Origin: a virus
Reading direction: 5' to 3' (one strand)
Virus record (IMG/VR): IMGVR_UViG_3300047446_000164
Coordinates: 1 to 64,000 of that record
Length of the DNA: 64,000 nucleotides
In this document: piece by piece, positions 1 through 64,000 of the stretch
Position numbering within the stretch: the stretch's first letter is position 1
How the letters are laid out: each line of letters begins with the position of its first letter
Program-made: the position numbers and the translations under genes
The notes under the pieces: generated by a model
Seen by the model: only the letters and a program-made list of their open reading frames with translations
What the model was told of the DNA's origin: nothing
Databases searched by the model: none

Positions 1-236
1 ACGCCGCTGAGCACCAAGGTCCAGCCCTGCAGCTTTACTAGCTTGGGCAGCAGCAACTGGGCCAGAATGCGCTGCTCGCCGATCGGTTTCAGGCGTGCGA
101 CTTTAGCTGGCCGCCGATTGCCGTCGAGCGTGACCTCGACCACCACCAACTCCATGAGCGCTGCGCCGTCCACCACGGGCACGGCGCTTGCCATTGCTGC
201 CCCATCCTCGCGCCGCCTCGATGCCCAAACCTTCAT
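1..236 (-). CDS. Hypothetical protein, 3' part cut by window edge
   Basis: At least 78 codons are present, beginning MKVWASRRRE and running off the left edge in GWTLVLSGV. I chose the ATG at 236-234 because a GGGG stretch lies a few bases upstream; an in-frame ATG at 194 is the alternative. I do not recognise the family. The gene is divergent from the SOS-associated peptidase gene, and the perfect LexA box at 255-270 lies only 19 bases from its start. It is therefore probably SOS-controlled as well, perhaps as part of a small repair module. Product function is unknown. Confidence 0.55.
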   Translation of the reverse strand, partial: MKVWASRRREDGAAMASAVPVVDGAALMELVVVEVTLDGNRRPAKVARLKPIGEQRILAQLLLPKLVKLQGWTLVLSG

Positions 237-254
237 TGTTACCCCAAATAAATA

Positions 255-270
255 CTGTATGCAAATACAG
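255..270. promoter_or_regulatory. LexA (SOS) box
   Basis: The site reads CTGTATGCAAATACAG, a CTGT-N8-ACAG palindrome matching the proteobacterial LexA consensus at all eight outer positions. It is followed at 271-276 by TATAAT, a perfect -10 for the rightward gene, so bound LexA would block RNA polymerase. It sits between two divergent genes and could control both. Confidence 0.85.
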
Positions 271-331
271 TATAATGCCCATCTGGAAATCGCGCTATTA
301 TTTGATTTTCATCATCACGACGGGAATCGAT

Positions 332-1033
332 ATGTGCGTGAACTTTCGTCCTCCAGATCCGGAGCTGCTGGATACCGTGATGGGCGTGATCATCAATCTG
401 CACGACACTGGCTTCTGGCGCGCAGAAACGTGGAAGGACTACGGCGCGCCGATTGTTCGCCGCAGTGCCGCCGGCCAGCGCGAGGGCCTGCTGGCCAGCT
501 ACGGAATGGTGCCGCGCAACCGCATCCCACCAGGCGTGCGTCCTTTCGACACGATGAATGCGCGCGCCGAGACTGTAGGCCAACTGCGCTCGTTCTCCGG
601 CGCTTGGAAGAAGTCGCAGTTCTGCCTGGTGCCGATGACGGCTTTCTACGAACCAAACTACGAGAGCGGCAAGGCGGTGCGCTGGGGCATCGGAATGGCT
701 GACCAGTCGATGTTCGCCGTCGGCGGCCTGTGGAGGGAATGGGATGGTGAGGCCGGGCCAGAGCACTCGTTCACGCAACTGACGATCAACGCGGACGAGC
801 ACGCGCTGATGAAGCGTTTTCACAAGCCAGGAGATGAGAAGCGCGCACTGGTAATCGTGCCGCAGGCAGAGTGGGACGACTGGCTGAACTGCACAGATCC
901 CGAATACGCGCGCAGCTTTCTGCGGCCGTACCCAGCCGAGCTGTTGCGGACATGGGAATTCCCGGTGCCGCCGCGCGCCAAGAAGCCAGAACCTGCGGCG
1001 CCGGCGCCAGATTTTCAGATGGGCCTGCTATGA
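332..1033 (+). CDS. SOS response-associated peptidase (SRAP/YedK/HMCES family)
   Basis: A 233-residue SRAP protein. Known members trap abasic sites in single-stranded DNA by forming a thiazolidine link through Cys2. The start at 332 is chosen because it places Cys at position 2, as the family requires; an upstream in-frame start at 188 would abolish this. Visible conserved residues are Cys2, Asn76 (in MNARAE), Glu107 (in FYEP) and His164 (in KRFHKP). The LexA box and TATAAT element upstream indicate DNA-damage induction. Whether the gene belongs to the prophage or the flanking chromosome cannot be decided here. Confidence 0.92.
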   Translation: MCVNFRPPDPELLDTVMGVIINLHDTGFWRAETWKDYGAPIVRRSAAGQREGLLASYGMVPRNRIPPGVRPFDTMNARAETVGQLRSFSGAWKKSQFCLVPMTAFYEPNYESGKAVRWGIGMADQSMFAVGGLWREWDGEAGPEHSFTQLTINADEHALMKRFHKPGDEKRALVIVPQAEWDDWLNCTDPEYARSFLRPYPAELLRTWEFPVPPRAKKPEPAAPAPDFQMGLL

Positions 1034-1071
1034 GCGAAGATTCGAAGGGTCGACCGCACGGGCCACCAATT

Positions 1072-1653
1072 TCAGCCTACTTTATTGGACTTGCGACGCC
1101 GTGCGATTAGGCTCGTCAGCGCTAGGCCACCCAGCAGCATTCCGTAAGTTTCCGGTTCCGGAACGGAGGTCACGATCAGGCTCCAGCGTGAGGCGCTGTA
1201 GGTGCCTTCACCGTCCACCACATAATCGCCTCCCGAATTTAGTTCGAGACCTACGACATTGGGATCTATAAAGAATCTCACCGGATTTTTATGGGACACC
1301 CAATTGTAGTTCGGGTCGAAATTGGCAAAATAAATATAATTAGCTTTGCCACTGAACGAAACTACACCAGTGCCCAATGTCCATGCATTCGCACCGTCGC
1401 CAATCCAGGGAGAGCCTGAATACGTATAAGTTACGAATGGGCTGTCACCCCCAACTCCAATCGGAACGCCATTGTAACTAAGCAAGATATCGTGCAAATT
1501 GGTGACCAAGTCACCGTGAGTGGTCCCCTCGAAGGTGGCACTTACAGTGTCCCCACTCGAAAATACGTAAGACAGCGCGTAACTGCTTGCTTGCGCGGCA
1601 GACCCAGCGAACAAGATCGCCCAGAAGGCAATCATGCGTAACAAATTTTTCAT
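1072..1653 (-). CDS. PEP-CTERM sorting domain protein
   Basis: A 193-residue exported protein. It starts with a signal peptide (MKNLLRMIAFWAILFAG..AQA) and ends with the tripartite PEP-CTERM signal: VPEPETYG, a hydrophobic stretch and ARRRK. Exosortase normally removes such tails in the inner membrane. The ATG at 1653 is preceded by a perfect GGAGG. The middle is a beta-rich, Ser/Gly/Tyr-rich region with no recognised domain. It is convergent with the SRAP gene and upstream of nothing obvious. It may be chromosomal flank or a prophage accessory gene, but a second PEP-CTERM gene lies well inside the prophage at 49188. Confidence 0.88.
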   Translation of the reverse strand: MKNLLRMIAFWAILFAGSAAQASSYALSYVFSSGDTVSATFEGTTHGDLVTNLHDILLSYNGVPIGVGGDSPFVTYTYSGSPWIGDGANAWTLGTGVVSFSGKANYIYFANFDPNYNWVSHKNPVRFFIDPNVVGLELNSGGDYVVDGEGTYSASRWSLIVTSVPEPETYGMLLGGLALTSLIARRRKSNKVG

Positions 1654-1753
1654 CGATACCTCCTTAAGTTGTTTTTTTATTATCAATACATGGCAAATGA
1701 TTGTCAACTAATTATTTCTCAATGTGCATAACCATCGTTATTAAAACAACACG

Positions 1754-2020
1754 TTACTTGCAGCCCGCAATAACCGCTTCTAGCTGCCCCTCGTACTTCC
1801 GCCCTGCCGGCCAGTCGCTGGCCAGCGCGATTACCTTTTCACCATCGCTGGGCGCCGCAGGCAGCTTGTCGAACTTGTAGATTGGCTTCGGCGGCACATC
1901 GGCAGCCTTCAAGCACGGCACCGGCACCATCACTTCGACGCGCTGAACAATCGGCGCTGGCGTGCCGCCGCAACCGGACAGCAGCAGCGCGACCACCGCC
2001 ATAGTTTTCAATCGCTTCAT
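1754..2020 (-). CDS. Rz1-like outer-membrane spanin lipoprotein
   Basis: An 88-residue lipoprotein with a lipobox (ALLLSGC, acylated Cys17) followed by a proline-rich chain, as in o-spanins. O-spanins join with the i-spanin across the periplasm to fuse inner and outer membranes in the last step of lysis. The start overlaps the preceding i-spanin stop by four bases (ATGA). In lambda Rz1 is embedded inside Rz; here the two genes are tandem. It is the last gene of the late operon. Confidence 0.85.
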   Translation of the reverse strand: MKRLKTMAVVALLLSGCGGTPAPIVQRVEVMVPVPCLKAADVPPKPIYKFDKLPAAPSDGEKVIALASDWPAGRKYEGQLEAVIAGCK

Positions 2021-2424
2021 CGCACCTTCTCCAGCAGCTGATTCACGTAGGGCATGGCGTCGGCGCAGGTGGTCGCATTGGCGCCGGCCAGCGCCGTCAG
2101 CGCCGCATCGTAGCGCCGACCATTGACTACCGCCTCCTGCTGGGCGGCTTGGCCTCGCGCCTCCGCATCCTCCGATGCCCGGTACCAGGTCTGAATGGCG
2201 CGATTCTGATCGTCCACACCGGCGCGCAGCTGCGCATTCTCGCCTTGCGCCGCCTTCAGATCCACCAACGCATGGTCGCGCGCGGTGGCCGCCGACCACC
2301 ACAGCGCGCCTCCGGCGCCACCACCGGCCAGCAAGACGATCAGCAGCACCAGCGCCGCCAACTTCCAAGCCTGCCCGGCCAGCAGGCCGCTGGCACCGGC
2401 CGCCATGTCGCCCAAGGCGCTCAT
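2017..2424 (-). CDS. Rz-like inner-membrane spanin
   Basis: A 135-residue protein with one N-terminal transmembrane helix (about residues 20-42, LAALVLLIVLLAGGG) followed by an alanine-rich periplasmic coiled coil, the usual i-spanin plan. The ATG at 2424 overlaps the endolysin stop (ATGA), and its own stop overlaps the o-spanin start. A longer in-frame version starting upstream would run through the endolysin gene and is rejected. Confidence 0.82.
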   Translation of the reverse strand: MSALGDMAAGASGLLAGQAWKLAALVLLIVLLAGGGAGGALWWSAATARDHALVDLKAAQGENAQLRAGVDDQNRAIQTWYRASEDAEARGQAAQQEAVVNGRRYDAALTALAGANATTCADAMPYVNQLLEKVR

Positions 2425-2915
2425 GCCAGTCTCCCGCCGGCGGCCGAGTAGATGCTGGCCAGCTGCGCCACCTTGCGCATCGGCTGGCCCGGATAGTTGG
2501 CGCCTGGCAGACTCGCCCAAAGGTTGCTCACGGCGCCTACTGCGTCAGCGAACCGCCCCGCCTCGATCAGTGGCAACGCGCGCCGCTCACGGATCAGCTG
2601 AATCGCCCAGCGGTCCTGCGAATCCGGGCCAAAGTCTGGCAGGCGAAGAAGGTCGCGGTAGTGCGCCCAGTCGCGCAGCATGTGCTGGTAGCGTCCGGAC
2701 GCCGTACTTTTGAGGCCGGCGCTGTTGATGGGCTTCGGCGCGCGGCCAGCAGCGAATGGGTGCACGCTGTAGTCGGCGAAGACCTCCGGCCGGCCGTCGA
2801 TGCCGGTTACGATGACGTCGTAGCCGTTGTTGCGCGTGGCCGGGCTGGTCGACGTGCCCTCGGCCCACGCGATGGTATCCAGGAAAGCGCGCAAATTGGC
2901 GCTGGCGGCGATCAC
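2421..2915 (-). CDS. Lambda R-type endolysin (lytic transglycosylase)
   Basis: A 164-residue soluble muralytic enzyme that cleaves the glycan strands of peptidoglycan. It matches the lambda R plan throughout: IAWAEGT near the N terminus with the catalytic glutamate, NNGYDVIVTG, SAGRYQ-like TASGRYQ, SQDRWAIQLI and SNLWASLPG. The start is GTG at 2915, overlapping the holin stop (GTGA). No signal peptide or membrane anchor is present, so export should depend on the holin. Confidence 0.93.
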   Translation of the reverse strand: MIAASANLRAFLDTIAWAEGTSTSPATRNNGYDVIVTGIDGRPEVFADYSVHPFAAGRAPKPINSAGLKSTASGRYQHMLRDWAHYRDLLRLPDFGPDSQDRWAIQLIRERRALPLIEAGRFADAVGAVSNLWASLPGANYPGQPMRKVAQLASIYSAAGGRLA

Positions 2916-3358
2916 AGCGCACCTCGCGCATCCTTGACCACCTCGGCGACGTCATGGACCATCTCGCCGATATCCTTGTCGCGACGGCGATCGAGCCAGC
3001 GGATTACGCCACCGATCAACCACCATGCCGGCAGGCCAGCGGCCACCATCACCGGTGCGGCCACGAACAGCACGCCCAACGCGGGGTCGCCGCCGTACAG
3101 GATCGTCACCGCCTTCGCCGAATCGAACAGCGTCGGCCACCAGCTGTGGACCGCCATCACCAGGAATGGACCGAAGATCGCGCTGGTGGCGATGGTGCTG
3201 GTGAGCCGCAGGAACGCCTCACGCAGCGTCTTGGGCCACATGAACAGGAACACCAGTGCGGTCGCGGCGGCACCGGCCAGCACAGGAGCGCCGAAGATTT
3301 TGATCAGCGCGCCGCCGGCGGCGGAAGTTGTTTCGAGTGCGGGCATATTGGCTTTCAT
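2912..3358 (-). CDS. Putative holin
   Basis: A 148-residue membrane protein with about three hydrophobic segments (roughly residues 23-45, 61-80 and 98-125) and a charged C-terminal tail rich in Arg, Lys and Asp. It lies directly upstream of the endolysin and overlaps it, the classic holin position. I place the start at MKANMPALET (3358); no strong ribosome-binding site marks it, and Met5 at 3346 could also serve. Two starts of this kind could give holin and antiholin forms, which is speculative. Confidence 0.72.
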   Translation of the reverse strand: MKANMPALETTSAAGGALIKIFGAPVLAGAAATALVFLFMWPKTLREAFLRLTSTIATSAIFGPFLVMAVHSWWPTLFDSAKAVTILYGGDPALGVLFVAAPVMVAAGLPAWWLIGGVIRWLDRRRDKDIGEMVHDVAEVVKDARGAL

Positions 3359-3414
3359 GATTGGAAATAGGGTTCGGAATTGAGGGGATGGTCTGGACTG
3401 ACACACACGGCGCA

Positions 3415-3792
3415 TCACGCAGGCCAGTCGATAGAGGGCATGCTGGCCACCAAGTCAGCTGCCGCCGGATACGCGCTTTCACCGCGCGCCGCTTGAGCTT
3501 GACGCGCATAGGCCTTGGCGTAGCATTCGTCCATCCACTTGCCGAATGCCGCCCCCTCGGCTTGGTAAGGACCTTCATAGCTGGCCCGCATTGCACAGGT
3601 GATGCGGTTATCGTATTGCTTCGTCTGCGCAGTCCGGTCGAAGAGGTCGATCAGCGCGTCGTCATACTCCTTCGCGGAGGGCTGATTTCCTATTTCCCGG
3701 AACCGGCCCGCAAAGTGTGTACTCACAAATACGAAGTCGGCGTTGATACGATTAATCGCTCGCCCGCTGTCATCGGTGATCTCGTAAATCAT
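3415..3792 (-). CDS. Small tail-fibre-associated protein, unknown
   Basis: A 125-residue soluble protein beginning MIYEITDDSGRAINRIN. The start overlaps the tail-fibre stop by four bases. No recognised domain is seen. Genes at this position, between the distal fibre and the lysis cassette, are often fibre assembly factors, so a chaperone role is plausible but not shown. Confidence 0.65.
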   Translation of the reverse strand: MIYEITDDSGRAINRINADFVFVSTHFAGRFREIGNQPSAKEYDDALIDLFDRTAQTKQYDNRITCAMRASYEGPYQAEGAAFGKWMDECYAKAYARQAQAARGESAYPAAADLVASMPSIDWPA

Positions 3793-5615
3793 GCTTCAGT
3801 CCATTCAAAAGTTGAGAAAGCGTTGGCGCCGGCCTGCGCCGTAACAGTGATGCTTCCCGCCGTTCCCGGTCGACCGACGGCGCCGCCGGTGCCACCACCC
3901 TGGCCGCCGGCAGCCACTACTGTCAGGCCGCCGCCTGCGTTGCCGCCAATAGCTGCACCGCCGCCAGCTAGAGGTCCGCCAGCTGTACTTAAAGCGCTGG
4001 AACTCGTTTGCACCATTGCATTTCCGCCTGCGCCTGGTCCTACAGTGTTACCAGCGGCAACGATCGCCAACGGCGTAGAGGCCAGCATCGCGGGATAGCC
4101 GGGACCAGGCGTGGAAACGGCAAAAGAGTTGCTCGCTGCTGCCGATGGCCCAGCAGCACCGCCGCCGCCAGATACGCCCGGCGCCGAATTACCGGCGGTA
4201 GCGGCGCCACTCGCGCCTCCAGTTCCTGCCCCGCCAGAGGCGGCGAAAAGTGAGGCCGCCCCCGCCGGCACGGCTGCGGTTCCACTTGAATAGCCGACGC
4301 CGTTCCATGCAATGGCTCCAGCCCCAGTTGCGGCTACGCCACCACTCACAGCGACGACAGCATCGCCTGACCCGCCACCGGTGTAGTTCGCATCGCCACC
4401 GGAAGCAGTCCCACCGGTCACCCCTGGCGCAGTGACCGGGCCGGAGGCCGCATAGGCGCCGATACCACCCTTGCCACCGTTCGCAGTCATGCTGGTATTG
4501 GGGCCGGTTACCGTTGAGACACCAGCATCATTGCCATTCAGGCGCGCGCCAGGCGTCGAGGTCGAGACCTGCGCACCGCCAGCGGCACCGATAAACACGA
4601 AGGCATCCCCACCTTCTACGTGCATCGTTTTGATAGCCAGACCGCCGGCGCTGGAGCCAGATGCTGCTCCAGAAGAAGTGGAATCGTTAGGGCAGGCAAC
4701 GACCGCTCCAGAACCATCACCGCCGCGAAGCGTAATTCTTAAGATGCCCCTTCCCGGCGCTACCCAAGTACCGGAGCTTGGCAAATGCGCCACAGTCCGG
4801 AACTGCTTGGACACGAACAGTGGATCACCGTTGGCGCGCATCCAGCTGGTGACCTTCACCGCACCGCCACCCTCACCTCGAAATCGCACAACGTCGCCGG
4901 CCTGGGCCTTGATGTTCGCCTTGGTCGGCAAATCGAGGTTGGCGCTATGCACAAAGGTCGGCGTCCCGTCCATAGTCACCTCACGCTCGGCGCCCTGTGC
5001 CAGGGTAATCGCGGTGACGGGGCCGGTGCTGCCGGTGATGTGCACGTAGTTGCCGGTGGCAGCATCGAGGTTGATCGTGGCCGCAGATGCGATCGCGGCG
5101 CCCTTCAATTCGTTCAGCACGCCGCTCACCGCAGCGGGGCCGGACAGCGAGATGGACCATGCCGCCAACGTTGGGTAGACGCCTGGAGTAACCACGCCGA
5201 TGTTGGTGACGTAGACCTGCAGCGCACCGGTGGATGCGTTGTACGAATCGATCGAGCCGTTCATCCAGTTGCGCGGCGACGCGGTGCTGGCGATCGTGCA
5301 CGGCATGCCAGGCGAAAGCGTCTTGCCGGACTGAATGACCAGCGACTGCATGCCGAGTGCTGCTGTCAGCGAGGTCGACGAGGTTCCGGTCGACCCCGGG
5401 CCGGATACTGCCGTAGAGGCAGCAACGGCAGCCGCAGCCGCAGCGGATTCAGCAAGCTCCACCTGGTGCGCAGCGGCGGCAACCTTACCCGCCGTGTCGA
5501 TCAGCGTGTCAGTGATCATCGGCAGCAGATTCTGGCGGAAGCCACCGTTATTCATATCCTTCGGCGTCGAGCCATCATCCGAGTAGGCGGTGCCATTTAC
5601 AGTCAGCTGGGTCAT
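3789..5615 (-). CDS. Tail fibre/adhesin with glycine-rich C-terminal domain
   Basis: A 608-residue structural protein. The N-terminal 60 residues include an Ala-rich helical stretch, probably for attachment to the tail tip. The middle is beta-rich. From about residue 285 to 600 the chain is extremely glycine-rich, with repeated GG-containing runs (GGAGG, GGKGG, GGGSG, GGGGAAG). This recalls the stacked polyglycine-II adhesin domains at the tips of some phage fibres, where the loops bind the host receptor. It is the last large tail gene before lysis. Receptor-binding function is inferred from position and composition. Confidence 0.78.
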   Translation of the reverse strand: MTQLTVNGTAYSDDGSTPKDMNNGGFRQNLLPMITDTLIDTAGKVAAAAHQVELAESAAAAAAVAASTAVSGPGSTGTSSTSLTAALGMQSLVIQSGKTLSPGMPCTIASTASPRNWMNGSIDSYNASTGALQVYVTNIGVVTPGVYPTLAAWSISLSGPAAVSGVLNELKGAAIASAATINLDAATGNYVHITGSTGPVTAITLAQGAEREVTMDGTPTFVHSANLDLPTKANIKAQAGDVVRFRGEGGGAVKVTSWMRANGDPLFVSKQFRTVAHLPSSGTWVAPGRGILRITLRGGDGSGAVVACPNDSTSSGAASGSSAGGLAIKTMHVEGGDAFVFIGAAGGAQVSTSTPGARLNGNDAGVSTVTGPNTSMTANGGKGGIGAYAASGPVTAPGVTGGTASGGDANYTGGGSGDAVVAVSGGVAATGAGAIAWNGVGYSSGTAAVPAGAASLFAASGGAGTGGASGAATAGNSAPGVSGGGGAAGPSAAASNSFAVSTPGPGYPAMLASTPLAIVAAGNTVGPGAGGNAMVQTSSSALSTAGGPLAGGGAAIGGNAGGGLTVVAAGGQGGGTGGAVGRPGTAGSITVTAQAGANAFSTFEWTEA

Positions 5616-6472
5616 TACAGACGTTCCTTCAATTCAAAGGCTGCTTTGTTGATGTTGGAATACGGGTATTCAATTGGGCCGAGCGTGCGCAGGCGGGCGA
5701 GGAACCGGCGGCGCAGGGCGTGCACCGTGTCGTCGGGGTCGTGAATAAAAAGAACTTCTTGATCGATACCGGCCTGGCGCTGCAACTCGAAAGCCTTGGA
5801 AAATGCTTCGTCCTGCTCCATCCAGTCGATCGAAAAGCGGGCCACTCGGAACGGCGTACGGCGGTCAAAATATTCGGCGCCGCTGATCGCGGCCTGTGAC
5901 GTTGTTCCTGTCTCCCATGCCAGAGAGGCGCCGTAGCTCATGTTCAGCTTTGGCTGCCAGACCGGGCCGATGAACAGCCGGCCGGCCTGGATGTATCCTG
6001 CCGGGTTCGTCAAGTCGCTCAGCTCAATCTTCCAATAGCGCAAGGCCTTCGCCATGGGCAGGATGTGATCGAGCTGGGTCGTGTAGCCCTGAGTTTCCTC
6101 GGCGGTGTATTTGCCCGACCAGAAGTTGTCGTCTTCCCACTCCAGTGTGCCCCAGGCATAAACCTCGGGCCAGACATCGCTCCAGCCAGAGTCGTAACTC
6201 AGCACGGAGAAATCAGGTACAGTCGACGCCGTCACACGGTACCGGGCGGCCAGCGATAGGTTATGGTTGCGCAGCGTCACATCGCGCACGTTGGTGCTCT
6301 TGCCCAGGTCAATGACGATGGTCGCGCTTGACAGCGCGGTATTGGTGGTGCGCGCCACGCGCCCGATTGTCCGATCGAGCAAGTTCGTCAGCGGCAGCTT
6401 CTCCGACCAGGCGCCGCCGCTCAGAACGGCGATATCCGCACGGTTTGGGAATCCCAGCATGCAGTTGCTCAT
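5615..6472 (-). CDS. Tail tip protein, unknown family
   Basis: A 285-residue protein beginning MSNCMLGFPNRADIAVLSGG. It contains a beta-sandwich-like segment (ATIVIDLGKSTNVRDVTLRN, about residues 48-67) reminiscent of discoidin-type carbohydrate-binding folds. The C terminus ends in a basic, charged stretch. Its stop shares one base with the fibre start. It lies between the 505-residue tip protein and the fibre, suggesting a baseplate or tip part that connects the two. Assignment is by context. Confidence 0.6.
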   Translation of the reverse strand: MSNCMLGFPNRADIAVLSGGAWSEKLPLTNLLDRTIGRVARTTNTALSSATIVIDLGKSTNVRDVTLRNHNLSLAARYRVTASTVPDFSVLSYDSGWSDVWPEVYAWGTLEWEDDNFWSGKYTAEETQGYTTQLDHILPMAKALRYWKIELSDLTNPAGYIQAGRLFIGPVWQPKLNMSYGASLAWETGTTSQAAISGAEYFDRRTPFRVARFSIDWMEQDEAFSKAFELQRQAGIDQEVLFIHDPDDTVHALRRRFLARLRTLGPIEYPYSNINKAAFELKERL

Positions 6473-6473
6473 T

Positions 6474-7991
6474 TCATCCCCAGATAGTCAAAATTGCTTT
6501 ATTGCTGCCGTTCTCCAGCGCGACGCCGATCACGCGGAACAGAGGGCCCGTGTTGAGCTGGAAGCGCGGGTGGTCCACGCCGATCACGTCGAGCAGCCAA
6601 ATGCCCGTGGCGGTCAGAACTGAGAGCGCAACCGGGATCTCAAAGATGTCCCGCCGCACCTTGTATAGCGCCAGCAGGCGCGCTGCCTCGGCGTCTGCGG
6701 CTGCCGGCGTTGTGAGTAGCGTGTCGACCGTGATGGTGCTGGCCAGCAGCCACTGCGTTTTTACTGTGGGAGCCACGGCATTGGCAGCGCGCGTCTCCTC
6801 ACTGACGAACGGCTGACGCGCGACGGCCGCAGATCCGGCCAATCCCGACGTTTGCACCGTGTAGTTGCGGGTGTGGTTGACCGTAACGCTCCAGGCGGGC
6901 ATGCCGTTATCTGCCGGCGCGCGCCGCTCGATACCATCCAGGATGTCGTACTCAGCCAGGATCGCCTTCGGTGGTCCAACCGGCTCAGTCAGCTGCCCCA
7001 TGCGCAGCATGCCGCTGCCGTCGAAGCCATACCATGCACCGATGCTGGCGGCTACCTGATCCATGGCGCTGGCAAAGGTCGTCGAGTCGTCGTCCAGCCA
7101 GATACCGACCGGGCTGGCGTTCAGCGCGTCAAGTGCAGAAACGTCGTTCATTACGATATCGGCAGTGGGAATGCCGGCCGCCACGGCCAGCATCGCCAGC
7201 ACCTGCCCGACAGTTCGCTGCGCGGTAGTGGCGCCTTGCGTCACATCAGCCGTGATCTGCTGCGCGTCGTACGATCCGATCCGGAAGTAGCCGCCGGCCG
7301 GCCAGGCGCGGAAGTACCCGGAGGCAGGTGAGTTCGCCTCCATATCCGCCTGGGACGTATAGACCGCGCCAGCGGTAAGCTCCGCGCCATTCGAATAGAC
7401 GTGGTCTACCGAGTTGCAGGCGCCAACCTCGAAGATCAGCCGCGATGTGTTGACCATCGGCGGCGACACGTTGAAAACGACACCCGCCGCGCGCGGCTTC
7501 GCCTTGCTCTTCAGGTCCGCCGCGCCGTCGAGCCCATTCGGCAGCACGTTGCCGCCGCCGTACAGTGCGGTCAGCACCGGCTTATCGAACAGGAACTGTT
7601 TGTCCTTGATGCGGATCACCACCTTATCCCAGGTGGTATCAACGCCGTCAACGGTCGCCACCAAGACAGTCTTGAACGCCGACGGATACGGGCCGGCCAC
7701 GCCGCTGCGAATCGTGAGTGGACGACCATCGAAGGAATAGCGCAGCCAGTCGTCCAGCTGGCCATCGACGTTGATCAGCGTGATCTCCCCAACCTCCAGC
7801 TTCGTGCGGCCGGTGGTCCGACCATCGGAGAAAGCATGCAGACCGATGGACCCAGGATCGGCAACGCATGGAAGAAAGCTCGTGTCGGCCGGCGAATCGT
7901 TAGGTTCGGTCGTGAACCTGTCGGTGGACACGTAGAACGTGCGCAGCGTGCCGGCCGCGTCGACGGCCGCTGTAAGCTCAATCAGAATCAC
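6474..7991 (-). CDS. Tail tip/hub candidate protein
   Basis: A 505-residue protein with a GTG start (7991) overlapping the tape-measure stop (GTGA). It contains beta-rich segments and a helical region near residues 265-300. In many siphophages the first gene after the tape measure encodes the distal tail or hub protein on which the tail is built; that is the basis of the call. No lambda M, L, K, I or J homologues are evident, so the tip is of another type. Confidence 0.6.
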   Translation of the reverse strand: MILIELTAAVDAAGTLRTFYVSTDRFTTEPNDSPADTSFLPCVADPGSIGLHAFSDGRTTGRTKLEVGEITLINVDGQLDDWLRYSFDGRPLTIRSGVAGPYPSAFKTVLVATVDGVDTTWDKVVIRIKDKQFLFDKPVLTALYGGGNVLPNGLDGAADLKSKAKPRAAGVVFNVSPPMVNTSRLIFEVGACNSVDHVYSNGAELTAGAVYTSQADMEANSPASGYFRAWPAGGYFRIGSYDAQQITADVTQGATTAQRTVGQVLAMLAVAAGIPTADIVMNDVSALDALNASPVGIWLDDDSTTFASAMDQVAASIGAWYGFDGSGMLRMGQLTEPVGPPKAILAEYDILDGIERRAPADNGMPAWSVTVNHTRNYTVQTSGLAGSAAVARQPFVSEETRAANAVAPTVKTQWLLASTITVDTLLTTPAAADAEAARLLALYKVRRDIFEIPVALSVLTATGIWLLDVIGVDHPRFQLNTGPLFRVIGVALENGSNKAILTIWG

Positions 7992-10900
7992 GCGGCCTCC
8001 TTCGTGCGCGTTACGCGTTTCTGGGCGTCCATCTTGTCGGCCAATTTGTCGATCTTCTCGATGGTTGCCTCGCCGACGGCTCCGCGCTGCGCCTTATCAG
8101 CACGCAGCTCGGTCAGCACTTCTTCCAGCAGCGCATTGGTGCGCTCAGCAGCTGCATCGCCAGAGCGGACAGCGGCAGCGGTCTGTACGCGTTCGCCATA
8201 GTGCAGTTCGGCGCGGTAGCCGTTAAACGGAACGAAGTCCAACCCATTTGCGTGCGAGCCGTCGATGCCCATCATCTGGTTTTTAATCGCGGCCCAGAAA
8301 GCTGGGATCGCTGCGGCCTGCGCATCACTCGCCGCAGCAAACTGGCTGTTCTTTGCGATAACTGCCGCAAAGTCGGCTGCATAGCCAGCGCTGCCGCCGA
8401 ACCACGACTTTGACGCGTCAAGGAAGGCTTTTTCAGCAGCCGCCAGATTCGACCCGTCGGCGGTATCAAATTGGCGCTTGGCTTCCAGGTATTTCTGCTC
8501 AGGGTTTAGCGCCGACGAGTCGCCGATCAGCAGTGCATCATTGAGCGCGCGGAACGCGGCGGCCGCCTCGGTGGCCTTTTTCATACTATCGGCCAGCGCG
8601 CTGCCAAAGCTTGCCATCGCAGCAGCCGACGATTCTTGCGCCTTCTTGATAGCAGCCGCTGCCGCGTCCTCGGCTTTCAACGCCGCGACCCGGTCGTACA
8701 GCGCCACCGTTGACGCGTCCATGCCAGCAATTTCAAGTGCACGGACAGCCGACTCGCCTTGGCGCGCAGCCAGGATCTGATCAATCTGCTCTTGATAATC
8801 TGCATTGGCGGTAGCGACGTCGGCCGCCTTCTGCGCGGCCGTGACCTGGTCGTACAGGGCCTGATTATGGCCGTCGATCGCGGCACGTGCCTTGTCGGCG
8901 AGCTGGGCCTGCGTCATGGTCAGTTCGTCGAGCTTGTTCTGCAGGTCGGTGCGCTCGTCGGTGATTTCCTGCTCGGACTTCGTTAGGTCCACCGTGGCGG
9001 CATGGGTCTTCGCGAAGGCATCGGCCAAGGCCAGCAGCGCGGTGTACTGCTGCGCGCCGGCATCGGTCGCCAGCGCTCCGGAGTTGGCCAGACCCAGCAC
9101 GTAGTCCTTGAACTTGTCGCGGGTATCCAGGCTTTGAAGCCCCATCGCGGCCAGCTGGTCGGTGACGTACTTTTGCACCGGCGCCAGCTGCTCGGCCTTG
9201 CTCAGGAAGTTCTGCGTGAACGAGTTGGTTTGGCTGGCCAGCTGATCAATGCCGCCGGCCAGCTCGATCAGGTGCTCACGCGCGGCGATGCTGGCCATAC
9301 CGGTGGCGCCGAACGTCGTGCTGCTGGCGGCCAGGATCGAATCGAGCTTGGCATAGTCGCCAGCCAGGCGCATCACCGTCTCAGCGTAGCCCTCGCCCAC
9401 CGTCCGGAACTGATCCAGCTGCGGGAATGCCGCTTCCGCGATCTCGTCCATCGACTTCGAAATGACCGAGTTCAGCGCATCGGTCAGCGCGGTGCCGGTC
9501 AGGCCCTTGAGCGATACTTTGGTGCTTTCCAGCGTCAGGTTGTCCAGCACCTTGGTCACGTCGGCTGCCGAGCCGCCCATGGCAGTTGCCGCAGCCTGCA
9601 GCGACTTGTCCAGGTTCGTGAAGATCAGGCCGAATTGCTTCGACAGCTCGTCGTTCAGGCCTTGCACCTCCACGCGGTTGCTCGTACTCTTCGACAGGCC
9701 AAAGAAGCTGGACTTGGTCGTGTCGATGCTCGCGTATTGGTCGAAGCCCTGACCAGCCTGCAAGCTGCGCACGCTACCGCCGTACTGCAAGCCGGAATCG
9801 ACGATGTTCTGGGTAGTTTTTCCCCAGAGCTTGGACACGGCGCCACCGATCGCACCGCCGATCCAAACCCCGAGCGGGCCGGCCAACGCGCCGCCAATCA
9901 TGCTGCCTAACTGGGCGCTGCCGGCGAGCGCTACTGCGCCACCCGTCGCGATCGTGCCGGTCTGGATGCCCATGTTCGCGCCGTCGGTCAGGCCCGTCGT
10001 GCGCACCACCAAGTTCGTCAACCCCGTCATCGACGACTCGATGTTTTGCAGCGCGGTCAGCATGCCCTGGTTAATCGGCAGCATGTCCGACGAGTTCGCG
10101 GTCAGCTGCTCGATCGAGCGCCGGACCGAATCCGACTTCGCCGAGCTGTCGCCGAACACGGAACCCGTGCCTTGCGCCTTCTGGACGTCAGCAGCGGACT
10201 GGCCGCCACCGCCACCACCGCCACCACTGATGGCGACACCCAATCCGGTCACGATGGCAGCCATGGCCGCCATGCGCACGAAGGCAGAATACGGATCACC
10301 CTCGCCCTGGGTCAGCACGGCATTGACGCCCTTGATCAGACTTAGCGCCACTTCGGCGCCTTGCAATGCGACGGTCGCGGCGTGCATCGCCTGGTAGCCG
10401 CGCGAGCCTTCGCTGAAGAAGCCCTGCGCGGCGGCCGTCATGCCAGCATAGCCTTGGATCTGCGACTGTGCACCGGCCAGCTGGGCGCGGTTGATCGCAG
10501 CGATCTTGTCTGGATCGTCCGCTGCCAGTTTCTTTGCAGTAGCTAGCTCCTTCTGCGCGCGCAACTGCCCTTCCATTCCCTTGGCGTAAGCCTGAAACAT
10601 GCCACCCAGCGCCTTGCCACCCTCGCCAAAAGCGGTGGTCAGGCTTTCGGAGATGCTCTGCCCAGCACGCTGCCAGTCTTTGATTGCCTGGTCAGCAGCC
10701 TTGTCCTTGTATTGGAGTGACTGCTGCTGGTCGAGGCCTGCGGCGATGCGCGCATGCGCTGCGCGCTGATCTTCCAGAGTTTTTAGAATGACTGGCGCCT
10801 GGGCGATTTCTTCAGCGGTGGCGCCGTTGGCGGCCTGTTGAGCCATGAATACTTTTTGATATGCAATCGCCTGGTCGTACAGGTCGACCGTTTTCCGCTC

Positions 10901-13018
10901 TACGGCACCGCGCGACGTCTCGTGAGCGGCATTGGACTCTTCCAGCTTCTTCGCTTCCTGATCGAGCCCAGCCAAGTACTTGTTCGTCGCGTCTTCCGAG
11001 GCGGATGCGATTGCGTCCTTTCGAAGAAATTCTTTCGCATCCAGCAAATTGACCTCGCTCTGAGACTTCGCATCGGCAGCGGCGCGCTTGGCCTCGATGT
11101 CGTTGATCTGCTTTGCGTGTTTGGCGGCCTCAGCCTCGGTCGAGTTGTGGTATGCCTTTAGATCGGCGATCTGCTTGGTGTAGGCATCGATTTGATCTTT
11201 GCCGGCAGCGATGGCGTAGTCGCGCTTATTGCGGTAGAACTCATCGTCGCCCATCTTCCCAGCCGCATGAAAGGCGTCGTCCATCTTGGACATCGAGTCG
11301 TACATCTCTTTTTCGGCGTTGACCACGTCTTGGATGCGCGCGAGCCGGTCGGCCAGCTCGGTGCTCTCGACCTTGTCGACCTTCGCCTTCGGCTCCCGGC
11401 CTTCGGTATCGCGGTACGTGGGAGTGCCGACATAGACTGACTTCGCCAGCGCCGCCTGCGCCGCCTGCTGCGCCTCGATGGACTTGCCGGCATTGGCCAG
11501 CAGTAGTGCGGTGGCCTTAGCGGCGTAGTCCTGGTCGATCTTCAGCCGCGCGTCTGCTTCTGCCTTGTGCTTCGCTGTCATCGCTGCCGAGCGAACGTCG
11601 TAGGCCTTCTGAAACTTGTCCTCGCCAGCCAGAATTGCCTCCTTCTCCTCGGCGAACAGCTGAACATTGGCGGCTACGGCGGCGCGCTGCTTTGCATAGG
11701 CGGCAGCCTGTTTGTCCGTGTCGAAGCCTGCGGCTGCCACATCTCGCGCATACTGAGCAATGATGGAAGCAGAAGTGGAGGCGTATCCCGCGCCGACGGC
11801 GAGCAGCTTTACCGCTCCCAAGGCGTTGTTCACGTTGTCAGCGATCGTCACGAAGACTTGCGTGATTCCGTGCCCCCACTCCTGCAGCTGGTTATTGCGC
11901 GACAGGTCGCTGACCTCTTTGTTCGCATCCTTCAGGCTGTCAGTCAACGCCATGACGCCAACCGTCAAGGCCTCGTTGAATGTCTCACCCAGGACCGTCT
12001 TCAAATCTTCGGTGTAGCGCTGCATCGACTTGAGCTGCTTGCCAGCTGTATCCATCGACGCCTCGTAGGTGCCGGCGATATCGGCGCCATGCTCGATGAC
12101 GGCATTCAGGCGAGCCTGTACACGTTCGTTCTCCGTCAGTTCTTTAGTGCTCTTACCGAGCGAGTCCGCCATTTGCTCGTATGCCGATTGCAGGTTGACG
12201 TTGATACCGATATTGCGCAGAATCAGGACGTTGCCGCGTGAGATGCCGTTCACCAGGCGGTCGAACGCTTCGGATGAATTCAGATTGCCGATCACGGCCG
12301 CATCTTGGGCGATGCGCGCAAGGCCGGTCGCATTCGCCAAATCCACGTGCGCCTGTACAAGCTTGATGGCCGACTGGCGCGACTCAATCATCGTGATGCC
12401 TTGGCGCGCGATTGCATCGGTCGCGGTGTCCATCTGAACCTTGGTGTAACCGGCATTCTTGCCGACGACGGTCGACACGACGCCCAGCGTCTCGTATCGT
12501 GCGGCGAGTAGCGCTGCGTCCTTGACGTACTCGCCCAGCTTCAACGCGCTGTACGCGGCGGCGAGCACCTTGATCGAATCAGCGAAGAAATTGCTCTGCT
12601 TCGCGGCTTCTGCTTTCGCGTCGGCGAGCGCCTTGATCTGGTCCTCGTAAGCCTTCAGCTTAGCCACGGAAGCCTCGGCCTCCTTCGAGACGCCCAGCTG
12701 CGCGGCCTGGTATGCAGCCAACTGCGAGCGGCTCATGCCCAGCACGGCTACTTGCTCCTGCAGCTTGTCGATGAATATTTGTGCGCCGATCGAGGCGGCG
12801 CTTGTCGACGTTCCCATGGCGGTGTTGGCTGCAGCGGCGGCGCGCGCCTGCTCAGCCTGGGCGCGCATGATCTTGCTAGTGTCAGCCATCTGGCCGTTCA
12901 GCGATCGCGCACCCTGGTCGGCTTTCGCGCTGGCGTCAGCGAACTGGTCGAGAGCTTTCTTGCCGTCAACGACTTGTGACGAGTCGATTTGCAGACCAAG
13001 GCTGGCGATATCTGGCAT
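7988..13018 (-). CDS. Tail length tape-measure protein
   Basis: A 1,676-residue protein, by far the largest gene. It is helical and Ala/Gln/Lys-rich, with hydrophobic segments around residues 880-925 and 1010-1060 and a run of eight glycines at about residue 925. This is the normal plan for a tape measure, which sets tail length and passes into the host envelope at infection. At about 0.15 nm per residue the tail would be near 250 nm, which is an inference. The ATG at 13018 follows AAGGA at good spacing; a GTG one codon upstream overlaps the GT stop. Confidence 0.93.
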   Translation of the reverse strand: MPDIASLGLQIDSSQVVDGKKALDQFADASAKADQGARSLNGQMADTSKIMRAQAEQARAAAAANTAMGTSTSAASIGAQIFIDKLQEQVAVLGMSRSQLAAYQAAQLGVSKEAEASVAKLKAYEDQIKALADAKAEAAKQSNFFADSIKVLAAAYSALKLGEYVKDAALLAARYETLGVVSTVVGKNAGYTKVQMDTATDAIARQGITMIESRQSAIKLVQAHVDLANATGLARIAQDAAVIGNLNSSEAFDRLVNGISRGNVLILRNIGINVNLQSAYEQMADSLGKSTKELTENERVQARLNAVIEHGADIAGTYEASMDTAGKQLKSMQRYTEDLKTVLGETFNEALTVGVMALTDSLKDANKEVSDLSRNNQLQEWGHGITQVFVTIADNVNNALGAVKLLAVGAGYASTSASIIAQYARDVAAAGFDTDKQAAAYAKQRAAVAANVQLFAEEKEAILAGEDKFQKAYDVRSAAMTAKHKAEADARLKIDQDYAAKATALLLANAGKSIEAQQAAQAALAKSVYVGTPTYRDTEGREPKAKVDKVESTELADRLARIQDVVNAEKEMYDSMSKMDDAFHAAGKMGDDEFYRNKRDYAIAAGKDQIDAYTKQIADLKAYHNSTEAEAAKHAKQINDIEAKRAAADAKSQSEVNLLDAKEFLRKDAIASASEDATNKYLAGLDQEAKKLEESNAAHETSRGAVERKTVDLYDQAIAYQKVFMAQQAANGATAEEIAQAPVILKTLEDQRAAHARIAAGLDQQQSLQYKDKAADQAIKDWQRAGQSISESLTTAFGEGGKALGGMFQAYAKGMEGQLRAQKELATAKKLAADDPDKIAAINRAQLAGAQSQIQGYAGMTAAAQGFFSEGSRGYQAMHAATVALQGAEVALSLIKGVNAVLTQGEGDPYSAFVRMAAMAAIVTGLGVAISGGGGGGGGQSAADVQKAQGTGSVFGDSSAKSDSVRRSIEQLTANSSDMLPINQGMLTALQNIESSMTGLTNLVVRTTGLTDGANMGIQTGTIATGGAVALAGSAQLGSMIGGALAGPLGVWIGGAIGGAVSKLWGKTTQNIVDSGLQYGGSVRSLQAGQGFDQYASIDTTKSSFFGLSKSTSNRVEVQGLNDELSKQFGLIFTNLDKSLQAAATAMGGSAADVTKVLDNLTLESTKVSLKGLTGTALTDALNSVISKSMDEIAEAAFPQLDQFRTVGEGYAETVMRLAGDYAKLDSILAASSTTFGATGMASIAAREHLIELAGGIDQLASQTNSFTQNFLSKAEQLAPVQKYVTDQLAAMGLQSLDTRDKFKDYVLGLANSGALATDAGAQQYTALLALADAFAKTHAATVDLTKSEQEITDERTDLQNKLDELTMTQAQLADKARAAIDGHNQALYDQVTAAQKAADVATANADYQEQIDQILAARQGESAVRALEIAGMDASTVALYDRVAALKAEDAAAAAIKKAQESSAAAMASFGSALADSMKKATEAAAAFRALNDALLIGDSSALNPEQKYLEAKRQFDTADGSNLAAAEKAFLDASKSWFGGSAGYAADFAAVIAKNSQFAAASDAQAAAIPAFWAAIKNQMMGIDGSHANGLDFVPFNGYRAELHYGERVQTAAAVRSGDAAAERTNALLEEVLTELRADKAQRGAVGEATIEKIDKLADKMDAQKRVTRTKEAA

Positions 13019-13814
13019 CACTTTTCCTTCTTGTATTGGTGCGACAGGTACAGCTCGTCGAGCTGGTCGATGACACTGTTTTCAAACGGGGTGAAGGAGA
13101 TGCCCTGACGGGCGCACCAGCAGAGGACCTCTTCGCTGGTGATGGGGCATGGCCCCATGCCGCTTTGCCGTTTCCGGCTGAGCTTCAGGAACCAGTCCCA
13201 GATGTAAGCGAGCTCGAACGGCAAGTAGGGCGCCGCCGGCGCTTCTTCCGCCTTGTAGAGCGGGTGGCGCTTGGCGGCGTCGACGTGATCGCCGACGGAG
13301 TTGCCGTCGGCGGCCTTGCTTAGCCGTTCGAACTGGTGGTCGGCGAAGGCAACGAGCCCGGCGACGAGACTTTCAAAAAATTGGCGTCAACCTCCAGCGC
13401 CGCGTTCACCTTGTCTTCCCAGGTTGGGTATTTGGCGAACGCCGTGGCGACCAGCTTTTTGTCGAACGGCACCGGCACGCCGGCGCTGGTGAAGCCGTAC
13501 CAGTCGACGACGACGGACAGCGCCAGACGAGTGGCGTTGCCGTCGATGACGTCGACCAGCTTGCTCGCGCCTTCGTCGGTCTTGGCGTCGATCGCGGTTT
13601 TGCGCACAGCGGATTTTTTGTAGCCTTCGGCGCGCACAGAATGGCTCTCGGCCTGGTATTGGGGGCTGTTCTTGCCCACGATGACGAAGCCGGCGGTGGC
13701 GTTGCCGTCCTCGTCGAACAGCACGTCGACCTTGTGGGTAGCCGGCGCAGTGTCGATGGCGGTCAGATTGGCGATATCGAAACCGATAGCGGCGATGGTT
13801 TGAGCAGTGTTCAT
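13018..13814 (-). CDS. Tail assembly chaperone GT, made by -1 frameshift
   Basis: The reading frame of the upstream chaperone (G) switches to the -1 frame at the slippery site 13380-13374. The -1 frame stays open from there to 13018. It continues ANFFESLVAGLVAFADHQ, then through PLYKAEE to PFELAYIWDW, ending in SHQYKKEK. The result is a fusion of about 265 residues, like lambda gpGT, which coats the tape measure and recruits tail tube subunits. The T part has no convincing start of its own: only a TTG at 13224, inside an already open frame. Confidence 0.85.
13320..13814 (-). CDS. Tail assembly chaperone G
   Basis: A 164-residue soluble protein, the product when no frameshift occurs. It lies between tail tube and tape measure, the conserved place for G-type chaperones. 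It begins MNTAQTIAAIGFD and ends SLPSPTTSSNG. It shares its first 147 codons or so with the GT fusion. The ratio of G to GT is normally fixed by the frameshift rate and matters for tail assembly. Confidence 0.85.
   Translation of the reverse strand: MNTAQTIAAIGFDIANLTAIDTAPATHKVDVLFDEDGNATAGFVIVGKNSPQYQAESHSVRAEGYKKSAVRKTAIDAKTDEGASKLVDVIDGNATRLALSVVVDWYGFTSAGVPVPFDKKLVATAFAKYPTWEDKVNAALEVDANFLKVSSPGSLPSPTTSSNG
13374..13380 (-). promoter_or_regulatory. -1 ribosomal frameshift slippery heptamer
   Basis: On the minus strand, in zero frame, the codons are AAT TTT TTG, giving the canonical X XXY YYZ heptamer T TTT TTG. Both tRNAs can re-pair after slipping back one base (TTT and TTT). The zero frame stops about 55 bases further on (TAA), whereas the -1 frame is open for 350 bases. 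Confidence 0.82.
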
Positions 13815-13940
13815 GGTGTTGCCTTTCTTCGCGGGTAAAGAGGTGCCCGTGCCGGCCGCTGCGCCCGCGAAGGCGACAGCGACCGGTCGGTACTGGGGTG
13901 GCTTACGCCAAAGTGGAATGCCGGCGGCGCCGACGGTGGT

Positions 13941-15146
13941 TTACAGAGTACTGTCTTGGATCGACAGCGTGGTTTGCTCGTGCTGGGCGTCGGTGCCCTT
14001 GTAGCGCAGCACATCGAACTGGCAGGTGATGATCTTGTTCTTCTCGCCGTCATCCACCTTGGCGGATGTGATCTTGACACGGCCCATGGCCAGCGCCATG
14101 ACGTCCGCCAGCGGTGCATTGCTCGCCGCCATTGCGTACGCCAGAGAGATCTCCTGATCGTTCTTGAAATAGTCGAGGTAGGTACTATCCTGCATCAGCA
14201 CGGTGAATTGGCCGCTGCCGATCACCTTGCCGCGCGACGCCGCGGTGGCGAACTTCGAGCCGATAACCGGATCGATCTTCACCTGGCCATCCATCGAGAT
14301 CGACATCCCGGTGCAGATCTGCGATGGGATACCGTTGACAGAGAGCAGCGCCGTGGCGCCCGAAAACTTGCCGCCCACCGGAGTGGCGGCCGCAGCGGCG
14401 AAGTACGCCGCAGCCAGGGTCGGGTCTTCCTTCTTGCCCATGAAGGTAAAGTCGCAGCTGGTCAGACCGTTCGGTTGAACCGCCATGTCCATCTTGCTGA
14501 CCAGTTGATCGACGAAAGTGCGGAACACGGTCACATCGGGCTGCTGAATCTCGGCGGTGAACCAGTCGGTGGTGTGGCCGGTCAGCGGCGTATAGGTGCG
14601 CTTGCCGGGGGCGGCGAGAGCGACGTTGTCGCCGGCCGCTTTCACAACAACCGCGCTGCCGTCCAGGTATTGGCCAGTGATCTTCAACGCGGTTACGGCG
14701 GTGACGAAGAAGTTTCTGGCGTTGTTGGCTGCGGCCGGCGCCGTGAAGCCGGTTACGCGCACCACCGTGCCGGCGCGATGCCCGTCAGCTAGGAACGAGC
14801 CGGCGGTCCGGGTGAAGCCGTCGGCGACCGAGGCGATGGTGACAGCTGCGGCCGTGGTGCCGGCGGCGGTCCAGTCGCGGCGCATCAGCGCCGCCATCAG
14901 CACCGAATACGTCGCGCAGGATGCCTCGCCCTTGATGTCGCCGCTGACGCGGAAGTTGCCCAGGCGGGTATCGCCCTGCTGCTGGCTCGGGTCAATCTCG
15001 TTAGAGGAGTACTTGTCGGCGTCGGTATCGAACGACGCGGTGACGCGCGGATAGAGCTGGCCGGCGCCGACCAGCGCCTTGGTGCCTTCGGCGGTTTGCT
15101 TGCCGAGCACCAGCAGGGTATTGATGCCATTTGCGGTAGCGGACAT
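13941..15146 (-). CDS. Major tail tube protein
   Basis: A 401-residue protein beginning MSATANGINTLLVLGKQT. It sits between the tail terminator and the G/GT chaperones, the standard tail-tube position in siphophages. It is Ala/Thr/Gly/Asp-rich with alternating beta segments. The start is chosen at 15146, after two hairpin terminators and a purine-rich leader. The insulated leader suggests a separately tuned, high transcript level. Longer than lambda gpV (246 residues), so an added domain is likely. Confidence 0.82.
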   Translation of the reverse strand: MSATANGINTLLVLGKQTAEGTKALVGAGQLYPRVTASFDTDADKYSSNEIDPSQQQGDTRLGNFRVSGDIKGEASCATYSVLMAALMRRDWTAAGTTAAAVTIASVADGFTRTAGSFLADGHRAGTVVRVTGFTAPAAANNARNFFVTAVTALKITGQYLDGSAVVVKAAGDNVALAAPGKRTYTPLTGHTTDWFTAEIQQPDVTVFRTFVDQLVSKMDMAVQPNGLTSCDFTFMGKKEDPTLAAAYFAAAAATPVGGKFSGATALLSVNGIPSQICTGMSISMDGQVKIDPVIGSKFATAASRGKVIGSGQFTVLMQDSTYLDYFKNDQEISLAYAMAASNAPLADVMALAMGRVKITSAKVDDGEKNKIITCQFDVLRYKGTDAQHEQTTLSIQDSTL

Positions 15147-15165
15147 GTGGAGCCTTTCGGAAAAG

Positions 15166-15189
15166 AAAAAGGCCATCACATGGATGGCC
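15166..15189 (-). terminator. Intrinsic terminator upstream of tail tube gene
   Basis: On the minus strand the stem GGCCATC/GATGGCC with a five-base loop is followed directly by five T. It is the second of two tandem hairpins between the tail terminator gene and the tail tube gene. Confidence 0.75.
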
Positions 15190-15195
15190 GGAATG

Positions 15196-15217
15196 AAAAA
15201 GCCGCCCTGCGGCGGCT
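15196..15217 (-). terminator. Intrinsic terminator after tail terminator gene
   Basis: On the minus strand GCCGCC/GGCGGC with a four-base loop is followed by TTTTT. It lies just past the stop of the tail terminator gene, 7 bases before the next hairpin. Confidence 0.78.
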
Positions 15218-15224
15218 TCAGTGG

Positions 15225-15638
15225 TTATTCGGTGAAAATGTCGGCGTGCCAGCGCACCCGGCAGGTTTGCCGCCAGCGCCCCTCCTCCGGCGCACCGGCG
15301 GCAATCTCAGGTGTCTTGTCGATCTGGACCTCGACGCCGCCGTCACTGAACACGGCGCCGCGCTTGAACAGGGCGCGGATTTGCTCGGCGCGCATTGCGC
15401 AGTCCAAGGTGCCGACCAGCAGCGGGTATTGCAGGTTGATCTGGAAGACGCCCGCCTCGCGGTGGAAGGGCTGGCCAATCACCGGGTTGCTCGGCTCCGC
15501 CACCAGCAGATAAGCCTCGCAATACGGCAGACCGTCTTGCGGCTCATAGCGCTCGCCGTTCTCATGCACGATGTCGATCGCTGGCGCGAGGCTGCCCAGC
15601 GCATCTTCCAGCGCGTTTCGGATATTCGGAATGCTCAT
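15225..15638 (-). CDS. Tail terminator protein (DUF4128-like)
   Basis: A 137-residue protein beginning MSIPNIRNALEDALG. It has the pattern of the DUF4128/gpU-like proteins that cap the tail tube and join it to the head: an N-terminal helix, then ERYEPQDGLPYCEAYLLVAEP and a repeated beta pattern (FQINLQYPLLVG, VEVQIDKTPEIA). The start at 15638 overlaps the stop of the preceding gene (ATGA). It lies immediately before the tail tube gene, as expected. Confidence 0.8.
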   Translation of the reverse strand: MSIPNIRNALEDALGSLAPAIDIVHENGERYEPQDGLPYCEAYLLVAEPSNPVIGQPFHREAGVFQINLQYPLLVGTLDCAMRAEQIRALFKRGAVFSDGGVEVQIDKTPEIAAGAPEEGRWRQTCRVRWHADIFTE

Positions 15639-16225
15639 AGTGAATAGGTCTTGAAGCCCTGTGCGAAGTCGGCGGCGCTCGTGCCGGCGCGGATCCCGTT
15701 GACCACGTTGTCTACGATCACCTGCCACTCGACCACGGTCAGCGCCACGATGCCCAGCGGCGCCTGCTTCGACCAGCCCTGCTCCAGGCGCACCGCGTAG
15801 GGCATGTTGTTTCGAAAATGAATCACGTCGCCAGCCTTCGCCGCGGCGATGATCGCCTTATGCGCTTCGATCGTGATGTTGCCGCTCGGGTCCACTACGG
15901 TACCCAGGGAGTTGTCCGGCGAGCCGATCGACACCATCCAGGCGCCACGGAACCGGCCGCCAACGTACCCCGCGCCAGACGTGCGGTATGTCGACGCCCC
16001 CTTGCTCATGAAGCCCAGTTGCCAGTTTGCCTTCGGCCCAGCCGCGCTGAACTTACCGAACACTTTTGGCTTGTTCGGATTTACCTTCCACGTCGTGGGA
16101 TCGCCGACCGGCGAGCGGTACATCAGCTTGCCATCCACGGCAAGCGCGCAATATCGCACGGCCGTGTCGAGGTCGCCCTTGGTCTTGTCCACCCAGGCAC
16201 GAATCTGTAGCGCGAATGACGTCAT
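15635..16225 (-). CDS. Neck/minor tail protein (HK97 gp10 / gpZ-like)
   Basis: A 196-residue protein beginning MTSFALQIRAWVDKTKGDL. The segment YRSPVGDPTTWK, then a GGRFRGAW-type motif, and NNMPYAVRLEQGWSKQAP are typical of the gpZ/HK97-gp10 neck proteins, which lie in the head-tail joining complex. Its ATG shares one base with the upstream stop. The long upstream in-frame extension runs through the neighbouring gene and is rejected. Confidence 0.78.
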   Translation of the reverse strand: MTSFALQIRAWVDKTKGDLDTAVRYCALAVDGKLMYRSPVGDPTTWKVNPNKPKVFGKFSAAGPKANWQLGFMSKGASTYRTSGAGYVGGRFRGAWMVSIGSPDNSLGTVVDPSGNITIEAHKAIIAAAKAGDVIHFRNNMPYAVRLEQGWSKQAPLGIVALTVVEWQVIVDNVVNGIRAGTSAADFAQGFKTYSL

Positions 16226-16608
16226 CAGATCCGCGCCACCAGCTGCCACAGCACGACCACGCCACCCGGCGCGACCTTGTCGATATTCTTTACCTTGTAG
16301 GTGACGGCGCCGGCAAGCACCAGGTCGTCTTCCTTCATCGTCGGCAGCGCCGTCCCAGCATCGTCCAGCGCGGACATCAGGATCTTGCGGTCGCCGGACT
16401 TGATCAGCGTGCCGTTGATCGTGCCGACGCCCAGGTCGTGCGCAGTGACGCCGGTTTCGATTCCCCATGCCTGCTTAATGATCGGTACGCCCGGGATCTG
16501 AGCGCCGCCGACGTAGGTGCCCGGCTGCTTAAAAGTTAGCGTCAGCAGCTGGCCGGACCGGCGCAAGGCCTTGTCGGTGCTCTTTGCTTTGGCGGCGTAG
16601 TTGCTCAT
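16225..16608 (-). CDS. Head-tail joining protein candidate
   Basis: A 127-residue protein starting MSNYAAKAKSTDKALRRSG. It is beta-rich and small, between the DnaT-like connector group and the gpZ-like gene. Head closure or stopper proteins occupy this place in many siphophages, so I infer that role. No motif is decisive. Confidence 0.62.
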   Translation of the reverse strand: MSNYAAKAKSTDKALRRSGQLLTLTFKQPGTYVGGAQIPGVPIIKQAWGIETGVTAHDLGVGTINGTLIKSGDRKILMSALDDAGTALPTMKEDDLVLAGAVTYKVKNIDKVAPGGVVVLWQLVARI

Positions 16609-16979
16609 GACTTCGTTTCCAGGTAATCATGCGGCGGCGTCTTCTGGAAGCGCATTGCCCTGATGGTGGTCTTGCCATCGATCAGCGCGCGCAGCACGCG
16701 GTGCCAGCCATCCATGATGAAGCCCTTCTCGCAAAGTATGATCGGGTAGCTGGTGTCGACATCCAGCGCGCGGCGCATGTGAAACGCCATCCCGAACGCT
16801 GAACCTTCAGCTGGCCAGACCTCGGCGCCGAGGTAAATTGCGGCCAGCGGCAGATCAAACGGGACCAGATCCTTGGCATGCGAGATCAGGTTGGTCACAG
16901 TCCACACCTTGCCGTCGGCCGAGTAAGTGTTTTCGTGCACGGCGCATCCGCCGATCTGCACCACGGGGTAGCCGCTCAT
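16605..16979 (-). CDS. Small ParB/sulfiredoxin-like protein in head module
   Basis: A 124-residue protein starting MSGYPVVQIGG with an ATGA overlap to the preceding gene. The C-terminal segment KGFIMDGWHRVLRALIDGK, about residues 85-103, resembles the ParB/Srx fold signature (DGxHR followed by an Ala/Leu helix). ParB-like domains bind nucleotides and occur in phage nucleases and regulators. No larger nuclease domain is attached. Why such a fold is in the connector block is unclear. Confidence 0.6.
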   Translation of the reverse strand: MSGYPVVQIGGCAVHENTYSADGKVWTVTNLISHAKDLVPFDLPLAAIYLGAEVWPAEGSAFGMAFHMRRALDVDTSYPIILCEKGFIMDGWHRVLRALIDGKTTIRAMRFQKTPPHDYLETKS

Positions 16980-17473
16980 CCACGCACCAATCGTCCGGAA
17001 GTGCCCGAGCCGCACAGGTACGGCGCCAGCATGCCGTCGACGGCCGTGTAGCGAGGCCGCTCGGGTGAGCCGTCTTCATAGATCGTGGTGAGCGGGCCGA
17101 CGGTGTCCTGCTTTATGGCGCGCTCGAGATCCGGCATCAGTTCAGTTCCGCCGGCGGCACGCACGGCCAGATCGATACACGCATTCACCACATCGGTCGG
17201 CACAACGGTGCTCAGCACCGGGAAGCCGTCAACAACCACATTCCAACGCGGCCAGTCCAGCGCCTGCGTCTGGTAGACGCGGCGGCCCGCCCAACGGCTC
17301 CGGAACGTCGCCAGCATGAACTGGGTCGCGTTGCGCAGCGCCACTTCCTTGTCGGCGTCCGCGCGCGGCGCCCAGTCGGTGACGCCCAAAGCGGCGCAGC
17401 GTGTATCAGCCTGCGCTACACTGGCGTAGCTATCGGCATTCGGCAGGCCGGCGCCGGTTTCGATAGTCAGCAT
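16976..17473 (-). CDS. Head-tail connector, DnaT-like family
   Basis: A 165-residue protein starting MLTIETGAGLPNADSYAS. This N terminus (G-LP-A-SY-S--A) followed by RNATQFM and a WP-R helix pair is typical of the phage proteins labelled 'DnaT-like', which in context are gp6-type head-tail adaptors. An upstream TTG at 17479 would overlap the SGNH gene stop; I prefer the ATG at 17473. Confidence 0.75.
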   Translation of the reverse strand: MLTIETGAGLPNADSYASVAQADTRCAALGVTDWAPRADADKEVALRNATQFMLATFRSRWAGRRVYQTQALDWPRWNVVVDGFPVLSTVVPTDVVNACIDLAVRAAGGTELMPDLERAIKQDTVGPLTTIYEDGSPERPRYTAVDGMLAPYLCGSGTSGRLVRG

Positions 17474-17475
17474 GG

Positions 17476-19038
17476 TCAAGCCAGTCCGAATTTAGTGCGA
17501 TTGTCATAAGCAAACTGCGCGACGGCTTCGTGTCCAGGCTCGTTCAAGTGGATGACGTCGACCGTGGTGCCGTCTGCCTTTTTGGTTAGGAACTCAGGGC
17601 GCATGGCGTTGGTAGTGATGTCCGCTGCGACGATGGCGCGCGCGTCGAGCACGGCCACGCCAGAGGCGGCCAGTTTGTCGCAGTAAGCCTGGACCAGATT
17701 GAAACAGGCCAAGTCCTGGCCTTGTCCAGCCCACGGGCGCACGATGATGATCTTCACGTTGCGCGCGGCCGCCATGGCGATCAGTTGAGACGTCCGCGCC
17801 AGCGCTGGCGGTACCGAAGCAACACCGTCTGGTGCTTCGTTCACGGACCAAGGCATCACCAGCAGGTGCGTGATACCGCCGGTCAACAGGCAGTTGTAGG
17901 CGCGATTGTGGAAGAGCAGCGACTTGTTACCGTATTGGCAAAGAGCCGTGTACGAGGCAATGCCGCCGCCGTCGATGATCTTCTGCACCAAGCGCCGCGC
18001 CCAGCCGTTGATAGTGCCGCCCCATTGAGGCACTGCCGTAGTCTGAACCCAGCCCTGCATGATCGAATCGCCAGCACCAGCGATGGACTGGCAGAGTTTC
18101 CCGCGCAGCTGGAACAGCATGTCATACGACGGGATGCTGCTTTGCACCGGCGGCGTGCTCGGCGTGCTGCCGGTATAGTCAGCGGCCCAGTAGCCCGACA
18201 TGTAGTCAGGGTCGATTTGCGTCCACGGATTGGCATTGCCGTTGTTGGATTGCGCAACGCCGATGACGGCGGGAGGATTCGTGCCCCAGATGCGCGTCAT
18301 GATCAGCGGGCGCCGGTTCGGGAAGTCCGTGCGCGGTAGGGATTTGCAGGGAATCCAATCGGTCTGGAGCATGCCCTCGATCAGCGTGAAGTCCGCGTTT
18401 TGGCCGGAGGTGCCGGTAACGACGCCAGTCGGTGCACCGCCCCCGGTATTGCGGAAGTCGGTCAGATTGGTACTACCGAACGTACCGACAATCGGCGCAA
18501 TGACCGCGCCGGTCGCATCGACAGGATGGAAACCGTCGTTATATGCAGCCGACGGCGAAACACCGACCTTGAACGCATTTTCCGGCACCGATGCGGCCCC
18601 GGTCAGGACAACTTTGACGGCGTCGTAGTGCTCTGGCGCCTGCCGGATCTCATGCATGCACGCGTTGACGGTCGCGTTGCTGACCACGCCGTAGATGCGC
18701 TGACGGGCGATTGTGCTCAACGGTGGCGGCGTTGAAGCCGGCGTTGCAGCAGCGGCAGCCGTCGGTACATTCAGCACCGCATCCTGCATGGTGGCGTCGA
18801 TAGAACCGGCAGAGCATGTCAACATTATTTTCTGCGAGTTCGCGTATGGTCCGATGGGCGCCGGCGCGCCGGTACCAACTGCCCACGTCTTCGCAGAGTT
18901 GGTGCCGCCCAGCACCGGGTCCAGCAGGTAGGCCATGCCTACCGCGCCAGCCGCGCCATTCAGGATCAGCGCCTTACCCTCAGGCAGCGTGATGGTCTTG
19001 GCGGACTCGCCTACTTTGATCGTGGTGGTCTGGGACAT
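17476..19038 (-). CDS. SGNH/GDSL hydrolase in the capsid module
   Basis: A 520-residue protein. The N-terminal 110 residues are small, beta-rich and Pro/Ala-linked, perhaps a virion-attachment domain. The C-terminal domain has the SGNH signature: GAGDSIMQGW with nucleophile Ser325, Asn400 in MPWSVNE (block III), and the DxxH pair Asp494/His497 in VDVIHLNEPGH. Such enzymes are esterases acting, for example, on O-acetyl groups of surface glycans. It lies between the coat and connector genes, so it is probably a capsid-bound protein. Tail-borne SGNH esterases are more usual than capsid ones. Confidence 0.82.
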   Translation of the reverse strand: MSQTTTIKVGESAKTITLPEGKALILNGAAGAVGMAYLLDPVLGGTNSAKTWAVGTGAPAPIGPYANSQKIMLTCSAGSIDATMQDAVLNVPTAAAAATPASTPPPLSTIARQRIYGVVSNATVNACMHEIRQAPEHYDAVKVVLTGAASVPENAFKVGVSPSAAYNDGFHPVDATGAVIAPIVGTFGSTNLTDFRNTGGGAPTGVVTGTSGQNADFTLIEGMLQTDWIPCKSLPRTDFPNRRPLIMTRIWGTNPPAVIGVAQSNNGNANPWTQIDPDYMSGYWAADYTGSTPSTPPVQSSIPSYDMLFQLRGKLCQSIAGAGDSIMQGWVQTTAVPQWGGTINGWARRLVQKIIDGGGIASYTALCQYGNKSLLFHNRAYNCLLTGGITHLLVMPWSVNEAPDGVASVPPALARTSQLIAMAAARNVKIIIVRPWAGQGQDLACFNLVQAYCDKLAASGVAVLDARAIVAADITTNAMRPEFLTKKADGTTVDVIHLNEPGHEAVAQFAYDNRTKFGLA

Positions 19039-19061
19039 TGGCTATCTCGGCGGTGGAATTG

Positions 19062-19084
19062 AAAAAGCCCGCACGCGGCGGGCT
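19062..19084 (-). terminator. Intrinsic terminator
   Basis: On the minus strand AGCCCGC/GCGGGCT with a five-base loop, then TTTTT. It lies between the SAP-like head protein and the SGNH gene. A 22-base core of this element is identical to the terminator at 21056-21077. Confidence 0.8.
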
Positions 19085-19104
19085 GGAGGTGGAGCGAGGC
19101 GTGA

Positions 19105-19533
19105 CTACGCGGCGGTCAGCAGCGCGATCAGCTCAGCCTTGTTTGCAGCGGCCGGGAACTGAGTGCCTTTCGCATTGAGCGCGGCGTGCAGCTCGTCCTT
19201 GGACATGGTGCTGTAGTCCGGCGGGGTGACGCCTGCGCCAGGGGCGCTCAGCGCGGCTCGCTCGGCTGCCAAGCGCTGAGCCTCGGCTTCGTTGGCGGAG
19301 GCCAGGTCGTTCAGGCGGTCGCGCTCGACGGCAAGTTCACGCTCGCGCTCCAGCAGCTGGTCGCGTGCGGCCAGCAATTCCGCCATGGTGGGCAAGCGCC
19401 CGGGCGCGGTGTCATCGTCGGTACCGTCGTCGTACTTCTCATGCACTTCTGGGTTGAAGTCAGCGCGCTCGATGATGACGTACGGGCCTTGGCTCGCTGG
19501 GTGGCTGGAATGGACTTTGATGGTGGTGGTCAT
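19105..19533 (-). CDS. Small head protein with coiled coil and SAP/HeH-like C terminus
   Basis: A 142-residue protein. Residues about 50-95 form a charged coiled coil (LLERERELAVERDRLNDLA). The last 35 residues (MSKDELHAALNAKG, then AAANKAELIALL) match the SAP/HeH helix-extension-helix pattern that often binds DNA or protein. It lies directly downstream of the coat gene, where decoration or capsid-accessory proteins are common. Function is not established. Confidence 0.68.
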   Translation of the reverse strand: MTTTIKVHSSHPASQGPYVIIERADFNPEVHEKYDDGTDDDTAPGRLPTMAELLAARDQLLERERELAVERDRLNDLASANEAEAQRLAAERAALSAPGAGVTPPDYSTMSKDELHAALNAKGTQFPAAANKAELIALLTAA

Positions 19534-19587
19534 GTTTTTCTCGCAGTTGGCCCGGCGCCGTGCTAGCCGCCGGGCGTCGTTGTTGGA

Positions 19588-20943
19588 TTAGCCGCCGATC
19601 AGCAGGCCGATGTGACGCGAAGCGACTGCTTTCACGCCCCATGCCAAGTTGACCTCCCAGCGGACCGAGCGCTTGCCGCGATACAGTGCGAACTCGTAGG
19701 TCAGGCCCGAGTACGGATCCGTGATCAGCACCACGTCGTCAGCCGAGTCGCCCCCTTCTGGCATGGCCGGTGCGCGAGTCGCCAGCTGAATCGCCGAGCG
19801 GTGGAAGAACATGTTGCGGGTGGTAGCCGCAATCAGCGTCAGCGCGGTCGCAGCGGCGGGGATGGCCTTTTGCAGGCCTGGCTCTGCGATGGTGATGGTG
19901 CCCCCGTTGGAGACGTCGGCATCGCCGCTGACGATCACGTATTTCTCGGTGTCGCCGGCCACCGTCATGATGTCGCCCGAGATCACCGCGCCGGTACCAG
20001 CCGAGGCGATGGTGATCACGGTTGCGCCGACAGGATAGCCGGTGGCATTGGTGGTCGCGCCCGCAGCGGTGCCAGCGGTGACGGATTTCTTCACCTGGCC
20101 AGAGTTGTGCAGGTCGAAGCCTTCCACCGAACCCAGAGCGCCCCGGCGCAGCAGATCGTCGTTGCCGGCTTCGTTCACCTTGAACAGACCCGATTGCTTG
20201 CCGCGAATGTTCGCCACGGCCGACGAGCCGAGCACCATGTGCAGGTCGGATTGAGGAACGCCGTTATCGTCCAGGATCTTGCGGCTCTGGGCGAAGTCGC
20301 TCAGGTCGGTGGCGACACCAAACGGCGTGGTGCCTGCGGTGCCATAGGCACGGGAAGCGTAGATGTGCAGCGCGGCCAAGTCGGTCTCGACCTCGTTGGT
20401 CAGCGTGCGGAAGGCCTGGACGATGCTATCGCGGTTGATCGTGCCCAGCGTGCCAGCACTTTGCAGGCCGCGCGTTTCTTCGCCGGTGATACCGAACGGA
20501 ACGGAGCGGGCCTTCGAAATGGTCATCTGGACGTTGCCGATAGGACGGTCCGGTGCCATTTGTGCGTAAGCCGCCGCCACCAGGTCTTCAGCTGGCAGTG
20601 CGCCGACGACTGGCGACATCACTACTTGGCCGACAGCGGCGCGTTCAGCGGTCGAATCTCGGGATACGGCAGGAATGAAGCCGACCAGCTCGCGCGAGAC
20701 GGTGTCCATGGCTTCATAGATGGTCGGGATCAGACCGTTCAGGGTCAGGATGCCCAGCTGCATACCCGTCGCGGACATGTGGTTCTGCAGGTGTGCACGC
20801 GCGATCTCGGCGAATGCCTTGCCATAGAGCTCGATTTTGCGCGCGGCCGGCTTGCCGATGCCGGTCACATCGGCGAACAGGTCGACCACAGGGGCCAGCG
20901 CCAGCGCCAGCACTGCGGCGACGGCGAACATAATCATTTTCAT
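19588..20943 (-). CDS. Major capsid protein, P22 coat-like
   Basis: A 451-residue protein. From about residue 56 (MSATGMQLG, TLNGLIPTIYEAMDTVSREL, FIPAVSRDSTAERAAVGQ) it matches the P22 gp5-type coat start. A Thr/Gly/Ala-rich beta domain at residues about 290-370 may be the inserted I-domain. The first 55 residues are unusual: a hydrophobic run (MIMFAVAAVLALALAPVV) and a helix. The ATG at 20943 has a weak AGGC upstream. The internal ATG at 20778 has no ribosome-binding site but would give the more usual N terminus. The coat shell assembles on the scaffold encoded upstream. Confidence 0.87.
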   Translation of the reverse strand: MKMIMFAVAAVLALALAPVVDLFADVTGIGKPAARKIELYGKAFAEIARAHLQNHMSATGMQLGILTLNGLIPTIYEAMDTVSRELVGFIPAVSRDSTAERAAVGQVVMSPVVGALPAEDLVAAAYAQMAPDRPIGNVQMTISKARSVPFGITGEETRGLQSAGTLGTINRDSIVQAFRTLTNEVETDLAALHIYASRAYGTAGTTPFGVATDLSDFAQSRKILDDNGVPQSDLHMVLGSSAVANIRGKQSGLFKVNEAGNDDLLRRGALGSVEGFDLHNSGQVKKSVTAGTAAGATTNATGYPVGATVITIASAGTGAVISGDIMTVAGDTEKYVIVSGDADVSNGGTITIAEPGLQKAIPAAATALTLIAATTRNMFFHRSAIQLATRAPAMPEGGDSADDVVLITDPYSGLTYEFALYRGKRSVRWEVNLAWGVKAVASRHIGLLIGG

Positions 20944-21055
20944 GGTATTGCCTTTCAGTTTAGTGGTTTGGGGTTCACAGCAGACAGGCCATCCAGCCCA
21001 AAGCACCGACTTGCCCATCCAGGCGCCGGCTAAGGAATTGCAGTGTTACGGATAC

Positions 21056-21077
21056 AAAAAAGCCCGCACGCGGCGGG
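21056..21077 (-). terminator. Intrinsic terminator between scaffold and coat genes
   Basis: On the minus strand GCCCGC/GCGGGC with a short loop, then TTTTTT. It shares a 22-base identical core with the terminator at 19062. It would attenuate upstream transcription before the coat gene unless antiterminated. Confidence 0.78.
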
Positions 21078-21100
21078 CATGGTGAAGTCGTTGTAGTGGA

Positions 21101-21895
21101 TCAGTCGCTGATGGTGGCGCCGCCCTTCATGGCAGCAGCGCGCGATGCACCGTCCATGGCATCGAACTGCGCGCGGCTGATGGACTTTGCGCCGCCCGCG
21201 CCACCACTGCCGCCGGAGGCGCCGCCGCCCGAAGCGCCGGAGCCCTTCAAGATCTTGTCTTTGTTTGGATACTGACTGACCATCACCTGGATTGCCTCGT
21301 CGAAGTCGGCGTGATTGCCGTGGTTGGTGGCGGAAAAAATCGGATTGCCGTTGGAGTCCAGCGGAACCAGTTTGCCGCTTTCCACTTTGAAGCGGTCGCC
21401 GAAGACCTTCTGCGCGATGTCGGCAGGAATAGCCAGCTTGTCGGCGATGAATTTCGAGCCGGTGAAGCTGCCGCCGACGATGTGGTTGTTCAGGTCTTGG
21501 GTCAATTTGGTGTTCTGCTCGGTCAGCTCGCGCTGCTTTTCTTCGGCCGCGCGCGTGGCGGCGGCGACGGCTTCATTCGCCGAGCGCGTGGCAGCATCCT
21601 TAATCTCCTGCACTTTGGCGGCAGTCGTCAGGTCACCCGTTTTGATATTCGCCATGGTCTGCAGCGCTTCAGCGGCGGCAGCGGCATCGGTGATACCAGC
21701 GTCCTTGAATGGCTTCAGGGCGGCTTCGGCAGCCTCTTTGGCCTGGCGGTGGCTCATGGCCTCGCCGTTCAGGCTGGAAATCTTCGCTACGGTGGCAGCG
21801 GCGTCATGTGCGACCTCGCGGCCGTCGTCCAGGATGTAGACCGGCTTGCCGTCTTGCAGCACTGCATTGCCATTTGCGTCGAGTTTCAGTTTCAT
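21101..21895 (-). CDS. Scaffolding protein candidate
   Basis: A 264-residue, highly helical, Ala/Lys/Glu-rich protein starting MKLKLDANGNAVLQDGKPVY. It has a long coiled-coil middle (about residues 60-150) and a Gly/Ser-rich linker (GGGASGGSGGAGG) near the C terminus, ending in a short helix. This composition and the place directly before the coat gene are typical of phage scaffolds, which guide procapsid assembly and then leave. Tandem terminators precede it. Confidence 0.78.
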   Translation of the reverse strand: MKLKLDANGNAVLQDGKPVYILDDGREVAHDAAATVAKISSLNGEAMSHRQAKEAAEAALKPFKDAGITDAAAAAEALQTMANIKTGDLTTAAKVQEIKDAATRSANEAVAAATRAAEEKQRELTEQNTKLTQDLNNHIVGGSFTGSKFIADKLAIPADIAQKVFGDRFKVESGKLVPLDSNGNPIFSATNHGNHADFDEAIQVMVSQYPNKDKILKGSGASGGGASGGSGGAGGAKSISRAQFDAMDGASRAAAMKGGATISD

Positions 21896-21969
21896 TTTGA
21901 GAGCTTTCCGGGCATCCGCCCTATCGATGGCCTTCCGGCCGTGCACCGCGTCGCGTCCGCTTGCGGCAT

Positions 21970-21993
21970 AAAAAAAACCGCCTCGAGGGCGGT
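21970..21993 (-). terminator. Intrinsic terminator before scaffold gene
   Basis: On the minus strand ACCGCC/GGCGGT with a five-base loop, followed by eight T (one of them within the stem). It is the second of two tandem elements in the scaffold leader. Confidence 0.8.
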
Positions 21994-22012
21994 CTGGTAA
22001 ATATGTGGGCGT

Positions 22013-22031
22013 AAAAAAAACCGCGCAGCGG
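22013..22031 (-). terminator. Intrinsic terminator, short stem
   Basis: On the minus strand CCGC/GCGG with a three-base loop followed by eight T. The stem is short but the T run is long. It lies just after the stop of the 90-residue unknown gene. Confidence 0.65.
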
Positions 22032-22037
22032 GCTAAA

Positions 22038-22310
22038 TTAATAATCTGTTGGGAGCGCGACCGTGATGTTCCACAAGTCTTCCGAATCACCCCGAGCCGA
22101 TGCTGCTACTACGGCATCGAGGCTACGCCCGTCGATTGTGATCGGCACTGTGAAAGGGGTGTCGTCAGCCAAACACCGCATTGCGGCGACGGTTGCTCCG
22201 GTAACCTTATTGACTTCGAACAAAAATCCCGCACTAGTAAGTAAAGCTCGTCCATCGTAGGGTTTCAATAACGGACTAGGCCAGTCGACGGTGAGCGCAA
22301 AGCTCATCAT
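22038..22310 (-). CDS. Small head-module protein, unknown
   Basis: A 90-residue protein beginning MMSFALTVDWPSPLLKPYDG, overlapping the previous gene by four bases. It is beta-rich with no recognised domain. It is in the head operon between the MuF-like gene and the scaffold. Confidence 0.6.
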   Translation of the reverse strand: MMSFALTVDWPSPLLKPYDGRALLTSAGFLFEVNKVTGATVAAMRCLADDTPFTVPITIDGRSLDAVVAASARGDSEDLWNITVALPTDY

Positions 22311-22540
22311 CCCACTACCACTCGTTCGCCCTTAGGCGCGCCATCAGTAAGGATGAAGTGCGCTGCCTGCTCACCGTGCGCCACCAGGTTGATCTTCCGG
22401 ATCGGCGCACCACCGGGAAGCTTGACGCCGGCGCCGCCCATGCCAGCAGCCTGAAGCTGCGCGAGCGCGGCGGCCAGGCCGTCGACCGTGAGGTCTGTCG
22501 GCAGCGGCGCGGTCAGAAGGGATTTGGCATCGAATGTCAT
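22307..22540 (-). CDS. Small head-module protein, unknown
   Basis: A 77-residue protein with a predicted N-terminal helix and a Gly-rich turn (AAGMGGAGVKLPGG), then a beta hairpin. The family is not recognised. It is translationally linked to the next gene by overlap. Confidence 0.6.
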   Translation of the reverse strand: MTFDAKSLLTAPLPTDLTVDGLAAALAQLQAAGMGGAGVKLPGGAPIRKINLVAHGEQAAHFILTDGAPKGERVVVG

Positions 22541-22555
22541 GCGCCAAATTCTACA

Positions 22556-23704
22556 TCAGTTCGCGTACTCCGCCTTGAGCTGCGATAGCTTCAACGGCCG
22601 GCCGGACACGTCGACCAGCTCACGCTGCGTCAGCTTGCCGGCGCGGAACAGCTCCGCCCTGCCCTTGCCCAGCGTTTCGTCCTGATACTCCGGCCCCATC
22701 ATCTTGAGGAAGTCGGCGAAGGTGGACTTCGCGCTGATCGGGCCGGCGGCCGAGGCGCGCTGGCCAGGTTCAGGCTCGTCCATATCGATGCCCATTTCGC
22801 GCAGGGTCTTCATCAGCGCAATCTCGGCGCTGCGGCAGTTCCAGTGGCGCGGCACGCCGCCGTTCCAAGGTAGATCGTTGCCGTTGATCGGCTCGTATTC
22901 CCAGTTCCAGCAGGCGCCGCTGTATGCGATGCACGTCAGGCTGGTGTGGCTATCCAACGTGCTCACCTGCATGAAGCCGTTGGTCACATCCTTGTTCAGT
23001 TCCAACGTCGCACGGCGCGCAGCGGCGGAGACCGTAGCCATGCTCGTCTGCACGATCGCCGCGGCGTTTTTCTTCGCCAGCGGCATGACGCCTGGGGCGC
23101 CCGGCCGAATCTCCGGTGCCGGCGCCTTCGCGGTCGGTGCGGCCACGGCCGGCACAACCTTGGCCTCTTCGCCGACGATCCGCTTGATGATCTGGGCGTT
23201 CGTCTCGCCCTGGGCGGCGCCGATCCGAATCTGGGTCGCCACCTTGAACTGGGTGTCCTGCTGCTGGCGGAACCACCAGTTCTTGGCCGGCGAACCCTGG
23301 ATCAGCACGTCGCTGACCAGCTTCTTCAGGTAGGTCTCGGACGGCACGCTCAAGCCCAGGCGGATCTCGGAGCTGATGCGGCCCGGGGCCGCGCGCTCGA
23401 TCACGGTCGCCAGCGCCTTGCGGACGCCCAGCGATTCGACCTCGGCCACACCGAATAGGTCCATCTGCACCAGCGCCTTGCCGTAGTAACTGGCGATCAG
23501 GTCGTTCGATTCGCGCAGCAGCGCGGCCTTGGCCTGCTTACCCATCACCGACAGCTCGCCGGCGTTGGCCAGCACGCTGACCAGGTCCTTCTGCATCAGC
23601 ACCAGCAGGGCCAGCACCTTCGCCTTGACCTCCGCCTCGGCGCGCAGCATCTTGATGCCGTTGCCGAGCAGTACCTCCAGCAGCCACTGTTCGAGGGCGC
23701 TCAT
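22556..23704 (-). CDS. Phage head morphogenesis protein (MuF / SPP1 gp7-like)
   Basis: A 382-residue protein. The C-terminal half carries the MuF signature: a helix with AAIVQTSMATVSAAAR, then GFMQVSTLDSHTSLTCIAYSG, then a tryptophan-rich GVPRHWNCRS motif. MuF proteins associate with the portal and enter the procapsid; some carry toxin domains, but none is visible here. The start overlaps the portal stop by one base in a TCAT stop/start. Confidence 0.85.
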   Translation of the reverse strand: MSALEQWLLEVLLGNGIKMLRAEAEVKAKVLALLVLMQKDLVSVLANAGELSVMGKQAKAALLRESNDLIASYYGKALVQMDLFGVAEVESLGVRKALATVIERAAPGRISSEIRLGLSVPSETYLKKLVSDVLIQGSPAKNWWFRQQQDTQFKVATQIRIGAAQGETNAQIIKRIVGEEAKVVPAVAAPTAKAPAPEIRPGAPGVMPLAKKNAAAIVQTSMATVSAAARRATLELNKDVTNGFMQVSTLDSHTSLTCIAYSGACWNWEYEPINGNDLPWNGGVPRHWNCRSAEIALMKTLREMGIDMDEPEPGQRASAAGPISAKSTFADFLKMMGPEYQDETLGKGRAELFRAGKLTQRELVDVSGRPLKLSQLKAEYAN

Positions 23705-25146
23705 TATTCAGTCGCAGGCGCTGGCGTCGGTGCGGGTGCCGGCGGTTGCGCGCCTGGCATCGGCACGTCGAACGTCGGCGCTTCCAGTTCCAGTTTCGCT
23801 TGCACGTCTTTCCACACCTTGTCCGGATTGATGATGCCATAGCGCTGCATCTCTTCGAAGGCGGATTCCTTGTCGAGCAGGCCGTTGCTCACCAACTGGA
23901 TCAGCGCCAGCACGAATGGCCCGGCCGTGGACAGGATCGCGTCGGACGAGAAGTCGTCGTAAATATCGACCGCGCCCTTGTATTCGAGGTTCATCCAGCG
24001 GTGCATCATGTCGAGCGCGTTGTCGAGCGTGTCTTCCTCCGACTGCACCATCCGCGACAGCTGGCACTTGGCCTCGCTGTCCTCGATGTTGTTCTGCGTC
24101 GCGGTGCTGGCTACCTGCGTTTCTACCAGCAGCTCGCCGCCCATGGCACGCATCTGGTTTTCCAGATCCTGCAGCGATTCGCGCCCAGCAGATATTGCGG
24201 CGCCGGTGTGCTCGACGTACTTCGCCTCGGCGCCCATCGGTAGCCGCAAAAACGACTTGGCGCCGATCTCGACCTTGTCGTCTTCCGTCAGGCCGCTGAT
24301 CGACAGGATCGGAACGCGCGCGGTGTGCAAAATGCTGTCCTGGTCGCTGGATGACTGCCAGTGCTTGATGTTCAGGTCGGCCAGGTCCAGCAGCGGCGGC
24401 ACGGCGGTCATAAAGCCGGTGCGCTTCGTGTAGAACGTGACGAGCGGGATAAAGTCGATCGAGGTCGGGCCCTCTTCGAACAATGCCCATTCGCCCTTCT
24501 TCTGCTTGTCCTCGCGGTAGGTTGCCCAGGCGCCCGGGATCAACACGCGCACCTGCGGCACCGATTTGACGCCAAATGGGCCGTCATCCTCCTCGATGCA
24601 CTCCATCATGCGCAGCATGGTCAGCCGCTCCACGCCGTCCGCGCCCTTCTGGCTGCGCCAGCCCAGCACCTGGCCGGGCTTGACGTGGATCATGTACGGG
24701 CGCAGGCCGGCCGCCTTCTCGTCCGCCTTGGTGATGTACTTCTGGCGCCCCTCGGCGTCTACGGTCGACGGCATATCGACCAGGATGTGGGTCAACCCCT
24801 TTGCCATGCCCTCGGTGAACACGCTGTGCGCGAACACGGTCAGGTTGTTGCCGCTCAGATCGATGTTTTCCAACCACTCCGCGGCGGCCGGGTCGATGTC
24901 GGTGGAGGTGATCGCCTCAGCGAATGGCTTCGCGGCCATGTTCTCCAGCGTGCGGCCTAGGCCGTTGAACAGCGTCGACGTCGCCAGGCGGTAGTCGTAG
25001 CTCTCCTGGTCTTCCGCCGGGAACTTCGGCAGGTACTTGACGCCGGCGGCGCGCATCGCCTTCGTGCCGCCGACCAGCGCATCGATCTTCGCCCAGTCTT
25101 CCTGCATTGCCGCGACCGCAGCTGAAATATCATTGACCTTGGCCAT
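23704..25146 (-). CDS. Portal protein (DUF4055-like)
   Basis: A 480-residue protein starting MAKVNDISAAVAAM with AAGGAAG upstream. The N-terminal region (KYLPKFPAEDQESYDYRLA, TSTLFNGLGRTLENMAAKPF) and the long mixed core match the DUF4055 group of portals. The dodecameric portal forms the DNA entry vertex and binds terminase. The C terminus is Pro/Ala-rich. It lies between terminase and MuF genes as expected. Confidence 0.88.
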   Translation of the reverse strand: MAKVNDISAAVAAMQEDWAKIDALVGGTKAMRAAGVKYLPKFPAEDQESYDYRLATSTLFNGLGRTLENMAAKPFAEAITSTDIDPAAAEWLENIDLSGNNLTVFAHSVFTEGMAKGLTHILVDMPSTVDAEGRQKYITKADEKAAGLRPYMIHVKPGQVLGWRSQKGADGVERLTMLRMMECIEEDDGPFGVKSVPQVRVLIPGAWATYREDKQKKGEWALFEEGPTSIDFIPLVTFYTKRTGFMTAVPPLLDLADLNIKHWQSSSDQDSILHTARVPILSISGLTEDDKVEIGAKSFLRLPMGAEAKYVEHTGAAISAGRESLQDLENQMRAMGGELLVETQVASTATQNNIEDSEAKCQLSRMVQSEEDTLDNALDMMHRWMNLEYKGAVDIYDDFSSDAILSTAGPFVLALIQLVSNGLLDKESAFEEMQRYGIINPDKVWKDVQAKLELEAPTFDVPMPGAQPPAPAPTPAPATE

Positions 25147-25158
25147 GGCTTCCTTGCT

Positions 25159-26478
25159 TTAAATTCTGAGCGGCGCGGACGATGCCGACCGCTTCGTGAC
25201 TGGCCAGCGCTTCGTGATGAAATAGCCGCCGGCGTCATTACCGTGGTCGAATCCACCCTTTTTATCGGGTTCGCCCTTGTCGTTGTAGATCTGGCGCTCG
25301 AGGCCAATCGTGTACTTCGGGCATTTCGTGGTGTTCACCAGCATTCGGCGCTGGTCGTAGGTGTTGCACAGCATCGCGTTCACGCTGTTGATCCGGTCCT
25401 TGACTGCCGGATTGGTGGTGTCCACTACCACTGTGAACTTCGCGGCGCGCAGCAGCGTCAGGTCGGACTCGCTCGCGCCGCTGGACTTCCGGTTTTGGCC
25501 CGAGGCATCTGGGTACACCGCGATGGCATGCTGCTGGCCGGCCTGCTCGTACCGCTCCTTGATCTTCTTGATCATGGCAGGCGTATCGAACACCTCCATG
25601 AATTCGTCCACCGCTCGCGGTAAGTCGTCGCGGATGACGAACACCACGGCAGCCATGTGCGCCACATTGAAGTCCATGCCGATGTGCAGCGCGTCGCCCG
25701 GCTTGACCGTGTCGTCGGTGTGGCTCTTGCGCCGGTCGAAGCAGTAGTAGACGACGCCCTGATAGTTCTCGAAGCTGGCCAGATACTCCTGGCGGAACGT
25801 GCGCGGGTCCATCTTGCGCCGCGCGGCCTCGATTTCTTCCGCTGGAACGTTGCCGCCGTCCACCGAGGTGTAAAGCCAGCTCTTGTGGTCCGGTTCGCGG
25901 CCCTGGCCATCCAGATAACTGTCGTAGCAGTGGTTGAAGCCCTTCGGCGTGCCGATCCGCAGCGCGTGGCCGCCGACCCGCTGCTCGCCGTCAATCTCAT
26001 ACTTGCAGGTCGACAGCATCGGGCGAAGCACTTCTTCCCACGCCTCGTATGGGCAGTCCGCCCATTCGTCCACCAGCACGAAGAACAGGCCCGAGCCGCG
26101 CAGGTTGTCGTAGGAGTCCAGACCAACGATCCGTACCACATGGCCGGCCTTCGTCGTAATCGAGCACTCGGTCTCGTTCGGCTTACTCGCGCGCCAGCTG
26201 GCCGGGATCGCCTGCTTCAGGCGGCGCCAGAAAACGCGCTTCGCCTGTTTGAAGGTCGGCGCGCCGTACCAGATCTCGTCCTCGACGCTGACATTCCACT
26301 TGGCGGCTAGGCGCACCGCGCGTCGAATCTCTGCCTTGCCGAGGAACGTCTTACCGAAGCGCCGGCCGCACACCGCGTCACGGAAGCGCGCCTTCTTCTG
26401 GTATCCCCAGCAGTAGATATTCGCCTGCTTCGGTGTCAGCTTTACCGGCGGATCAGAGTATGGGCTGGTCTGGGACAT
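25159..26478 (-). CDS. Terminase large subunit
   Basis: A 439-residue packaging motor. The ATPase domain has a Walker A (GRRFGKT, residues 38-44) and a Walker B (FFVLVDEW). The C-terminal RNase H-like nuclease begins at HIGMDFNVAHMA with a metal-binding Asp. It cuts concatemeric DNA and pumps it through the portal. It overlaps the small-subunit gene by 26 bases; a start at this ATG is supported by an intact N-terminal Gln/adenine-binding region (TPKQANIYCW). Confidence 0.93.
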   Translation of the reverse strand: MSQTSPYSDPPVKLTPKQANIYCWGYQKKARFRDAVCGRRFGKTFLGKAEIRRAVRLAAKWNVSVEDEIWYGAPTFKQAKRVFWRRLKQAIPASWRASKPNETECSITTKAGHVVRIVGLDSYDNLRGSGLFFVLVDEWADCPYEAWEEVLRPMLSTCKYEIDGEQRVGGHALRIGTPKGFNHCYDSYLDGQGREPDHKSWLYTSVDGGNVPAEEIEAARRKMDPRTFRQEYLASFENYQGVVYYCFDRRKSHTDDTVKPGDALHIGMDFNVAHMAAVVFVIRDDLPRAVDEFMEVFDTPAMIKKIKERYEQAGQQHAIAVYPDASGQNRKSSGASESDLTLLRAAKFTVVVDTTNPAVKDRINSVNAMLCNTYDQRRMLVNTTKCPKYTIGLERQIYNDKGEPDKKGGFDHGNDAGGYFITKRWPVTKRSASSAPLRI

Positions 26479-26932
26479 CTTCGTCAGGTTTCAGCACGTA
26501 CTCAGGCGCGGCAGGAATGCCGCCTTCATTAGTACCGACCGGCGCTTTCGGCGCATCCAATCGGCGGTTCACATAGACGTCGCCCACTTCCTTGGCGGCC
26601 TGCTCAATGATCTGCAACGCCAGCGGCAAGTTGCCTTTCGACTCAGCGCGGTCGGCCATCCGATCCATCATGCGCAGCCGCGCAGCGCGGTTGGCAATGC
26701 CGATCTCAGCCGTCTCCTCGCGGAACCGCTTGCGCGTGTCCTCGAACAGTGTGCGCCACTTGATGTTCAGCGTCCGGCCGGCGTACTTCGTCGGGTCGTA
26801 GGTTTCCACCTGCTGGCGGGTGACGTCGAGCCGGAATTCTTCCTTGACTTGAGCCGCAACCTGCGACGGCTTGTCGAAGCACGCCAGCGCCTGCACGATG
26901 AAGGCTTTAACGTCATCCTTGAGTGCCGCCAT
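26453..26932 (-). CDS. Terminase small subunit (DUF2280-like)
   Basis: A 159-residue protein starting MAALKDDVKAFIVQALACFD. It has an N-terminal helix-turn-helix-like region (SQVAAQVKEEFRLDVTRQQV) and a helical oligomerisation region, as in DUF2280 phage proteins next to TerL. Small terminases recognise the packaging site and regulate TerL. Its position directly before TerL supports the call. Confidence 0.86.
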   Translation of the reverse strand: MAALKDDVKAFIVQALACFDKPSQVAAQVKEEFRLDVTRQQVETYDPTKYAGRTLNIKWRTLFEDTRKRFREETAEIGIANRAARLRMMDRMADRAESKGNLPLALQIIEQAAKEVGDVYVNRRLDAPKAPVGTNEGGIPAAPEYVLKPDEDVPDQPIL

Positions 26933-26964
26933 GGGAGTTGCCTTCCGTCAAGGGGCCGTCAATG

Positions 26965-27609
26965 TCAAGCCGCCTTCAGCAGACAGGTACCGCACGCCCT
27001 CGCTATGTTGATCTTTGCCACCTCTGGGGCGGCGTTTGCAGCGGCAACCAGCTGAGCCAGCGTGCCTTCGGGGTGGCCGACACCGTAGCGGCGGACCACG
27101 CCGACAAACTCCTCGACGTCGTGGCCGCGAATGAACAGCTTGGGCATGCCGTCCTTGGTGAAGGCCGGGCTACCGAAGTCGTCCTGCTCCTGACCGATGT
27201 GGTAAAGCTCGTGCTCCACCAGCGCGCAGAACTCGGCGTCGCTGCAGGTCAGGCAGTAGCTGGCGTCCAGGGTGATCAAGTAATCAGGCACCATGCCGAA
27301 CCAGTCGGCCATCTGCTGTTGCTGGCGCCCCTTCTGCCACGGTCCGCAACGGAACAGCATCTCTTCGCACTGGCCGATCACCGTGCGGCCCTGCTTGTTG
27401 AAGCCGCCCGGCGCCCACAGAAACTGGACGTCGGCATATTCGAGGTGGGCGTGGTCGGGATTGTGCAGTTGGCCGCCCTCGGTGAGGATCTCGGCCCGCG
27501 CCCACTTGAGCACCTCGGGTGCGGGTGCGTATCGCGCCGACAGCAGGTCGGTGAAGCTTTCCGGCGGCAGTGGGCGGGACTGCCCGGGCGCGGCCGGCTT
27601 TTTCGCCAT
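26965..27609 (-). CDS. Putative phage metallopeptidase
   Basis: A 214-residue protein with a zincin motif HExxH in FCALVEHELYHIGQEQ (about residues 130-145), followed by a downstream acidic residue. It corresponds to the phage 'putative metallopeptidase' group found next to terminase genes. The substrate is unknown. The Cys pair in YCLTCSD may bind a second metal. It overlaps the following small gene stop by one base. Confidence 0.8.
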   Translation of the reverse strand: MAKKPAAPGQSRPLPPESFTDLLSARYAPAPEVLKWARAEILTEGGQLHNPDHAHLEYADVQFLWAPGGFNKQGRTVIGQCEEMLFRCGPWQKGRQQQQMADWFGMVPDYLITLDASYCLTCSDAEFCALVEHELYHIGQEQDDFGSPAFTKDGMPKLFIRGHDVEEFVGVVRRYGVGHPEGTLAQLVAAANAAPEVAKINIARACGTCLLKAA

Positions 27610-27854
27610 TACAGCGGGTCAACCGCCAGCATAACCGGCGGCATCGTCACGCCCAGCACCGTCAACCCGATCGACCCGCCGGCGGCTAGCATGGCCAGCT
27701 CGTTCTCGGACGGCTTCCAGTAGCTGACCACGGCGGGCATGCCCTCCACCTCGATGCGGGTGATCGGCAGGGCGTCGCACGGCAACTGCGCCTGGTCCCA
27801 ATCCTTGGGTGCGCCCAGCACTGCATTGTTCGTGTGGTGCTGGTGCTTGTTCAT
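27609..27854 (-). CDS. Small late-operon protein, unknown
   Basis: An 81-residue protein beginning MNKHQHHTNNAVLG. It contains YWKPSENELAMLAAGGSIGL, a pattern often seen in small phage proteins near terminase. The last part is hydrophobic. I place the start at 27854; an upstream in-frame extension is less likely. Function is unknown. Confidence 0.65.
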   Translation of the reverse strand: MNKHQHHTNNAVLGAPKDWDQAQLPCDALPITRIEVEGMPAVVSYWKPSENELAMLAAGGSIGLTVLGVTMPPVMLAVDPL

Positions 27855-28121
27855 AGCGTTCTTTCTGGTTGTCGCTGCCCGCTCCAGGCTGGAACCGCCG
27901 GCGCGAAGATCTGCACACGGCGGCCGGACCCACCCGGTCATGCTTCGTCAGCGACTGCGCCCGCTTTTCAAGCCCGCCCGCTGGAGCGCGATGGACGGCG
28001 ACGTTTAACACCGAGTCAATATCGGTTCATGCCCGTCGCACACTTAATACTGCACGCTGACAAGCACTATTTTTTGCGCTAACATTTAATTGCAAATTTA
28101 CATTTATTTCGGGAGAGCGAA

Positions 28122-28382
28122 ATGCTGAATCTCGCGGAAATCGAGCGCAAAATGCTGCAGGCAAACGATGCGCTAACGACCGATCCCCAGGGTGCAGAAA
28201 CACTGCGCGGCCTGACTGTAGATGAATCGCAGTTTGTCCTAGCCGTGGAGAGAACGGCGGACCAAAATGTCGGCGCGGCAGAATCGATGGCTTACCGACA
28301 GTTGCGAAACCTACATGCGGCGTCGCGCCAAATGAACGCAATCCAGCTTCGCGCTCGACGACCCAAACTCACCGACAAATAA
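28122..28382 (+). CDS. Small soluble protein, paralogue of the next gene
   Basis: An 86-residue protein starting MLNLAEIERKML after a good GGGAGAGCGAA ribosome-binding site. It is rightward, against the late operon. It contains LRGLTVDESQFVLAVE, which aligns with LLGLTLAESHFFLTFE in the gene at 28516, so the two are diverged duplicates. The family is not recognised. The AT-rich region upstream may hold its own promoter. Confidence 0.72.
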   Translation: MLNLAEIERKMLQANDALTTDPQGAETLRGLTVDESQFVLAVERTADQNVGAAESMAYRQLRNLHAASRQMNAIQLRARRPKLTDK

Positions 28383-28515
28383 CTTCTGTTGACGTATTCT
28401 CGCTTTGCGACACTGTCTTGATCGGCCACAACCATGGTTGCTCAGCCGTAGTGTGCTGCACACGCCTACCACCGGGCTTAAAATTCGCGATACGGCAACG
28501 GCAAGCGAGGCGGAA

Positions 28516-28770
28516 ATGCTTAACCTAAACGACGGGCAACGCAGCGAACTTCTTCTGCGTGGAGCGCTAACGGTCGACGAAGACGGCGATGAGGTCCTGC
28601 TAGGCCTTACTCTCGCCGAGTCGCACTTTTTTCTAACGTTTGAGGAGCACCCGGTAGAGACTCACGCCACAGGCGAAACAGTTCTGTACTATCAACTGAA
28701 GCACAAACACTTAGCAGCACGCAGCGCGGCGCTTCTCGGACCAGCTGAAAGAGCGCAAGCTCCCGGCTGA
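28516..28770 (+). CDS. Small soluble protein, paralogue of the previous gene
   Basis: An 84-residue protein starting MLNLNDGQRSELL, with GAGGCGGAA before the ATG. Shared features with the gene at 28122 are the MLNL start, the LTVDE segment, the G-L-T--ES-F-L core and a YxQL segment. It is rightward and probably belongs to the same accessory island as the receiver protein that follows. Function is unknown. Confidence 0.7.
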   Translation: MLNLNDGQRSELLLRGALTVDEDGDEVLLGLTLAESHFFLTFEEHPVETHATGETVLYYQLKHKHLAARSAALLGPAERAQAPG

Positions 28771-28917
28771 CTGGCCCAGACGTCTTCTCCGCCCATCTCT
28801 TGTTGTCTATTCATGAGTGACGACCCGGCTTTATCCTACCAGGTGGCGAGAAGCGCGCTTACGGGTAGGCGAATTCGGTGCAAATAAAATCCTTCCATGT
28901 TACGGAGGGATTTACCT

Positions 28918-29289
28918 ATGGTTGAAGCTCGACAAGTCCGAGTGCTTATCGTCGACGATAACAGAGACGCAGCAGACCTTTTGTCGGATTTTTTCTTACT
29001 GCACGGCTACATGACTGAAATCGAGTATGACGGCTTCGCGGGTCTGTCGGCTGTGCTCGCCTTCGCACCGAACGTTGTTTTTCTTGACTTAGGCATGCCT
29101 GAACTTGATGGGTTCGAGACGGCACGGCAGATCCGTAGGCTAACGAGCATTCAACAGCCAAGATTGGTAGCATTTAGCGCTTGGGGCGATGAATACACTA
29201 GGGCGAAGACCAAAGAAGCCGGCTTTGATGCGCATGTGGTCAAGCCTTCAGACCTCAATATTTTGCTCGCCGAAATCGAGCGCCGATAG
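28918..29289 (+). CDS. Stand-alone response-regulator receiver protein
   Basis: A 123-residue single-domain CheY-like receiver. It has the acidic pair Asp13/Asp14, the phosphorylation site Asp57 in VVFLDLGMPE, Ser87 and Lys109 in VVKP. GGAGGGA precedes the ATG at 7 bases. No output domain or kinase lies nearby, so it would need a host kinase and act by protein contact. It lies rightward inside an island interrupting the late operon, which marks it as an acquired accessory gene. Confidence 0.88.
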   Translation: MVEARQVRVLIVDDNRDAADLLSDFFLLHGYMTEIEYDGFAGLSAVLAFAPNVVFLDLGMPELDGFETARQIRRLTSIQQPRLVAFSAWGDEYTRAKTKEAGFDAHVVKPSDLNILLAEIERR

Positions 29290-29304
29290 CAGAGGCGCCC
29301 AGAG

Positions 29305-29472
29305 CTATTCTCCAACATCTGCTCGATCCGGCTGACGGCTCTGCGGCAGCAGGTGCCAACCCAGGATGCGACGGATCTCGTCAGGGCATGGCGGTGGGTC
29401 CAGCGGGGCGTGGGTGCGCGATTCGAGCCATTCGCGGACGTCTTCCTTGGAGGGCTTTGTCGTCTGCGTCAT
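29305..29472 (-). CDS. Small phage protein, unknown
   Basis: A 55-residue charged protein starting MTQTTKPSKEDVREWLESR and ending in an Arg/Asp-rich tail. The helical RRILGWHLLPQ segment recalls short phage proteins found at the beginning of late operons. It follows the HNH-like gene by 10 bases. Function is unknown. Confidence 0.6.
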   Translation of the reverse strand: MTQTTKPSKEDVREWLESRTHAPLDPPPCPDEIRRILGWHLLPQSRQPDRADVGE

Positions 29473-29482
29473 GTTCGATCCG

Positions 29483-29890
29483 TCATCGGCGGAACGTGTA
29501 GCGGGCACTGCTGGAGCTTGGTAACCCTGGATCGTAGAGGGTCCGTTCAATGCGCAAATCTCGCGCATCTGGCGCGGAGTCAAGATGCATGGCGGCATCC
29601 AACTTCGCTTGCAACTCGGCGGCACAGCGTTTGCTATCCCTATTACGCCGGCCGGCCTGAGCTGTTTTCGCGTTGTCGCGGGGGTAGCCCTTGCGGATGT
29701 TCCCTAACTCGTATGCTCCTGAGTCGTGCAGCCGCTGCATCTGCAAGCAGTCATGCCCACGTCCACGACGGTCAATATCATCACCCCACCAATTCACCCA
29801 TTCTTCGAAGCTCAGTCGGAACGGAATATCACGCTCAGCCGCCCTGCTCTTCTGCGCCCGGTAGGCGCGACGTAGTTCGGCTTGCTTCAT
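29483..29890 (-). CDS. HNH-like small phage protein, first late gene
   Basis: A 135-residue basic protein starting MKQAELRRAYRAQKSRAAER. The segment LSFEEWVNWWGDDIDRRG, then a GAYELGNIRKGYPRDN motif, resembles phage HNH-type nucleases in which the usual His/Asn metal ligands are altered. Activity is therefore doubtful. It is the first gene after the late promoter and terminator at 29.91-29.98 kb. HNH proteins often assist terminase. Confidence 0.6.
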   Translation of the reverse strand: MKQAELRRAYRAQKSRAAERDIPFRLSFEEWVNWWGDDIDRRGRGHDCLQMQRLHDSGAYELGNIRKGYPRDNAKTAQAGRRNRDSKRCAAELQAKLDAAMHLDSAPDARDLRIERTLYDPGLPSSSSARYTFRR

Positions 29891-29908
29891 GATTCACCCC
29901 ATAAATGC

Positions 29909-29930
29909 AAAAACCCGCACATGGCGGGTT
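29909..29930 (-). terminator. Terminator directly after the late promoter (tR'-like)
   Basis: On the minus strand AACCCGC/GCGGGTT with a five-base loop, ending in TTTTT. It lies only about 10 bases downstream of the predicted late transcript start, so most transcripts would stop after about 33 bases. This matches the tR' arrangement that Q-type antiterminators overcome. Confidence 0.72.
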
Positions 29931-29947
29931 CTGGGTTCGTTCCAACA

Positions 29948-29975
29948 ACTATAGTGTGATGTGAACTACATACAA
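29948..29975 (-). promoter_or_regulatory. Predicted late promoter (pR'-like)
   Basis: On the minus strand TTGTAT (29975-29970), a 16-base spacer and TATAGT (29953-29948). The start would be near 29941. It faces the late operon and is followed at once by the terminator at 29930-29909. Confidence 0.6.
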
Positions 29976-30273
29976 CTTGTACACGCGAGCGCTTTCCCTA
30001 AACGGTGGGGTGCTAGCCTCGAATCACTGCTATCGGTGAGGCTCGAAGCCTGCATTACGAGTACGGTGAGTGTATGAGTCTCGACGTTAACATAGTGTGG
30101 CAAGGTGCACAAGTAAAATATTCGGACCGCCCGGAAGCCTCGCAAATACATAAAAACAACGTCGCAATGCACTTATTGTTGAAATTGAATTGTCAGGATA
30201 CTATTGATTAGCACATGCGCAACGCGTGTGGATGTCCACCTCACTCTCATATCCAATACCCAGGGATGACAAC
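29976..30273. other. Non-coding AT-rich stretch
   Basis: No convincing gene on either strand. The only open frame (29966-30172, minus) has no ribosome-binding site and no coding character. The stretch separates the leftward late promoter from the rightward lectin gene, whose promoter it should contain. GC is visibly lower than in the flanks. Confidence 0.6.
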
Positions 30274-31392
30274 ATGAAAACTCCAAAGTTGGTAGGTGCT
30301 TGTATGATGGCTTTTGCTTCAGCCCTCTCGTTCGCTGCAGAGGACGGGTGCGAGGATGTTCTTAAGTACAGTTCGCGAAATTTCGAAAAGACGCAGTCCG
30401 ACATCGGAATAGCGCTATCGGTGTACGACCAGTATTGCGAAAATTCTTCAGTCAAATCCGGGACGTCGTTTAATGCCGGCCTCGGAGCAGTTATCGAAGC
30501 AGTTCCAATAAACTTCAACCTCGGCTCAGGGAGCACACAAGAGCGGACGAAGCACTTCTGCAAGACCTTTGATAGTCAATATAAAAGCAATCAGAAATAT
30601 TTTCGGGACGTTTCTACAGTCGTTAACGAGTCCACGTCCGCCTGGTTATCCTGTAAGTCGCTGGCGAGCAGGGGTGTGATATTTAAGCCGCAGATAGCGA
30701 ACACGCTGTTCACAATCGAGGTCACCCGCATGACCCCAGAGGAGGTCTCGGTGAACGGGGTAACGTTCGATGCTCAAGCGGCGTCCTGCAAGGTGCCCAA
30801 TGACGACATCAGCGCGTCCACAGTCGATGCGACTTCGAACACCAGAAAACGCTTAGATAGTGGTGTCTGGACGTTGACCTGCACGCGAACACCAATAGAA
30901 GACCGTGGCACGAAGAAATATCCTGGCTTTGACCTGGCGATCGCCACAACAAAAGGCAGCCTTGTGCTGCCGATCGCTGCGGAAGCTTCGCTGCCAATTC
31001 AGTGGGCGACCGATATCCAGCGAAAAATCACCGCTCTGGAGGGTTCGTCCAGCTCTCACACCTCGAGCCTCAAAAAGCTGACCTTTGCGTCAGGCATAAT
31101 CCCGATGGCCGCAGTCAATACCCGCCCGCTCCTTGACGGCGGACAGTGCCCGGCGAACTCGGACGCAACGCGGGGAGAAAGGGGCGGGAGAATTATATTC
31201 CCGGCGCCGTTTCAGGAGCCGCCACATGTGAGCATTGCCCTTTCCAGTTTCGATTTAACCGGAAGTACTAACCGACTTACAGTGACAGTGACAGGCGTCG
31301 ATACTCAGGGCTTTAATTATCAATATGTGACTTGGTGCGACACGAAAATTTGGAGCTCTCAAGCTACGTGGATCGCCATCCCAAAAACCTGA
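30274..31392 (+). CDS. Secreted protein with C-terminal H-type lectin domain
   Basis: A 372-residue exported protein. The signal peptide is MKTPKLVGACMMAFASALSF with likely cleavage after SFA or FAA; AGGGA precedes the ATG. Residues about 25-300 are an unrecognised region with six or more cysteines. Residues 304-372 match the H-type lectin fold: IIFPAPFQEPPHV, SFDLTGSTNR, GVDTQGFNYQYVTW and a final ATWIAI strand. H-type lectins form trimers that bind N-acetylgalactosamine-type sugars. The gene stands alone, rightward, between the Q-like gene and the late promoter, so it is an accessory gene probably expressed from the lysogen. Confidence 0.8.
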   Translation: MKTPKLVGACMMAFASALSFAAEDGCEDVLKYSSRNFEKTQSDIGIALSVYDQYCENSSVKSGTSFNAGLGAVIEAVPINFNLGSGSTQERTKHFCKTFDSQYKSNQKYFRDVSTVVNESTSAWLSCKSLASRGVIFKPQIANTLFTIEVTRMTPEEVSVNGVTFDAQAASCKVPNDDISASTVDATSNTRKRLDSGVWTLTCTRTPIEDRGTKKYPGFDLAIATTKGSLVLPIAAEASLPIQWATDIQRKITALEGSSSSHTSSLKKLTFASGIIPMAAVNTRPLLDGGQCPANSDATRGERGGRIIFPAPFQEPPHVSIALSSFDLTGSTNRLTVTVTGVDTQGFNYQYVTWCDTKIWSSQATWIAIPKT

Positions 31393-31422
31393 GCGCTACC
31401 GCTACGATCTCAGACAGGCAAG

Positions 31423-31989
31423 CTACAACGGCTTCGTCACCATCGAATATGCATTCGTCCGGAGCGAAGCCGCTGCCCGTCCATTATGTGCCAGCAGCAG
31501 CCCCTCCAGTTCACTGACCATATCGAGCGCCTTCTCGCGCTCAAAGCCGCCACCACCGATTTCACCGCGACCAGTTCCCTTGCAAGGCACACAAATGCGC
31601 CGATCGACCGTGTTGCCGCTGCCAGAGCACGTTGAGCACTTTCCGTCCAGCCAGTGCGCCAGCGAGCGCTCGGCCACACGCCGGTACAGCGCCTGCGCAG
31701 CCTGCGCATCCCAAGCGCTGCCCTCACGAACCCACTTCCGCTCGCGGCCCTTCTCCATCACGCGCGCGGTCCAGATGCGCAGCAGCTGGGCCAGGTTGGC
31801 ACTGCCGGACTCGAACAGCTTGTGCTGCGTGCCGTCGGCGTACTTCACGCGCGAGAGCAGCGAGCCGATGCCTGCGCCGGCGGTGTCGGCCAGCGCCGCC
31901 GCGCACAGCGCATCCGTGGCATGGTGGTGCTCATCGTCGCGAAGGTCGGACGAGTTGACGGCATGAAGGTATCGGTCGGCAAAGCCCAT
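31423..31989 (-). CDS. Q-like late antiterminator candidate with DnaJ-type zinc finger
   Basis: A 188-residue protein. Residues about 115-140 hold two CxxCxGxG modules (CSTCSGSG and CVPCKGTG), the zinc-binding pattern of the Q-82 type phage antiterminators and of DnaJ. It starts at 31989 with GGAG upstream. It is the last gene of the leftward early operon, just before the late promoter region, as Q is in lambda. That position and the promoter-terminator pair at 29.9 kb support the role, but it is not proven. Confidence 0.65.
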   Translation of the reverse strand: MGFADRYLHAVNSSDLRDDEHHHATDALCAAALADTAGAGIGSLLSRVKYADGTQHKLFESGSANLAQLLRIWTARVMEKGRERKWVREGSAWDAQAAQALYRRVAERSLAHWLDGKCSTCSGSGNTVDRRICVPCKGTGRGEIGGGGFEREKALDMVSELEGLLLAHNGRAAASLRTNAYSMVTKPL

Positions 31990-32066
31990 TTCGCTGCTCC
32001 AAGAGGTGTGGCTGGACGTTAACACAGGTATTGCCGTTGCGCTAGACTGTCGATGTGGCAACTCGC

Positions 32067-32477
32067 TCAACCGCGCAATTGGCGCAACGCTTTCTCGTAG
32101 GCGGCTGCCAGCATGCCGACCTCAAGCTTCGGCAGCGCGCGGACGTAGTAGCTGATCGCCAGACGAATAGCCGCGTACTCGCCGGTGGTCAAGTCGAGCA
32201 GCGCCGTCGGACGCGCGCAGGCCTTGCGCAGATGGCCCCACGCCAGCACCGTCTTGTCGTAGAGCCTGCGGTTACCCTGCTGCGACCAGATCGCAGCGCT
32301 CGTCAGCAGGTGCTCCGTCAGTGTGTTGGCCAGCGCGCCCGGCGCGGCGCCACGCTTCGCCGCGTCCAGCGCGATCAGCACCAGCAGCGCGGTCTTGTCG
32401 CCCTCCTCCTGCCCGACCGGCTGCTTGGCGGCCAAGAGGTCCAACGGGTTCAGCAGGAAGTGGTCGCGCCCGCTCAT
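32067..32477 (-). CDS. Unknown replication-module protein
   Basis: A 136-residue helical protein starting MSGRDHFLLNPLDLLAAKQP. It overlaps the DnaC-like gene by four bases and is therefore likely co-translated. It has no recognised domain. Phages with DnaC-type loaders often encode such a small helical protein next to the loader. Confidence 0.62.
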   Translation of the reverse strand: MSGRDHFLLNPLDLLAAKQPVGQEEGDKTALLVLIALDAAKRGAAPGALANTLTEHLLTSAAIWSQQGNRRLYDKTVLAWGHLRKACARPTALLDLTTGEYAAIRLAISYYVRALPKLEVGMLAAAYEKALRQLRG

Positions 32478-33256
32478 GCCGCAACACCTTCACGCCGGCT
32501 GCGGTACGACTCCCAGTCGCACACCACCAGCTGGCCGCCGCCCTCGCGCAACCGGTCGAAGGCCCGGGCGCCGAGGTATTCCTCCAGCGCCTTGATGGCC
32601 AGGTTGCTGATCACGATCGTCGGCCGGCCGGCTTCGTAGCGCCCGTTGATGATCTCGAACAGCACAAGCTTTTCGGTATCGGTGCCGTGCTGGACGCCCA
32701 CCTCATCGAGGATCAGCAGGTCCGGATCGACCAGGTCGGCGATGGCCTGCGCCTCGGTGCGGCTGTTGCCCTTGGCGTAGGTTTCCTTCACGGAGCGGAC
32801 CGCGCGCATCACCGAGGTGAACACCGGCTGACCGCCCTGCCCCAGCACGACGTGAGCAATGCCGATCGCCAGGTGGGTTTTCCCAGTGCCGACGTCGCCG
32901 CAGAGGATCAGGCAGGCGCCGGCCTTGCGCACCGCGGCGAAGTTCGAGGCGTAGCGGGCAGCGATGCGCAGCGCCTTCTCGGCCTCGTCGCAGGTCGGCA
33001 CGTACGTTTCGAGCCGACGGTCAGCAAAGCGCTCAGGAATCGCCGCGCGGCCCAGCCGAGCATCCCAGGCCCGGCTACGCAGTTCGGCCTGCCAGGAGGC
33101 CTGTGCTGCCACCGCAGCGGCATTCTCGGTAGCGTGCTCGCATTGCACACAGCCGGACCAGCCACCAGCCAGCAGCAGCGAGGTGTATTCGCCGTGCAGC
33201 TGGCAGGTTTCGAGCATGGCGCTCATATAGCGCGGCCGGCGATCAGAACTCGCCAT
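32474..33256 (-). CDS. DnaC-like helicase loader ATPase
   Basis: A 260-residue AAA+ protein. The N terminus has a zinc-type cluster (CQLHGEYTSLL then CVQC). The ATPase core has Walker A GDVGTGKTHLA (about residues 128-138), Walker B DLLILDEVG, and sensor 1 in TIVISN. It would load the host DnaB helicase at the phage origin. The ATG at 33256 overlaps the DUF1376 gene by 14 bases; upstream in-frame Met codons are inside that gene and rejected. Confidence 0.87.
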   Translation of the reverse strand: MASSDRRPRYMSAMLETCQLHGEYTSLLLAGGWSGCVQCEHATENAAAVAAQASWQAELRSRAWDARLGRAAIPERFADRRLETYVPTCDEAEKALRIAARYASNFAAVRKAGACLILCGDVGTGKTHLAIGIAHVVLGQGGQPVFTSVMRAVRSVKETYAKGNSRTEAQAIADLVDPDLLILDEVGVQHGTDTEKLVLFEIINGRYEAGRPTIVISNLAIKALEEYLGARAFDRLREGGGQLVVCDWESYRSRREGVAA

Positions 33257-34031
33257 TTTTACCAACCCCTGCCCGGTAATCCTGCGTGGCGAAGTTCCCA
33301 TGATTTCCTTTCGATTTCGACGTCGCGCCTGCGCCATTCTGAGTAACCCATTCGGCTTTGAAGCCCTGCCAGCCACGTGTGCAGCAAATCTGCAGAGCGC
33401 TGTCCAGCGAGAGGCCAGCCAGCGCAGCCTCCCTACGCACGGCATCCAATGCAGTCTTCGTGGCCGGAGCCTTCTTCGCCGTGCGAAGCTTCAACCAATC
33501 GGTGACGGTCTGCGCAGCGACACCAGAAGCCAACAGATCATCCCTGACGGAATATTTCTGCGCGCCAGCGCTATGCTTTTGATCTTCTATTTGGTTATTG
33601 GTTATTGGTTCTTGGTTAGTTTTCAATCCGCGACCTACTGGCTTCCCGGTGGGAGCCAGATCGGAACCGGCTGGGTTACCGCTGGGTTTCGGATTGGTCG
33701 CCGGTTGCTTGCGCGGGCGACCGCCGGCTTTCCCGTTTTCGCGAGCTGTTGCGGCCTTCTGGTGGTACTCAACGATCACCGCCTTGCAAATATCATGGTG
33801 GTAACCGTCGACTTCCTGGACGAATTTGAAGCGCAATAGCTTCTGTACGACCGCGCGCTCCTCCTCTGCCTCCACACCAATTTGGTCGCACAGTGCCTCG
33901 AAATCGAGTGTCAGCGGCTTTTCGGTATCGTAGTAGACGTCCATCATGTCGCGGTATATCCAACGAGCGACGCGCGTCATGTGAACGGTTCCCGAGCGGA
34001 AGTCGCCAATATGGAACGGGTAGTAGTTCAC
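33243..34031 (-). CDS. DUF1376 replication-associated protein
   Basis: A 262-residue protein. Residues 1-95 are the DUF1376 domain (MNYYPFHIGDFRSGTVHMT, WIYRDMMDVYYDTEKPL), which precedes helicase loaders in many phages. A basic Pro/Asn-rich linker follows, then a C-terminal helical region with SGVAAQTVTDWLKLR resembling primosomal winged-helix segments. It probably recognises the origin and hands over to the loader. The phage origin may lie in or near this gene, but I see no clear iterons. Confidence 0.83.
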   Translation of the reverse strand: MNYYPFHIGDFRSGTVHMTRVARWIYRDMMDVYYDTEKPLTLDFEALCDQIGVEAEEERAVVQKLLRFKFVQEVDGYHHDICKAVIVEYHQKAATARENGKAGGRPRKQPATNPKPSGNPAGSDLAPTGKPVGRGLKTNQEPITNNQIEDQKHSAGAQKYSVRDDLLASGVAAQTVTDWLKLRTAKKAPATKTALDAVRREAALAGLSLDSALQICCTRGWQGFKAEWVTQNGAGATSKSKGNHGNFATQDYRAGVGKNGEF

Positions 34032-34570
34032 GAAAAATATTCCTCGGGGGTCAGGACCTCGTAGCCGTCGATCAAGTGGGACAAGATCTCGGCCGCTACC
34101 TTGTATGAGTCATCCATGATTTCCCTGCCGGTATATCGAAAGACTTTCCATCCCTCTTTCTGCATGAAGCGGTCACGTGCCTTCTCCCGACGGCGCTCCT
34201 GCTCCGTGCGCTCATGAAAAGCAGTACCGTCGCACTCAACGATTACACGCGAGGACACACCTTGATAACGGAAGTACGAGACCATGAAATCGGCACTATA
34301 TTTACCTACCGGGTATTGCGGCGATAACACTAGTCCGGTCGACCAGACCTCGACGTCTATTGGCTCGGAAAACGGCATCCCGTTCAACCGAGCAACGACT
34401 TGGAGCGCTACGTGCAACATCATCTCGATAGGCGATTGCTTGTGAGGCGTCTCCGACAATTCAGCAAAAGCGCCGCAAGAAAACGATTCAGCTTCGAATT
34501 TTCCAACCCATTCAGCTGCGCTATTGATCATTTCCATCACGTTGTTCGGGATCGTGTTAAGTTCGTTCAT
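34028..34570 (-). CDS. DUF559/Vsr-like endonuclease
   Basis: A 180-residue protein. The C-terminal half carries a restriction-fold nuclease motif: SADFMVSYFR, then VIVECDGTAFHERT with the ExK-like acidic residues, KARDRFMQKEGWKVFRYTG and a final helix. This is the pattern of DUF559/Vsr-type PD-(D/E)xK enzymes. It overlaps the DUF1376 gene stop. It may process DNA during replication or protect it; the partner is unknown. Confidence 0.78.
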   Translation of the reverse strand: MNELNTIPNNVMEMINSAAEWVGKFEAESFSCGAFAELSETPHKQSPIEMMLHVALQVVARLNGMPFSEPIDVEVWSTGLVLSPQYPVGKYSADFMVSYFRYQGVSSRVIVECDGTAFHERTEQERRREKARDRFMQKEGWKVFRYTGREIMDDSYKVAAEILSHLIDGYEVLTPEEYFS

Positions 34571-34725
34571 GCCCTGCTCCTGTAAGTAATAATGTCGCGG
34601 ATCGTGGATGCACCTACTCCAAAGCGGCGCGCGAGCGACTCATAGCCGACGCCCCTTACCCCGGGTCGGTGGAGAGCGCGGATCTCACGCACCTGGCTGT
34701 CGGTGAGCACTCGGCGGCGCGTCAC
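34567..34725 (-). CDS. Small HTH protein
   Basis: A 52-residue protein with a GTG start (VTRRRVLTDSQVREIR). ESLARRFGVGASTIRDIITY is a clear helix-turn-helix of the recombinase-type. It overlaps its neighbours by four bases at both ends (GTGA and stop/start). A longer reading of this frame runs through the next gene and is rejected. It resembles HTH fragments common in phages. Confidence 0.72.
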   Translation of the reverse strand: MTRRRVLTDSQVREIRALHRPGVRGVGYESLARRFGVGASTIRDIITYRSRA

Positions 34726-34880
34726 GGCTGCACCTGCGATAATTCTGCGATAAACGCGGATGACTGTGGTGAGGCCTCCACCGGCGAACCATAAGTTTTG
34801 CCACAACCATAGAGGCGTGCTCCTATGAACTTGGCGAGCAAAAAAGCTCTCAACTCGTCGCGAATAGTCGCGGCCTTCAC
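34722..34880 (-). CDS. Small protein between HTH and methyltransferase genes
   Basis: A 52-residue protein starting VKAATIRDELRAFLLAKFIG with a GTG start that overlaps the methyltransferase stop (GTGA). It ends IAELSQVQP and overlaps the HTH gene start. The tight overlaps and lack of other explanation support it as real. The family is not recognised. Confidence 0.65.
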   Translation of the reverse strand: MKAATIRDELRAFLLAKFIGARLYGCGKTYGSPVEASPQSSAFIAELSQVQP

Positions 34881-37507
34881 GATGCATTCTCCTGGTCCAG
34901 CGCCACCAGATCGAACAACGTCGGCATGCTCGCCTCGCGCTCCGCCTCCTTCAGGTAGTGCACCTGGTCTCGGAAGTAGGCGGCGTTCAGTTCGGAACCG
35001 CGGCCTTTCCGGCCCAGCTTCACGGCGCGAACACACACCGTACCGAGGCCGTGGAACGGGTCATACACGACGTCGCCCGGGTTCGTATAACGGCCGATTA
35101 GGCGGTCGACGATATCGATCTGGAATGGGCACACGTGATTCTCGACCGCGCGCGCGGCCTGGGCCCCGTTCAGCGTCTTCATGCGCACGATGTCGTGCCA
35201 CACCATCGGATCGCTGCTGCCCGGTGCCAGGCTCATGTAGGTGGCCGGCAGCGACTTGTTCGCCAGCATCTGCTCGCCGGTACCAACGTGCAGCTCGTAG
35301 TCGTAGACGTTGGCCAGCGACAGCTCGGTGAACATCTTCGCCAGCTTGGCCGGGCCGTAACTGGCCAGCTCGGCCGCGCCCAGCAGACGATTGCCGCTGG
35401 AGCGCCAGAAGGCGTGCGCATCGACCTGCCAACGGGCGACGCTGTAGCCGGTGCCGGGGATCGGCGGCAGCGCGCGGTCGAAGTCGACCGGTAGACCATC
35501 ATCGCCGAGGCACTGCGGCTTCGCCTTCGTCACCGGCGTGTCGGCGTAGCCGCGCGCGCGGTCGGTCTGTGGCTTGTGGAACAGCAGGATGTATTCCGGC
35601 GAGCCGACGCCCATCTTCGTGCCATCCTTGCACACCTCCGAATAGCCGAGGCGATAGGTCTGGTTGTTCTCGCGCACCACGTCAGTTACCACCGTGATCA
35701 TGCCCATGTAGTCGAAGCCGTGCTTCAGGCCGTGGAACAGTGCCTCGGCGTGGAACGGGCTGACCGTCGGCACGCCGGCGCCAGTGACGTTCCCGAACAG
35801 GATCCGGTCCTTCACATGACAGGCGTAGATGCGGCCCGGTTGCAGGATGCGTAGCAGCTGCGGCGTCAGGAAATCCATCTGGCGCCAGAACTGCGCGTTG
35901 TCCTGCGTGTGGCCGAAGTCATTGTAGCTCGGGCTGTATTCGTAATGGTTTGCGAACGGGATCGACGTCAGGATCATGCCGACCGAATTCTCGGGCTGCT
36001 CCAGCGCTTCCAGCACGCAATCGTTGTGCGCGACGGTGAAGTGCTCGCCGACGGCCACCTGGCGCTGCACGCCGATCGTGCGCGCGAGCGAATCCTGCAT
36101 CGACAGTTGGTCCAGACCGTAGGTGCGGATGATCTCGCCCATCTTGGCCTGCATCTCGTCGTGCTGCTGCCACTTCACCAGCAGGTCTTCCAGCACCTTG
36201 CGCTCGACTTCGGTATGGACAATATCGATGATCACCGAGTGGGTCTGCTGGAAGCGCTGGACGCGGTGAATGGCCTGGATGAAGTCGTTGAACTTGAACC
36301 CGATGCCGGCAAAAATCTCGCGATGACAGTGCACCTGGAAGTTGCAGCCTGAGCCCGCGATGATAGGCTTCGTCGACAGTACTGGGAACTTGCCGTCGCT
36401 GAAGTCGGCAATACGCTGCTCGCGCTCCTCCAGATCCTGCGTGCCCCACACGCTCACGGCAGCCGGGATTGCGGTCTGGATGGCGTGCCGCTCGTCCTCC
36501 AGGTCGTGCCAGACCACGAAATGATCTTCCGGCGCGGCAGCAATGATCTCGGCGACCTTGGCCACGCGCGCCGGCATGCTGTTGCGCTTCTCGCCGGCAG
36601 CGGCCGACAGGCCCATGGCCACGTTCGGGATCAGCAGTCCCTGGCCGTTCTTCTCGGCGCCGGCGGTCTCGTAGTTGCTGGGCACCTCGTGGTACCGGAC
36701 TTCGATCGGCGGCAGATCATAGCCCTCGTCAGAATGACCCAGATCGCTCGGGCGCTGAATGAACACCGCCCAGCTGGCCACCCACAACCAAAATTCATGC
36801 TCCTTGTGGGGGTACAGCGTCAGGTTGCCGGCCTTCTCGCTGTCGCGCTGGAAGAAGCGGGTCAGCGCCTGGCCGGTGTCCATTACGCCCAGATAACCGG
36901 CATAGTGGATCAGCTCTTTGAAGCGGTTCGGGCTCGGCGTGGCCGTATAGACGAACTTGAACTCGACTGGCTCGAACATCGGCAAGAACTCCTGGTACGT
37001 CTTGCTGCCGTAGCTGCGCAGCACGCTGGCCTCGTCAAGGCCGACGGCACCGATGCGGCTGGTGGTGATTTTCCCTTCGCGAACCGATTCGTAGTTCGTC
37101 AAGTAGATTACGGACGGGTCGACAATTTCCGCGTCGGTGCGCACGAACTGCACCGTGATGGCTTGGGCACCCGTGAAGCGCTTCGCAGCTTCGCGAATGA
37201 ATTCCTGCCTCACGCCCAACGGCAGGACGATCAGGCGGAACATCTCTGGACACCGAATGCCGATCTGCCGCATCACCTCCAGGTTGGTGCTGGTCTTGTG
37301 CAGGCCGAAGGACGCGAAGATGGCACGCTGGCCGCCGGCGAGCGCCCAACGCACGATGTCGCGCGTGTGTGGCTTGAGGCCCGGGTGAATTTGATCCAGC
37401 GGCACGTCGAAGCCTTTCTTCTGTGCCAGCTTGATTTTCTCGCGCAGGAACTGGCCGTATTCGGCCTGCACCAGCAGTTTTTGTTCTTCAGGGCTAAATG
37501 CGCTCAT
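34877..37507 (-). CDS. SF2 helicase-DNA methyltransferase fusion
   Basis: An 876-residue fusion. Residues about 50-440 are a degenerate SF2/SNF2-type helicase: Walker A-like FGLHKTS (68-72 region), DEAS (159-162), TATPSP (188-193) and motif VI QAIHRVQRFQ (411-420). Residues about 490-870 are an amino-methyltransferase of permuted order: motif IV SIPF (515-518, in place of the usual NPPY/SPPY), then motif I DPFHGLGT (816-823). The methyl acceptor would be adenine N6 or cytosine N4. Plausible roles are self-modification against restriction or a phage regulatory mark. I chose the start at MSAFSPEEQK; upstream in-frame sequence lies in the next gene. Confidence 0.86.
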   Translation of the reverse strand: MSAFSPEEQKLLVQAEYGQFLREKIKLAQKKGFDVPLDQIHPGLKPHTRDIVRWALAGGQRAIFASFGLHKTSTNLEVMRQIGIRCPEMFRLIVLPLGVRQEFIREAAKRFTGAQAITVQFVRTDAEIVDPSVIYLTNYESVREGKITTSRIGAVGLDEASVLRSYGSKTYQEFLPMFEPVEFKFVYTATPSPNRFKELIHYAGYLGVMDTGQALTRFFQRDSEKAGNLTLYPHKEHEFWLWVASWAVFIQRPSDLGHSDEGYDLPPIEVRYHEVPSNYETAGAEKNGQGLLIPNVAMGLSAAAGEKRNSMPARVAKVAEIIAAAPEDHFVVWHDLEDERHAIQTAIPAAVSVWGTQDLEEREQRIADFSDGKFPVLSTKPIIAGSGCNFQVHCHREIFAGIGFKFNDFIQAIHRVQRFQQTHSVIIDIVHTEVERKVLEDLLVKWQQHDEMQAKMGEIIRTYGLDQLSMQDSLARTIGVQRQVAVGEHFTVAHNDCVLEALEQPENSVGMILTSIPFANHYEYSPSYNDFGHTQDNAQFWRQMDFLTPQLLRILQPGRIYACHVKDRILFGNVTGAGVPTVSPFHAEALFHGLKHGFDYMGMITVVTDVVRENNQTYRLGYSEVCKDGTKMGVGSPEYILLFHKPQTDRARGYADTPVTKAKPQCLGDDGLPVDFDRALPPIPGTGYSVARWQVDAHAFWRSSGNRLLGAAELASYGPAKLAKMFTELSLANVYDYELHVGTGEQMLANKSLPATYMSLAPGSSDPMVWHDIVRMKTLNGAQAARAVENHVCPFQIDIVDRLIGRYTNPGDVVYDPFHGLGTVCVRAVKLGRKGRGSELNAAYFRDQVHYLKEAEREASMPTLFDLVALDQENAS

Positions 37508-37524
37508 GTCTTTTCCGTTTCGGG

Positions 37525-38235
37525 TTAAATTCCAGCAGCTGGTACAGCAGCGGCTTTGAGGTCTTTCAATAATTTTCGGTAGTGCGCGGTCATGGCGATC
37601 AGTTGGTCGACCGTGTAGTGGCGTGGTTCGTTGTCCGCCTCCAGCGCCTCGACGGCGGCCAGGCCGATGCGCGCGATGACGCCGGCGCGGAAGGATGCCG
37701 CCGTCGTGCCGCCGGGCCGGTTGCAGCCCTTCAGTTGCGCGAACACGTTGCGCTCGTCGAAACGCAAATGGGGATGGCTGCCGCGCGACAGGTAGTGGCC
37801 CGCGTCCCAAGCGCCACCAGTCAGCGTCCCGGCGCCGGCGCGGCGGCCGCAGCAGATGCACGTCCGGTCGCGGTCGCGGAATCGCACCCAGGCGTTGAAC
37901 GCCTTCTGGCAGTCAGCCACGTGGTCAGCCTTGCGCTTGAACTTGGCTAGCTTCTCCTGGCGATCCTTGCGCTCGGCGCGCGCCGTCGTCTGCTTCTGCT
38001 TCTCCAACTTCGCCATGGCCAGCACCGTGCCGCATTCCGGCGAACACCAGATTACGAACGGCGCCGGACGCACGAACTCGGCGCGGCAGGTGCGGACCGC
38101 GCACTTGTGCTTCTTCTCCCGCGTAGCTTTGGTGGCGATCTTCGTCACCTCGCGCGCCTCGATGCGCTCGCCGCGCGCGAACGCGGTACGCTTCATTGGC
38201 GCGGTGCCAGGCTTCATGAAGGTGCGGCGCATCAT
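37525..38235 (-). CDS. NinG/Rap-like recombination protein
   Basis: A 236-residue protein starting MMRRTFMKPG. Zinc-type cysteines at KHKCAVRTCRAEF and a CSPEC pair are followed by a central helical region. The core CICCGRR, WDAGHYLSRGSHPHLRFDERNV and GCNRPGG matches NinG, an HNH-like nuclease that resolves recombination branches. It lies with replication genes as in lambda's nin region. Its start codon shares a base with the extended -10 of the opposing cassette at 38271. Confidence 0.88.
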   Translation of the reverse strand: MMRRTFMKPGTAPMKRTAFARGERIEAREVTKIATKATREKKHKCAVRTCRAEFVRPAPFVIWCSPECGTVLAMAKLEKQKQTTARAERKDRQEKLAKFKRKADHVADCQKAFNAWVRFRDRDRTCICCGRRAGAGTLTGGAWDAGHYLSRGSHPHLRFDERNVFAQLKGCNRPGGTTAASFRAGVIARIGLAAVEALEADNEPRHYTVDQLIAMTAHYRKLLKDLKAAAVPAAGI

Positions 38236-38243
38236 GCTATGAT
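38235..38243 (+). promoter_or_regulatory. Extended -10 promoter of the DUF4145 cassette
   Basis: TGCTATGAT: TG-n-TATGAT, a good extended -10. The T at 38235 is the complement of the NinG start codon A. Expected start near 38250, giving a 5' leader of about 20 bases. Confidence 0.65.
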
Positions 38244-38270
38244 GTCCTTTTGATAAACACCCAAGTCCCC

Positions 38271-38918
38271 ATGGCAATAGTTCTCAAGTGCCCTCATTGT
38301 GGCGCAAATAAAATGGCTTTTTCGCTCCACAACGAATACCTCCGCCCATCTCACGCCAACGAGGTGATCGTAGGCGCCAGCTGCGAAGCGTGCACGATGC
38401 CCATAACAATCATTTTCAGAGGCGCTGCCAATCTGATACACAATGGCCAACGCCCTTCGCGCCATGTAGGAGACCTCATGGCACTTGGATCGCCCTGGCT
38501 GCTCGTTTCCGTGTTCCCTGATGGACCCGCCCAGGAAATGCCGGACGATATTCCTGAAGCAGTTGCGAGAGCATTCGTACAGGCAGATGGCTCGCGACTT
38601 GCTGGGCACTGGGACGCCGCCAGCAGCATGTACCGAAAAGCAATGGAACTGGCATTGAAGGCATTTTCGCCAGACATTGAGGCATGGCAAATAGGCAAGC
38701 GGATTGACCAGATGGCGGCCGAAAACCGGATCACTCCTGAGCTCAAGACCTGGGCGCACGAGTTGCGGCTGGATGGAAACGACGCGGTGCATGGAGACGA
38801 GGAAACTACCGAGGAGGCCGTCAAGAATATGCACGATTTCTGTAAGTTCTTGTTGATTTATCTCTATACACTCCCCGCTCAGGTTGCGAGAGCCCAGGCG
38901 CGCCGAAATGGGCAGTAG
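38271..38918 (+). CDS. DUF4145-domain protein with N-terminal zinc ribbon
   Basis: A 215-residue protein. The N terminus has a zinc ribbon (CPHCG then CEAC). The C-terminal region (about residues 100-205) matches DUF4145: WDAASSMYRKAMELALK, KRIDQMAAENRI and HELRLDGNDAVHGDEET. DUF4145 domains occur in restriction and other defence proteins, where they are thought to bind nucleic acid or nucleotides. It is a rightward insertion in a leftward operon, with its own promoter. Confidence 0.82.
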   Translation: MAIVLKCPHCGANKMAFSLHNEYLRPSHANEVIVGASCEACTMPITIIFRGAANLIHNGQRPSRHVGDLMALGSPWLLVSVFPDGPAQEMPDDIPEAVARAFVQADGSRLAGHWDAASSMYRKAMELALKAFSPDIEAWQIGKRIDQMAAENRITPELKTWAHELRLDGNDAVHGDEETTEEAVKNMHDFCKFLLIYLYTLPAQVARAQARRNGQ

Positions 38919-38923
38919 GTGCG

Positions 38924-39670
38924 TCAAAATAAGCCCTCCTGAATTGGCGCGGAAGCACGCCGCCAAAACGTCAGCGACTGATGCGATTCGATCCGTTCGC
39001 GCATGATCGCGGCACGCGCCTCCTTGGTAGGTGGCGTATAGGTGCCCTTCCAGGCCGAATCGATGCCAACGTTCTGGCCGATGTTCGTGCTGTCGGCTGA
39101 GGCGAACGGAAACCGCGAGAAAACCGCTGGATCAAGCATGCGCAAACCATGGATCTTCGCAGCCGGCCGGCCGGAGCGGTCGCAGATGACATCCATCGCC
39201 TCCGCCATACGAGTCCACCAAGCCGGCGTGCCGATCTTTGCGAACTCGCCGGAGCTGCCGAGGCAAATGCGCGGCCACGTTGCGACCAAGCGGTCGAGAC
39301 GGCCCAACGATTCATGCAAGTGCCAGACTGGCGCGCCAACATGCGGCGCCGACTCGCGCCACGGCCATTCCGAAAGAAGCAAGTCGTTTGCCGCCTCATC
39401 GCCATCAATGACGTCAGGGATCACGGCGAAATCGAATCCCGGATAGCGGTGGAGCTCAGCCACCCAGTCGTAATAAGGCTCCCAATCAGTTATTGGATGT
39501 CCGCTGCGCCAAGCCGAGAACGCACCGTTGTCCACCGCGAAGGATTGGGCCGCTACCAGCGCGAGGGTCAATTGGTCAGGATACCGGAACGACACGAAGG
39601 CGTGCCCGCTGCTGATGGCGCGCAGCGCTGCTGTCGCGGGCGTGATCGGTAGTCCGTGGTAGTGGATCAA
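38924..39670 (-). CDS. TGT-fold enzyme, possible DNA base transglycosylase (DpdA-like)
   Basis: A 248-residue protein. I choose TTG at 39670, overlapping the next gene by four bases (TTGA). Features that suggest a tRNA-guanine transglycosylase fold are VDNGAFSAW (Asp47, like TGT D-S-G-F), IPDVIDGD, LGSSGEF, KIHGLRML and SADSTN with a conserved Asp. Phage DpdA proteins of this fold insert 7-deazaguanine bases into DNA to block restriction. No preQ0 synthesis genes are in the window, so the base would have to come from the host. The call is an inference from motifs. Confidence 0.5.
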   Translation of the reverse strand: MIHYHGLPITPATAALRAISSGHAFVSFRYPDQLTLALVAAQSFAVDNGAFSAWRSGHPITDWEPYYDWVAELHRYPGFDFAVIPDVIDGDEAANDLLLSEWPWRESAPHVGAPVWHLHESLGRLDRLVATWPRICLGSSGEFAKIGTPAWWTRMAEAMDVICDRSGRPAAKIHGLRMLDPAVFSRFPFASADSTNIGQNVGIDSAWKGTYTPPTKEARAAIMRERIESHQSLTFWRRASAPIQEGLF

Positions 39671-40101
39671 GGCCGTACTCCCAGCGACAGCGCCAGCCGC
39701 GCGCGCTTCGCATCCAGGCCAGCCACACGGCAACCGACGTCGGTGGCGTGGAAGTATTGCATCTGGAGCAGCACGGCGCCGGCGCGCACGAAGCCTGCGG
39801 CAACCAGGCGCTCCAGTGACGCGCGGTCTTGGCGGTTGCAGAGGTACTCATTCCGCACGCGAGCCTTCTGGCCTTCGACCGGCACCATGCGCGCCATGTG
39901 CCGCAGGATGTCCAGATCACCCTCATGCAGCGTGGCGACGCGGTCGGCCAGCTGGCAGCCGTGGCACTTCTTGTACTGCACCAGCACTTTGGCCGGCGCG
40001 GCCTTGCCGCAGGCGCAGCGCTTCGATTCGAGCACCGGGCCCGGCTTTTCGTTGGCGATGGCGCGGTGCTGGCGCTCAGCGCGGGAGAGGTCGTAAATCA
40101 T
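39667..40101 (-). CDS. Zinc-binding phage protein, unknown
   Basis: A 144-residue protein starting MIYDLSRAERQHRAIANEKP. A zinc cluster (CACG, then CHGC) lies at residues 29-49. The rest is helical with alternating charged and hydrophobic residues, resembling a winged helix (DILRHMARM, VEGQKARVRNEYL, LERLVAAGFV). It may be a DNA-binding regulator. Its start codon shares a base with the extended -10 at 40101-40109. Confidence 0.62.
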   Translation of the reverse strand: MIYDLSRAERQHRAIANEKPGPVLESKRCACGKAAPAKVLVQYKKCHGCQLADRVATLHEGDLDILRHMARMVPVEGQKARVRNEYLCNRQDRASLERLVAAGFVRAGAVLLQMQYFHATDVGCRVAGLDAKRARLALSLGVRP

Positions 40102-40109
40102 GATATATT
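40101..40109 (+). promoter_or_regulatory. Extended -10 promoter of the 100-residue cassette
   Basis: TGATATATT: TG-n-TATATT. The first T is the complement of the start-codon A of the leftward gene. The predicted start is near 40116, about 19 bases before the ATG. Confidence 0.6.
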
Positions 40110-40134
40110 TGTCTTTCTAGCAATGGAGGATCGC

Positions 40135-40437
40135 ATGCGCTTTAATCTTGAAATTGACTGTGGCAACTTCAAAATGGCCGATGCTGACAAGTTCGGCCGC
40201 TTAGTGAACGTGTCCCTCTGGATGGGAAATCCGGCCGATGCTGTGGAATCTCGGTACAAAATCGCGTATCCAAAAGCGTGGCCTCCGGAGATAGATGTGA
40301 TGAAAATAGAAGATGCAGTTCGCGTAGCTATGGCGCACGCGCTCAACAGGGAGTTCGATCCTTTTCTGGTTACGCTGATCGTTGAAGAGGAAAGTCCCCG
40401 ATGGCAAGGGCGACTGATTGGCACAGCGGCGCAATAG
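40135..40437 (+). CDS. Small accessory protein, unknown
   Basis: A 100-residue protein starting MRFNLEIDCGNFKMADADK, with GGAGGA just upstream of the ATG at 40135 (an ATG at 40123 is less well placed). It has mixed alpha/beta character with no recognised domain. It ends 4 bases before the stop of the leftward methyltransferase gene, so it exactly fills the gap between two leftward genes. Confidence 0.72.
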   Translation: MRFNLEIDCGNFKMADADKFGRLVNVSLWMGNPADAVESRYKIAYPKAWPPEIDVMKIEDAVRVAMAHALNREFDPFLVTLIVEEESPRWQGRLIGTAAQ

Positions 40438-40441
40438 ACAT

Positions 40442-42772
40442 TCATGCCGCCACCATCCCAATCTCACGCTCATGCATGAAGTTCGCCTGAATCAGCGCGC
40501 GAGCCATAGGCGGACAGACGCTGTTGCCGCACATGCGGACCTGGGCCGATTTCGTCAGCGGCACGCGCGGCAATTCCAGGGGGTTGCCCTCGGCCTGGTG
40601 GCTATCCTTGAATAGCAGCTTCGGATCCGGAATTTCGCGAATTACGTAGCTCGCCGGAAAGCCCTGCGCGCGATACAGTTCCGCCGGCTCCAGCATGCGC
40701 AGGCCGATGTCGACAATCTGGTAGTCCACCCCTTCGATCGTCACGAGGCCGAAACGATCCTTCGTCGTGACCGTGTGCAGCGGCTCTTCCAATCGCGGGT
40801 CCTGATCGGAGCCGTAATACTTGACGAGGAAGGCGCGTACCTCAGCGTGGTGCTGGCCGCCAGCGCTAACGGTGTGTAGCGGTTCGTCCATGCCGGCCGT
40901 GCTGCTGGTACCGCGCAGCTTGACCAGGCTGCTGGTCATCACAGCGTGCCGGGCGCTGGCCGTGACTGTCTTGATCGGCTCACGCGCATCCTGGCCGCGA
41001 GATTCATCGCCCTTCTGGGAATACATCGCCTCGATGTGAGCGGTCACGATGCCCAAGGCATGCGGCGCGCCGGCCGGGTTTTCCTTCGGCCCGGCCGTGA
41101 TCGTCGGCACTGGATCGTTCATATCGCTGCCGGTCGCGCCGGTGCGGAACTTGGTGATGTGCGCGGTCACAAGGGCTTGATTACCTGTCGACGTGATTGT
41201 CGGTACCGGCGTGCCGACCTGCGCCCCGGTGTGCCCTGAAGTGTTGGTCATCACGAACGGTGCCAATTCTGCGGTGACGACTGCGGTGTCGCCCTTGGCG
41301 GTGATAGTGGCCGCCGGCTCATCGGCGCCACGCGGGCGGCTGTCGCCGGCACGGCCGCCAACACCCACCAACGTCGCCGAGACGGCGCTGAAGTGACCAC
41401 CCTTGACCTGGGCGCAGATGGTCCGCAGCGGCTCGTCGGCCGGCATCGTGCGCTGGTTGCTGGAATTGGCGTGCTCGTTCAGGAACGCGGTCACCAATGC
41501 CGCCTTGGTTGCGCCGGCCACCACCGTGCCCAGCGGCTTCTCGATATCCAGCGCGCGCGGCGTCTGGCCATCGCGCTCACCGTAGCCGGTCTGCACCATG
41601 GTGGCGACGGCCAGCGCCTTCTCGCCGCGCTGCGCGCTGGTGATCGTGCGGAACGGCTCGTGCACGGATTCGCTGCGGTCGCCGCCCTGGTGCGTCACCG
41701 GCACAATGCTGGGCAGGACAATGGCGCGGTGGTTCTCCGTCGTCAGCGTGCCGAACGGCTGGTCAGCCGGCACCGGCTTGCCCGAGTAGATCGGGCCGCC
41801 CTGCCCGATGATGAACGGCGTTTCCGCGTCCACCACGTAGCGCTGGATGCCCTTCGCGATGCGGCGCAGCGTCGCGTCGGCCAGCGGGCGCTTGCGCTCG
41901 AAGATCGAAGGGCATGGAATGGACCAATCGATGCATTCGGCGGCCGTGCGCCACGGCGCCAGGTTCCCGGCCAGCACGCCGGCGGACGTCGGCGCGCCGT
42001 TGGTAGGCGCCGGCCAGCGGATCGGCAGGCCGTCGCGGCGCGCCACGAGAAAGAAGCGCTTCCGGATGGTCGGAGTATCAAAGTCGCTGGCGCGCAACTC
42101 CTTGTGGTCGACCGTATAGCCGAGGGCGCGCAACTGGCGCAGGAAGCTCTCGAAAGTCTTACCCTTCTTCGCTGGATCAGGCATCCAGACCTTGATGGTC
42201 TCAACGTTGCCATCATGATCGACAGGTACTTCCTTCTCAACCTCAATCAGTGGCCCCCAGGTTTTGAACTCTTCGACGTTTTCCAGCATGATCACGCGCG
42301 GCTTGCACTTCGCCGCCCAGCGTAACGTCACCCAGGCCAGGCCGCGAATGTTCTTCGCCACCGGCGTGCCGCCCTTCGCCTTGCTAAAGTGTTTGCAGTC
42401 CGGCGACAGCCAGACTAGGCCCACCGGCTGGTTGTTCGTCACCTTAATCGGGTCCACGTCCCAAACGCTCTCGCACAGGTGCTTCGTATGTGGGTGGTTC
42501 ATGGCGTGCAGCGCCAAGGCCTCTGGATCATGGTTGATGGCGATATCGACCGGGCGGCCGAACACTTCTTCAAGGCCAGTGCTGGTGCCGCCACCGCCGG
42601 CGAAGTTGTCGATGATCAGTTCATGGCCAAGGTCCAGCTGCGGCGTCAGGACGTCACGCTTCACGTGGCGCGGCGTGTGGCGCACGGTCGGCCGGGACGC
42701 CGGCACCGGTGTTGCCATCATGGCGGAGACGTCTTCCAGCGGAAGATCGAAGTTGAAGTTGTCGCGCCTCAT
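40442..42772 (-). CDS. C5-cytosine DNA methyltransferase with about ten internal repeats
   Basis: A 776-residue Dcm-type enzyme. Motif I is IDNFAGGGGTSTGLEEVFG (residues about 54-72). Motif IV has the catalytic Cys126 in SPDCKHFS, an unusual variant of PCQ. Motif VI is ENVEEF (164-169), motif VIII RKRFFLVARR. Motifs IX-X are at the C terminus (MRAQGFP-type YRAQGFPASY, GNSVCPPMARAL). Between about residues 300 and 665, in the target-recognition region, are about ten repeats of the form xxEPxxTITxxxxxxxV spaced 30-45 residues. It would methylate phage DNA, probably to evade restriction. Confidence 0.9.
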   Translation of the reverse strand: MRRDNFNFDLPLEDVSAMMATPVPASRPTVRHTPRHVKRDVLTPQLDLGHELIIDNFAGGGGTSTGLEEVFGRPVDIAINHDPEALALHAMNHPHTKHLCESVWDVDPIKVTNNQPVGLVWLSPDCKHFSKAKGGTPVAKNIRGLAWVTLRWAAKCKPRVIMLENVEEFKTWGPLIEVEKEVPVDHDGNVETIKVWMPDPAKKGKTFESFLRQLRALGYTVDHKELRASDFDTPTIRKRFFLVARRDGLPIRWPAPTNGAPTSAGVLAGNLAPWRTAAECIDWSIPCPSIFERKRPLADATLRRIAKGIQRYVVDAETPFIIGQGGPIYSGKPVPADQPFGTLTTENHRAIVLPSIVPVTHQGGDRSESVHEPFRTITSAQRGEKALAVATMVQTGYGERDGQTPRALDIEKPLGTVVAGATKAALVTAFLNEHANSSNQRTMPADEPLRTICAQVKGGHFSAVSATLVGVGGRAGDSRPRGADEPAATITAKGDTAVVTAELAPFVMTNTSGHTGAQVGTPVPTITSTGNQALVTAHITKFRTGATGSDMNDPVPTITAGPKENPAGAPHALGIVTAHIEAMYSQKGDESRGQDAREPIKTVTASARHAVMTSSLVKLRGTSSTAGMDEPLHTVSAGGQHHAEVRAFLVKYYGSDQDPRLEEPLHTVTTKDRFGLVTIEGVDYQIVDIGLRMLEPAELYRAQGFPASYVIREIPDPKLLFKDSHQAEGNPLELPRVPLTKSAQVRMCGNSVCPPMARALIQANFMHEREIGMVAA

Positions 42773-42780
42773 GATACGAT
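42772..42780 (+). promoter_or_regulatory. Extended -10 promoter of the paralogue pair
   Basis: TGATACGAT: TG-n-TACGAT. The T at 42772 is the complement of the methyltransferase start-codon A. The expected start is near 42787, with an 18-base leader to the ATG at 42805. Confidence 0.6.
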
Positions 42781-42804
42781 CCTCCCTTTTTGGAGAAGCG
42801 AACG

Positions 42805-43023
42805 ATGAGCAGCACACATACCGAAATCATTAATGTCGGAGACTGGGAGATGACAGTCCGCATAGCCCAGCTTGCACCAGACAGCCTGTACACTATGCAT
42901 ATCGCGCAGATTCGCAACAGTCAGCGCAGCCTGCCGGATTGGACCGATCACGACAACAGCTACCGCACTCCTGATGAGGCTCGTGCAGCGGCACTCAAAT
43001 GGGCAGAGAAGCAATTTAAGTAG
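42805..43023 (+). CDS. Small accessory protein, first of a paralogous pair
   Basis: A 72-residue protein starting MSSTHTEIINVGDWEM, with GGAG 9 bases upstream. It shares with the next gene an N-terminal (E-x-x-x-G-x-W-x-M) pattern and a C-terminal SYRTPDEARAAALKWAEKQ helix like SYSSANAAYAAAYFWATEK. No recognised domain. It is rightward between two leftward genes. Confidence 0.72.
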   Translation: MSSTHTEIINVGDWEMTVRIAQLAPDSLYTMHIAQIRNSQRSLPDWTDHDNSYRTPDEARAAALKWAEKQFK

Positions 43024-43139
43024 ATTACTCATACCCGCGCTCCCGCAGCGCGGCGCGCAATGGTGACTGGCATCGGATGCGGCGTACTGCAACCCGGCAA
43101 GTCTATGTAACCTTCCCGTGCTAAGCTTCCATCTTCTCC

Positions 43140-43379
43140 ATGGGCCGATGCATGCATACAATTGACGAGTTTGTACAGATAGGCGCGTGGCGAATGAGAA
43201 TCGAGGTTAAGCCGATCGTTGATCAGAGCAACAAATTCGCTTACTGCGTTTCGTCGATCACGAACACTGAAGATCCGAGGAAAAAGCCGCAAGACGGCGG
43301 TTCCACCAGCAGTTCGTACAGTTCGGCCAATGCGGCGTACGCTGCCGCGTATTTTTGGGCAACCGAAAAATGCAAATAA
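43140..43379 (+). CDS. Small accessory protein, second of a paralogous pair
   Basis: A 79-residue protein (start at 43140, or Met5 at 43152). Its core EFVQIGAWRMRIEVKP parallels EIINVGDWEMTVRI of the gene at 42805, and both end in an aromatic/alanine-rich helix with a Lys-rich tail. It arose by duplication. No strong ribosome-binding site is seen, so the start is less certain. Confidence 0.62.
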   Translation: MGRCMHTIDEFVQIGAWRMRIEVKPIVDQSNKFAYCVSSITNTEDPRKKPQDGGSTSSSYSSANAAYAAAYFWATEKCK

Positions 43380-43390
43380 AGGCAACTTCC

Positions 43391-43597
43391 TCATGGATGG
43401 CCAGCCTCCCCGTCGGTCAGGTCAACCGTCATGCGCAGCTTGCGGCGCGCGCGGTACTCTGCAGCGCCGGTGGTGGCGCTCTTCTCTGCGATGTGTTCAC
43501 GGTCTTTTTCGCGCCATTCCCGGGCCGCGAGCGTGACTTTCTCCTCCGGCGTGCCAGTCTGTGCTGGCGCCGGTCCTTGCTGTAAAATAGTGGGCAT
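43391..43597 (-). CDS. Small regulatory-region protein, unknown
   Basis: A 68-residue protein starting MPTILQQGPAPAQTG with AGAGGAA upstream. It has a basic helix (AEYRARRKLRMTVDL) at the C terminus. It is in the leftward early operon between the small Cys/HTH genes and the paralogous pair. The family is not recognised. Confidence 0.6.
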   Translation of the reverse strand: MPTILQQGPAPAQTGTPEEKVTLAAREWREKDREHIAEKSATTGAAEYRARRKLRMTVDLTDGEAGHP

Positions 43598-43643
43598 GTA
43601 ATTCCTCTGGTGGGTGATCGGGTCGCGCTGCAACGCGGCCTTT

Positions 43644-43790
43644 TTATTTCCGCTGCTCGTTTTCCAATTCGCGCAGCAGGCGTTCGTAGTGTTCACGCTG
43701 TTTGTGCTTCTCGCGTGTCATGGCGTGCGCCGGTTCTACATCCATCGGCCGCGCTTCCTCAGCGGCCTGCTGCTGGTGCTGCTGCGTCAT
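43644..43790 (-). CDS. Small Gln/Glu-rich protein
   Basis: A 48-residue protein starting MTQQHQQQAAEEARPMDVEP and ending in a charged helix. It begins a few bases from the stop of the HTH gene upstream, so the two are probably co-translated. Function is unknown. Confidence 0.55.
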   Translation of the reverse strand: MTQQHQQQAAEEARPMDVEPAHAMTREKHKQREHYERLLRELENEQRK

Positions 43791-43792
43791 CG

Positions 43793-44047
43793 TTACGCGC
43801 CCTCGCCGGCCAGCAACTGGCGGATCGACTGCACGGTGAAGTTGTACTTCTCGTGCGCCTTGAGGATCATGCTGTCGCCGAACGGCAGCTTGTCGTGGCG
43901 AATCTTGCTGATCACCGGCGGCGCCACCTCGAACGCGCGCGCCAGAGCGGCGTCGTTCTTCAGGCAGAGTTTCTCGATAAAGTGGTCGAGCAGCGCCGCG
44001 CCGGCGCCAGGTTGAATTTGCGATGCTTGAGGCATGCGGTTCTCCAT
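43793..44047 (-). CDS. HTH DNA-binding protein
   Basis: An 84-residue protein starting MENRMPQASQIQPG. The segment KNDAALARAFEVAPPVISKIRHDK (about residues 30-53) is a helix-turn-helix with the usual A-A-x-x-x-x-V-x-x-x-x-I-S-K spacing. Small regulators of this kind, between cro and replication genes, include CII-like activators; that role is possible but unproven. Confidence 0.68.
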   Translation of the reverse strand: MENRMPQASQIQPGAGAALLDHFIEKLCLKNDAALARAFEVAPPVISKIRHDKLPFGDSMILKAHEKYNFTVQSIRQLLAGEGA

Positions 44048-44085
44048 CTTCTTCGCCGCGCACAACGGGGCGCGGCATCCCGAAT

Positions 44086-44796
44086 TTAGTGGTGGTGCGC
44101 TTGGCTTGCCAGCTGGTGCTTGGCGAATTCGCCAGCGACCCAGTGCAGGCCCTTGGTGGTGAAACGCATGCTGTTGAAGGCGTGCTCATTCTTCGCCGAT
44201 ACGCCAGCTTTCACTTCGAAGCGACCCGCGTTGAGGTGCTCGGCGCGCGGAGCCAGCTCACGGCCAAGCCGATATGCAATCTCCTTGGTCAGCAAGAATT
44301 CACGGAACACGTTTTCTTTGATCTTCAGCACCTTGCAGGCCTGGCGGAAGCCCAGCAGGCCCGACGCGTCAACGTAGCGCTCGACGAATTCGACGGCCGG
44401 CGCGGCGGCGGCCAGCTCTACCTGCAACGCCTGCTTGGCCTCGACTTCATCAGCCCAGGCGCGTGCGGCGGCCGCTGGGTTGGTGAAGTCCGGCAAAGCA
44501 ATCGCAGGGGCCGCTGCTGTTGGTTCCAGCTCTTGCCAGCGGTCTACCAGGCGCGCCGTGAACTCAGGTGACAACTGTGCGACGATCACGTAGGTGTCGC
44601 GTTTAGCGATCTCGTACACAGTGATCGCTTTGGGGCCGGCACCGTGATTTGATACTTCCGCCAGTGGCGGGAGTGTGATGACACCACGCTGCGCGAGCCG
44701 CTCGATGCTGCGCTTGACGTCGTCGTGCCGCGATTCGACCAGTTCGGCGATATCGCGGCTGTTCATGGTGGTGATGCTGGTGCTGATCAAATTCAC
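44086..44796 (-). CDS. Rha-family phage regulator with KilAC-like C terminus
   Basis: A 236-residue protein with a GTG start preceded by GGAG. The N terminus (TTMNSRDIAELVESRHDDVKRSIERL) is the Rha/antirepressor N-terminal domain. The C terminus (RQACKVLKIKENVFREFLL, YRLGRELAPRAEHLNAGRFEVK, TTKGLHWVAGEF) is the KilAC-type domain. Such proteins antagonise repressors or regulate lysogeny. It lies in the leftward early operon downstream of cro, as lambdoid antirepressors do. Confidence 0.86.
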   Translation of the reverse strand: MNLISTSITTMNSRDIAELVESRHDDVKRSIERLAQRGVITLPPLAEVSNHGAGPKAITVYEIAKRDTYVIVAQLSPEFTARLVDRWQELEPTAAAPAIALPDFTNPAAAARAWADEVEAKQALQVELAAAAPAVEFVERYVDASGLLGFRQACKVLKIKENVFREFLLTKEIAYRLGRELAPRAEHLNAGRFEVKAGVSAKNEHAFNSMRFTTKGLHWVAGEFAKHQLASQAHHH

Positions 44797-44843
44797 GGTG
44801 GCTCCTTTGCGTTGGTGGCGTAGGCGACTGGCTGGCCGAGGAT

Positions 44844-45113
44844 TCACATGCGCATGTGGTGGCGCGGCTGCGCATAGTTCGCGCGGCCCGGCAGCAACAT
44901 GGCCATGTTCTGGCCAGCTTTAGGCCATTCCTGTTGCGCCCGGCGCTGCTTATCATTACGAAAACGCGCTGACCAGTCGTTCGCCAGTTGGCGCAGCGTC
45001 CGACTCTGCGACTCGCCGGCGTCGGTGCAGGCCTGGCTAAAGTCGCGGTACTCATCCTCGTTAAACAATGCTTTCGCAACGAGGACGCGGGGTTTCGGCA
45101 TCTTGGTTTTCAT
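44844..45113 (-). CDS. Small basic protein, RHH-like
   Basis: An 89-residue protein starting MKTKMPKPRVLVAKALFNED. The region VAKALFNEDEYRDFSQACTD, then SQSRTLRQLANDWSARF, resembles ribbon-helix-helix DNA-binding proteins of the MobC/CopG kind. The C terminus is Arg/His-rich. Role unknown. Confidence 0.6.
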   Translation of the reverse strand: MKTKMPKPRVLVAKALFNEDEYRDFSQACTDAGESQSRTLRQLANDWSARFRNDKQRRAQQEWPKAGQNMAMLLPGRANYAQPRHHMRM

Positions 45114-45192
45114 GGTGGTTTCCTATAAAAGTGATTCAGGCTTTCAGGTGATGCGGATGATTCTGGTAGTGCGATTCGTTGGGCTGGCGCCG

Positions 45193-45507
45193 TCAGCCAG
45201 GCAGGCCGGATGCGGCAGCGCCAGTGGCGGGCGCGGTGCGCAGCGCGGCGTGATCGCCCTGCTTCGCCAACACTTCCAGCAGCGTGGTCTGCTTGCGCAG
45301 TTCGGCGAGGATCAACGCGGGCGTTTCGTCAGCGACCAACTCGACGCCTGTCACCTCGGCAACCACCGGCGCCGAGCCGCGCACAGCGTCGGCGAAGGCC
45401 AGCAGCACGGTCGCGGCAGCGCCAGCGACGACAGCAGGATCAGCGTTATCGGTGTCCAGGTTGAACACGGCCAGCAGCGCGGCGGTGAGGTTTTGGTGGT
45501 TGCTCAT
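45193..45507 (-). CDS. Small alanine-rich protein, unknown
   Basis: A 104-residue protein starting MSNHQNLTAALLAVFNLDTD. It is helical and Ala-rich with no recognised domain. A longer reading upstream runs across the opposing cassette at 45592 and is rejected. Confidence 0.58.
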   Translation of the reverse strand: MSNHQNLTAALLAVFNLDTDNADPAVVAGAAATVLLAFADAVRGSAPVVAEVTGVELVADETPALILAELRKQTTLLEVLAKQGDHAALRTAPATGAAASGLPG

Positions 45508-45591
45508 GACTACCTTTCTAAATATTCGGGCGGGAGATTCCAATGCGTTACAGTTGCAGTTCTCACACAACAACTTGCAAAAGGATCTCCC

Positions 45592-45852
45592 ATGGAACAG
45601 GACTCCGACTTCGATATCGAGGCCTATTGCGAAAAAACTCTCGCAATGGAATTCGTGCTGCAAGGAATTTGCTCCGCGCTCCCGAAGGAGCAAGCAGACA
45701 AAGTCCTAATTCATCTCGCTCGACTCCAGGAGCACTTCGCCGACCCCGCAAGCGAGAAAGATGGAACACGGGACGCATGGAAGCGCGTAATGGTGCGCAT
45801 CAATCCGTTTGTCGAGATTCTGTCTGGCCTGCCGCCGCGCTCGCTTCATTGA
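45592..45852 (+). CDS. Small accessory protein, rightward cassette
   Basis: An 86-residue acidic protein starting MEQDSDFDIEAYCEKTLAM after AAGGATC. It is helical with no recognised domain. It is another rightward gene in a leftward operon, and its 3' end overlaps the convergent leftward gene by 53 bases. Unlike three other cassettes, no extended -10 with a shared base is seen at the leftward start codon. Confidence 0.68.
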   Translation: MEQDSDFDIEAYCEKTLAMEFVLQGICSALPKEQADKVLIHLARLQEHFADPASEKDGTRDAWKRVMVRINPFVEILSGLPPRSLH

Positions 45853-46186
45853 GGACACGGATGCCACTTGCGCCACTTTGCTCGCCCAACTGATTGAGGG
45901 CTGCAGTGCGACTTGGCGATTCAGATCCTGAGCCGATGGGGCTGCAAACACCTCCCGAGCCGGTACGCGCCTGGCAGCACTGCATCGCCTCCTGGATGTT
46001 CCAGAGCTTCGCCAGTGCTGCTTCGGCTGCCAGCGCCGCTGGCGTCACCTGCTCCAGCAGTGCCAAGGTCTCGCGCACCTGGCTGCTGTCGACTTCGATC
46101 TTCAGCGGGATGCTGGTGGCTGCTACTTGTGTGGCGGCCGGCACGTAGCCGAGGCGCGCCATCAGGCGGTTGATGTAGCGCTTCAT
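45800..46186 (-). CDS. Small protein downstream of cro, unknown
   Basis: A 128-residue protein starting MKRYINRLMARLGYVPAATQV. The N-terminal half is helical (ETLALLEQVTPAALAAEAAL), while the C-terminal part is low-complexity Ser/Gly/Ala-rich and overlaps the convergent cassette gene. It overlaps the Cro-like gene by four bases. No recognised domain. Confidence 0.6.
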   Translation of the reverse strand: MKRYINRLMARLGYVPAATQVAATSIPLKIEVDSSQVRETLALLEQVTPAALAAEAALAKLWNIQEAMQCCQARTGSGGVCSPIGSGSESPSRTAALNQLGEQSGASGIRVLNEASAAAGQTESRQTD

Positions 46187-46461
46187 GCGGTTTCTCCGGT
46201 GGTATTGACCTGGGTCACTGCGGCGCTAAGGGCGCCATCGTTTAATGATTGCGGAACTGGCTCCGGCTTTCCGTATATGTCGTCGAAGCTCAATTCATGC
46301 CCGCACTGCCCAGCAAAAGTGATTAGGCGCTTGGCGACCTCAGGGGGAACGCTCTGCCCGCGCTCGTAGTGCGAGATGTTGCCTTGGCTGACATTAATCC
46401 CGTCCGCTAAGACCTGTTGGGTTACGCCGAGCTTGGCCCGGATATGCGATATCGAGTTCAT
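46183..46461 (-). CDS. cro: Cro-like repressor
   Basis: A 92-residue protein starting MNSISHIRAKLGVTQQVL. Residues about 13-40 form an XRE helix-turn-helix (TQQVLADGINVSQGNISHYE). It is first in the leftward operon and faces the CI gene across the operator. The promoter's TAATAT lies so near that the predicted transcript starts at or next to the ATG, so the mRNA is probably leaderless. It should bind the AGTCNGACT operators. Confidence 0.83.
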   Translation of the reverse strand: MNSISHIRAKLGVTQQVLADGINVSQGNISHYERGQSVPPEVAKRLITFAGQCGHELSFDDIYGKPEPVPQSLNDGALSAAVTQVNTTGETA

Positions 46462-46468
46462 GGAACAA

Positions 46469-46510
46469 ATATTAGTCGGACTGCTAGATAATGTCAACAG
46501 TCTGACTAAT
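46469..46510 (-). promoter_or_regulatory. Leftward early promoter with operator pair
   Basis: On the minus strand TTGACA (46497-46492), a 17-base spacer and TAATAT (46474-46469), a near-perfect sigma-70 promoter. Two operator copies with core AGTCNGACT lie at 46474-46482 and 46499-46507, 25 bp apart centre to centre and arranged as ATTAGTCGGACTG ... CAGTCTGACTAAT. They cover the -10 and flank the -35. The second is also placed about 40 bases before the CI start and could support autoactivation. Confidence 0.85.
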
Positions 46511-46544
46511 TGAAATTTATTAGGCTTACTTATATTCTCCTCGA

Positions 46545-47282
46545 ATGCCCGCACAACCCTTATCTCCCGGCCAGTTGGCCGAAGCCGCCAAGCTCAAAGA
46601 CCTTTTCAAGGAATGGCAGCGCGCGCGTAAAGAATCCGGATTGCCTTCTTCTCAGGAAGCAGCAGCAGATCTGCTGGGGTTTGGACAAAGCGCCCTGGCG
46701 CAGTATTTGAATGGTCGCATCCCACTCAACGTGGATGCGAGTGCGAAATTCGCTGGTTTGCTCGGCGTGAGCATAGGCGACTTCAGTAAATCCATATCGG
46801 ACCAAGCGCTTCGCGTCGCAGGGGCCGTCGCGATTACGGACGACGATGATGACGCCCCGCCCTCGATTGCGATCCAGATGGTAACGATTGAGGTGCAGGC
46901 AGGCATTGACCGATTTGTGGCCGAACCGATTGATGATGGCGGTAGTAAGCACCATGTGCCACGTCAATGGCTGGAGGAAAATGATTTTTACCCGGGCGCA
47001 CTCGTCGCGGTGAAAATTAAGGGTGACAGCATGCAACCCTTGATGTACGAAGGCGACATTGCGGTCGTGAACACGGCCGATAAAGCGCGCAAGAGCGGTG
47101 GGGTCTTTGCTATGAATTACGAGGGCCAAGCCGTCATCAAGCGCCTACTGTACGAGCGCCGCGATTGGTATCTCGCGTCGGACAATCCCGAGTTTAAGCC
47201 AGTCCCCTGCCGTGGTGCTGATTGCATCGTTATCGGCCGTGTGGTTCACTTCACCCCGAAAAATTTCAGAGACCGGCTATGA
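46545..47282 (+). CDS. cI: CI-type repressor (XRE + S24 peptidase)
   Basis: A 245-residue repressor. Residues about 15-80 hold the helix-turn-helix (AADLLGFGQSALAQYLNGR). The C-terminal LexA/S24 domain has nucleophile Ser162 in KGDSMQP and Lys199 in AVIKRL. A likely self-cleavage site is Ala92-Gly93. RecA-stimulated cleavage would induce the prophage. Its own promoter is probably TTGAAA (46510-46515) and TATATT (46531-46536), which places the start next to the ATG. Target sites are the operator pairs at 46.48 and 52.03 kb. Confidence 0.9.
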   Translation: MPAQPLSPGQLAEAAKLKDLFKEWQRARKESGLPSSQEAAADLLGFGQSALAQYLNGRIPLNVDASAKFAGLLGVSIGDFSKSISDQALRVAGAVAITDDDDDAPPSIAIQMVTIEVQAGIDRFVAEPIDDGGSKHHVPRQWLEENDFYPGALVAVKIKGDSMQPLMYEGDIAVVNTADKARKSGGVFAMNYEGQAVIKRLLYERRDWYLASDNPEFKPVPCRGADCIVIGRVVHFTPKNFRDRL

Positions 47283-47599
47283 GAAAGCTTATCGGAGCAA
47301 CGGCAGCGATACTTCTAACCACTTCGACACATGCAGCCGAGTGCAACAAGTTGGCGGCGCTCAAAGTTCAGTCAATGATGGCTGAATTCGCAAAAAGTCA
47401 TGTGGAAGGTGATCACCTCGCCGTATATTGGACCTTCAAGATCGAGAAGGAGCCGGACGCGAAGCGGTTAAACATGGTGACCACGTTCGCCGACATGGAT
47501 GCATGCTTGACAGGCGGCGCACGCGAAATCATGTTCTATCGCAAGGAAAAGCTGATGGGTATAGCATCCGCCACCTCCGGTATTAGGCTGGTGAAGTAA
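47279..47599 (+). CDS. Exported small protein co-transcribed with CI
   Basis: A 106-residue protein with a signal peptide (MRKLIGATAAILLTTSTHA). Its ATG overlaps the CI stop (ATGA), so it is expressed in the lysogen. The mature part is alpha/beta with two cysteines. Genes in this place in lambdoid phages often block superinfection, so periplasmic exclusion is a plausible role; no domain is recognised. Confidence 0.72.
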   Translation: MRKLIGATAAILLTTSTHAAECNKLAALKVQSMMAEFAKSHVEGDHLAVYWTFKIEKEPDAKRLNMVTTFADMDACLTGGAREIMFYRKEKLMGIASATSGIRLVK

Positions 47600-47602
47600 G
47601 GC

Positions 47603-47977
47603 ATGGCACTTATTCCTTGCCCCACCTGTGAACGCGAAGTTTCCCAAATGGCCGAAGCGTGTCCCGGCTGCGGTCACCCTATCGCAGCCCATCCCGTGAC
47701 TGCGCCGACGGCACCTCTGGTCGAATCGGGCGCAACCCCAACTTGGTTGGTGGTCATAGGCGTAATCGCCGGAATTCTGGGCGCCCTACTTTTCATCGGC
47801 TACCTTATTGGAAGCACGCCGGAAGCCAAGGAGCAGGCAACCGACCGCAGGGCGATCGAGCTTTGCAAAGATGATTTGAGAAAGCAATCACTGGGGTCTG
47901 GAACAGAATCGTTTGTGCGTAACACGTGCGAGATGATGGCGAACAAGTTCGAGCAGAAGTATGGAAGTCGACCTTAG
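47603..47977 (+). CDS. Zinc-ribbon membrane protein
   Basis: A 124-residue protein. The N terminus has a zinc ribbon (CPTCERE, CPGCGHP), then one transmembrane helix (about residues 47-70, WLVVIGVIAGILGALLFIGY) and a charged C-terminal domain with two cysteines. Three bases separate it from the previous gene, so it belongs to the CI transcript. It may be a lysogenic-conversion or exclusion protein. No family is recognised. Confidence 0.7.
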   Translation: MALIPCPTCEREVSQMAEACPGCGHPIAAHPVTAPTAPLVESGATPTWLVVIGVIAGILGALLFIGYLIGSTPEAKEQATDRRAIELCKDDLRKQSLGSGTESFVRNTCEMMANKFEQKYGSRP

Positions 47978-47990
47978 TGCAAAGCCATAT

Positions 47991-48028
47991 GCTTCGGAGA
48001 TCACTGGAAGGCTATTTGCAAAGAATAA
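47991..48028. repeat. Direct repeat copy 1
   Basis: The core AGATCACTGGAAGGCTATTT at 47998-48017, extending to GC, recurs with one mismatch at 50052-50073 in the same orientation; weaker similarity extends to about 38 bases. The two copies flank the 48.1-50.0 kb segment. Confidence 0.6.
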
Positions 48029-48097
48029 TCCCGCGCACCATCCGATGCGGGGTGCGCCATGCGGCCGGATTTTATAATCAATATCGACAGGACCATT

Positions 48098-48871
48098 ATG
48101 GCATCGGTGAAAGACAAGAGGCCCGCCGCTCGAGGTCCAGGCACTAAGTCAGCTAGCAAGCCAGCCTCGAGCCAGCATCAGCTCGTTGAGAAGGCGGGCA
48201 AGAATTTCGAAGACTTCATTCACGGCACTCGCCAGCAAAACGAACGCGCGACGGGATTACACGATCGTTTGCGCGCCCTTGGCCTGGAGGGCCTGACGAC
48301 AAGGGAGCAGTTTAAAGACGCGGTACAGGGAACAGACCTAAGCGCAGAAGGTGGCCCGGAGCGCTTCGTCGAGCTATTGGCGCTGGCGGAGGATTTTGCC
48401 TCACTCACGCCTCCGATTGAAGAAACGCCAAGCGCAAATACTAAGTCTGAAGCTGCTGTGGTTGACAGCCCACCTACAAAAGAAGAAGATCGCCGCATGA
48501 GCGCACCAACCCGTGAAGAAATCGACGCCAAACTAGAACTCATCGAGACCCGGATGGACGGGCGACTCGCGTCTATTGAAAGTTCGGTGCGGGCTTCGAT
48601 TGCCGAGGCGCAGGATATGCGCCGCGATATAAAGAGCTTAAAAGTTACAATGATCATTACTGCGATAGCAACTGTTGGCAGTATCGCAGCATTTAACGCA
48701 ACTGTGCTTTCAAATATGGTCGCTTCGTTCGAGTCTGGCAAGAACACTGCGGCGGCCCAGGCTGACGTCAAAAGGCAGGCTGAAGATACAGCTGCGCTGC
48801 TCAAGAAAATTCAGGAAGATATAGACTCGCGGCGCGCGGCGGAAGCTTCCGCTGTCAAACCTAAGCCGTAA
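48098..48871 (+). CDS. Membrane protein with coiled coil, unknown
   Basis: A 257-residue protein starting MASVKDKRPAARGPG, with AGGA upstream; an earlier in-frame ATG at 48059 is possible. The N-terminal 40 residues are basic and disordered. Residues about 30-100 include HDRLRALGLEGLTTREQFKD. A long coiled coil (about 125-175) leads to one transmembrane helix (MTIITAIATVGSIAAF-like, about 185-205) and a charged helical tail. No family is recognised. It lies between the direct repeats with the PEP-CTERM gene. Confidence 0.66.
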   Translation: MASVKDKRPAARGPGTKSASKPASSQHQLVEKAGKNFEDFIHGTRQQNERATGLHDRLRALGLEGLTTREQFKDAVQGTDLSAEGGPERFVELLALAEDFASLTPPIEETPSANTKSEAAVVDSPPTKEEDRRMSAPTREEIDAKLELIETRMDGRLASIESSVRASIAEAQDMRRDIKSLKVTMIITAIATVGSIAAFNATVLSNMVASFESGKNTAAAQADVKRQAEDTAALLKKIQEDIDSRRAAEASAVKPKP

Positions 48872-49187
48872 AAAAGTCCGCAAGAGCGTCCTTTTACGTA
48901 GCCGCTGCCATGTGCACAATGCATTGAAAGCCCAATCATCGCTCCAAGCAAAGTGGAAAGCCTCGTCTGGAGCGAACAAGAGCGGGGTTATGTTATTAGC
49001 AAGACCGCGCCCCCATCCCTTCGTAAGCCCCCCCCCATTCACCAAGTATGTACGACGCGACAAGAAACAGTGGCATTATTTCGATAACAAATTTATAATT
49101 GATTGTTATCGTATTAATGCAGCCGTGTCGCCCGTTTCGACTTCCGGGTCTGGAGTCGCCTTGGATCCTCAATTGACTGGATTAGCA
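48872..49187. other. Intergenic stretch with a nine-C tract
   Basis: No convincing gene. It holds a run of nine C at 49028-49036 and an AT-rich block with TATAAT near 49091, a likely -10 for the PEP-CTERM gene. Frames open through this stretch lack ribosome-binding sites. Confidence 0.55.
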
Positions 49188-49871
49188 ATGAACTCATATA
49201 AATCTGCCGCGCTTGCCGCCGTTGCCTCGTTGTGCCTGCTATCCACCTCCGCGCAGGCGGCCGGGCCAGTGCTGATCACCTTCGACGCCGGTGATCCGAT
49301 CGGCGGCTTGGCTGTGGGCGAAACGCTCGGCAATCAATACGCTGCGTATGGAGTGACGTTTGCCTCCAGTCCGTTCAATGGACCGGGCGGACCCACTACG
49401 AAATGGGCCACCAACACCGACATGACGATCATCTCATCGTCCGGCAACGACATCGGAGGACTTGGCTCGCCTTCACTGGTAAGTGGCAACATCTTGCACT
49501 CGTTCGGTGGCTGGCTCGGTGAAAACGGTGACCCCAGCTTCGTCGCAAAGTTCAGCCAAGGCGTAACCTCGTTCAGTGCGGATTTCGCTGGCGTGTTTTA
49601 CCCCCAATCAGTGGGGCTGTACGCCTACAATGGCACCACCCTGCTCGGTTCAGTCTTTGGCACGGTCGCTACCGGCCAATTTACGCTGAGCATCGCCAGC
49701 GCCAAAACGATCACCAGCGTGGTGATCTCGAACGGGGGCTTCGACGACTGGGTCGGCGTCGACAATATCAGCTTTACCAACGTCTCAGCAGTGCCTGAAC
49801 CGACAACCTACGCCATGTTCGTCCTGGGTCTGGGTCTGCTGGGCTTCATGAGCCGCAAGCGCACCGCATGA
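49188..49871 (+). CDS. PEP-CTERM sorting domain protein inside the immunity region
   Basis: A 227-residue exported protein. The signal peptide is MNSYKSAALAAVASLCLLST, cut after AQA. A beta-rich body (LITFDAGDPIGGL, YGVTFASSPF, SFSADFAGVFYPQSVGLYAY) has the jelly-roll look of exopolysaccharide-associated proteins. The C-terminal signal is VPEPTTYAMFVLGLGLLGFM then SRKR. The host exosortase would process it. It is well within the phage genome, so it is phage cargo rather than flank. Confidence 0.87.
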   Translation: MNSYKSAALAAVASLCLLSTSAQAAGPVLITFDAGDPIGGLAVGETLGNQYAAYGVTFASSPFNGPGGPTTKWATNTDMTIISSSGNDIGGLGSPSLVSGNILHSFGGWLGENGDPSFVAKFSQGVTSFSADFAGVFYPQSVGLYAYNGTTLLGSVFGTVATGQFTLSIASAKTITSVVISNGGFDDWVGVDNISFTNVSAVPEPTTYAMFVLGLGLLGFMSRKRTA

Positions 49872-49964
49872 TTCTCCTTCGGGGTCAGGTCCAGCAGCTC
49901 TAAACGAGGCGAGCTCATCACGCCTCTATTGTGCGGGTGCGTAACTCCTCAATAACATGCGTGC

Positions 49965-49988
49965 AGCCCCGCCAGCCGGGGCTTTTTA
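49965..49988 (+). terminator. Intrinsic terminator after PEP-CTERM gene
   Basis: AGCCCCG/CGGGGCT with a five-base loop followed by TTTT. It ends the rightward CI-side segment. Confidence 0.78.
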
Positions 49989-50044
49989 ACGTCCGCGCAC
50001 CGTCTGATGCGCGCGGTGAGATCCATCAAACACCACCAAGGAAG

Positions 50045-50081
50045 TGTTCGAAGATCACTGGAAGGCAATTTGCGAGAGTAC
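50045..50081. repeat. Direct repeat copy 2
   Basis: The core AGATCACTGGAAGGCAATTT at 50052-50071 differs by one base from copy 1 at 47998. Same orientation, about 2.05 kb apart. Confidence 0.6.
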
Positions 50082-50271
50082 TGCCATATCATCGTGACAA
50101 TTCGTTAGATTCCAGCGCTCAACAATGCATACAATGTTGACACTGTTAGCAGCTATGGCGCAAAGGTGCAGAAGCACCAATGCCCTGACATACTAATTCC
50201 TAACATTGTAATTTTATATCCTCACACTATTGCGGGGTTATCTTGATTAAAATTAACCCATAAGTTAATAT

Positions 50272-50658
50272 ATGGCTTATCATGTGCTTGTTAAAAAGAA
50301 ATATGCCGTGGCATGCCTCGAGTCAATTAGTGAGGACTGGACAACAAATTGTCCTGGTTTGGATTTCTTAGCTAAGGCGCACAACGATGCGAATACCCGT
50401 AAAAGCTGTAATGGCTACAGTGCGATGTTCCACCACATTGCTGAGCATGGTCCAGGCTCCCTTACTGGCGCTATGTCCCATGAGGCAAACAAAGAAAATT
50501 CAATCATGGAGCTCATTAAGGGGCGTCTACGCCTCTTGTACTTCACTGACGGCGACACCATTTACATTACGAACGGCTACCTGAAGAGCTCCCAAAAGGC
50601 CGACCCTGCTGAGGTAGCCCGAGCAATCAGCGCTCGAAACGCATTTTATAAAAAATAA
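50272..50658 (+). CDS. HigB/RelE-like toxin of a toxin-antitoxin-chaperone triplet
   Basis: A 128-residue protein. The C-terminal half MELIKGRLRLLYFTDGDTIYIT, with GYLKSSQKADPAEVARAI, follows the HigB/Gp49 RNase plan (a basic strand, an aromatic strand, then a K-x-Q-K-x-x-x-x-E-x-x-x-A helix). Such toxins cleave mRNA on the ribosome. It is first in the order toxin, antitoxin, SecB-like chaperone. The start is uncertain because the best -10 abuts the ATG; a GTG at 50284 could be used. Confidence 0.76.
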   Translation: MAYHVLVKKKYAVACLESISEDWTTNCPGLDFLAKAHNDANTRKSCNGYSAMFHHIAEHGPGSLTGAMSHEANKENSIMELIKGRLRLLYFTDGDTIYITNGYLKSSQKADPAEVARAISARNAFYKK

Positions 50659-50676
50659 TATCCATAGGAGTTTACG

Positions 50677-51093
50677 ATGAAATCCGCAGAGCTCGCTGCC
50701 TGGTTCAATTCACTTCCAGTTGATGCTGCAGAAACGATCAAACTGGAATTCGCTATCGCTATTGATGCTGCGATCAAGAGCAAAAATATGACCCGCAAGC
50801 AGGTAGCGGATGCTGTCGCGACCAGTCCAGCCTGGGTTACTAAGGTCCTGCGTGGCGACGTCAATTTGACGATCGAAAGCATGGCGAAATTGTGTCAAGC
50901 GATTGATCATAAATTGGAAATCAAAGTAGCTCGACGCCAAGCGATTGCTCAGTCCAATGTCGTTAGTCACTCAGAGTTTTTGAGTAGGAACACCGCGCGA
51001 GTGAAGACCCGAGGTGCATTCGAGTTTGAGATGCTTACCGGCTCAAGCGGAATGTTAATTTGCAATGATAATGAGTACGCGAATGCAGCTTAG
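50677..51093 (+). CDS. HigA-like antitoxin with C-terminal extension
   Basis: A 138-residue protein, AGGAG upstream. Residues about 35-75 form an XRE helix-turn-helix (TRKQVADAVATSPAWVTKVL). The C-terminal 35 residues after the DNA-binding part are hydrophobic and flexible (FEFEMLTGSSGMLICNDNEY). This fits a chaperone-addiction segment that keeps the antitoxin unstable unless the SecB-like partner binds. It probably represses its own operon. Confidence 0.8.
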   Translation: MKSAELAAWFNSLPVDAAETIKLEFAIAIDAAIKSKNMTRKQVADAVATSPAWVTKVLRGDVNLTIESMAKLCQAIDHKLEIKVARRQAIAQSNVVSHSEFLSRNTARVKTRGAFEFEMLTGSSGMLICNDNEYANAA

Positions 51094-51634
51094 TCCATTA
51101 CAGCTTGAGGATCTCAGATTCGTTCACGTTTGCATTGAGCCTCGTGAAGTTCCTGACTTCAAAGACTTTGATAAAGTCTTCACACCCTATGAATTTGGGA
51201 ATACAAAATTTACCTCGACGGTTGAGCACGTGCAGGCGCCAGACGAAGAGGATAGTCCTACGACCAAGTTTATTGTCGGCCTGACCCTGCAACTGCCGGA
51301 CGAAGGGGATACACCCCCCCCTTATATCATTGACGTCAAGTGCATCGGTTACTTTACCATCGATAAAGGCGCATTCCCTGATTCCGTCAAGCGCTATGAT
51401 GTTGGCGTGGTGAATGGCGCCTCGCTACTCTATGGGGCCATGCGCGAGATGATTGCAACCACCACCTCTCGTCTGTGGTATGGCAAGATGTTTCTACCAG
51501 CAGTTAACTTTCTTGCAAACGCCCCCAGTAAGGGGGATCACGAGGAGTACACACCCTCGAAGGTCGCGCCTGCCAAGGCAAGGCCGAAGCGGAAAGCGAG
51601 TGCATCGAACAAGCGCTCGGTTGAACCGCTGTAA
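51065..51634 (+). CDS. SecB-like chaperone of the TAC triplet
   Basis: A 189-residue protein (or 183 from the ATG at 51083). The middle matches the SecB fold: VHVCIEPREVPDFKDF, IIDVKCIGYFTIDKGAF, and a C-terminal YGAMREMIATTTSRLWYGKM followed by FLPAVNF, like the SecB LPPVNF motif. SecB-like proteins next to HigBA hold the antitoxin in a stable state; the mycobacterial HigB1-HigA1-Rv1957 system has the same order and sizes. The C-terminal 35 residues are basic and disordered. Overlaps the antitoxin gene. Confidence 0.82.
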   Translation: MIMSTRMQLSPLQLEDLRFVHVCIEPREVPDFKDFDKVFTPYEFGNTKFTSTVEHVQAPDEEDSPTTKFIVGLTLQLPDEGDTPPPYIIDVKCIGYFTIDKGAFPDSVKRYDVGVVNGASLLYGAMREMIATTTSRLWYGKMFLPAVNFLANAPSKGDHEEYTPSKVAPAKARPKRKASASNKRSVEPL

Positions 51635-51732
51635 ATTTCCTTCCCTGCGAAGCCTGTGTCGTCAGGCTTCCATCGAATTTGCGTAGTCTCTTGACCCCAC
51701 CGATATTTCGTTTCCCCGTCAGTACTATAGCT

Positions 51733-51987
51733 GTGAGGCAGTTCAGCCTCGCCGTCATCCTGGTCGACCCAGAGCTGACCTATACAACGCCCGGCGCGCG
51801 CCTGATCGCCGAGGCCCAGCGATACTTCCCCGCCCTTCCCATCATCCTGGTGTCGCCCCGCATCGGCGGCTTCTCGCGCAGCTTCGCGCACTTCGACACC
51901 ACCAACATCATTAAGCACATCAATACGGATGAGATTGACTGGCGGCCTGTAGTGCTGCCGGCTGAGGCTAGTGAGCTACCTTTTTAA
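51733..51987 (+). CDS. Small conserved phage protein, unknown
   Basis: An 84-residue protein starting at GTG 51733 (VRQFSLAVILVDPELTY); an earlier in-frame TTG at 51679 is possible. Two hydrophobic strands (LAVILVD, LPIILVS) recall a degenerate receiver or Rossmann-like core. It lies between the TAC triplet and the rightward operator. The family is not recognised. Confidence 0.58.
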   Translation: MRQFSLAVILVDPELTYTTPGARLIAEAQRYFPALPIILVSPRIGGFSRSFAHFDTTNIIKHINTDEIDWRPVVLPAEASELPF

Positions 51988-52013
51988 CAGGATACAAAAA
52001 TTTATCTCTTTTT

Positions 52014-52055
52014 ATTAGTCCGACTGTTGACTTAAATAAGTAGTCGGACTAATAT
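52014..52055 (+). promoter_or_regulatory. Rightward early promoter with operator pair
   Basis: TTGACT (52027-52032), a 17-base spacer and TAATAT (52050-52055). Operator cores AGTCNGACT lie at 52017-52025 and 52042-52050, again 25 bp apart and arranged ATTAGTCCGACTG ... TAGTCGGACTAAT. The geometry is the same as at the cro side, 5.5 kb away. It drives the recombination-side early operon with a leader of about 30 bases. Confidence 0.85.
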
Positions 52056-52091
52056 TACGCCATCGACGCACCAACCACGATGGAGAACGAA

Positions 52092-52190
52092 ATGTCCCAA
52101 GCCGAACTCGCCGCAATCGCAGAAGCCGCCCGCCGCGGTGATGCCGCCTTCGCTGCTCAGCAAGCAGCCGCAGCCTCCAAGCAAGGCTAA
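52092..52190 (+). CDS. 32-residue alanine-rich leader protein
   Basis: A 32-residue protein starting MSQAELAAIAEAARRGDA, with GGAG 6 bases upstream. It is the first gene after the rightward early promoter, where lambda has N, but it has no arginine-rich RNA-binding motif, so an N role is unlikely. Function is unknown. Confidence 0.6.
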   Translation: MSQAELAAIAEAARRGDAAFAAQQAAAASKQG

Positions 52191-52195
52191 ATCCC

Positions 52196-52600
52196 ATGAA
52201 CGCGCCAATCTCCGCCGCCTTGCTCCAGCTGCGCGCTGGCGCCATCGCCACGCCGGTAATGCAGGGCGACGAGCCGCTGCGCACCGTGTACGTGGTCCAG
52301 CAGCCGCTGGTCCCGACCACCGCCCGCCTGCTGCGCGCTGGTTACGAGCATGACGGCCTGCGGATCGACCTGTACGGAACGCTGGACTCCGCAGGCTACG
52401 AAGTTGAGCACGTTGCGCTCACCGGCGCGCTCGACCAGATCGATGTCGGCGCGTGGTTGACGCGGGAGCAAATGCGCCAGATGAGCGATTGGTGCGACCG
52501 CCACCTGCCGAGCACGCACGAACTGAAGCTGGTCTCGCAGCAAGAAGCACGCGCCGAGCGCATGCAGTGGCAGCGCAACTTTGCGGCCGAGCCACCTTGA
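52196..52600 (+). CDS. Early protein, unknown
   Basis: A 134-residue protein starting MNAPISAALLQLRAGAIATP. It has mixed alpha/beta character and a Trp/Cys cluster (EQMRQMSDWCDRHL). It starts 5 bases after the leader protein. No family is recognised. Confidence 0.65.
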   Translation: MNAPISAALLQLRAGAIATPVMQGDEPLRTVYVVQQPLVPTTARLLRAGYEHDGLRIDLYGTLDSAGYEVEHVALTGALDQIDVGAWLTREQMRQMSDWCDRHLPSTHELKLVSQQEARAERMQWQRNFAAEPP

Positions 52601-52752
52601 ACCGAAACCGGAGCGCGCTGCCCCGGAGCACAACGCAGCGATAGCCGATGGCCAGGCGATAGAACCGCGCCCAGTGGGATCTGTATGCCTCGACTTCGCC
52701 GCTCGGTCGGCCCATCCCGGGCAAGCGCGGCACCAACTTCAAGGAACGCAGC

Positions 52753-52878
52753 GTGAAGAAACAAGTGATCGTAATCGCGGTGTTCGCTGGGTGCTGCGGC
52801 CTGCTGTGGCTGCTGGTGCAGATCGGGCCGCAGCACCGCCCCAGCGCCGATCTGTTCGAGCGCCTGAAGGGCAAGTAA
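52753..52878 (+). CDS. Single-pass membrane microprotein
   Basis: A 41-residue protein with GTG start (VKKQVIVIAVFAG) and one transmembrane helix, then a basic C-terminal tail. GGAACGC lies upstream. The frame extends upstream through about 30 residues (AQWDLYASTSPLGRPIPGKR) without any start codon, ending at a TAG, which suggests a degraded upstream gene. Confidence 0.55.
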   Translation: MKKQVIVIAVFAGCCGLLWLLVQIGPQHRPSADLFERLKGK

Positions 52879-52884
52879 TACCCG

Positions 52885-53011
52885 TCCCGCGCCGGTGAAG
52901 CGCGGGAACCACATAACCAGCCCTTGCCCTCGTAAGCCTACCAACGGCTTGCGCGAAGGCGGAAGCGTAGGCCGAGACACGGCGAGGGACGACAGGGGCT
53001 GGCTATGTGGT
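52885..53011 (+). ncRNA. Predicted structured RNA of about 127 nt
   Basis: Two hairpins abut. Hairpin 1 pairs TCCCGCG (52885-52891) with CGCGGGA (52901-52907). Hairpin 2 pairs ACCACATA (52908-52915) with TATGTGGT (53004-53011), CCAGCCC (52917-52923) with GGGCTGG (52996-53002), CCCTCG (52927-52932) with CGAGGG (52983-52988), GCCTAC (52936-52941) with GTAGGC (52967-52972), and GCTT/AAGC plus CGC/GCG around a GAAG loop. No protein is encoded here. It is in the early transcript between two membrane microproteins. I do not recognise the family. Strand is assumed from operon direction. Confidence 0.6.
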
Positions 53012-53143
53012 GAAAGTAGGGAAAGCGGCTGAGCGCGGCCTCGCGGAGTGCCGGCGGCGAACAGCGCCAGGATCGAAGATCTACCACACGCAGCGAGCGG
53101 CGTACGCGCTCCCCAAAACAACGAAGTCAATAGGGAGCGCAGG

Positions 53144-53296
53144 ATGAACAGCACGAATCACTGGCAAGCGAAATACCCGGGCGGGCTCTTCTGGACCAAC
53201 GTGCCGGCGGTCCTCGTACAAAACTTAATTGCCTGCGGCTTCAAGGTGCGCCCTCCGCGCGCTGCAAGCCTCTCGCAAACGCAGGTGTTTGCATGA
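53144..53296 (+). CDS. Small early protein, unknown
   Basis: A 50-residue protein starting MNSTNHWQAKYPGGLFWTN after a GGGAG-GCAGG site. It is mixed polar and hydrophobic with no recognised domain. It overlaps the next start (ATGA). Confidence 0.58.
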   Translation: MNSTNHWQAKYPGGLFWTNVPAVLVQNLIACGFKVRPPRAASLSQTQVFA

Positions 53297-53433
53297 TGGC
53301 GCGCATCCTATTCGGCACGCCGGGCGACTGGTGCGGCCGCCACCCGCGCGTAATGCTAGGCGCCGTGCTGCTGCTCACCGTGCTGTCGCAATGGCTGGTC
53401 GACCTGGTGCTTCCCCCGGTGGTGATGTCATGA
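53293..53433 (+). CDS. Single-pass membrane microprotein
   Basis: A 46-residue protein starting MMARILFGTPGDWCGRHPRV followed by a hydrophobic helix (MLGAVLLLTVLSQWLV). It overlaps its neighbours by four bases on both sides. Function is unknown. Confidence 0.6.
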   Translation: MMARILFGTPGDWCGRHPRVMLGAVLLLTVLSQWLVDLVLPPVVMS

Positions 53434-53699
53434 GCGCCAACGAACGCGGCCTGCTGGCGCAACTGTTCGGCGCGGAACCATCGCAGGCGGAAGTAGCATG
53501 CCGCCGAATCATGACGCTGTTCGCCGACAACTCCCGCATGAGCGATCACGAGCTGCGCGTATACGAAATCGCGATGGAAGGCCTGAGCATTCCGGCGCCA
53601 CAGCGCCGCGTGCAGCTGCAAGCCGCGATCCAGCTGAAGCGCGACCGCGTCATGGCGATGTATGCCGCCCGCCAGGAGGCCCGCCGTGAAGCTGCGTGA
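53430..53699 (+). CDS. Small helical early protein, unknown
   Basis: An 89-residue, Arg/Ala/Gln-rich helical protein starting MSANERGLLAQLFGAEPSQ. No recognised domain. It overlaps the following membrane microprotein gene by 14 bases. Confidence 0.62.
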   Translation: MSANERGLLAQLFGAEPSQAEVACRRIMTLFADNSRMSDHELRVYEIAMEGLSIPAPQRRVQLQAAIQLKRDRVMAMYAARQEARREAA

Positions 53700-53820
53700 C
53701 GTCGTGACCATCGCCCTGCTGTGCCTGCTGATCGCCAGCGCCTACGCCTTCATGCAGCAGGCCGACGAAGAGGCGGCGCAGCGCGACCAAGTGGTGTGGG
53801 CCGGGAAAGCGGACAAATGA
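53686..53820 (+). CDS. Single-pass membrane microprotein
   Basis: A 44-residue protein starting VKLRDVVTIALLCLLIASAY with GGAGG upstream of the GTG. The N-terminal helix is followed by an acidic/polar tail (ADEEAAQRDQVVWAGK), as in small phage membrane proteins. It overlaps the next ATG. Confidence 0.6.
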   Translation: MKLRDVVTIALLCLLIASAYAFMQQADEEAAQRDQVVWAGKADK

Positions 53821-53954
53821 CCGCCCTCGTCCACGTCGCCAGCCAGGCGCTGCGCAACCTGCGCGCCGGCCACCGCCCGCAACACGCTGTACGCCTTGCC
53901 CTGCTCAATGCAGCTTTAACGAAGTTAGACCGGAGAATGAAATGGGAAGCATGA
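53817..53954 (+). CDS. Small basic early protein, unknown
   Basis: A 45-residue Arg/Leu-rich protein starting MTALVHVASQALRNLRAG. It overlaps the previous gene by four bases and the ERF gene by 13. No recognised domain. Confidence 0.55.
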   Translation: MTALVHVASQALRNLRAGHRPQHAVRLALLNAALTKLDRRMKWEA

Positions 53955-54808
53955 ACGAAGTACTGGATATGGAGCAGCCTGCCAGCGACCAGCGCGCCGT
54001 CGCCAAGGCAGCGTCGCACGCGGTCTCAGTAATTCCGACCACACCTTTCGAGTTGGTCGCCCACGCGGCGGCGCGCGGCGCATCCATGGACGAGCTGCGC
54101 ACCTTCATCGAATTGCAAGAGCGCCTCGAGGCGAATCAGGCTCGCAAAGCCTACGTCGCCGCCATGGCTGAGTTCAAGCGCAATCCGCCGCAGATCATGA
54201 AAGATAAAGCCGTTGGCTACTACAACAAGGATGGCTCCTTCACCGGTTACAAGCATTCGACGCTGGGTGCGGTGTGTGGCGCCGTGGTCGAGGCGCTGGG
54301 TACGCACGGATTCTCGCACCGCTGGGATACCGAGCAGCCGGACAGCGGCCTAATCGAGGTGACCTGCGCGATCACCCACGCCATGGGTCACTCGGAAGTA
54401 ACGCGCATGGTCGCGCCGCCGGACAACTCGGGCAAGAAAAATGCCATCCAGCAGGTGGCCTCGACCATCACGTACTTGCAGCGTTACACCCTACTGGCGG
54501 CCTGCGGCCTCGCCACGAACGAGCAGTTGGACGATGACGGACACGGTGGTGCTGATGACCCGCACGCTGCCGGGCCGCAGGCCGGCGCGGACGATAAACG
54601 TCAGCCGCAACCAGAAGGCCCACCGCCATGCAGTGACCAGCAATTCGAAGTCGAAGCTCCGAAATGGCGCAAGACGGTTGAGAGCGGCAAGAAAACGCCG
54701 GAACAGCTGCTCGCGATGGTAAGCACGCGCGCCGCGTTCACTGAAGCACAGAAAAAAGCAATCCTGTCCTGGAAACAAAAACCGGCTTCGGCCGCCAACG
54801 AGGAATAA
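53942..54808 (+). CDS. ERF-family single-strand annealing protein
   Basis: A 288-residue recombinase, GGAG upstream. The core YVAAMAEFKRNPPQIMKDKAV, then YKHSTLGAVCGAVVEALG, SHRWDTEQ and STITYLQRYTLLAACGLAT is characteristic of Essential Recombination Function proteins, which anneal complementary single strands. The C-terminal region is acidic and then Lys-rich, probably binding single-stranded-DNA-binding protein. It is paired with the exonuclease gene three bases downstream. Confidence 0.9.
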   Translation: MGSMNEVLDMEQPASDQRAVAKAASHAVSVIPTTPFELVAHAAARGASMDELRTFIELQERLEANQARKAYVAAMAEFKRNPPQIMKDKAVGYYNKDGSFTGYKHSTLGAVCGAVVEALGTHGFSHRWDTEQPDSGLIEVTCAITHAMGHSEVTRMVAPPDNSGKKNAIQQVASTITYLQRYTLLAACGLATNEQLDDDGHGGADDPHAAGPQAGADDKRQPQPEGPPPCSDQQFEVEAPKWRKTVESGKKTPEQLLAMVSTRAAFTEAQKKAILSWKQKPASAANEE

Positions 54809-54810
54809 TC

Positions 54811-56691
54811 ATGCAGCGCGAAACCACACTGACCCGCGAAATTCACCATCTGCTGCAAGGCAGCGACGAATGGCACGCATTCCGCTTCAACCACCATGGC
54901 GCCAGCGAGGCGGCAGCCATGCTGGGCCTGTCGAAGAAAGTCACCCGTGACGAATTGGTGCGCATGAAGGCCACCGGCCTGGCCAAAGAATTCAGCGACT
55001 GGGTGCAGGAAAACATCCTGGACTACGGCCACGAAGTCGAAGCACTGGCGCGCCCGTTCGCTGAGCGAATCATCGGTGACGAGCTGTATCCAGTGACCCT
55101 GTCGCTGGGCCGCGAGAGTGCATCCTGCGACGGTCTAGATATGGCTGAAACCATCGGCTTCGAACACAAGCAGTGGAATGCCGAACTGGCCGCATCGGTC
55201 GCGGCCGGCGTGCTGCCCGATGAGCACGCGCCGCAGGTCCAGCAGCAGCTGATGGTGTCCGGCGCCGAGAAATGGTTGTTCATGGTTTCGGGCGGTACCG
55301 GGGACAACATGGTGTGGATGTGGGTGCACCCGGACGCCGCTCGCTTCGACCAGATCCGCGCCGGCTGGGAACAGTTCGACATCGACGTCGCCAACTACAC
55401 GCAGGTCCACCACGCCGTAAAACCAGAAGCCGCGCCAGCCGCCGCCCTACCCGCGCTGGTCGTGCAGACCGAAGGCAAGGTGGTCAGCAGCAACCTGATG
55501 GTGTACCAGAAGGCCGCCGAGAAGTTCCTGACGACGATCAAGACCGACCTGCAGGATGATCAGGACTTCGCGGACGCCGAGTACAACGTCAAATTCTGCG
55601 GCGAGGCCGAGCAAAAACTGGAGCTGGCGAAAGCCGCTGCGCTGGCGCAGACATCGACCATTGACGAAGTGCTGCGCACGGTCGACCACATCAAGGCCCA
55701 GTTCCGCGCCAAGCGCCTGGAACTGGAAAAGCTGGTCAAGACCCGCAAAGAGCAGATCAAGGAAACCATCCTGAACGAGGGCAAGCGCGATTATGCGGAC
55801 CACGTCGCGGCGCTGGAGAAGGAAATCACCCCGCTGCGCCTGGCGCTGCCGCAGCCAGACTTCGCCGGCGCGATGAAGAGCCTGCGCACGCTGTCCAGCC
55901 TGCACAACGCCGTGAACACCACTCTGGCAAACGCAAAGGTCGCCGCCAGCCAGCAGGCCGCCGACTACCGCGCCAAGCAGGCCTGGTGCAAGGAGCATGC
56001 CGCCGGCTACGGGCACCTGTTCATGGACATGGCCCAGATTATCGGCAAGGCGATGGACGACTTCCAGCTGGTGGTGACCACGCGTATCGACAAGCACAAG
56101 GCCGACGAAAAGGCCAAAGAAGATGCGCTGCGCGCGCGAATCGCCGCCCAAGAGCAGGCCAAGGCCGAAGCTGCCGCCGCCGAGAAATTGGCCGCCGAGC
56201 GTAAGGCAGACGCTGAGCGCCAAGCTGCAGAACAGGCGCGTGTCGCCGCCGAGACGAAGCGCCAACTGGAGGCTCAGGCTGCACAGCTTGCCGCGCAGCG
56301 CCAAGCCGACGAGCAACGCGCTCACCAAGCCGCCCAGGAACAGCGCCCTACTACGGCCGGCGCCGCAATCGCGCAGGCAAACGCCCTTGCCGAACAGGCG
56401 CGCCTGACCGACTTGGCGGACACGCAAGTTGCGGTCGCAGAGCTCCCGCCTGTCGGCGACCTGTTCAGCTTCCCGATCGCAGCACCGGACGCGTTGCCGA
56501 CGCTCAAGCTGGGCCAGATCAACGAGCGCATCGCACCGCTGGCCATCACCGTCGACGGCCTGCGCGCCTTGGGCTTCGAGCCGGCCGCCACCGACCGCGC
56601 ATCGAAGTTGTACCACGAAGCCGAATTCCCGCGCATGTGCGCCGCCATGATGCGTCACATCAGCGCTGCACAGGCCAAATTTGCAGCATAA
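54811..56691 (+). CDS. YqaJ-type exonuclease with long coiled-coil extension
   Basis: A 626-residue protein. Residues 1-210 are the lambda-exonuclease/YqaJ fold: SEAAAMLGLSK, YGHEVEALAR, SCDGLDMAETIGFEHKQ with the catalytic E-x-K, and QQQLMVSGAEKWLFMVSGGTG. It digests 5' ends and hands strands to the ERF protein. Residues about 225-500 are coiled coil: a lysine-rich block, then a strongly charged Ala/Gln/Arg/Lys/Glu helix. Residues about 560-626 form a small C-terminal domain like the end of phage DUF1351-type proteins. Usual YqaJ enzymes stop near residue 220-330, so this is a fusion. Confidence 0.86.
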   Translation: MQRETTLTREIHHLLQGSDEWHAFRFNHHGASEAAAMLGLSKKVTRDELVRMKATGLAKEFSDWVQENILDYGHEVEALARPFAERIIGDELYPVTLSLGRESASCDGLDMAETIGFEHKQWNAELAASVAAGVLPDEHAPQVQQQLMVSGAEKWLFMVSGGTGDNMVWMWVHPDAARFDQIRAGWEQFDIDVANYTQVHHAVKPEAAPAAALPALVVQTEGKVVSSNLMVYQKAAEKFLTTIKTDLQDDQDFADAEYNVKFCGEAEQKLELAKAAALAQTSTIDEVLRTVDHIKAQFRAKRLELEKLVKTRKEQIKETILNEGKRDYADHVAALEKEITPLRLALPQPDFAGAMKSLRTLSSLHNAVNTTLANAKVAASQQAADYRAKQAWCKEHAAGYGHLFMDMAQIIGKAMDDFQLVVTTRIDKHKADEKAKEDALRARIAAQEQAKAEAAAAEKLAAERKADAERQAAEQARVAAETKRQLEAQAAQLAAQRQADEQRAHQAAQEQRPTTAGAAIAQANALAEQARLTDLADTQVAVAELPPVGDLFSFPIAAPDALPTLKLGQINERIAPLAITVDGLRALGFEPAATDRASKLYHEAEFPRMCAAMMRHISAAQAKFAA

Positions 56692-56714
56692 CCACCAACC
56701 ACAAGGAGAACACC

Positions 56715-57026
56715 ATGCACACCGCAAATTCCATCCCGCTGATGAAGGTCGAATCGTCGCAGATCGTAGCCATCGGCCACGACGCCGCGAGCCAGACCCT
56801 GGCCATCCAGTTCTTCCACAAGGGCGCGCCGGGCAACGTCTACCACTACGGCAACTTCACCGCCGAGGAATACACCGCTTTCGCCGGCGCGGAATCGATC
56901 GGCCGCCACTTCAAGCAGCACATCAAGCCGCACGCCGAGAAGCACCCGTACCAGAACATGGGCGTAGCTTCGCCGGCGCCGGCCGCCGAGGTCGCAGCCG
57001 AGCAACAGCAGGAGCAATCAGCGTGA
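56715..57026 (+). CDS. KTSC-domain protein
   Basis: A 103-residue protein starting MHTANSIPLMKVESSQIV, AGGAG upstream. The KTSC pattern is visible: S-Q-I-x-x-I-G-x-D, LAIQFFHKGAPGNVYHYGNF, then an acidic helix and FKQHIKP. KTSC domains occur in phage and bacterial proteins, often near recombination genes, and may bind DNA or lysyl-tRNA synthetase-like partners; the role is unclear. Confidence 0.82.
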   Translation: MHTANSIPLMKVESSQIVAIGHDAASQTLAIQFFHKGAPGNVYHYGNFTAEEYTAFAGAESIGRHFKQHIKPHAEKHPYQNMGVASPAPAAEVAAEQQQEQSA

Positions 57027-57262
57027 GCCGTCGTCCACCAACGGCTGCCCAGCTGCAGGCGGCCTGCGACAAGTTCAACGCCGCGCACCAGGTCGGCGCC
57101 GCCGTCACTGTGCTGCTGGACGGCGGCGAAGTACGCGAGACGGTCACCACCAGCGAGGCTCAGGTGCTGAGCGGTCACAGTGCGGTGATCTGGCTGGCAG
57201 GCATCAGCGGCTACTACCTTCTGGATCGCGTGACGCCGCTGGCGCCCAAGGCGGCAGCATGA
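57023..57262 (+). CDS. Small early protein, unknown
   Basis: A 79-residue protein with GTG start, beginning VSRRPPTAAQLQAACDKF. It overlaps the KTSC stop by four bases. It has a beta-rich middle (VTVLLDGGEVRETVTT). No recognised domain. Confidence 0.6.
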   Translation: MSRRPPTAAQLQAACDKFNAAHQVGAAVTVLLDGGEVRETVTTSEAQVLSGHSAVIWLAGISGYYLLDRVTPLAPKAAA

Positions 57263-57954
57263 CGGGCGAATGCACAGAAGAGTGTTTCCTGCGCGACGTG
57301 GCCGACCACAAGATGATCGTGATCCGCGATGAGGGCGTGAATCGCCACATCCGGTTCAAGGAGCCGGGCACGAACAATCAGTATTTCGATCTGATCACCT
57401 GGCCCGGCCACCTCTGCTACACCGGCGACATGGGCACCTACGTGTTCCAACGCACCGAGGATATGTTCAGCTTCTTCCGTACGGAACGGGAATATAACCG
57501 CCAGCGCGGCCGGCGGCTGGCAATCAATCCCAGCTACTGGACCGAGAAGCTGATTGCGGTGCACGGCGGCCGCGATGGCGGCAAGGCGATGGAGTACGAC
57601 GAGGCCCAATTCCGCCGCGTGATCAATCAGTACCGCGTTGACTGGATGCGCGGCGCTAAGGCCGATGGCCTGCTCGACGTCGACGGACGCCGTGCTCTAT
57701 GGGAAGCCGTCGACGATGAGGTGTTCGGCGCGCCGGAGGACGGCGGGGTTGACCGCGCGCTGTGGGCGGCGCACGAGTTCAGTTACCGCGATGGCGACAG
57801 CACCGGCTCGCGCGGCAGTTGGCACTTCGAAGCGCTGTGGGAGCACCGGATGAAGGATTACACCTTCGGCATGGTCTGGTGCCTGTACGGCCTGGCATGG
57901 GGCATTGAGCAGTACGACACGGCCAAGCAGGCGGCCGAGGCGGTTGCAGCATGA
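57259..57954 (+). CDS. Conserved phage early protein, unknown
   Basis: A 231-residue protein starting MTGECTEECFLRDVADHKM. The N-terminal region (HIRFKEPGTNNQYFDLITW, GHLCYTGDMGTYVFQRTED) is a compact beta domain. The C-terminal half is helical. This protein occurs next to recombination genes in related phages, in my recollection. Function is unknown. Confidence 0.68.
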   Translation: MTGECTEECFLRDVADHKMIVIRDEGVNRHIRFKEPGTNNQYFDLITWPGHLCYTGDMGTYVFQRTEDMFSFFRTEREYNRQRGRRLAINPSYWTEKLIAVHGGRDGGKAMEYDEAQFRRVINQYRVDWMRGAKADGLLDVDGRRALWEAVDDEVFGAPEDGGVDRALWAAHEFSYRDGDSTGSRGSWHFEALWEHRMKDYTFGMVWCLYGLAWGIEQYDTAKQAAEAVAA

Positions 57955-58259
57955 ACGAAGAGCAGAAAACTGGCACGAAGCGCGTTTCGATGTGCATCAG
58001 TGTGCGCGGCGCACTTGGCGAGTTGCAGCGTTCCCGCAAAAAGGGCTCGTACTGGACGGATGACAACGGCAAGCCGCTGACGCGCTTGGAAGCCATAGAC
58101 GCACTGTGCGATGACCTGGCCGCTGGGCGCGAGACGCTGCCGCTTGGGAAGGACTGCGCCAACCCCTGCCCTCACGCTGATGAGGGCTGCAAGGGGTTCG
58201 ACTTCGGCAAAGGTGGCGGCTGCCCCGGCTACTGGATTGCGCCGGAGACACCGCCTTGA
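57951..58259 (+). CDS. Cysteine-rich early protein, unknown
   Basis: A 102-residue protein starting MNEEQKTGTKRVSMCISVRG. The C-terminal part has clustered cysteines (CANPCPHADEGC, GGCPGYW) that probably bind zinc. It overlaps its neighbours by four bases. No recognised domain. Confidence 0.6.
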   Translation: MNEEQKTGTKRVSMCISVRGALGELQRSRKKGSYWTDDNGKPLTRLEAIDALCDDLAAGRETLPLGKDCANPCPHADEGCKGFDFGKGGGCPGYWIAPETPP

Positions 58260-58720
58260 CCGACATCGTGTTGATGAAGGTCTCCAACATCCTCGTGCCA
58301 CACGACGAGGCTGCGGCGGCCTTCATCCAGAAAATGAAAGCCGGCGAGTTGACCCACGCCGATTTTAAACGGGTCAGGAATTACAGGTTTCACAAGAAAT
58401 ACTTCGCGCTGCTGGACTTTGCTTTTGAGCAGTGGGAGCCACGCGGCGGCCTGACCTACAAGGGCATCCCGGTGGCGAAGAACAAGGAGCGCTTCCGCAA
58501 GGATCTGATAATCCTCGCCGGCTTCTACGAGTCGACGGTGAACATCCGTAGCGAGGTGCGCCTGGAGGCGAAGAGCATTAGCTTCGCCCAGATGGACGAA
58601 ATTGAATTTGAGGCGCTGTACAGCAAAACCATTGACGTGGTGCTGCAGCGAATTTTGAAGAACTACTCGCGTGACGACTTGAATGCGGTCGTTGACGAGC
58701 TACTGCGGTTCGACCGCTGA
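58256..58720 (+). CDS. DUF1367 protein
   Basis: A 154-residue protein. I choose TTG at 58256 because it overlaps the previous stop and retains the family's N terminus (LMKVSNILVPHDEAAAAFI). FKRVRNYRFHKKYFALLDFAFEQW and RFRKDLIILAGFYE are the family signature. DUF1367 proteins occur in early regions of lambdoid phages (NinX/NinY neighbourhood); function is unknown. Confidence 0.8.
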   Translation: MTDIVLMKVSNILVPHDEAAAAFIQKMKAGELTHADFKRVRNYRFHKKYFALLDFAFEQWEPRGGLTYKGIPVAKNKERFRKDLIILAGFYESTVNIRSEVRLEAKSISFAQMDEIEFEALYSKTIDVVLQRILKNYSRDDLNAVVDELLRFDR

Positions 58721-58729
58721 AGGATGGAT

Positions 58730-59011
58730 ATGGAACAAATTCGCAACAAGATCATTCGCGTCGGCGGCGCCGAAGAAGCGATCACCGGTCGCGCCACTAT
58801 TGCCGGGATTGAAAGCGCCATCAACGCGGAAACGCTGGACACCGTGAACCTGCGCGACGGGCGTGTAATGTTGGTCGACGATCTGGGCATCAGTAAGAAA
58901 TTGCCGGTGAATGAGGTGGCCACGAAGCTGTACCACAGCGTATGCCGCAAGGGCACCACTGCCCAGATCCACGGCGACGTCGCCGTAGTGTACGACGAAG
59001 ATTTCGCTTAA
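58730..59011 (+). CDS. Small early protein, unknown
   Basis: A 93-residue protein starting MEQIRNKIIRVGGAEEA. The ATG at 58730 is best placed relative to GAAGG. It has mixed alpha/beta character. No recognised domain; it lies directly before the RdgC fusion. Confidence 0.6.
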   Translation: MEQIRNKIIRVGGAEEAITGRATIAGIESAINAETLDTVNLRDGRVMLVDDLGISKKLPVNEVATKLYHSVCRKGTTAQIHGDVAVVYDEDFA

Positions 59012-59019
59012 GGACCGCC

Positions 59020-60495
59020 ATGTTCAAAAACCTTCAGATATATCGCCTGCCGCGCAACTGGTCGATGACCGCCGAAGCGCTGGCCAGCGCCCTGTCCTCC
59101 AACACCTTCACGCCTGCCAGCAGCAACGAGCTGCTGCGCGAAGGCTGGGCTCCGCCGCGCGCCGCCGGCCAGCTGGTGCACGCCGTGAACGGTCAGTTCT
59201 TGATCAAGCTGCAGAGCGAGAAGAAGCTGCTGCCGGCGACGGTGATCAACCAGGTGGCTGCCGACCGCGCCGCCGAGATGGAAGAGGCCCAGGGCTTCGC
59301 GCCAGGCAAGAAGGCGATGAAGGAACTAAAGGAGCGCGTCGCCGACGAACTGCTGCCGCGCGCGTTCTCTATCGCCAGCACCACCCTCGCCTGGATCGAT
59401 CCGAAAAGTGGTTGGCTGGTAGTGGATGCGGCCAGCCCGTCGAAGGCGGACAACGTGATCAAGTTGCTGCTAAAGGCGGTCGACCGGATGCCGCTGGAAA
59501 GCCTGCGCGTGCAGCGCTCGCCGGTCGGCGTGATGACCGAATGGCTGCAAACCGACGAGGCGCCGGCCGGCTTCACGGTCGACCAGGACGCCACGCTGCG
59601 CGCCACCGGCGAGAGCAAGGCGCAGGTCCAGTACAAGCGCCACACGCTGGGCGGTGCCGAGGTCGCGGAACACATCAAGGCCGGCAAGCAGTGCACGCGC
59701 CTGGCCATGACGTGGGACAGCAAGATCAGCTTCGTGCTGGACGAGAGCCTCGCGGTCAAGTCGGTGAAGCTGCTGGACGTGCTGACGGAAGATTCGCGTG
59801 GCTCGATCCGCAACGACGACGAGCGCTTCGACGGCGACTTCGCGCTGATGACCGGCGAGCTGGCCAAGCTGATGGCCGACTTGGTCGAGGCGCTGGGCGG
59901 CGAGGTGACGATGGATGCGCCGGGCGAGCAGAAGTCGGCGCCGGCACGCGTCAGCCAGCAGAAGCTGGAGCGCGCGGTAGGCCTGTCGGCCGAGCTGTAC
60001 AAGGTCCGTGCCATGCACCGCGACGTGCTGGCCGACCTGTACGAGCAGACCGTGCAACCGTACATCGACCGCGTGCGTGAGCAGATGGCTGTCAGCAGTG
60101 AAGACGCGATCAAGGCGGCGCTCGTGCTGGCCAATGCCTTGCCCACTGGCTCCACCTCCGCGCAGATGATGCTGGTGGCAGCCGTCGAAATCGTGGAGCC
60201 GACGCAGCGCGCGGCCAAGGGTGATGAGCCGGTGCGGGCGCAGCGCCCGGTAAATGCTCACGGCCTGGAAGACCAGCCCGCCGGCGACGGCAGCGCCAGC
60301 GATCCGCTGTACGACCAGGCCGTGGCCGTGGTGCGCACCAATCAGCGCGCATCGATATCGCTGATCCAGCGCCACCTGCGGATCGGCTACAACCGGGCGG
60401 CGCGGCTGCTGGAGGCGATGGAAGGATCGGTCGTCGGGCCGGCAGGGTTGAATGGCAACCGCGAATTGATACCTAAGCAGGCGGTGAGTCGCTAA
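59020..60495 (+). CDS. RdgC-FtsK gamma domain fusion
   Basis: A 491-residue protein. Residues 1-300 match RdgC: MFKNLQIYRLPRNWSMTAEAL, FIKLQSEKKLLPATVIN (FLIKLQ), FSIASTTLAWIDPKSGWLVV, LALMTGEL-like FALMTGELAKLMADLVEALG. RdgC forms a DNA-encircling ring that restrains RecA. Residues 428-487 (DPLYDQAVAVVRTNQRASIS, LIQRHLRIGYNRAARLLEAM, GPAGLNGNREL) match the FtsK/SpoIIIE gamma winged helix, which reads polar KOPS sequences. I know of no standard protein with this combination, so it could target RdgC to defined DNA sites. Confidence 0.85.
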   Translation: MFKNLQIYRLPRNWSMTAEALASALSSNTFTPASSNELLREGWAPPRAAGQLVHAVNGQFLIKLQSEKKLLPATVINQVAADRAAEMEEAQGFAPGKKAMKELKERVADELLPRAFSIASTTLAWIDPKSGWLVVDAASPSKADNVIKLLLKAVDRMPLESLRVQRSPVGVMTEWLQTDEAPAGFTVDQDATLRATGESKAQVQYKRHTLGGAEVAEHIKAGKQCTRLAMTWDSKISFVLDESLAVKSVKLLDVLTEDSRGSIRNDDERFDGDFALMTGELAKLMADLVEALGGEVTMDAPGEQKSAPARVSQQKLERAVGLSAELYKVRAMHRDVLADLYEQTVQPYIDRVREQMAVSSEDAIKAALVLANALPTGSTSAQMMLVAAVEIVEPTQRAAKGDEPVRAQRPVNAHGLEDQPAGDGSASDPLYDQAVAVVRTNQRASISLIQRHLRIGYNRAARLLEAMEGSVVGPAGLNGNRELIPKQAVSR

Positions 60496-60512
60496 TTACC
60501 GCTCGTCCAGAA

Positions 60513-61202
60513 CTATTTAGCTTCCGATTTCATTGGGGTAAGACTGAACCACGAAGGGGTTAGATCGCCAGGAGTGAGTCCATTGATGGAGAACGTGAAC
60601 GTGAATAAGAATGTCCAGAAAATGAACAGTGCGATTCCAATGTATATCGGAATTCGGCTCACGGAAGGCTTCCATAAAATAAGGAGGTCAATGATCTTCC
60701 CTAGCCACGTCGGTTCGCGCCTTATGAGTTCTTTTTTGGTCTCTGTCTTGACGGCGCCCCTGACTTGCGACAACAAGTCACTCGCACGGGCTGGATGGCA
60801 GTTCGCGGCCAGGAGAATAGCAGCTTCCTCTGCACTGAGATCCTTGCCGTCAGCAGTGAAGAACTGTGTTACTCGCGGGTGGTCTTTCAACTCATCCAAC
60901 AACCAAACCTCGACCGTCTTTGATGCCCTCTCCCATCGCATTTGCCAGTACTTGGAGCCCGCCGCCATGCAAACCTGCGCCCACGAAGTCACTACGCCGA
61001 TTAGGCAAACGGCAAAGCTAATTACCGGGGCTGCCGCACCACCAGACTGAATAAGGCCCGCAATAAGCACGCCTTGGAAAATCATAAAGAAATTGTTTCG
61101 TTGCGTCAGTTGACTGATCTCAAACTCTCGCTGGCGTAAGGCTAGCTCAAGCGCTCGATCAAGACTTCCCATCGCAGAGAGCTTTTCTTCGGTAGTGGCC
61201 AC
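60513..61202 (-). CDS. Membrane protein, RipA-like
   Basis: A 229-residue protein with about three to four transmembrane helices (near residues 35-58, 60-82 and 185-210). The N terminus is a cytoplasmic helix. The start may be GTG at 61202 or ATG at 61172. It resembles the RipA-type octameric membrane proteins by layout, with low certainty. It is leftward inside the rightward early operon, so it is expressed separately, perhaps in the lysogen, and could be a defence gene. Confidence 0.6.
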   Translation of the reverse strand: MATTEEKLSAMGSLDRALELALRQREFEISQLTQRNNFFMIFQGVLIAGLIQSGGAAAPVISFAVCLIGVVTSWAQVCMAAGSKYWQMRWERASKTVEVWLLDELKDHPRVTQFFTADGKDLSAEEAAILLAANCHPARASDLLSQVRGAVKTETKKELIRREPTWLGKIIDLLILWKPSVSRIPIYIGIALFIFWTFLFTFTFSINGLTPGDLTPSWFSLTPMKSEAK

Positions 61203-61241
61203 GGATCACCCAATTTTAATTGTTAATAGGAAAATAATAAC

Positions 61242-62021
61242 ATGAGCAAGGAGCACTCAGTCCTCTTCAGCACGCCAATGATCCAAGCGCTGCTCGATGG
61301 CAGCAAGACCCAAACGCGCCGCGTGGTGAAGCTGCGCGAGCTGGCCGGAGACTACTTCGAAGGCGGCGCCGCCGGCGTCGAGTTCGACGGCTTCCGTATT
61401 CCGCGCAATAGTGGACCGGCCCCGGCGCAATTAAGTGCCGAGGCTGTCGGCGGCGGTGCCTTCCTCAGCGAGGAACTGTATTGCCCATACGGTCAGCCAG
61501 GCGAAAGGATTTGGGCGCGTGAGACCTTCTACGCCTACGGCCACTGGGAAACGCGCTTCAGCGCGAAGAAGAAGCGCGACGAATGGCACTTCATCGATAT
61601 GACTATCGAATGCGACCGCCGCTACCAGTACGCGGCGGACAATCCGGGCCTGCCGCTAACGACCGGGCGCGGCGGTGCCCTGCCTGGGTGGCACAAACGC
61701 CCGGCCATCTTCATGCCGCGCGCGGCATGCCGGATCCTGCTGGACATCACCGCCGTGCGTGTCGAGCGGTTGAACGACTGCAGCGAATCAGACGCGCTGG
61801 CGGAGGGCATTAGCACCGTGCGCAACGCTGAGTGGGATGCCGCGCATTTTCCCGAATGGAAGCGCGAATTCGACGCCGTGTGCGCGCGCGGCAATAAGCC
61901 TCCAATCGGCCCGATGCCGAGCCAGACGTATGCGGCACTTTGGGAGTCGATCAACGGCGCCGGCAGCTGGGCGGCAAATCCATGGGTGTGGTGCGTCGAA
62001 TTTAGCCGGGTGCTGCCATGA
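61242..62021 (+). CDS. Phage protein with ASCH-like N terminus
   Basis: A 259-residue protein starting MSKEHSVLFSTPMIQALLDG then SKTQTRRVVKLRE. This N-terminal segment is common to phage proteins with an ASCH/PUA-like RNA-binding fold. The C-terminal section is Trp-rich (YAALWESINGAGSW). Its role is unknown. It resumes the rightward early operon after the inserted membrane gene. Confidence 0.65.
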   Translation: MSKEHSVLFSTPMIQALLDGSKTQTRRVVKLRELAGDYFEGGAAGVEFDGFRIPRNSGPAPAQLSAEAVGGGAFLSEELYCPYGQPGERIWARETFYAYGHWETRFSAKKKRDEWHFIDMTIECDRRYQYAADNPGLPLTTGRGGALPGWHKRPAIFMPRAACRILLDITAVRVERLNDCSESDALAEGISTVRNAEWDAAHFPEWKREFDAVCARGNKPPIGPMPSQTYAALWESINGAGSWAANPWVWCVEFSRVLP

Positions 62022-62398
62022 AGGAAGCTCACGATCACCACCGTGTCAGCCCGGAAGGTAAAAAGCTCGGATCGATATCAGCCAAACTTGCCGACAGCGA
62101 GTGCGCCGCGCTGGCACGCGAGGGTGAGGACGACGAACGCTGCAAGTCCTGCGCCTTCCGCGCCGGCACGGTGCCGAACGGATGTCTGCAAACACAGCTC
62201 GATGTGATGAAGGCTGTGGCAGAGGACATCCCGTTCATGTGTCACCAGCACCTGGACCGGCGCGGCCGGCCATCGAAGATATGCCACGGCTGGTTCGCCG
62301 CGCGACGCGTGGTCGGCCGAATCGAGGCGGCAACGGGCAGGAAAATGCCGATGGCGCCATATGAATTTTCACCACCTGACCAACAGGAGACGCTGTGA
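62018..62398 (+). CDS. Cysteine-containing early protein, unknown
   Basis: A 126-residue protein starting MKEAHDHHRVSPEGKKLG. Cysteines in CKSCAFR, NGCLQTQLD, FMCHQH and KICHGW probably bind a metal. It overlaps the previous stop by four bases. No recognised domain. Confidence 0.6.
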   Translation: MKEAHDHHRVSPEGKKLGSISAKLADSECAALAREGEDDERCKSCAFRAGTVPNGCLQTQLDVMKAVAEDIPFMCHQHLDRRGRPSKICHGWFAARRVVGRIEAATGRKMPMAPYEFSPPDQQETL

Positions 62399-62517
62399 AC
62401 GAAGACCTGCAAGCCCCGATACAGAGCGATGCGCACTGCCGGTGCCGCGCATGGCAGATCATCGCCCTGCTCTACGGCTTGGCGGCGGTGGCCAACCTCT
62501 GGTGGTGGGTGTCGTGA
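62395..62517 (+). CDS. Single-pass membrane microprotein
   Basis: A 40-residue protein with GTG start. A Cys-rich N terminus (HCRCRAW) precedes a hydrophobic helix (IIALLYGLAAVANLWWW). Overlaps at both ends (GTGA). Function is unknown. Confidence 0.55.
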   Translation: MNEDLQAPIQSDAHCRCRAWQIIALLYGLAAVANLWWWVS

Positions 62518-62747
62518 GCGCGCGCGACGCAATGCCACAGCCGACGGCGCGCGACCTGGCCGAGCAGCACGACATGCGCATCCACCGCGCAAAGCAGCGC
62601 TGCCGGCCGATCCTGCACGCTGGCACGAAGAAGTTCATCGCCGGCTTCTGCTGGCACAAGGGCGACGACGAGATGGTCGTCTACCTGGAGGGCGTGCCTG
62701 GGAAGGTACGTCCGTGTGAAGTAACGATTATTGAGGAAGCAACATGA
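62514..62747 (+). CDS. Small early protein, unknown
   Basis: A 77-residue protein with GTG start (VSARDAMPQPTARDLAEQH). It is basic and mixed alpha/beta, with FIAGFCWHKGDDEMVVYLEG as a compact core. No recognised domain; overlaps both neighbours. Confidence 0.58.
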   Translation: MSARDAMPQPTARDLAEQHDMRIHRAKQRCRPILHAGTKKFIAGFCWHKGDDEMVVYLEGVPGKVRPCEVTIIEEAT

Positions 62748-63772
62748 ACGAGAAAACTACGGCAGCGCCGAAGCACGACAGCTTGCGCGACCTGATCGGC
62801 CAAGCCATCAGCGACGAGATCGCCGCCGGCGCCGAACAGCCCGACTGGTACGACAGTCGAGAGATCGACCGGCTGGCCGACGCGGTGATGGCCGTGCTGC
62901 CGAAGCGCCACACCACCCCGTCGCCTGAACTGCGTGCGGCGCTGGACGAGGCGGCGAAGACTGGCGCAACCGTAACCGAGCTGCCGGGCGGCGGCCTAGT
63001 CTTCATAAATCGCGGTGAGCAGCTGGAAGATGGTCCCGAGTTGAACTGTCCAGCATGCGGAGGCAGCGGCCATGCCGATGATGCACGCGGCGCGGCAACT
63101 GAGGGGGCTGATGACGCATTTGCCGCATTCTGTGATCGTGAGGGTTACCCGAGTGATGGGCCATTCGACGCCGCGCTGCGCAAGGCTTTCGACGCTGGCC
63201 AGGCCACCATACCGCCAGCAGATGCAGCGCCAGTGAATGGGGAGAAGCTGCGAGCGCAGGGTCGCGCCGAAGCGCTAGCAATCCTGATGGGACTGAGCGC
63301 CGAGGGCGGAATTGATGCATACACCGGCTGGAGTAAGCCAGTAGGCCCGGAAGATGAAGGCGATGCCTACTGGGATGAGCCGAAGCTTCGCGAACTGTTC
63401 GCAGTTGATGGCACTCTGGCCGACATGATGAACAAAGCCGAGGCGGAGCACTACCAATACCTAGGCATGCAGCAAGAAGCCGAGCACGCCAAGAATTTGG
63501 CATCCAACATGCACAACAGCGGCAAAGTGCGCGACGTGCTGGCAAAGGCTGGCGAGTTCGGCCTCATCGCCGATCTGTGCCACGACGCCCAGCCATCCAC
63601 CGCGCAGGGTGATGCGATGGGCCATCAATCGGCGCCGACCGCGCAGCAAGAGCGCGCCTGGTACAAGGACTGGCTCGCCGGCCTGGACGGCGATCTCACG
63701 GTCGACCAAATCGAGTTCGGCCGGCGCGTGTGGGCTGAGCGCGCTCGCCGCGCGGCGGAAGGTGGTGTGTGA
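62744..63772 (+). CDS. Large early protein, unknown
   Basis: A 342-residue acidic protein starting MNEKTTAAPKHDSLRDLIGQ. It has a possible metal cluster (NCPACGGSGH, a CxxCxGxG half-module) around residue 100, then helical segments. The C terminus (YKDWLAGLDGDLTVDQIEFG, RRVWAERA) resembles short phage modules. No recognised domain. The composition changes in the middle suggest a mosaic gene. Confidence 0.6.
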   Translation: MNEKTTAAPKHDSLRDLIGQAISDEIAAGAEQPDWYDSREIDRLADAVMAVLPKRHTTPSPELRAALDEAAKTGATVTELPGGGLVFINRGEQLEDGPELNCPACGGSGHADDARGAATEGADDAFAAFCDREGYPSDGPFDAALRKAFDAGQATIPPADAAPVNGEKLRAQGRAEALAILMGLSAEGGIDAYTGWSKPVGPEDEGDAYWDEPKLRELFAVDGTLADMMNKAEAEHYQYLGMQQEAEHAKNLASNMHNSGKVRDVLAKAGEFGLIADLCHDAQPSTAQGDAMGHQSAPTAQQERAWYKDWLAGLDGDLTVDQIEFGRRVWAERARRAAEGGV

Positions 63773-64000
63773 TGCCGGCGCCGGACTACACCCCGAAGGT
63801 CCCAATGACTGAAGCGCAGCGAGAACAGCTGCGCAGCGTTGTCACGCGACCAGTCACGCTCGACGACGTGCTGTATGGCATCCAGGTCCTGGCGGATAAG
63901 GTCGAGCGACTGGAAGCGGTCATTGCGCCGCGCCGCTCGCCGCTTGCGCTAGATCCGGATGACATCGCCCGCACGATGGCCATGCTGCGGAGCGCACGCC
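63772..64000 (+). CDS. Partial early protein, cut by window edge
   Basis: The ATG at 63772 overlaps the preceding stop. The visible 76 residues begin MPAPDYTPKVPMTEAQREQL and contain a basic helix and a hydrophobic helix (VLYGIQVLADKVERLEAV). It continues off the right edge. Function is unknown. Confidence 0.55.
   Translation, partial: MPAPDYTPKVPMTEAQREQLRSVVTRPVTLDDVLYGIQVLADKVERLEAVIAPRRSPLALDPDDIARTMAMLRSAR

What the first reader, a model, noticed from the sequence alone, without database searches (positions are those of the whole stretch)
50272..51634. HigB-HigA-SecB-like toxin-antitoxin-chaperone triplet in the immunity region
Three adjacent rightward genes encode a HigB/RelE-like toxin (128 residues), a HigA-like antitoxin with a hydrophobic C-terminal extension (138), and a SecB-like chaperone ending in an LPAVNF motif (about 185). 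Order and sizes match the mycobacterial TAC system (HigB1, HigA1, Rv1957). Chaperone-dependent antitoxins are known to sense foreign proteins that sequester the chaperone, and TAC systems can act against phages. Here the triplet is phage-borne and next to the repressor, so it may serve prophage stability or superinfection defence. Whether it also responds to loss of the host SecB is unknown.
Basis: partly seen in the sequence, partly recalled or inferred. Interest (0 to 1): 0.75.

Follow-up and report, generated by a model that had tools for sequence, protein, structure and literature searches.

The report
Phage-borne HigB-HigA-SecB toxin-antitoxin-chaperone triplet
This phage carries, downstream of and in line with its lysogeny repressor, a three-gene toxin, antitoxin and chaperone module of a kind known elsewhere to abort infections by other phages, and its chaperone appears to have been borrowed from a different type of toxin-antitoxin system.

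Summary
Three co-directional genes encode a HigB toxin (50272-50658), a HigA antitoxin with a ~50-residue C-terminal extension (50677-51093) and a SecB-fold chaperone (51083-51634; its start overlaps higA by 11 nt). Profile and structure searches independently return HigB, including the M. tuberculosis TAC toxin, and SecB, including Rv1957. This is a toxin-antitoxin-chaperone (TAC) module of the HigBAC kind; a relative is reported to be released when a phage tail protein takes its chaperone.

First, such triplets recur in phages: of 18 viral contigs found through the antitoxin alone, 17 have HigB and 15 a SecB-like gene; in 9 (8 distinct) a CI/S24 repressor lies directly upstream on the same strand. 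Second, this chaperone is not of the HigBAC lineage. It nests among chaperones of MqsA-type TACs (93/89; grouping with HigBAC rejected, p=0.0008), and its antitoxin alone lacks the extension tryptophan that the other 10 of 11 aligned antitoxins have. The module looks like a natural HigBA plus MqsC-type chaperone chimera.

Function is inferred, not assayed. The likely role is superinfection defence by a lysogen. Known kind, new variant.

The parts
50272..50658 (+). higB: toxin, 128 aa, RelE/HigB fold; K105, Q108 and K109 in the same spacing as HigB1 K95/Q98/K99, R87 aligned with S. pneumoniae HigB R73
   Evidence: Pfam Gp49 8.8e-5, just under cut-off; family profile hits PDB HigB 6af3 at 3.5e-5; AlphaFold2 model pLDDT 93, Foldseek S. 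pneumoniae HigB 7.6e-7 and M. tuberculosis HigB1 7awk 3.1e-4
50666..50670 (+). AGGAG ribosome-binding site of higA
   Evidence: sequence, 6 nt before the ATG at 50677
50677..51093 (+). higA: antitoxin, 138 aa, HTH (residues ~20-85) plus C-terminal extension
   Evidence: HTH_37 1.8e-5, phrog_1373 1e-15, alignments with other TAC antitoxins
50938..51090 (+). C-terminal extension of HigA (residues ~88-138), candidate chaperone-addiction (ChAD) region; lacks the Trp found in the other sampled TAC HigAs
   Evidence: alignment A9, Trp column nearly invariant, window the exception; sequences
51083..51634 (+). higC: SecB-like chaperone, 183 aa, MqsC-type lineage, basic disordered tail
   Evidence: SecB profile and fold hits; tree
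51083..51093 (+). 11-nt overlap of higC start and higA stop (translational coupling likely)
   Evidence: sequence; start chosen by homologue alignment
50119..50140 (.). imperfect 9-bp inverted repeat TCAACAATG-4-CAATGTTGA upstream of higB, possible operator
   Evidence: weak, may be chance; no sigma-70-type promoter-like match found upstream on the + strand
46545..47282 (+). CI-type repressor (HTH + S24 peptidase), same strand, upstream
   Evidence: Peptidase_S24 7.2e-20, phrog_4 4.9e-39
46183..46554 (-). Cro-like divergent regulator
   Evidence: HTH_3 2.5e-8; repressor PHROGs

Best explanation
It is a tripartite toxin-antitoxin-chaperone (TAC) module of the HigBAC kind carried as cargo (a moron) by a temperate phage. 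HigB is a ribosome-dependent mRNA-cleaving toxin. HigA neutralises it and probably represses the operon. HigA's C-terminal extension makes its folding depend on the SecB-like chaperone HigC. In a lysogen the three proteins are balanced. When another phage infects, one of its proteins (in the studied E. coli HigBAC, the major tail protein of lambda) occupies HigC, HigA collapses, HigB is freed and translation stops, so the second infection aborts. Shown here by computation: the families, folds, gene order, repressor linkage, and recurrence in phages. Inferred: activity, chaperone dependence, trigger, and superinfection defence. In this phage the sensor (the chaperone, and probably with it the antitoxin extension) appears to have been exchanged for one of the MqsRAC type. 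My confidence in the TAC identity alone is about 0.93; the figure given is for identity plus a defence role.
For: Toxin: family profile hits PDB HigB at 3.5e-5; model pLDDT 93 with S. pneumoniae HigB 7.6e-7 and M. tuberculosis TAC toxin 3.1e-4; residues matching HigB1 K95, Q98 and K99 (K95A and K99A abolish toxicity, PMC9098466) are kept. Chaperone: profile vs PDB gives only SecB and Rv1957; profile-profile vs canonical SecB 97%; a profile of five TAC chaperones finds a match in 273 of 369 genomes, with canonical grx-secB-gpsA loci among those read; Foldseek SecB 2.4e-6, Rv1957 3.7e-6. Operon: same order in L007, L015, L017, L018, L020 and in viral L044-L049 and most of L051-L066. Placement: repressor upstream on the same strand here and in 9 viral loci. 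The triplet has 45-49% GC against 60-66% in the backbone, as expected of acquired cargo. Literature: TACs protect against phages and extra chaperone abolishes protection (PMC9519451); HigBAC is triggered by the lambda major tail protein (PMC11980606 citing Mets 2024).
Against: No assay. The antitoxin extension lacks the Trp and the W-x-R-x3-Y pattern that bind Rv1957 and resembles no other extension tested, so chaperone dependence is not shown. A phage-borne module that senses phage tail proteins must avoid its own phage's proteins; not tested. No convincing promoter or operator was found.
Confidence: 0.65

Rival explanations
1. Prophage-maintenance (addiction) module: the triplet mainly kills or arrests cells that lose the prophage, and the chaperone merely makes the antitoxin more labile; phage sensing is incidental.
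For: Phage-borne, on the repressor side, and type II TA modules can stabilise replicons (general knowledge); a chaperone-dependent HigA should be short-lived.
Against: Addiction needs no chaperone; tested TACs act in phage defence. Fifteen of 18 viral loci keep the chaperone, which addiction alone does not predict.
Confidence: 0.2
2. Partly decayed or uncoupled module: HigBA works as an ordinary two-gene toxin-antitoxin pair, and the SecB-like protein is no longer needed by HigA (or serves phage or host protein folding instead).
For: HigA extension lacks the tryptophan of other HigA extensions; the chaperone comes from another TAC lineage; the closest toxin/antitoxin relative L050 has no recognisable SecB gene.
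Against: higA and higC still overlap by 11 nt, all ORFs are intact, and the chaperone keeps the conserved family residues (VNGASLLYGA..RE, LP..NF), so selection seems still to act on it.
Confidence: 0.12
3. The chaperone acts as a general SecB for export or phage assembly and its position behind higBA is accidental.
For: TAC chaperones can complement an E. coli secB mutant (PMC5105189).
Against: The closest relatives of this chaperone all sit behind a TA pair; overlapping genes; same triplet in many phages.
Confidence: 0.03

Closest known systems
E. coli HigBAC (strain C496; Mets et al. 2024, via PMC11980606)
   Same: Same three components and order; HigB-type mRNase, HigA, SecB-like chaperone; reported to abort phage infection when the lambda major tail protein disrupts the antitoxin-chaperone interaction
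   Different: Here the module lies in a phage of unidentified host, in line with CI; chaperone of MqsC-type lineage; trigger unknown. The E. coli HigBAC sequence was not at hand, so no direct alignment was made
M. tuberculosis TAC (HigB1-HigA1-Rv1957)
   Same: Order, toxin fold (7awk 3.1e-4), chaperone fold (5mtw 3.7e-6), C-terminal antitoxin extension
   Different: Chromosomal; ChAD with W108/R110/Y114, not present here; chaperone sequence similarity very low (profile E 0.72)
MqsRAC (MqsA-type TAC) of Cupriavidus and other Burkholderiaceae
   Same: Chaperone 39-43% identical and the closest relative in every search
   Different: Antitoxin is MqsA (5e-15) with a gene in the MqsR position, not HigB/HigA
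CmdTAC (PD-T4-9)
   Same: TAC with SecB-like chaperone that defends against phages; its chaperone is the only PADLOC family the third protein touches (3.3e-3)
   Different: ADP-ribosyltransferase toxin, unrelated antitoxin

Membership tests
TAC / HigBAC | HigB-type (RelE/ParE superfamily) toxin gene first | tested here: met
TAC / HigBAC | HigA-type HTH antitoxin second | tested here: met
   HTH domain; family profile hits HigA antitoxins in PDB at 0.003-0.007 and five of six members hit TIGR02607; the window protein alone is far below the TIGR02607 cut-off (13.3 of 47.7 bits)
TAC / HigBAC | SecB-fold chaperone third, in the same operon | tested here: met
   11-nt overlap
TAC / HigBAC | Antitoxin carries a C-terminal extension beyond the HTH | tested here: met
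   ~50 residues
TAC / HigBAC | Extension is a chaperone-addiction sequence | tested here: inconclusive
   No Trp and no W-x-R-x3-Y pattern as in HigA1; but ChADs of different TACs show no significant similarity to one another (PMC5105189)
TAC / HigBAC | Toxin neutralised only with antitoxin plus chaperone | not testable with these tools
   needs a growth assay
HigBAC (chaperone lineage; not definitional, since chaperone/ChAD pairs are transferable) | Chaperone belongs with the chaperones of other HigBACs | tested here: not met
   Nests with MqsA-type TAC chaperones 93/89, inner group 97/97; AU p=0.0008 against placing it with HigBAC chaperones, p=0.08 for the same set without it
Anti-phage defence system | Reduces plaquing of phages | not testable with these tools
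   needs plaque assays; inferred from tested relatives

The most novel reading that the evidence does not exclude
Temperate phages keep HigBAC modules beside their repressor as a standard immunity-region defence and change what the module senses by swapping the chaperone together with the matching antitoxin extension. This phage carries a natural HigBA plus MqsC-type chaperone hybrid, the counterpart in nature of the engineered CmdTA-HigC hybrid, with a different recognition code (no Trp-based ChAD) and so probably a different phage trigger.
Probability: 0.45. Interest if true: 0.65.

Novelty: new variant of a known kind. Interest (0 to 1): 0.45.

Why it matters
If true, it shows that the modularity of toxin-antitoxin-chaperone systems, so far shown mainly by engineering, is used in nature by phages: the toxin part is kept and the sensor is exchanged. 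It also suggests that HigBAC is a recurrent lysogeny-module defence gene set. That makes a clear question testable: how does a phage-borne module that senses phage tail proteins tolerate induction of its own prophage?

Tried and rejected
Single-sequence searches of PDB, NCBIfam and the annotated phage and plasmid collections gave almost nothing; family profiles were needed. Pattern scans with the window chaperone alone found no relative in viral or genome contigs, nor did a three-member chaperone alignment in viral contigs; the antitoxin alignment did. A direct similarity between the window HigA extension and MqsA C-termini or other HigA extensions was tested and not found (p 0.28 or more). 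The window HigB and HigA each group with viral L050 (88/76 and 90/94), but the HigA pair is flagged as meeting long branches, so this was not used as a main argument. An AU test on all HigBAC chaperones (p=0.002) was set aside because several long-branch members break that group anyway; the trimmed sets were used. A search for window-like HigA in 399 Burkholderiaceae genomes was empty and shows little without a positive control. Promoter and terminator scan: no more than shuffles.

Full report
What is there. The window is 64,000 of the 65,867 bases of an IMG/VR virus record. Terminase, portal, scaffold, major head protein, adaptor, neck, tail terminator, tape-measure (1,677 aa) and helicase-loader genes lie on the minus strand. 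A CI-type repressor with an S24 domain lies at 46545-47282 on the plus strand, facing a divergent Cro-like regulator at 46183-46554. Downstream on the plus strand come a zinc-ribbon protein, a 270-residue protein, a PEP-CTERM protein, then the triplet, then further on an Erf-like annealing protein and RecE-like exonuclease. The triplet has 45-49% GC while the backbone has 60-66%, so it looks like acquired cargo.

The three genes. higB 50272-50658 (128 aa), higA 50677-51093 (138 aa, AGGAG 6 nt before its ATG) and higC to 51634. Homologues fix the start of higC at 51083, inside the end of higA, with an 11-nt overlap.

The toxin. Alone it just misses Pfam's cut-off for Gp49 (8.8e-5; 22.9 of 23.9 bits). 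A profile of six toxins from such triplets has one clear best PDB sequence, S. pneumoniae HigB (3.5e-5). The AlphaFold2 model (pLDDT 93) matches S. pneumoniae HigB at 7.6e-7 and the M. tuberculosis TAC toxin HigB1 at 3.1e-4. In HigB1 alanine changes at K58, R68, R77, K95 and K99 inhibit toxicity, N73A strongly affects it, and Q98 is a proposed catalytic residue (PMC9098466). The window protein has K105, Q108 and K109 in the same spacing as K95, Q98 and K99, and R87 aligned with the equivalent of R77. It should be active; this is inference.

The antitoxin. The HTH is clear (HTH_37 1.8e-5; phrog_1373 1e-15). After residue ~87 comes an extension of about 50 residues. In an alignment of 11 such antitoxins a tryptophan just after the HTH domain is nearly invariant (sequences); the window protein is the exception. 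In M. tuberculosis HigA1, W108, R110 and Y114 of the extension bind the chaperone (PMC6377645). Extensions of different TACs show no significant similarity to one another (PMC5105189), so the absence does not exclude chaperone dependence, but it leaves it unshown.

The chaperone. A profile of ten TAC chaperones searched against the PDB returns only SecB (1.7e-8, 2.1e-5, 2.3e-5) and Rv1957 (0.72). Profile-profile comparison with canonical SecB gives 97%. An earlier five-member profile matches in 273 of 369 genomes of one class; several of the matching loci that were read are canonical glutaredoxin-secB-gpsA loci. The model (four strands then a long helix, pLDDT 76) has SecB and Rv1957 as its top Foldseek matches (2.4e-6, 3.7e-6).

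The same triplet elsewhere. Cellular loci L007, L015, L017, L018 and L020 show HigB, HigA and SecB-like genes in the same order. For phages, viral contigs were fetched with the antitoxin alignment alone, which does not itself require a chaperone, although the aligned antitoxins came mostly from triplets. Of 18 loci, 17 have HigB upstream. Fifteen have a SecB-like gene downstream (one, L059, cut by the contig end and scoring weakly); L065 ends too early to tell, L050 has a different third ORF, and L067 lacks HigB and SecB. Two pairs (L054/L055 and L059/L060) are near-duplicates. In 9 loci (8 distinct) a co-oriented CI/S24 repressor lies 55-755 nt upstream of the higB open frame (E below 1e-10); two more have weak matches. 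The S24 profile was built from the window, L048 and L049, but Pfam independently calls Peptidase_S24 in L048 and L049.

The chaperone's origin. The closest relatives of the window chaperone (39-43% identity) all sit behind MqsA-type antitoxins in Cupriavidus and other Burkholderiaceae (MqsA 5e-15 and 8.6e-21; the toxin-position gene is not recognised by Pfam). In the maximum-likelihood tree the window lies inside the MqsA-type group (93/89), with three Burkholderiaceae members at 97/97. Forcing it together with the HigBAC chaperones is rejected (AU p=0.0008), while the HigBAC chaperones without it are not rejected as one group (p=0.08) (one search gave 0.047 and 0.49). With the missing tryptophan in its antitoxin, the simplest account is that a HigBA pair acquired an MqsC-type chaperone and a matching extension. 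No sequence similarity between the extension and MqsA C-termini could be shown, so the second half is conjecture.

How it most likely works. By the TAC mechanism established for relatives: the chaperone keeps the antitoxin folded; a phage protein that takes the chaperone frees the toxin; translation stops. In CmdTAC and MqsRAC an excess of chaperone abolishes or inhibits protection (PMC9519451). HigBAC of E. coli C496 is triggered by the lambda major tail protein (PMC11980606 citing Mets et al. 2024; that paper itself was not readable here). In this phage, co-orientation behind the repressor suggests expression in the lysogen and defence against other phages. The trigger, the dependence on HigC and the avoidance of self-triggering at induction are unknown.

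Known or new. TACs, HigBAC and their anti-phage role are known, and 12 of 21 defence systems in one E. coli screen lay in prophages. In the open-access library searched, no paper was found that describes HigBAC linked to CI in phages or a natural HigBA-MqsC-type hybrid, but most subscription papers are not held. Verdict: new variant of a known kind, moderate interest.

Noticed in passing
viral loci L050-L067: HigBAC triplets recur in temperate-phage contigs, commonly directly downstream of and co-oriented with a CI/S24 repressor (9 of 18 loci); the window fits the pattern at a larger distance (3 kb).
   Followed up: partly
L008:4075-5480: A DUF4160 gene, a DUF2442 gene and a SecB-like chaperone form a tight triplet in a Chloracidobacterium MAG: possibly a further TAC type with a different toxin-antitoxin pair.
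   Followed up: no
L043:4425-4775 (same contig as L050): Phage HigBA whose third, overlapping ORF (116 aa) has no Pfam match and is not SecB by profile; possibly another antitoxin partner.
   Followed up: partly
window 34877-37861 (about 35525-35994), minus strand: A helicase/methyltransferase gene shares ~450 bp at 81-83% DNA identity with Arthrobacter and Mycobacterium phages, although no other DNA of the 22 kb compared matches them: unusually strong cross-host conservation or transfer.
   Followed up: no
window 49188-49871, plus strand: A secreted protein with a PEP-CTERM sorting motif (E 2.7e-8) encoded in the phage cargo region between CI and the triplet; unusual for a phage gene.
   Followed up: no
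L003:3000-8468: An MqsA-type TAC lies directly upstream of a DISARM drmA gene on a Thiodictyon plasmid.
   Followed up: no
L016:1110-1788: A HigA with hardly any C-terminal extension is followed by a SecB-like frame with an in-frame TAG and no intact HigB: a probably decaying TAC.
   Followed up: no
window 44086-44847, minus strand: Anti-repressor Ant family gene (phrog_63 2e-60) near the immunity region.
   Followed up: no
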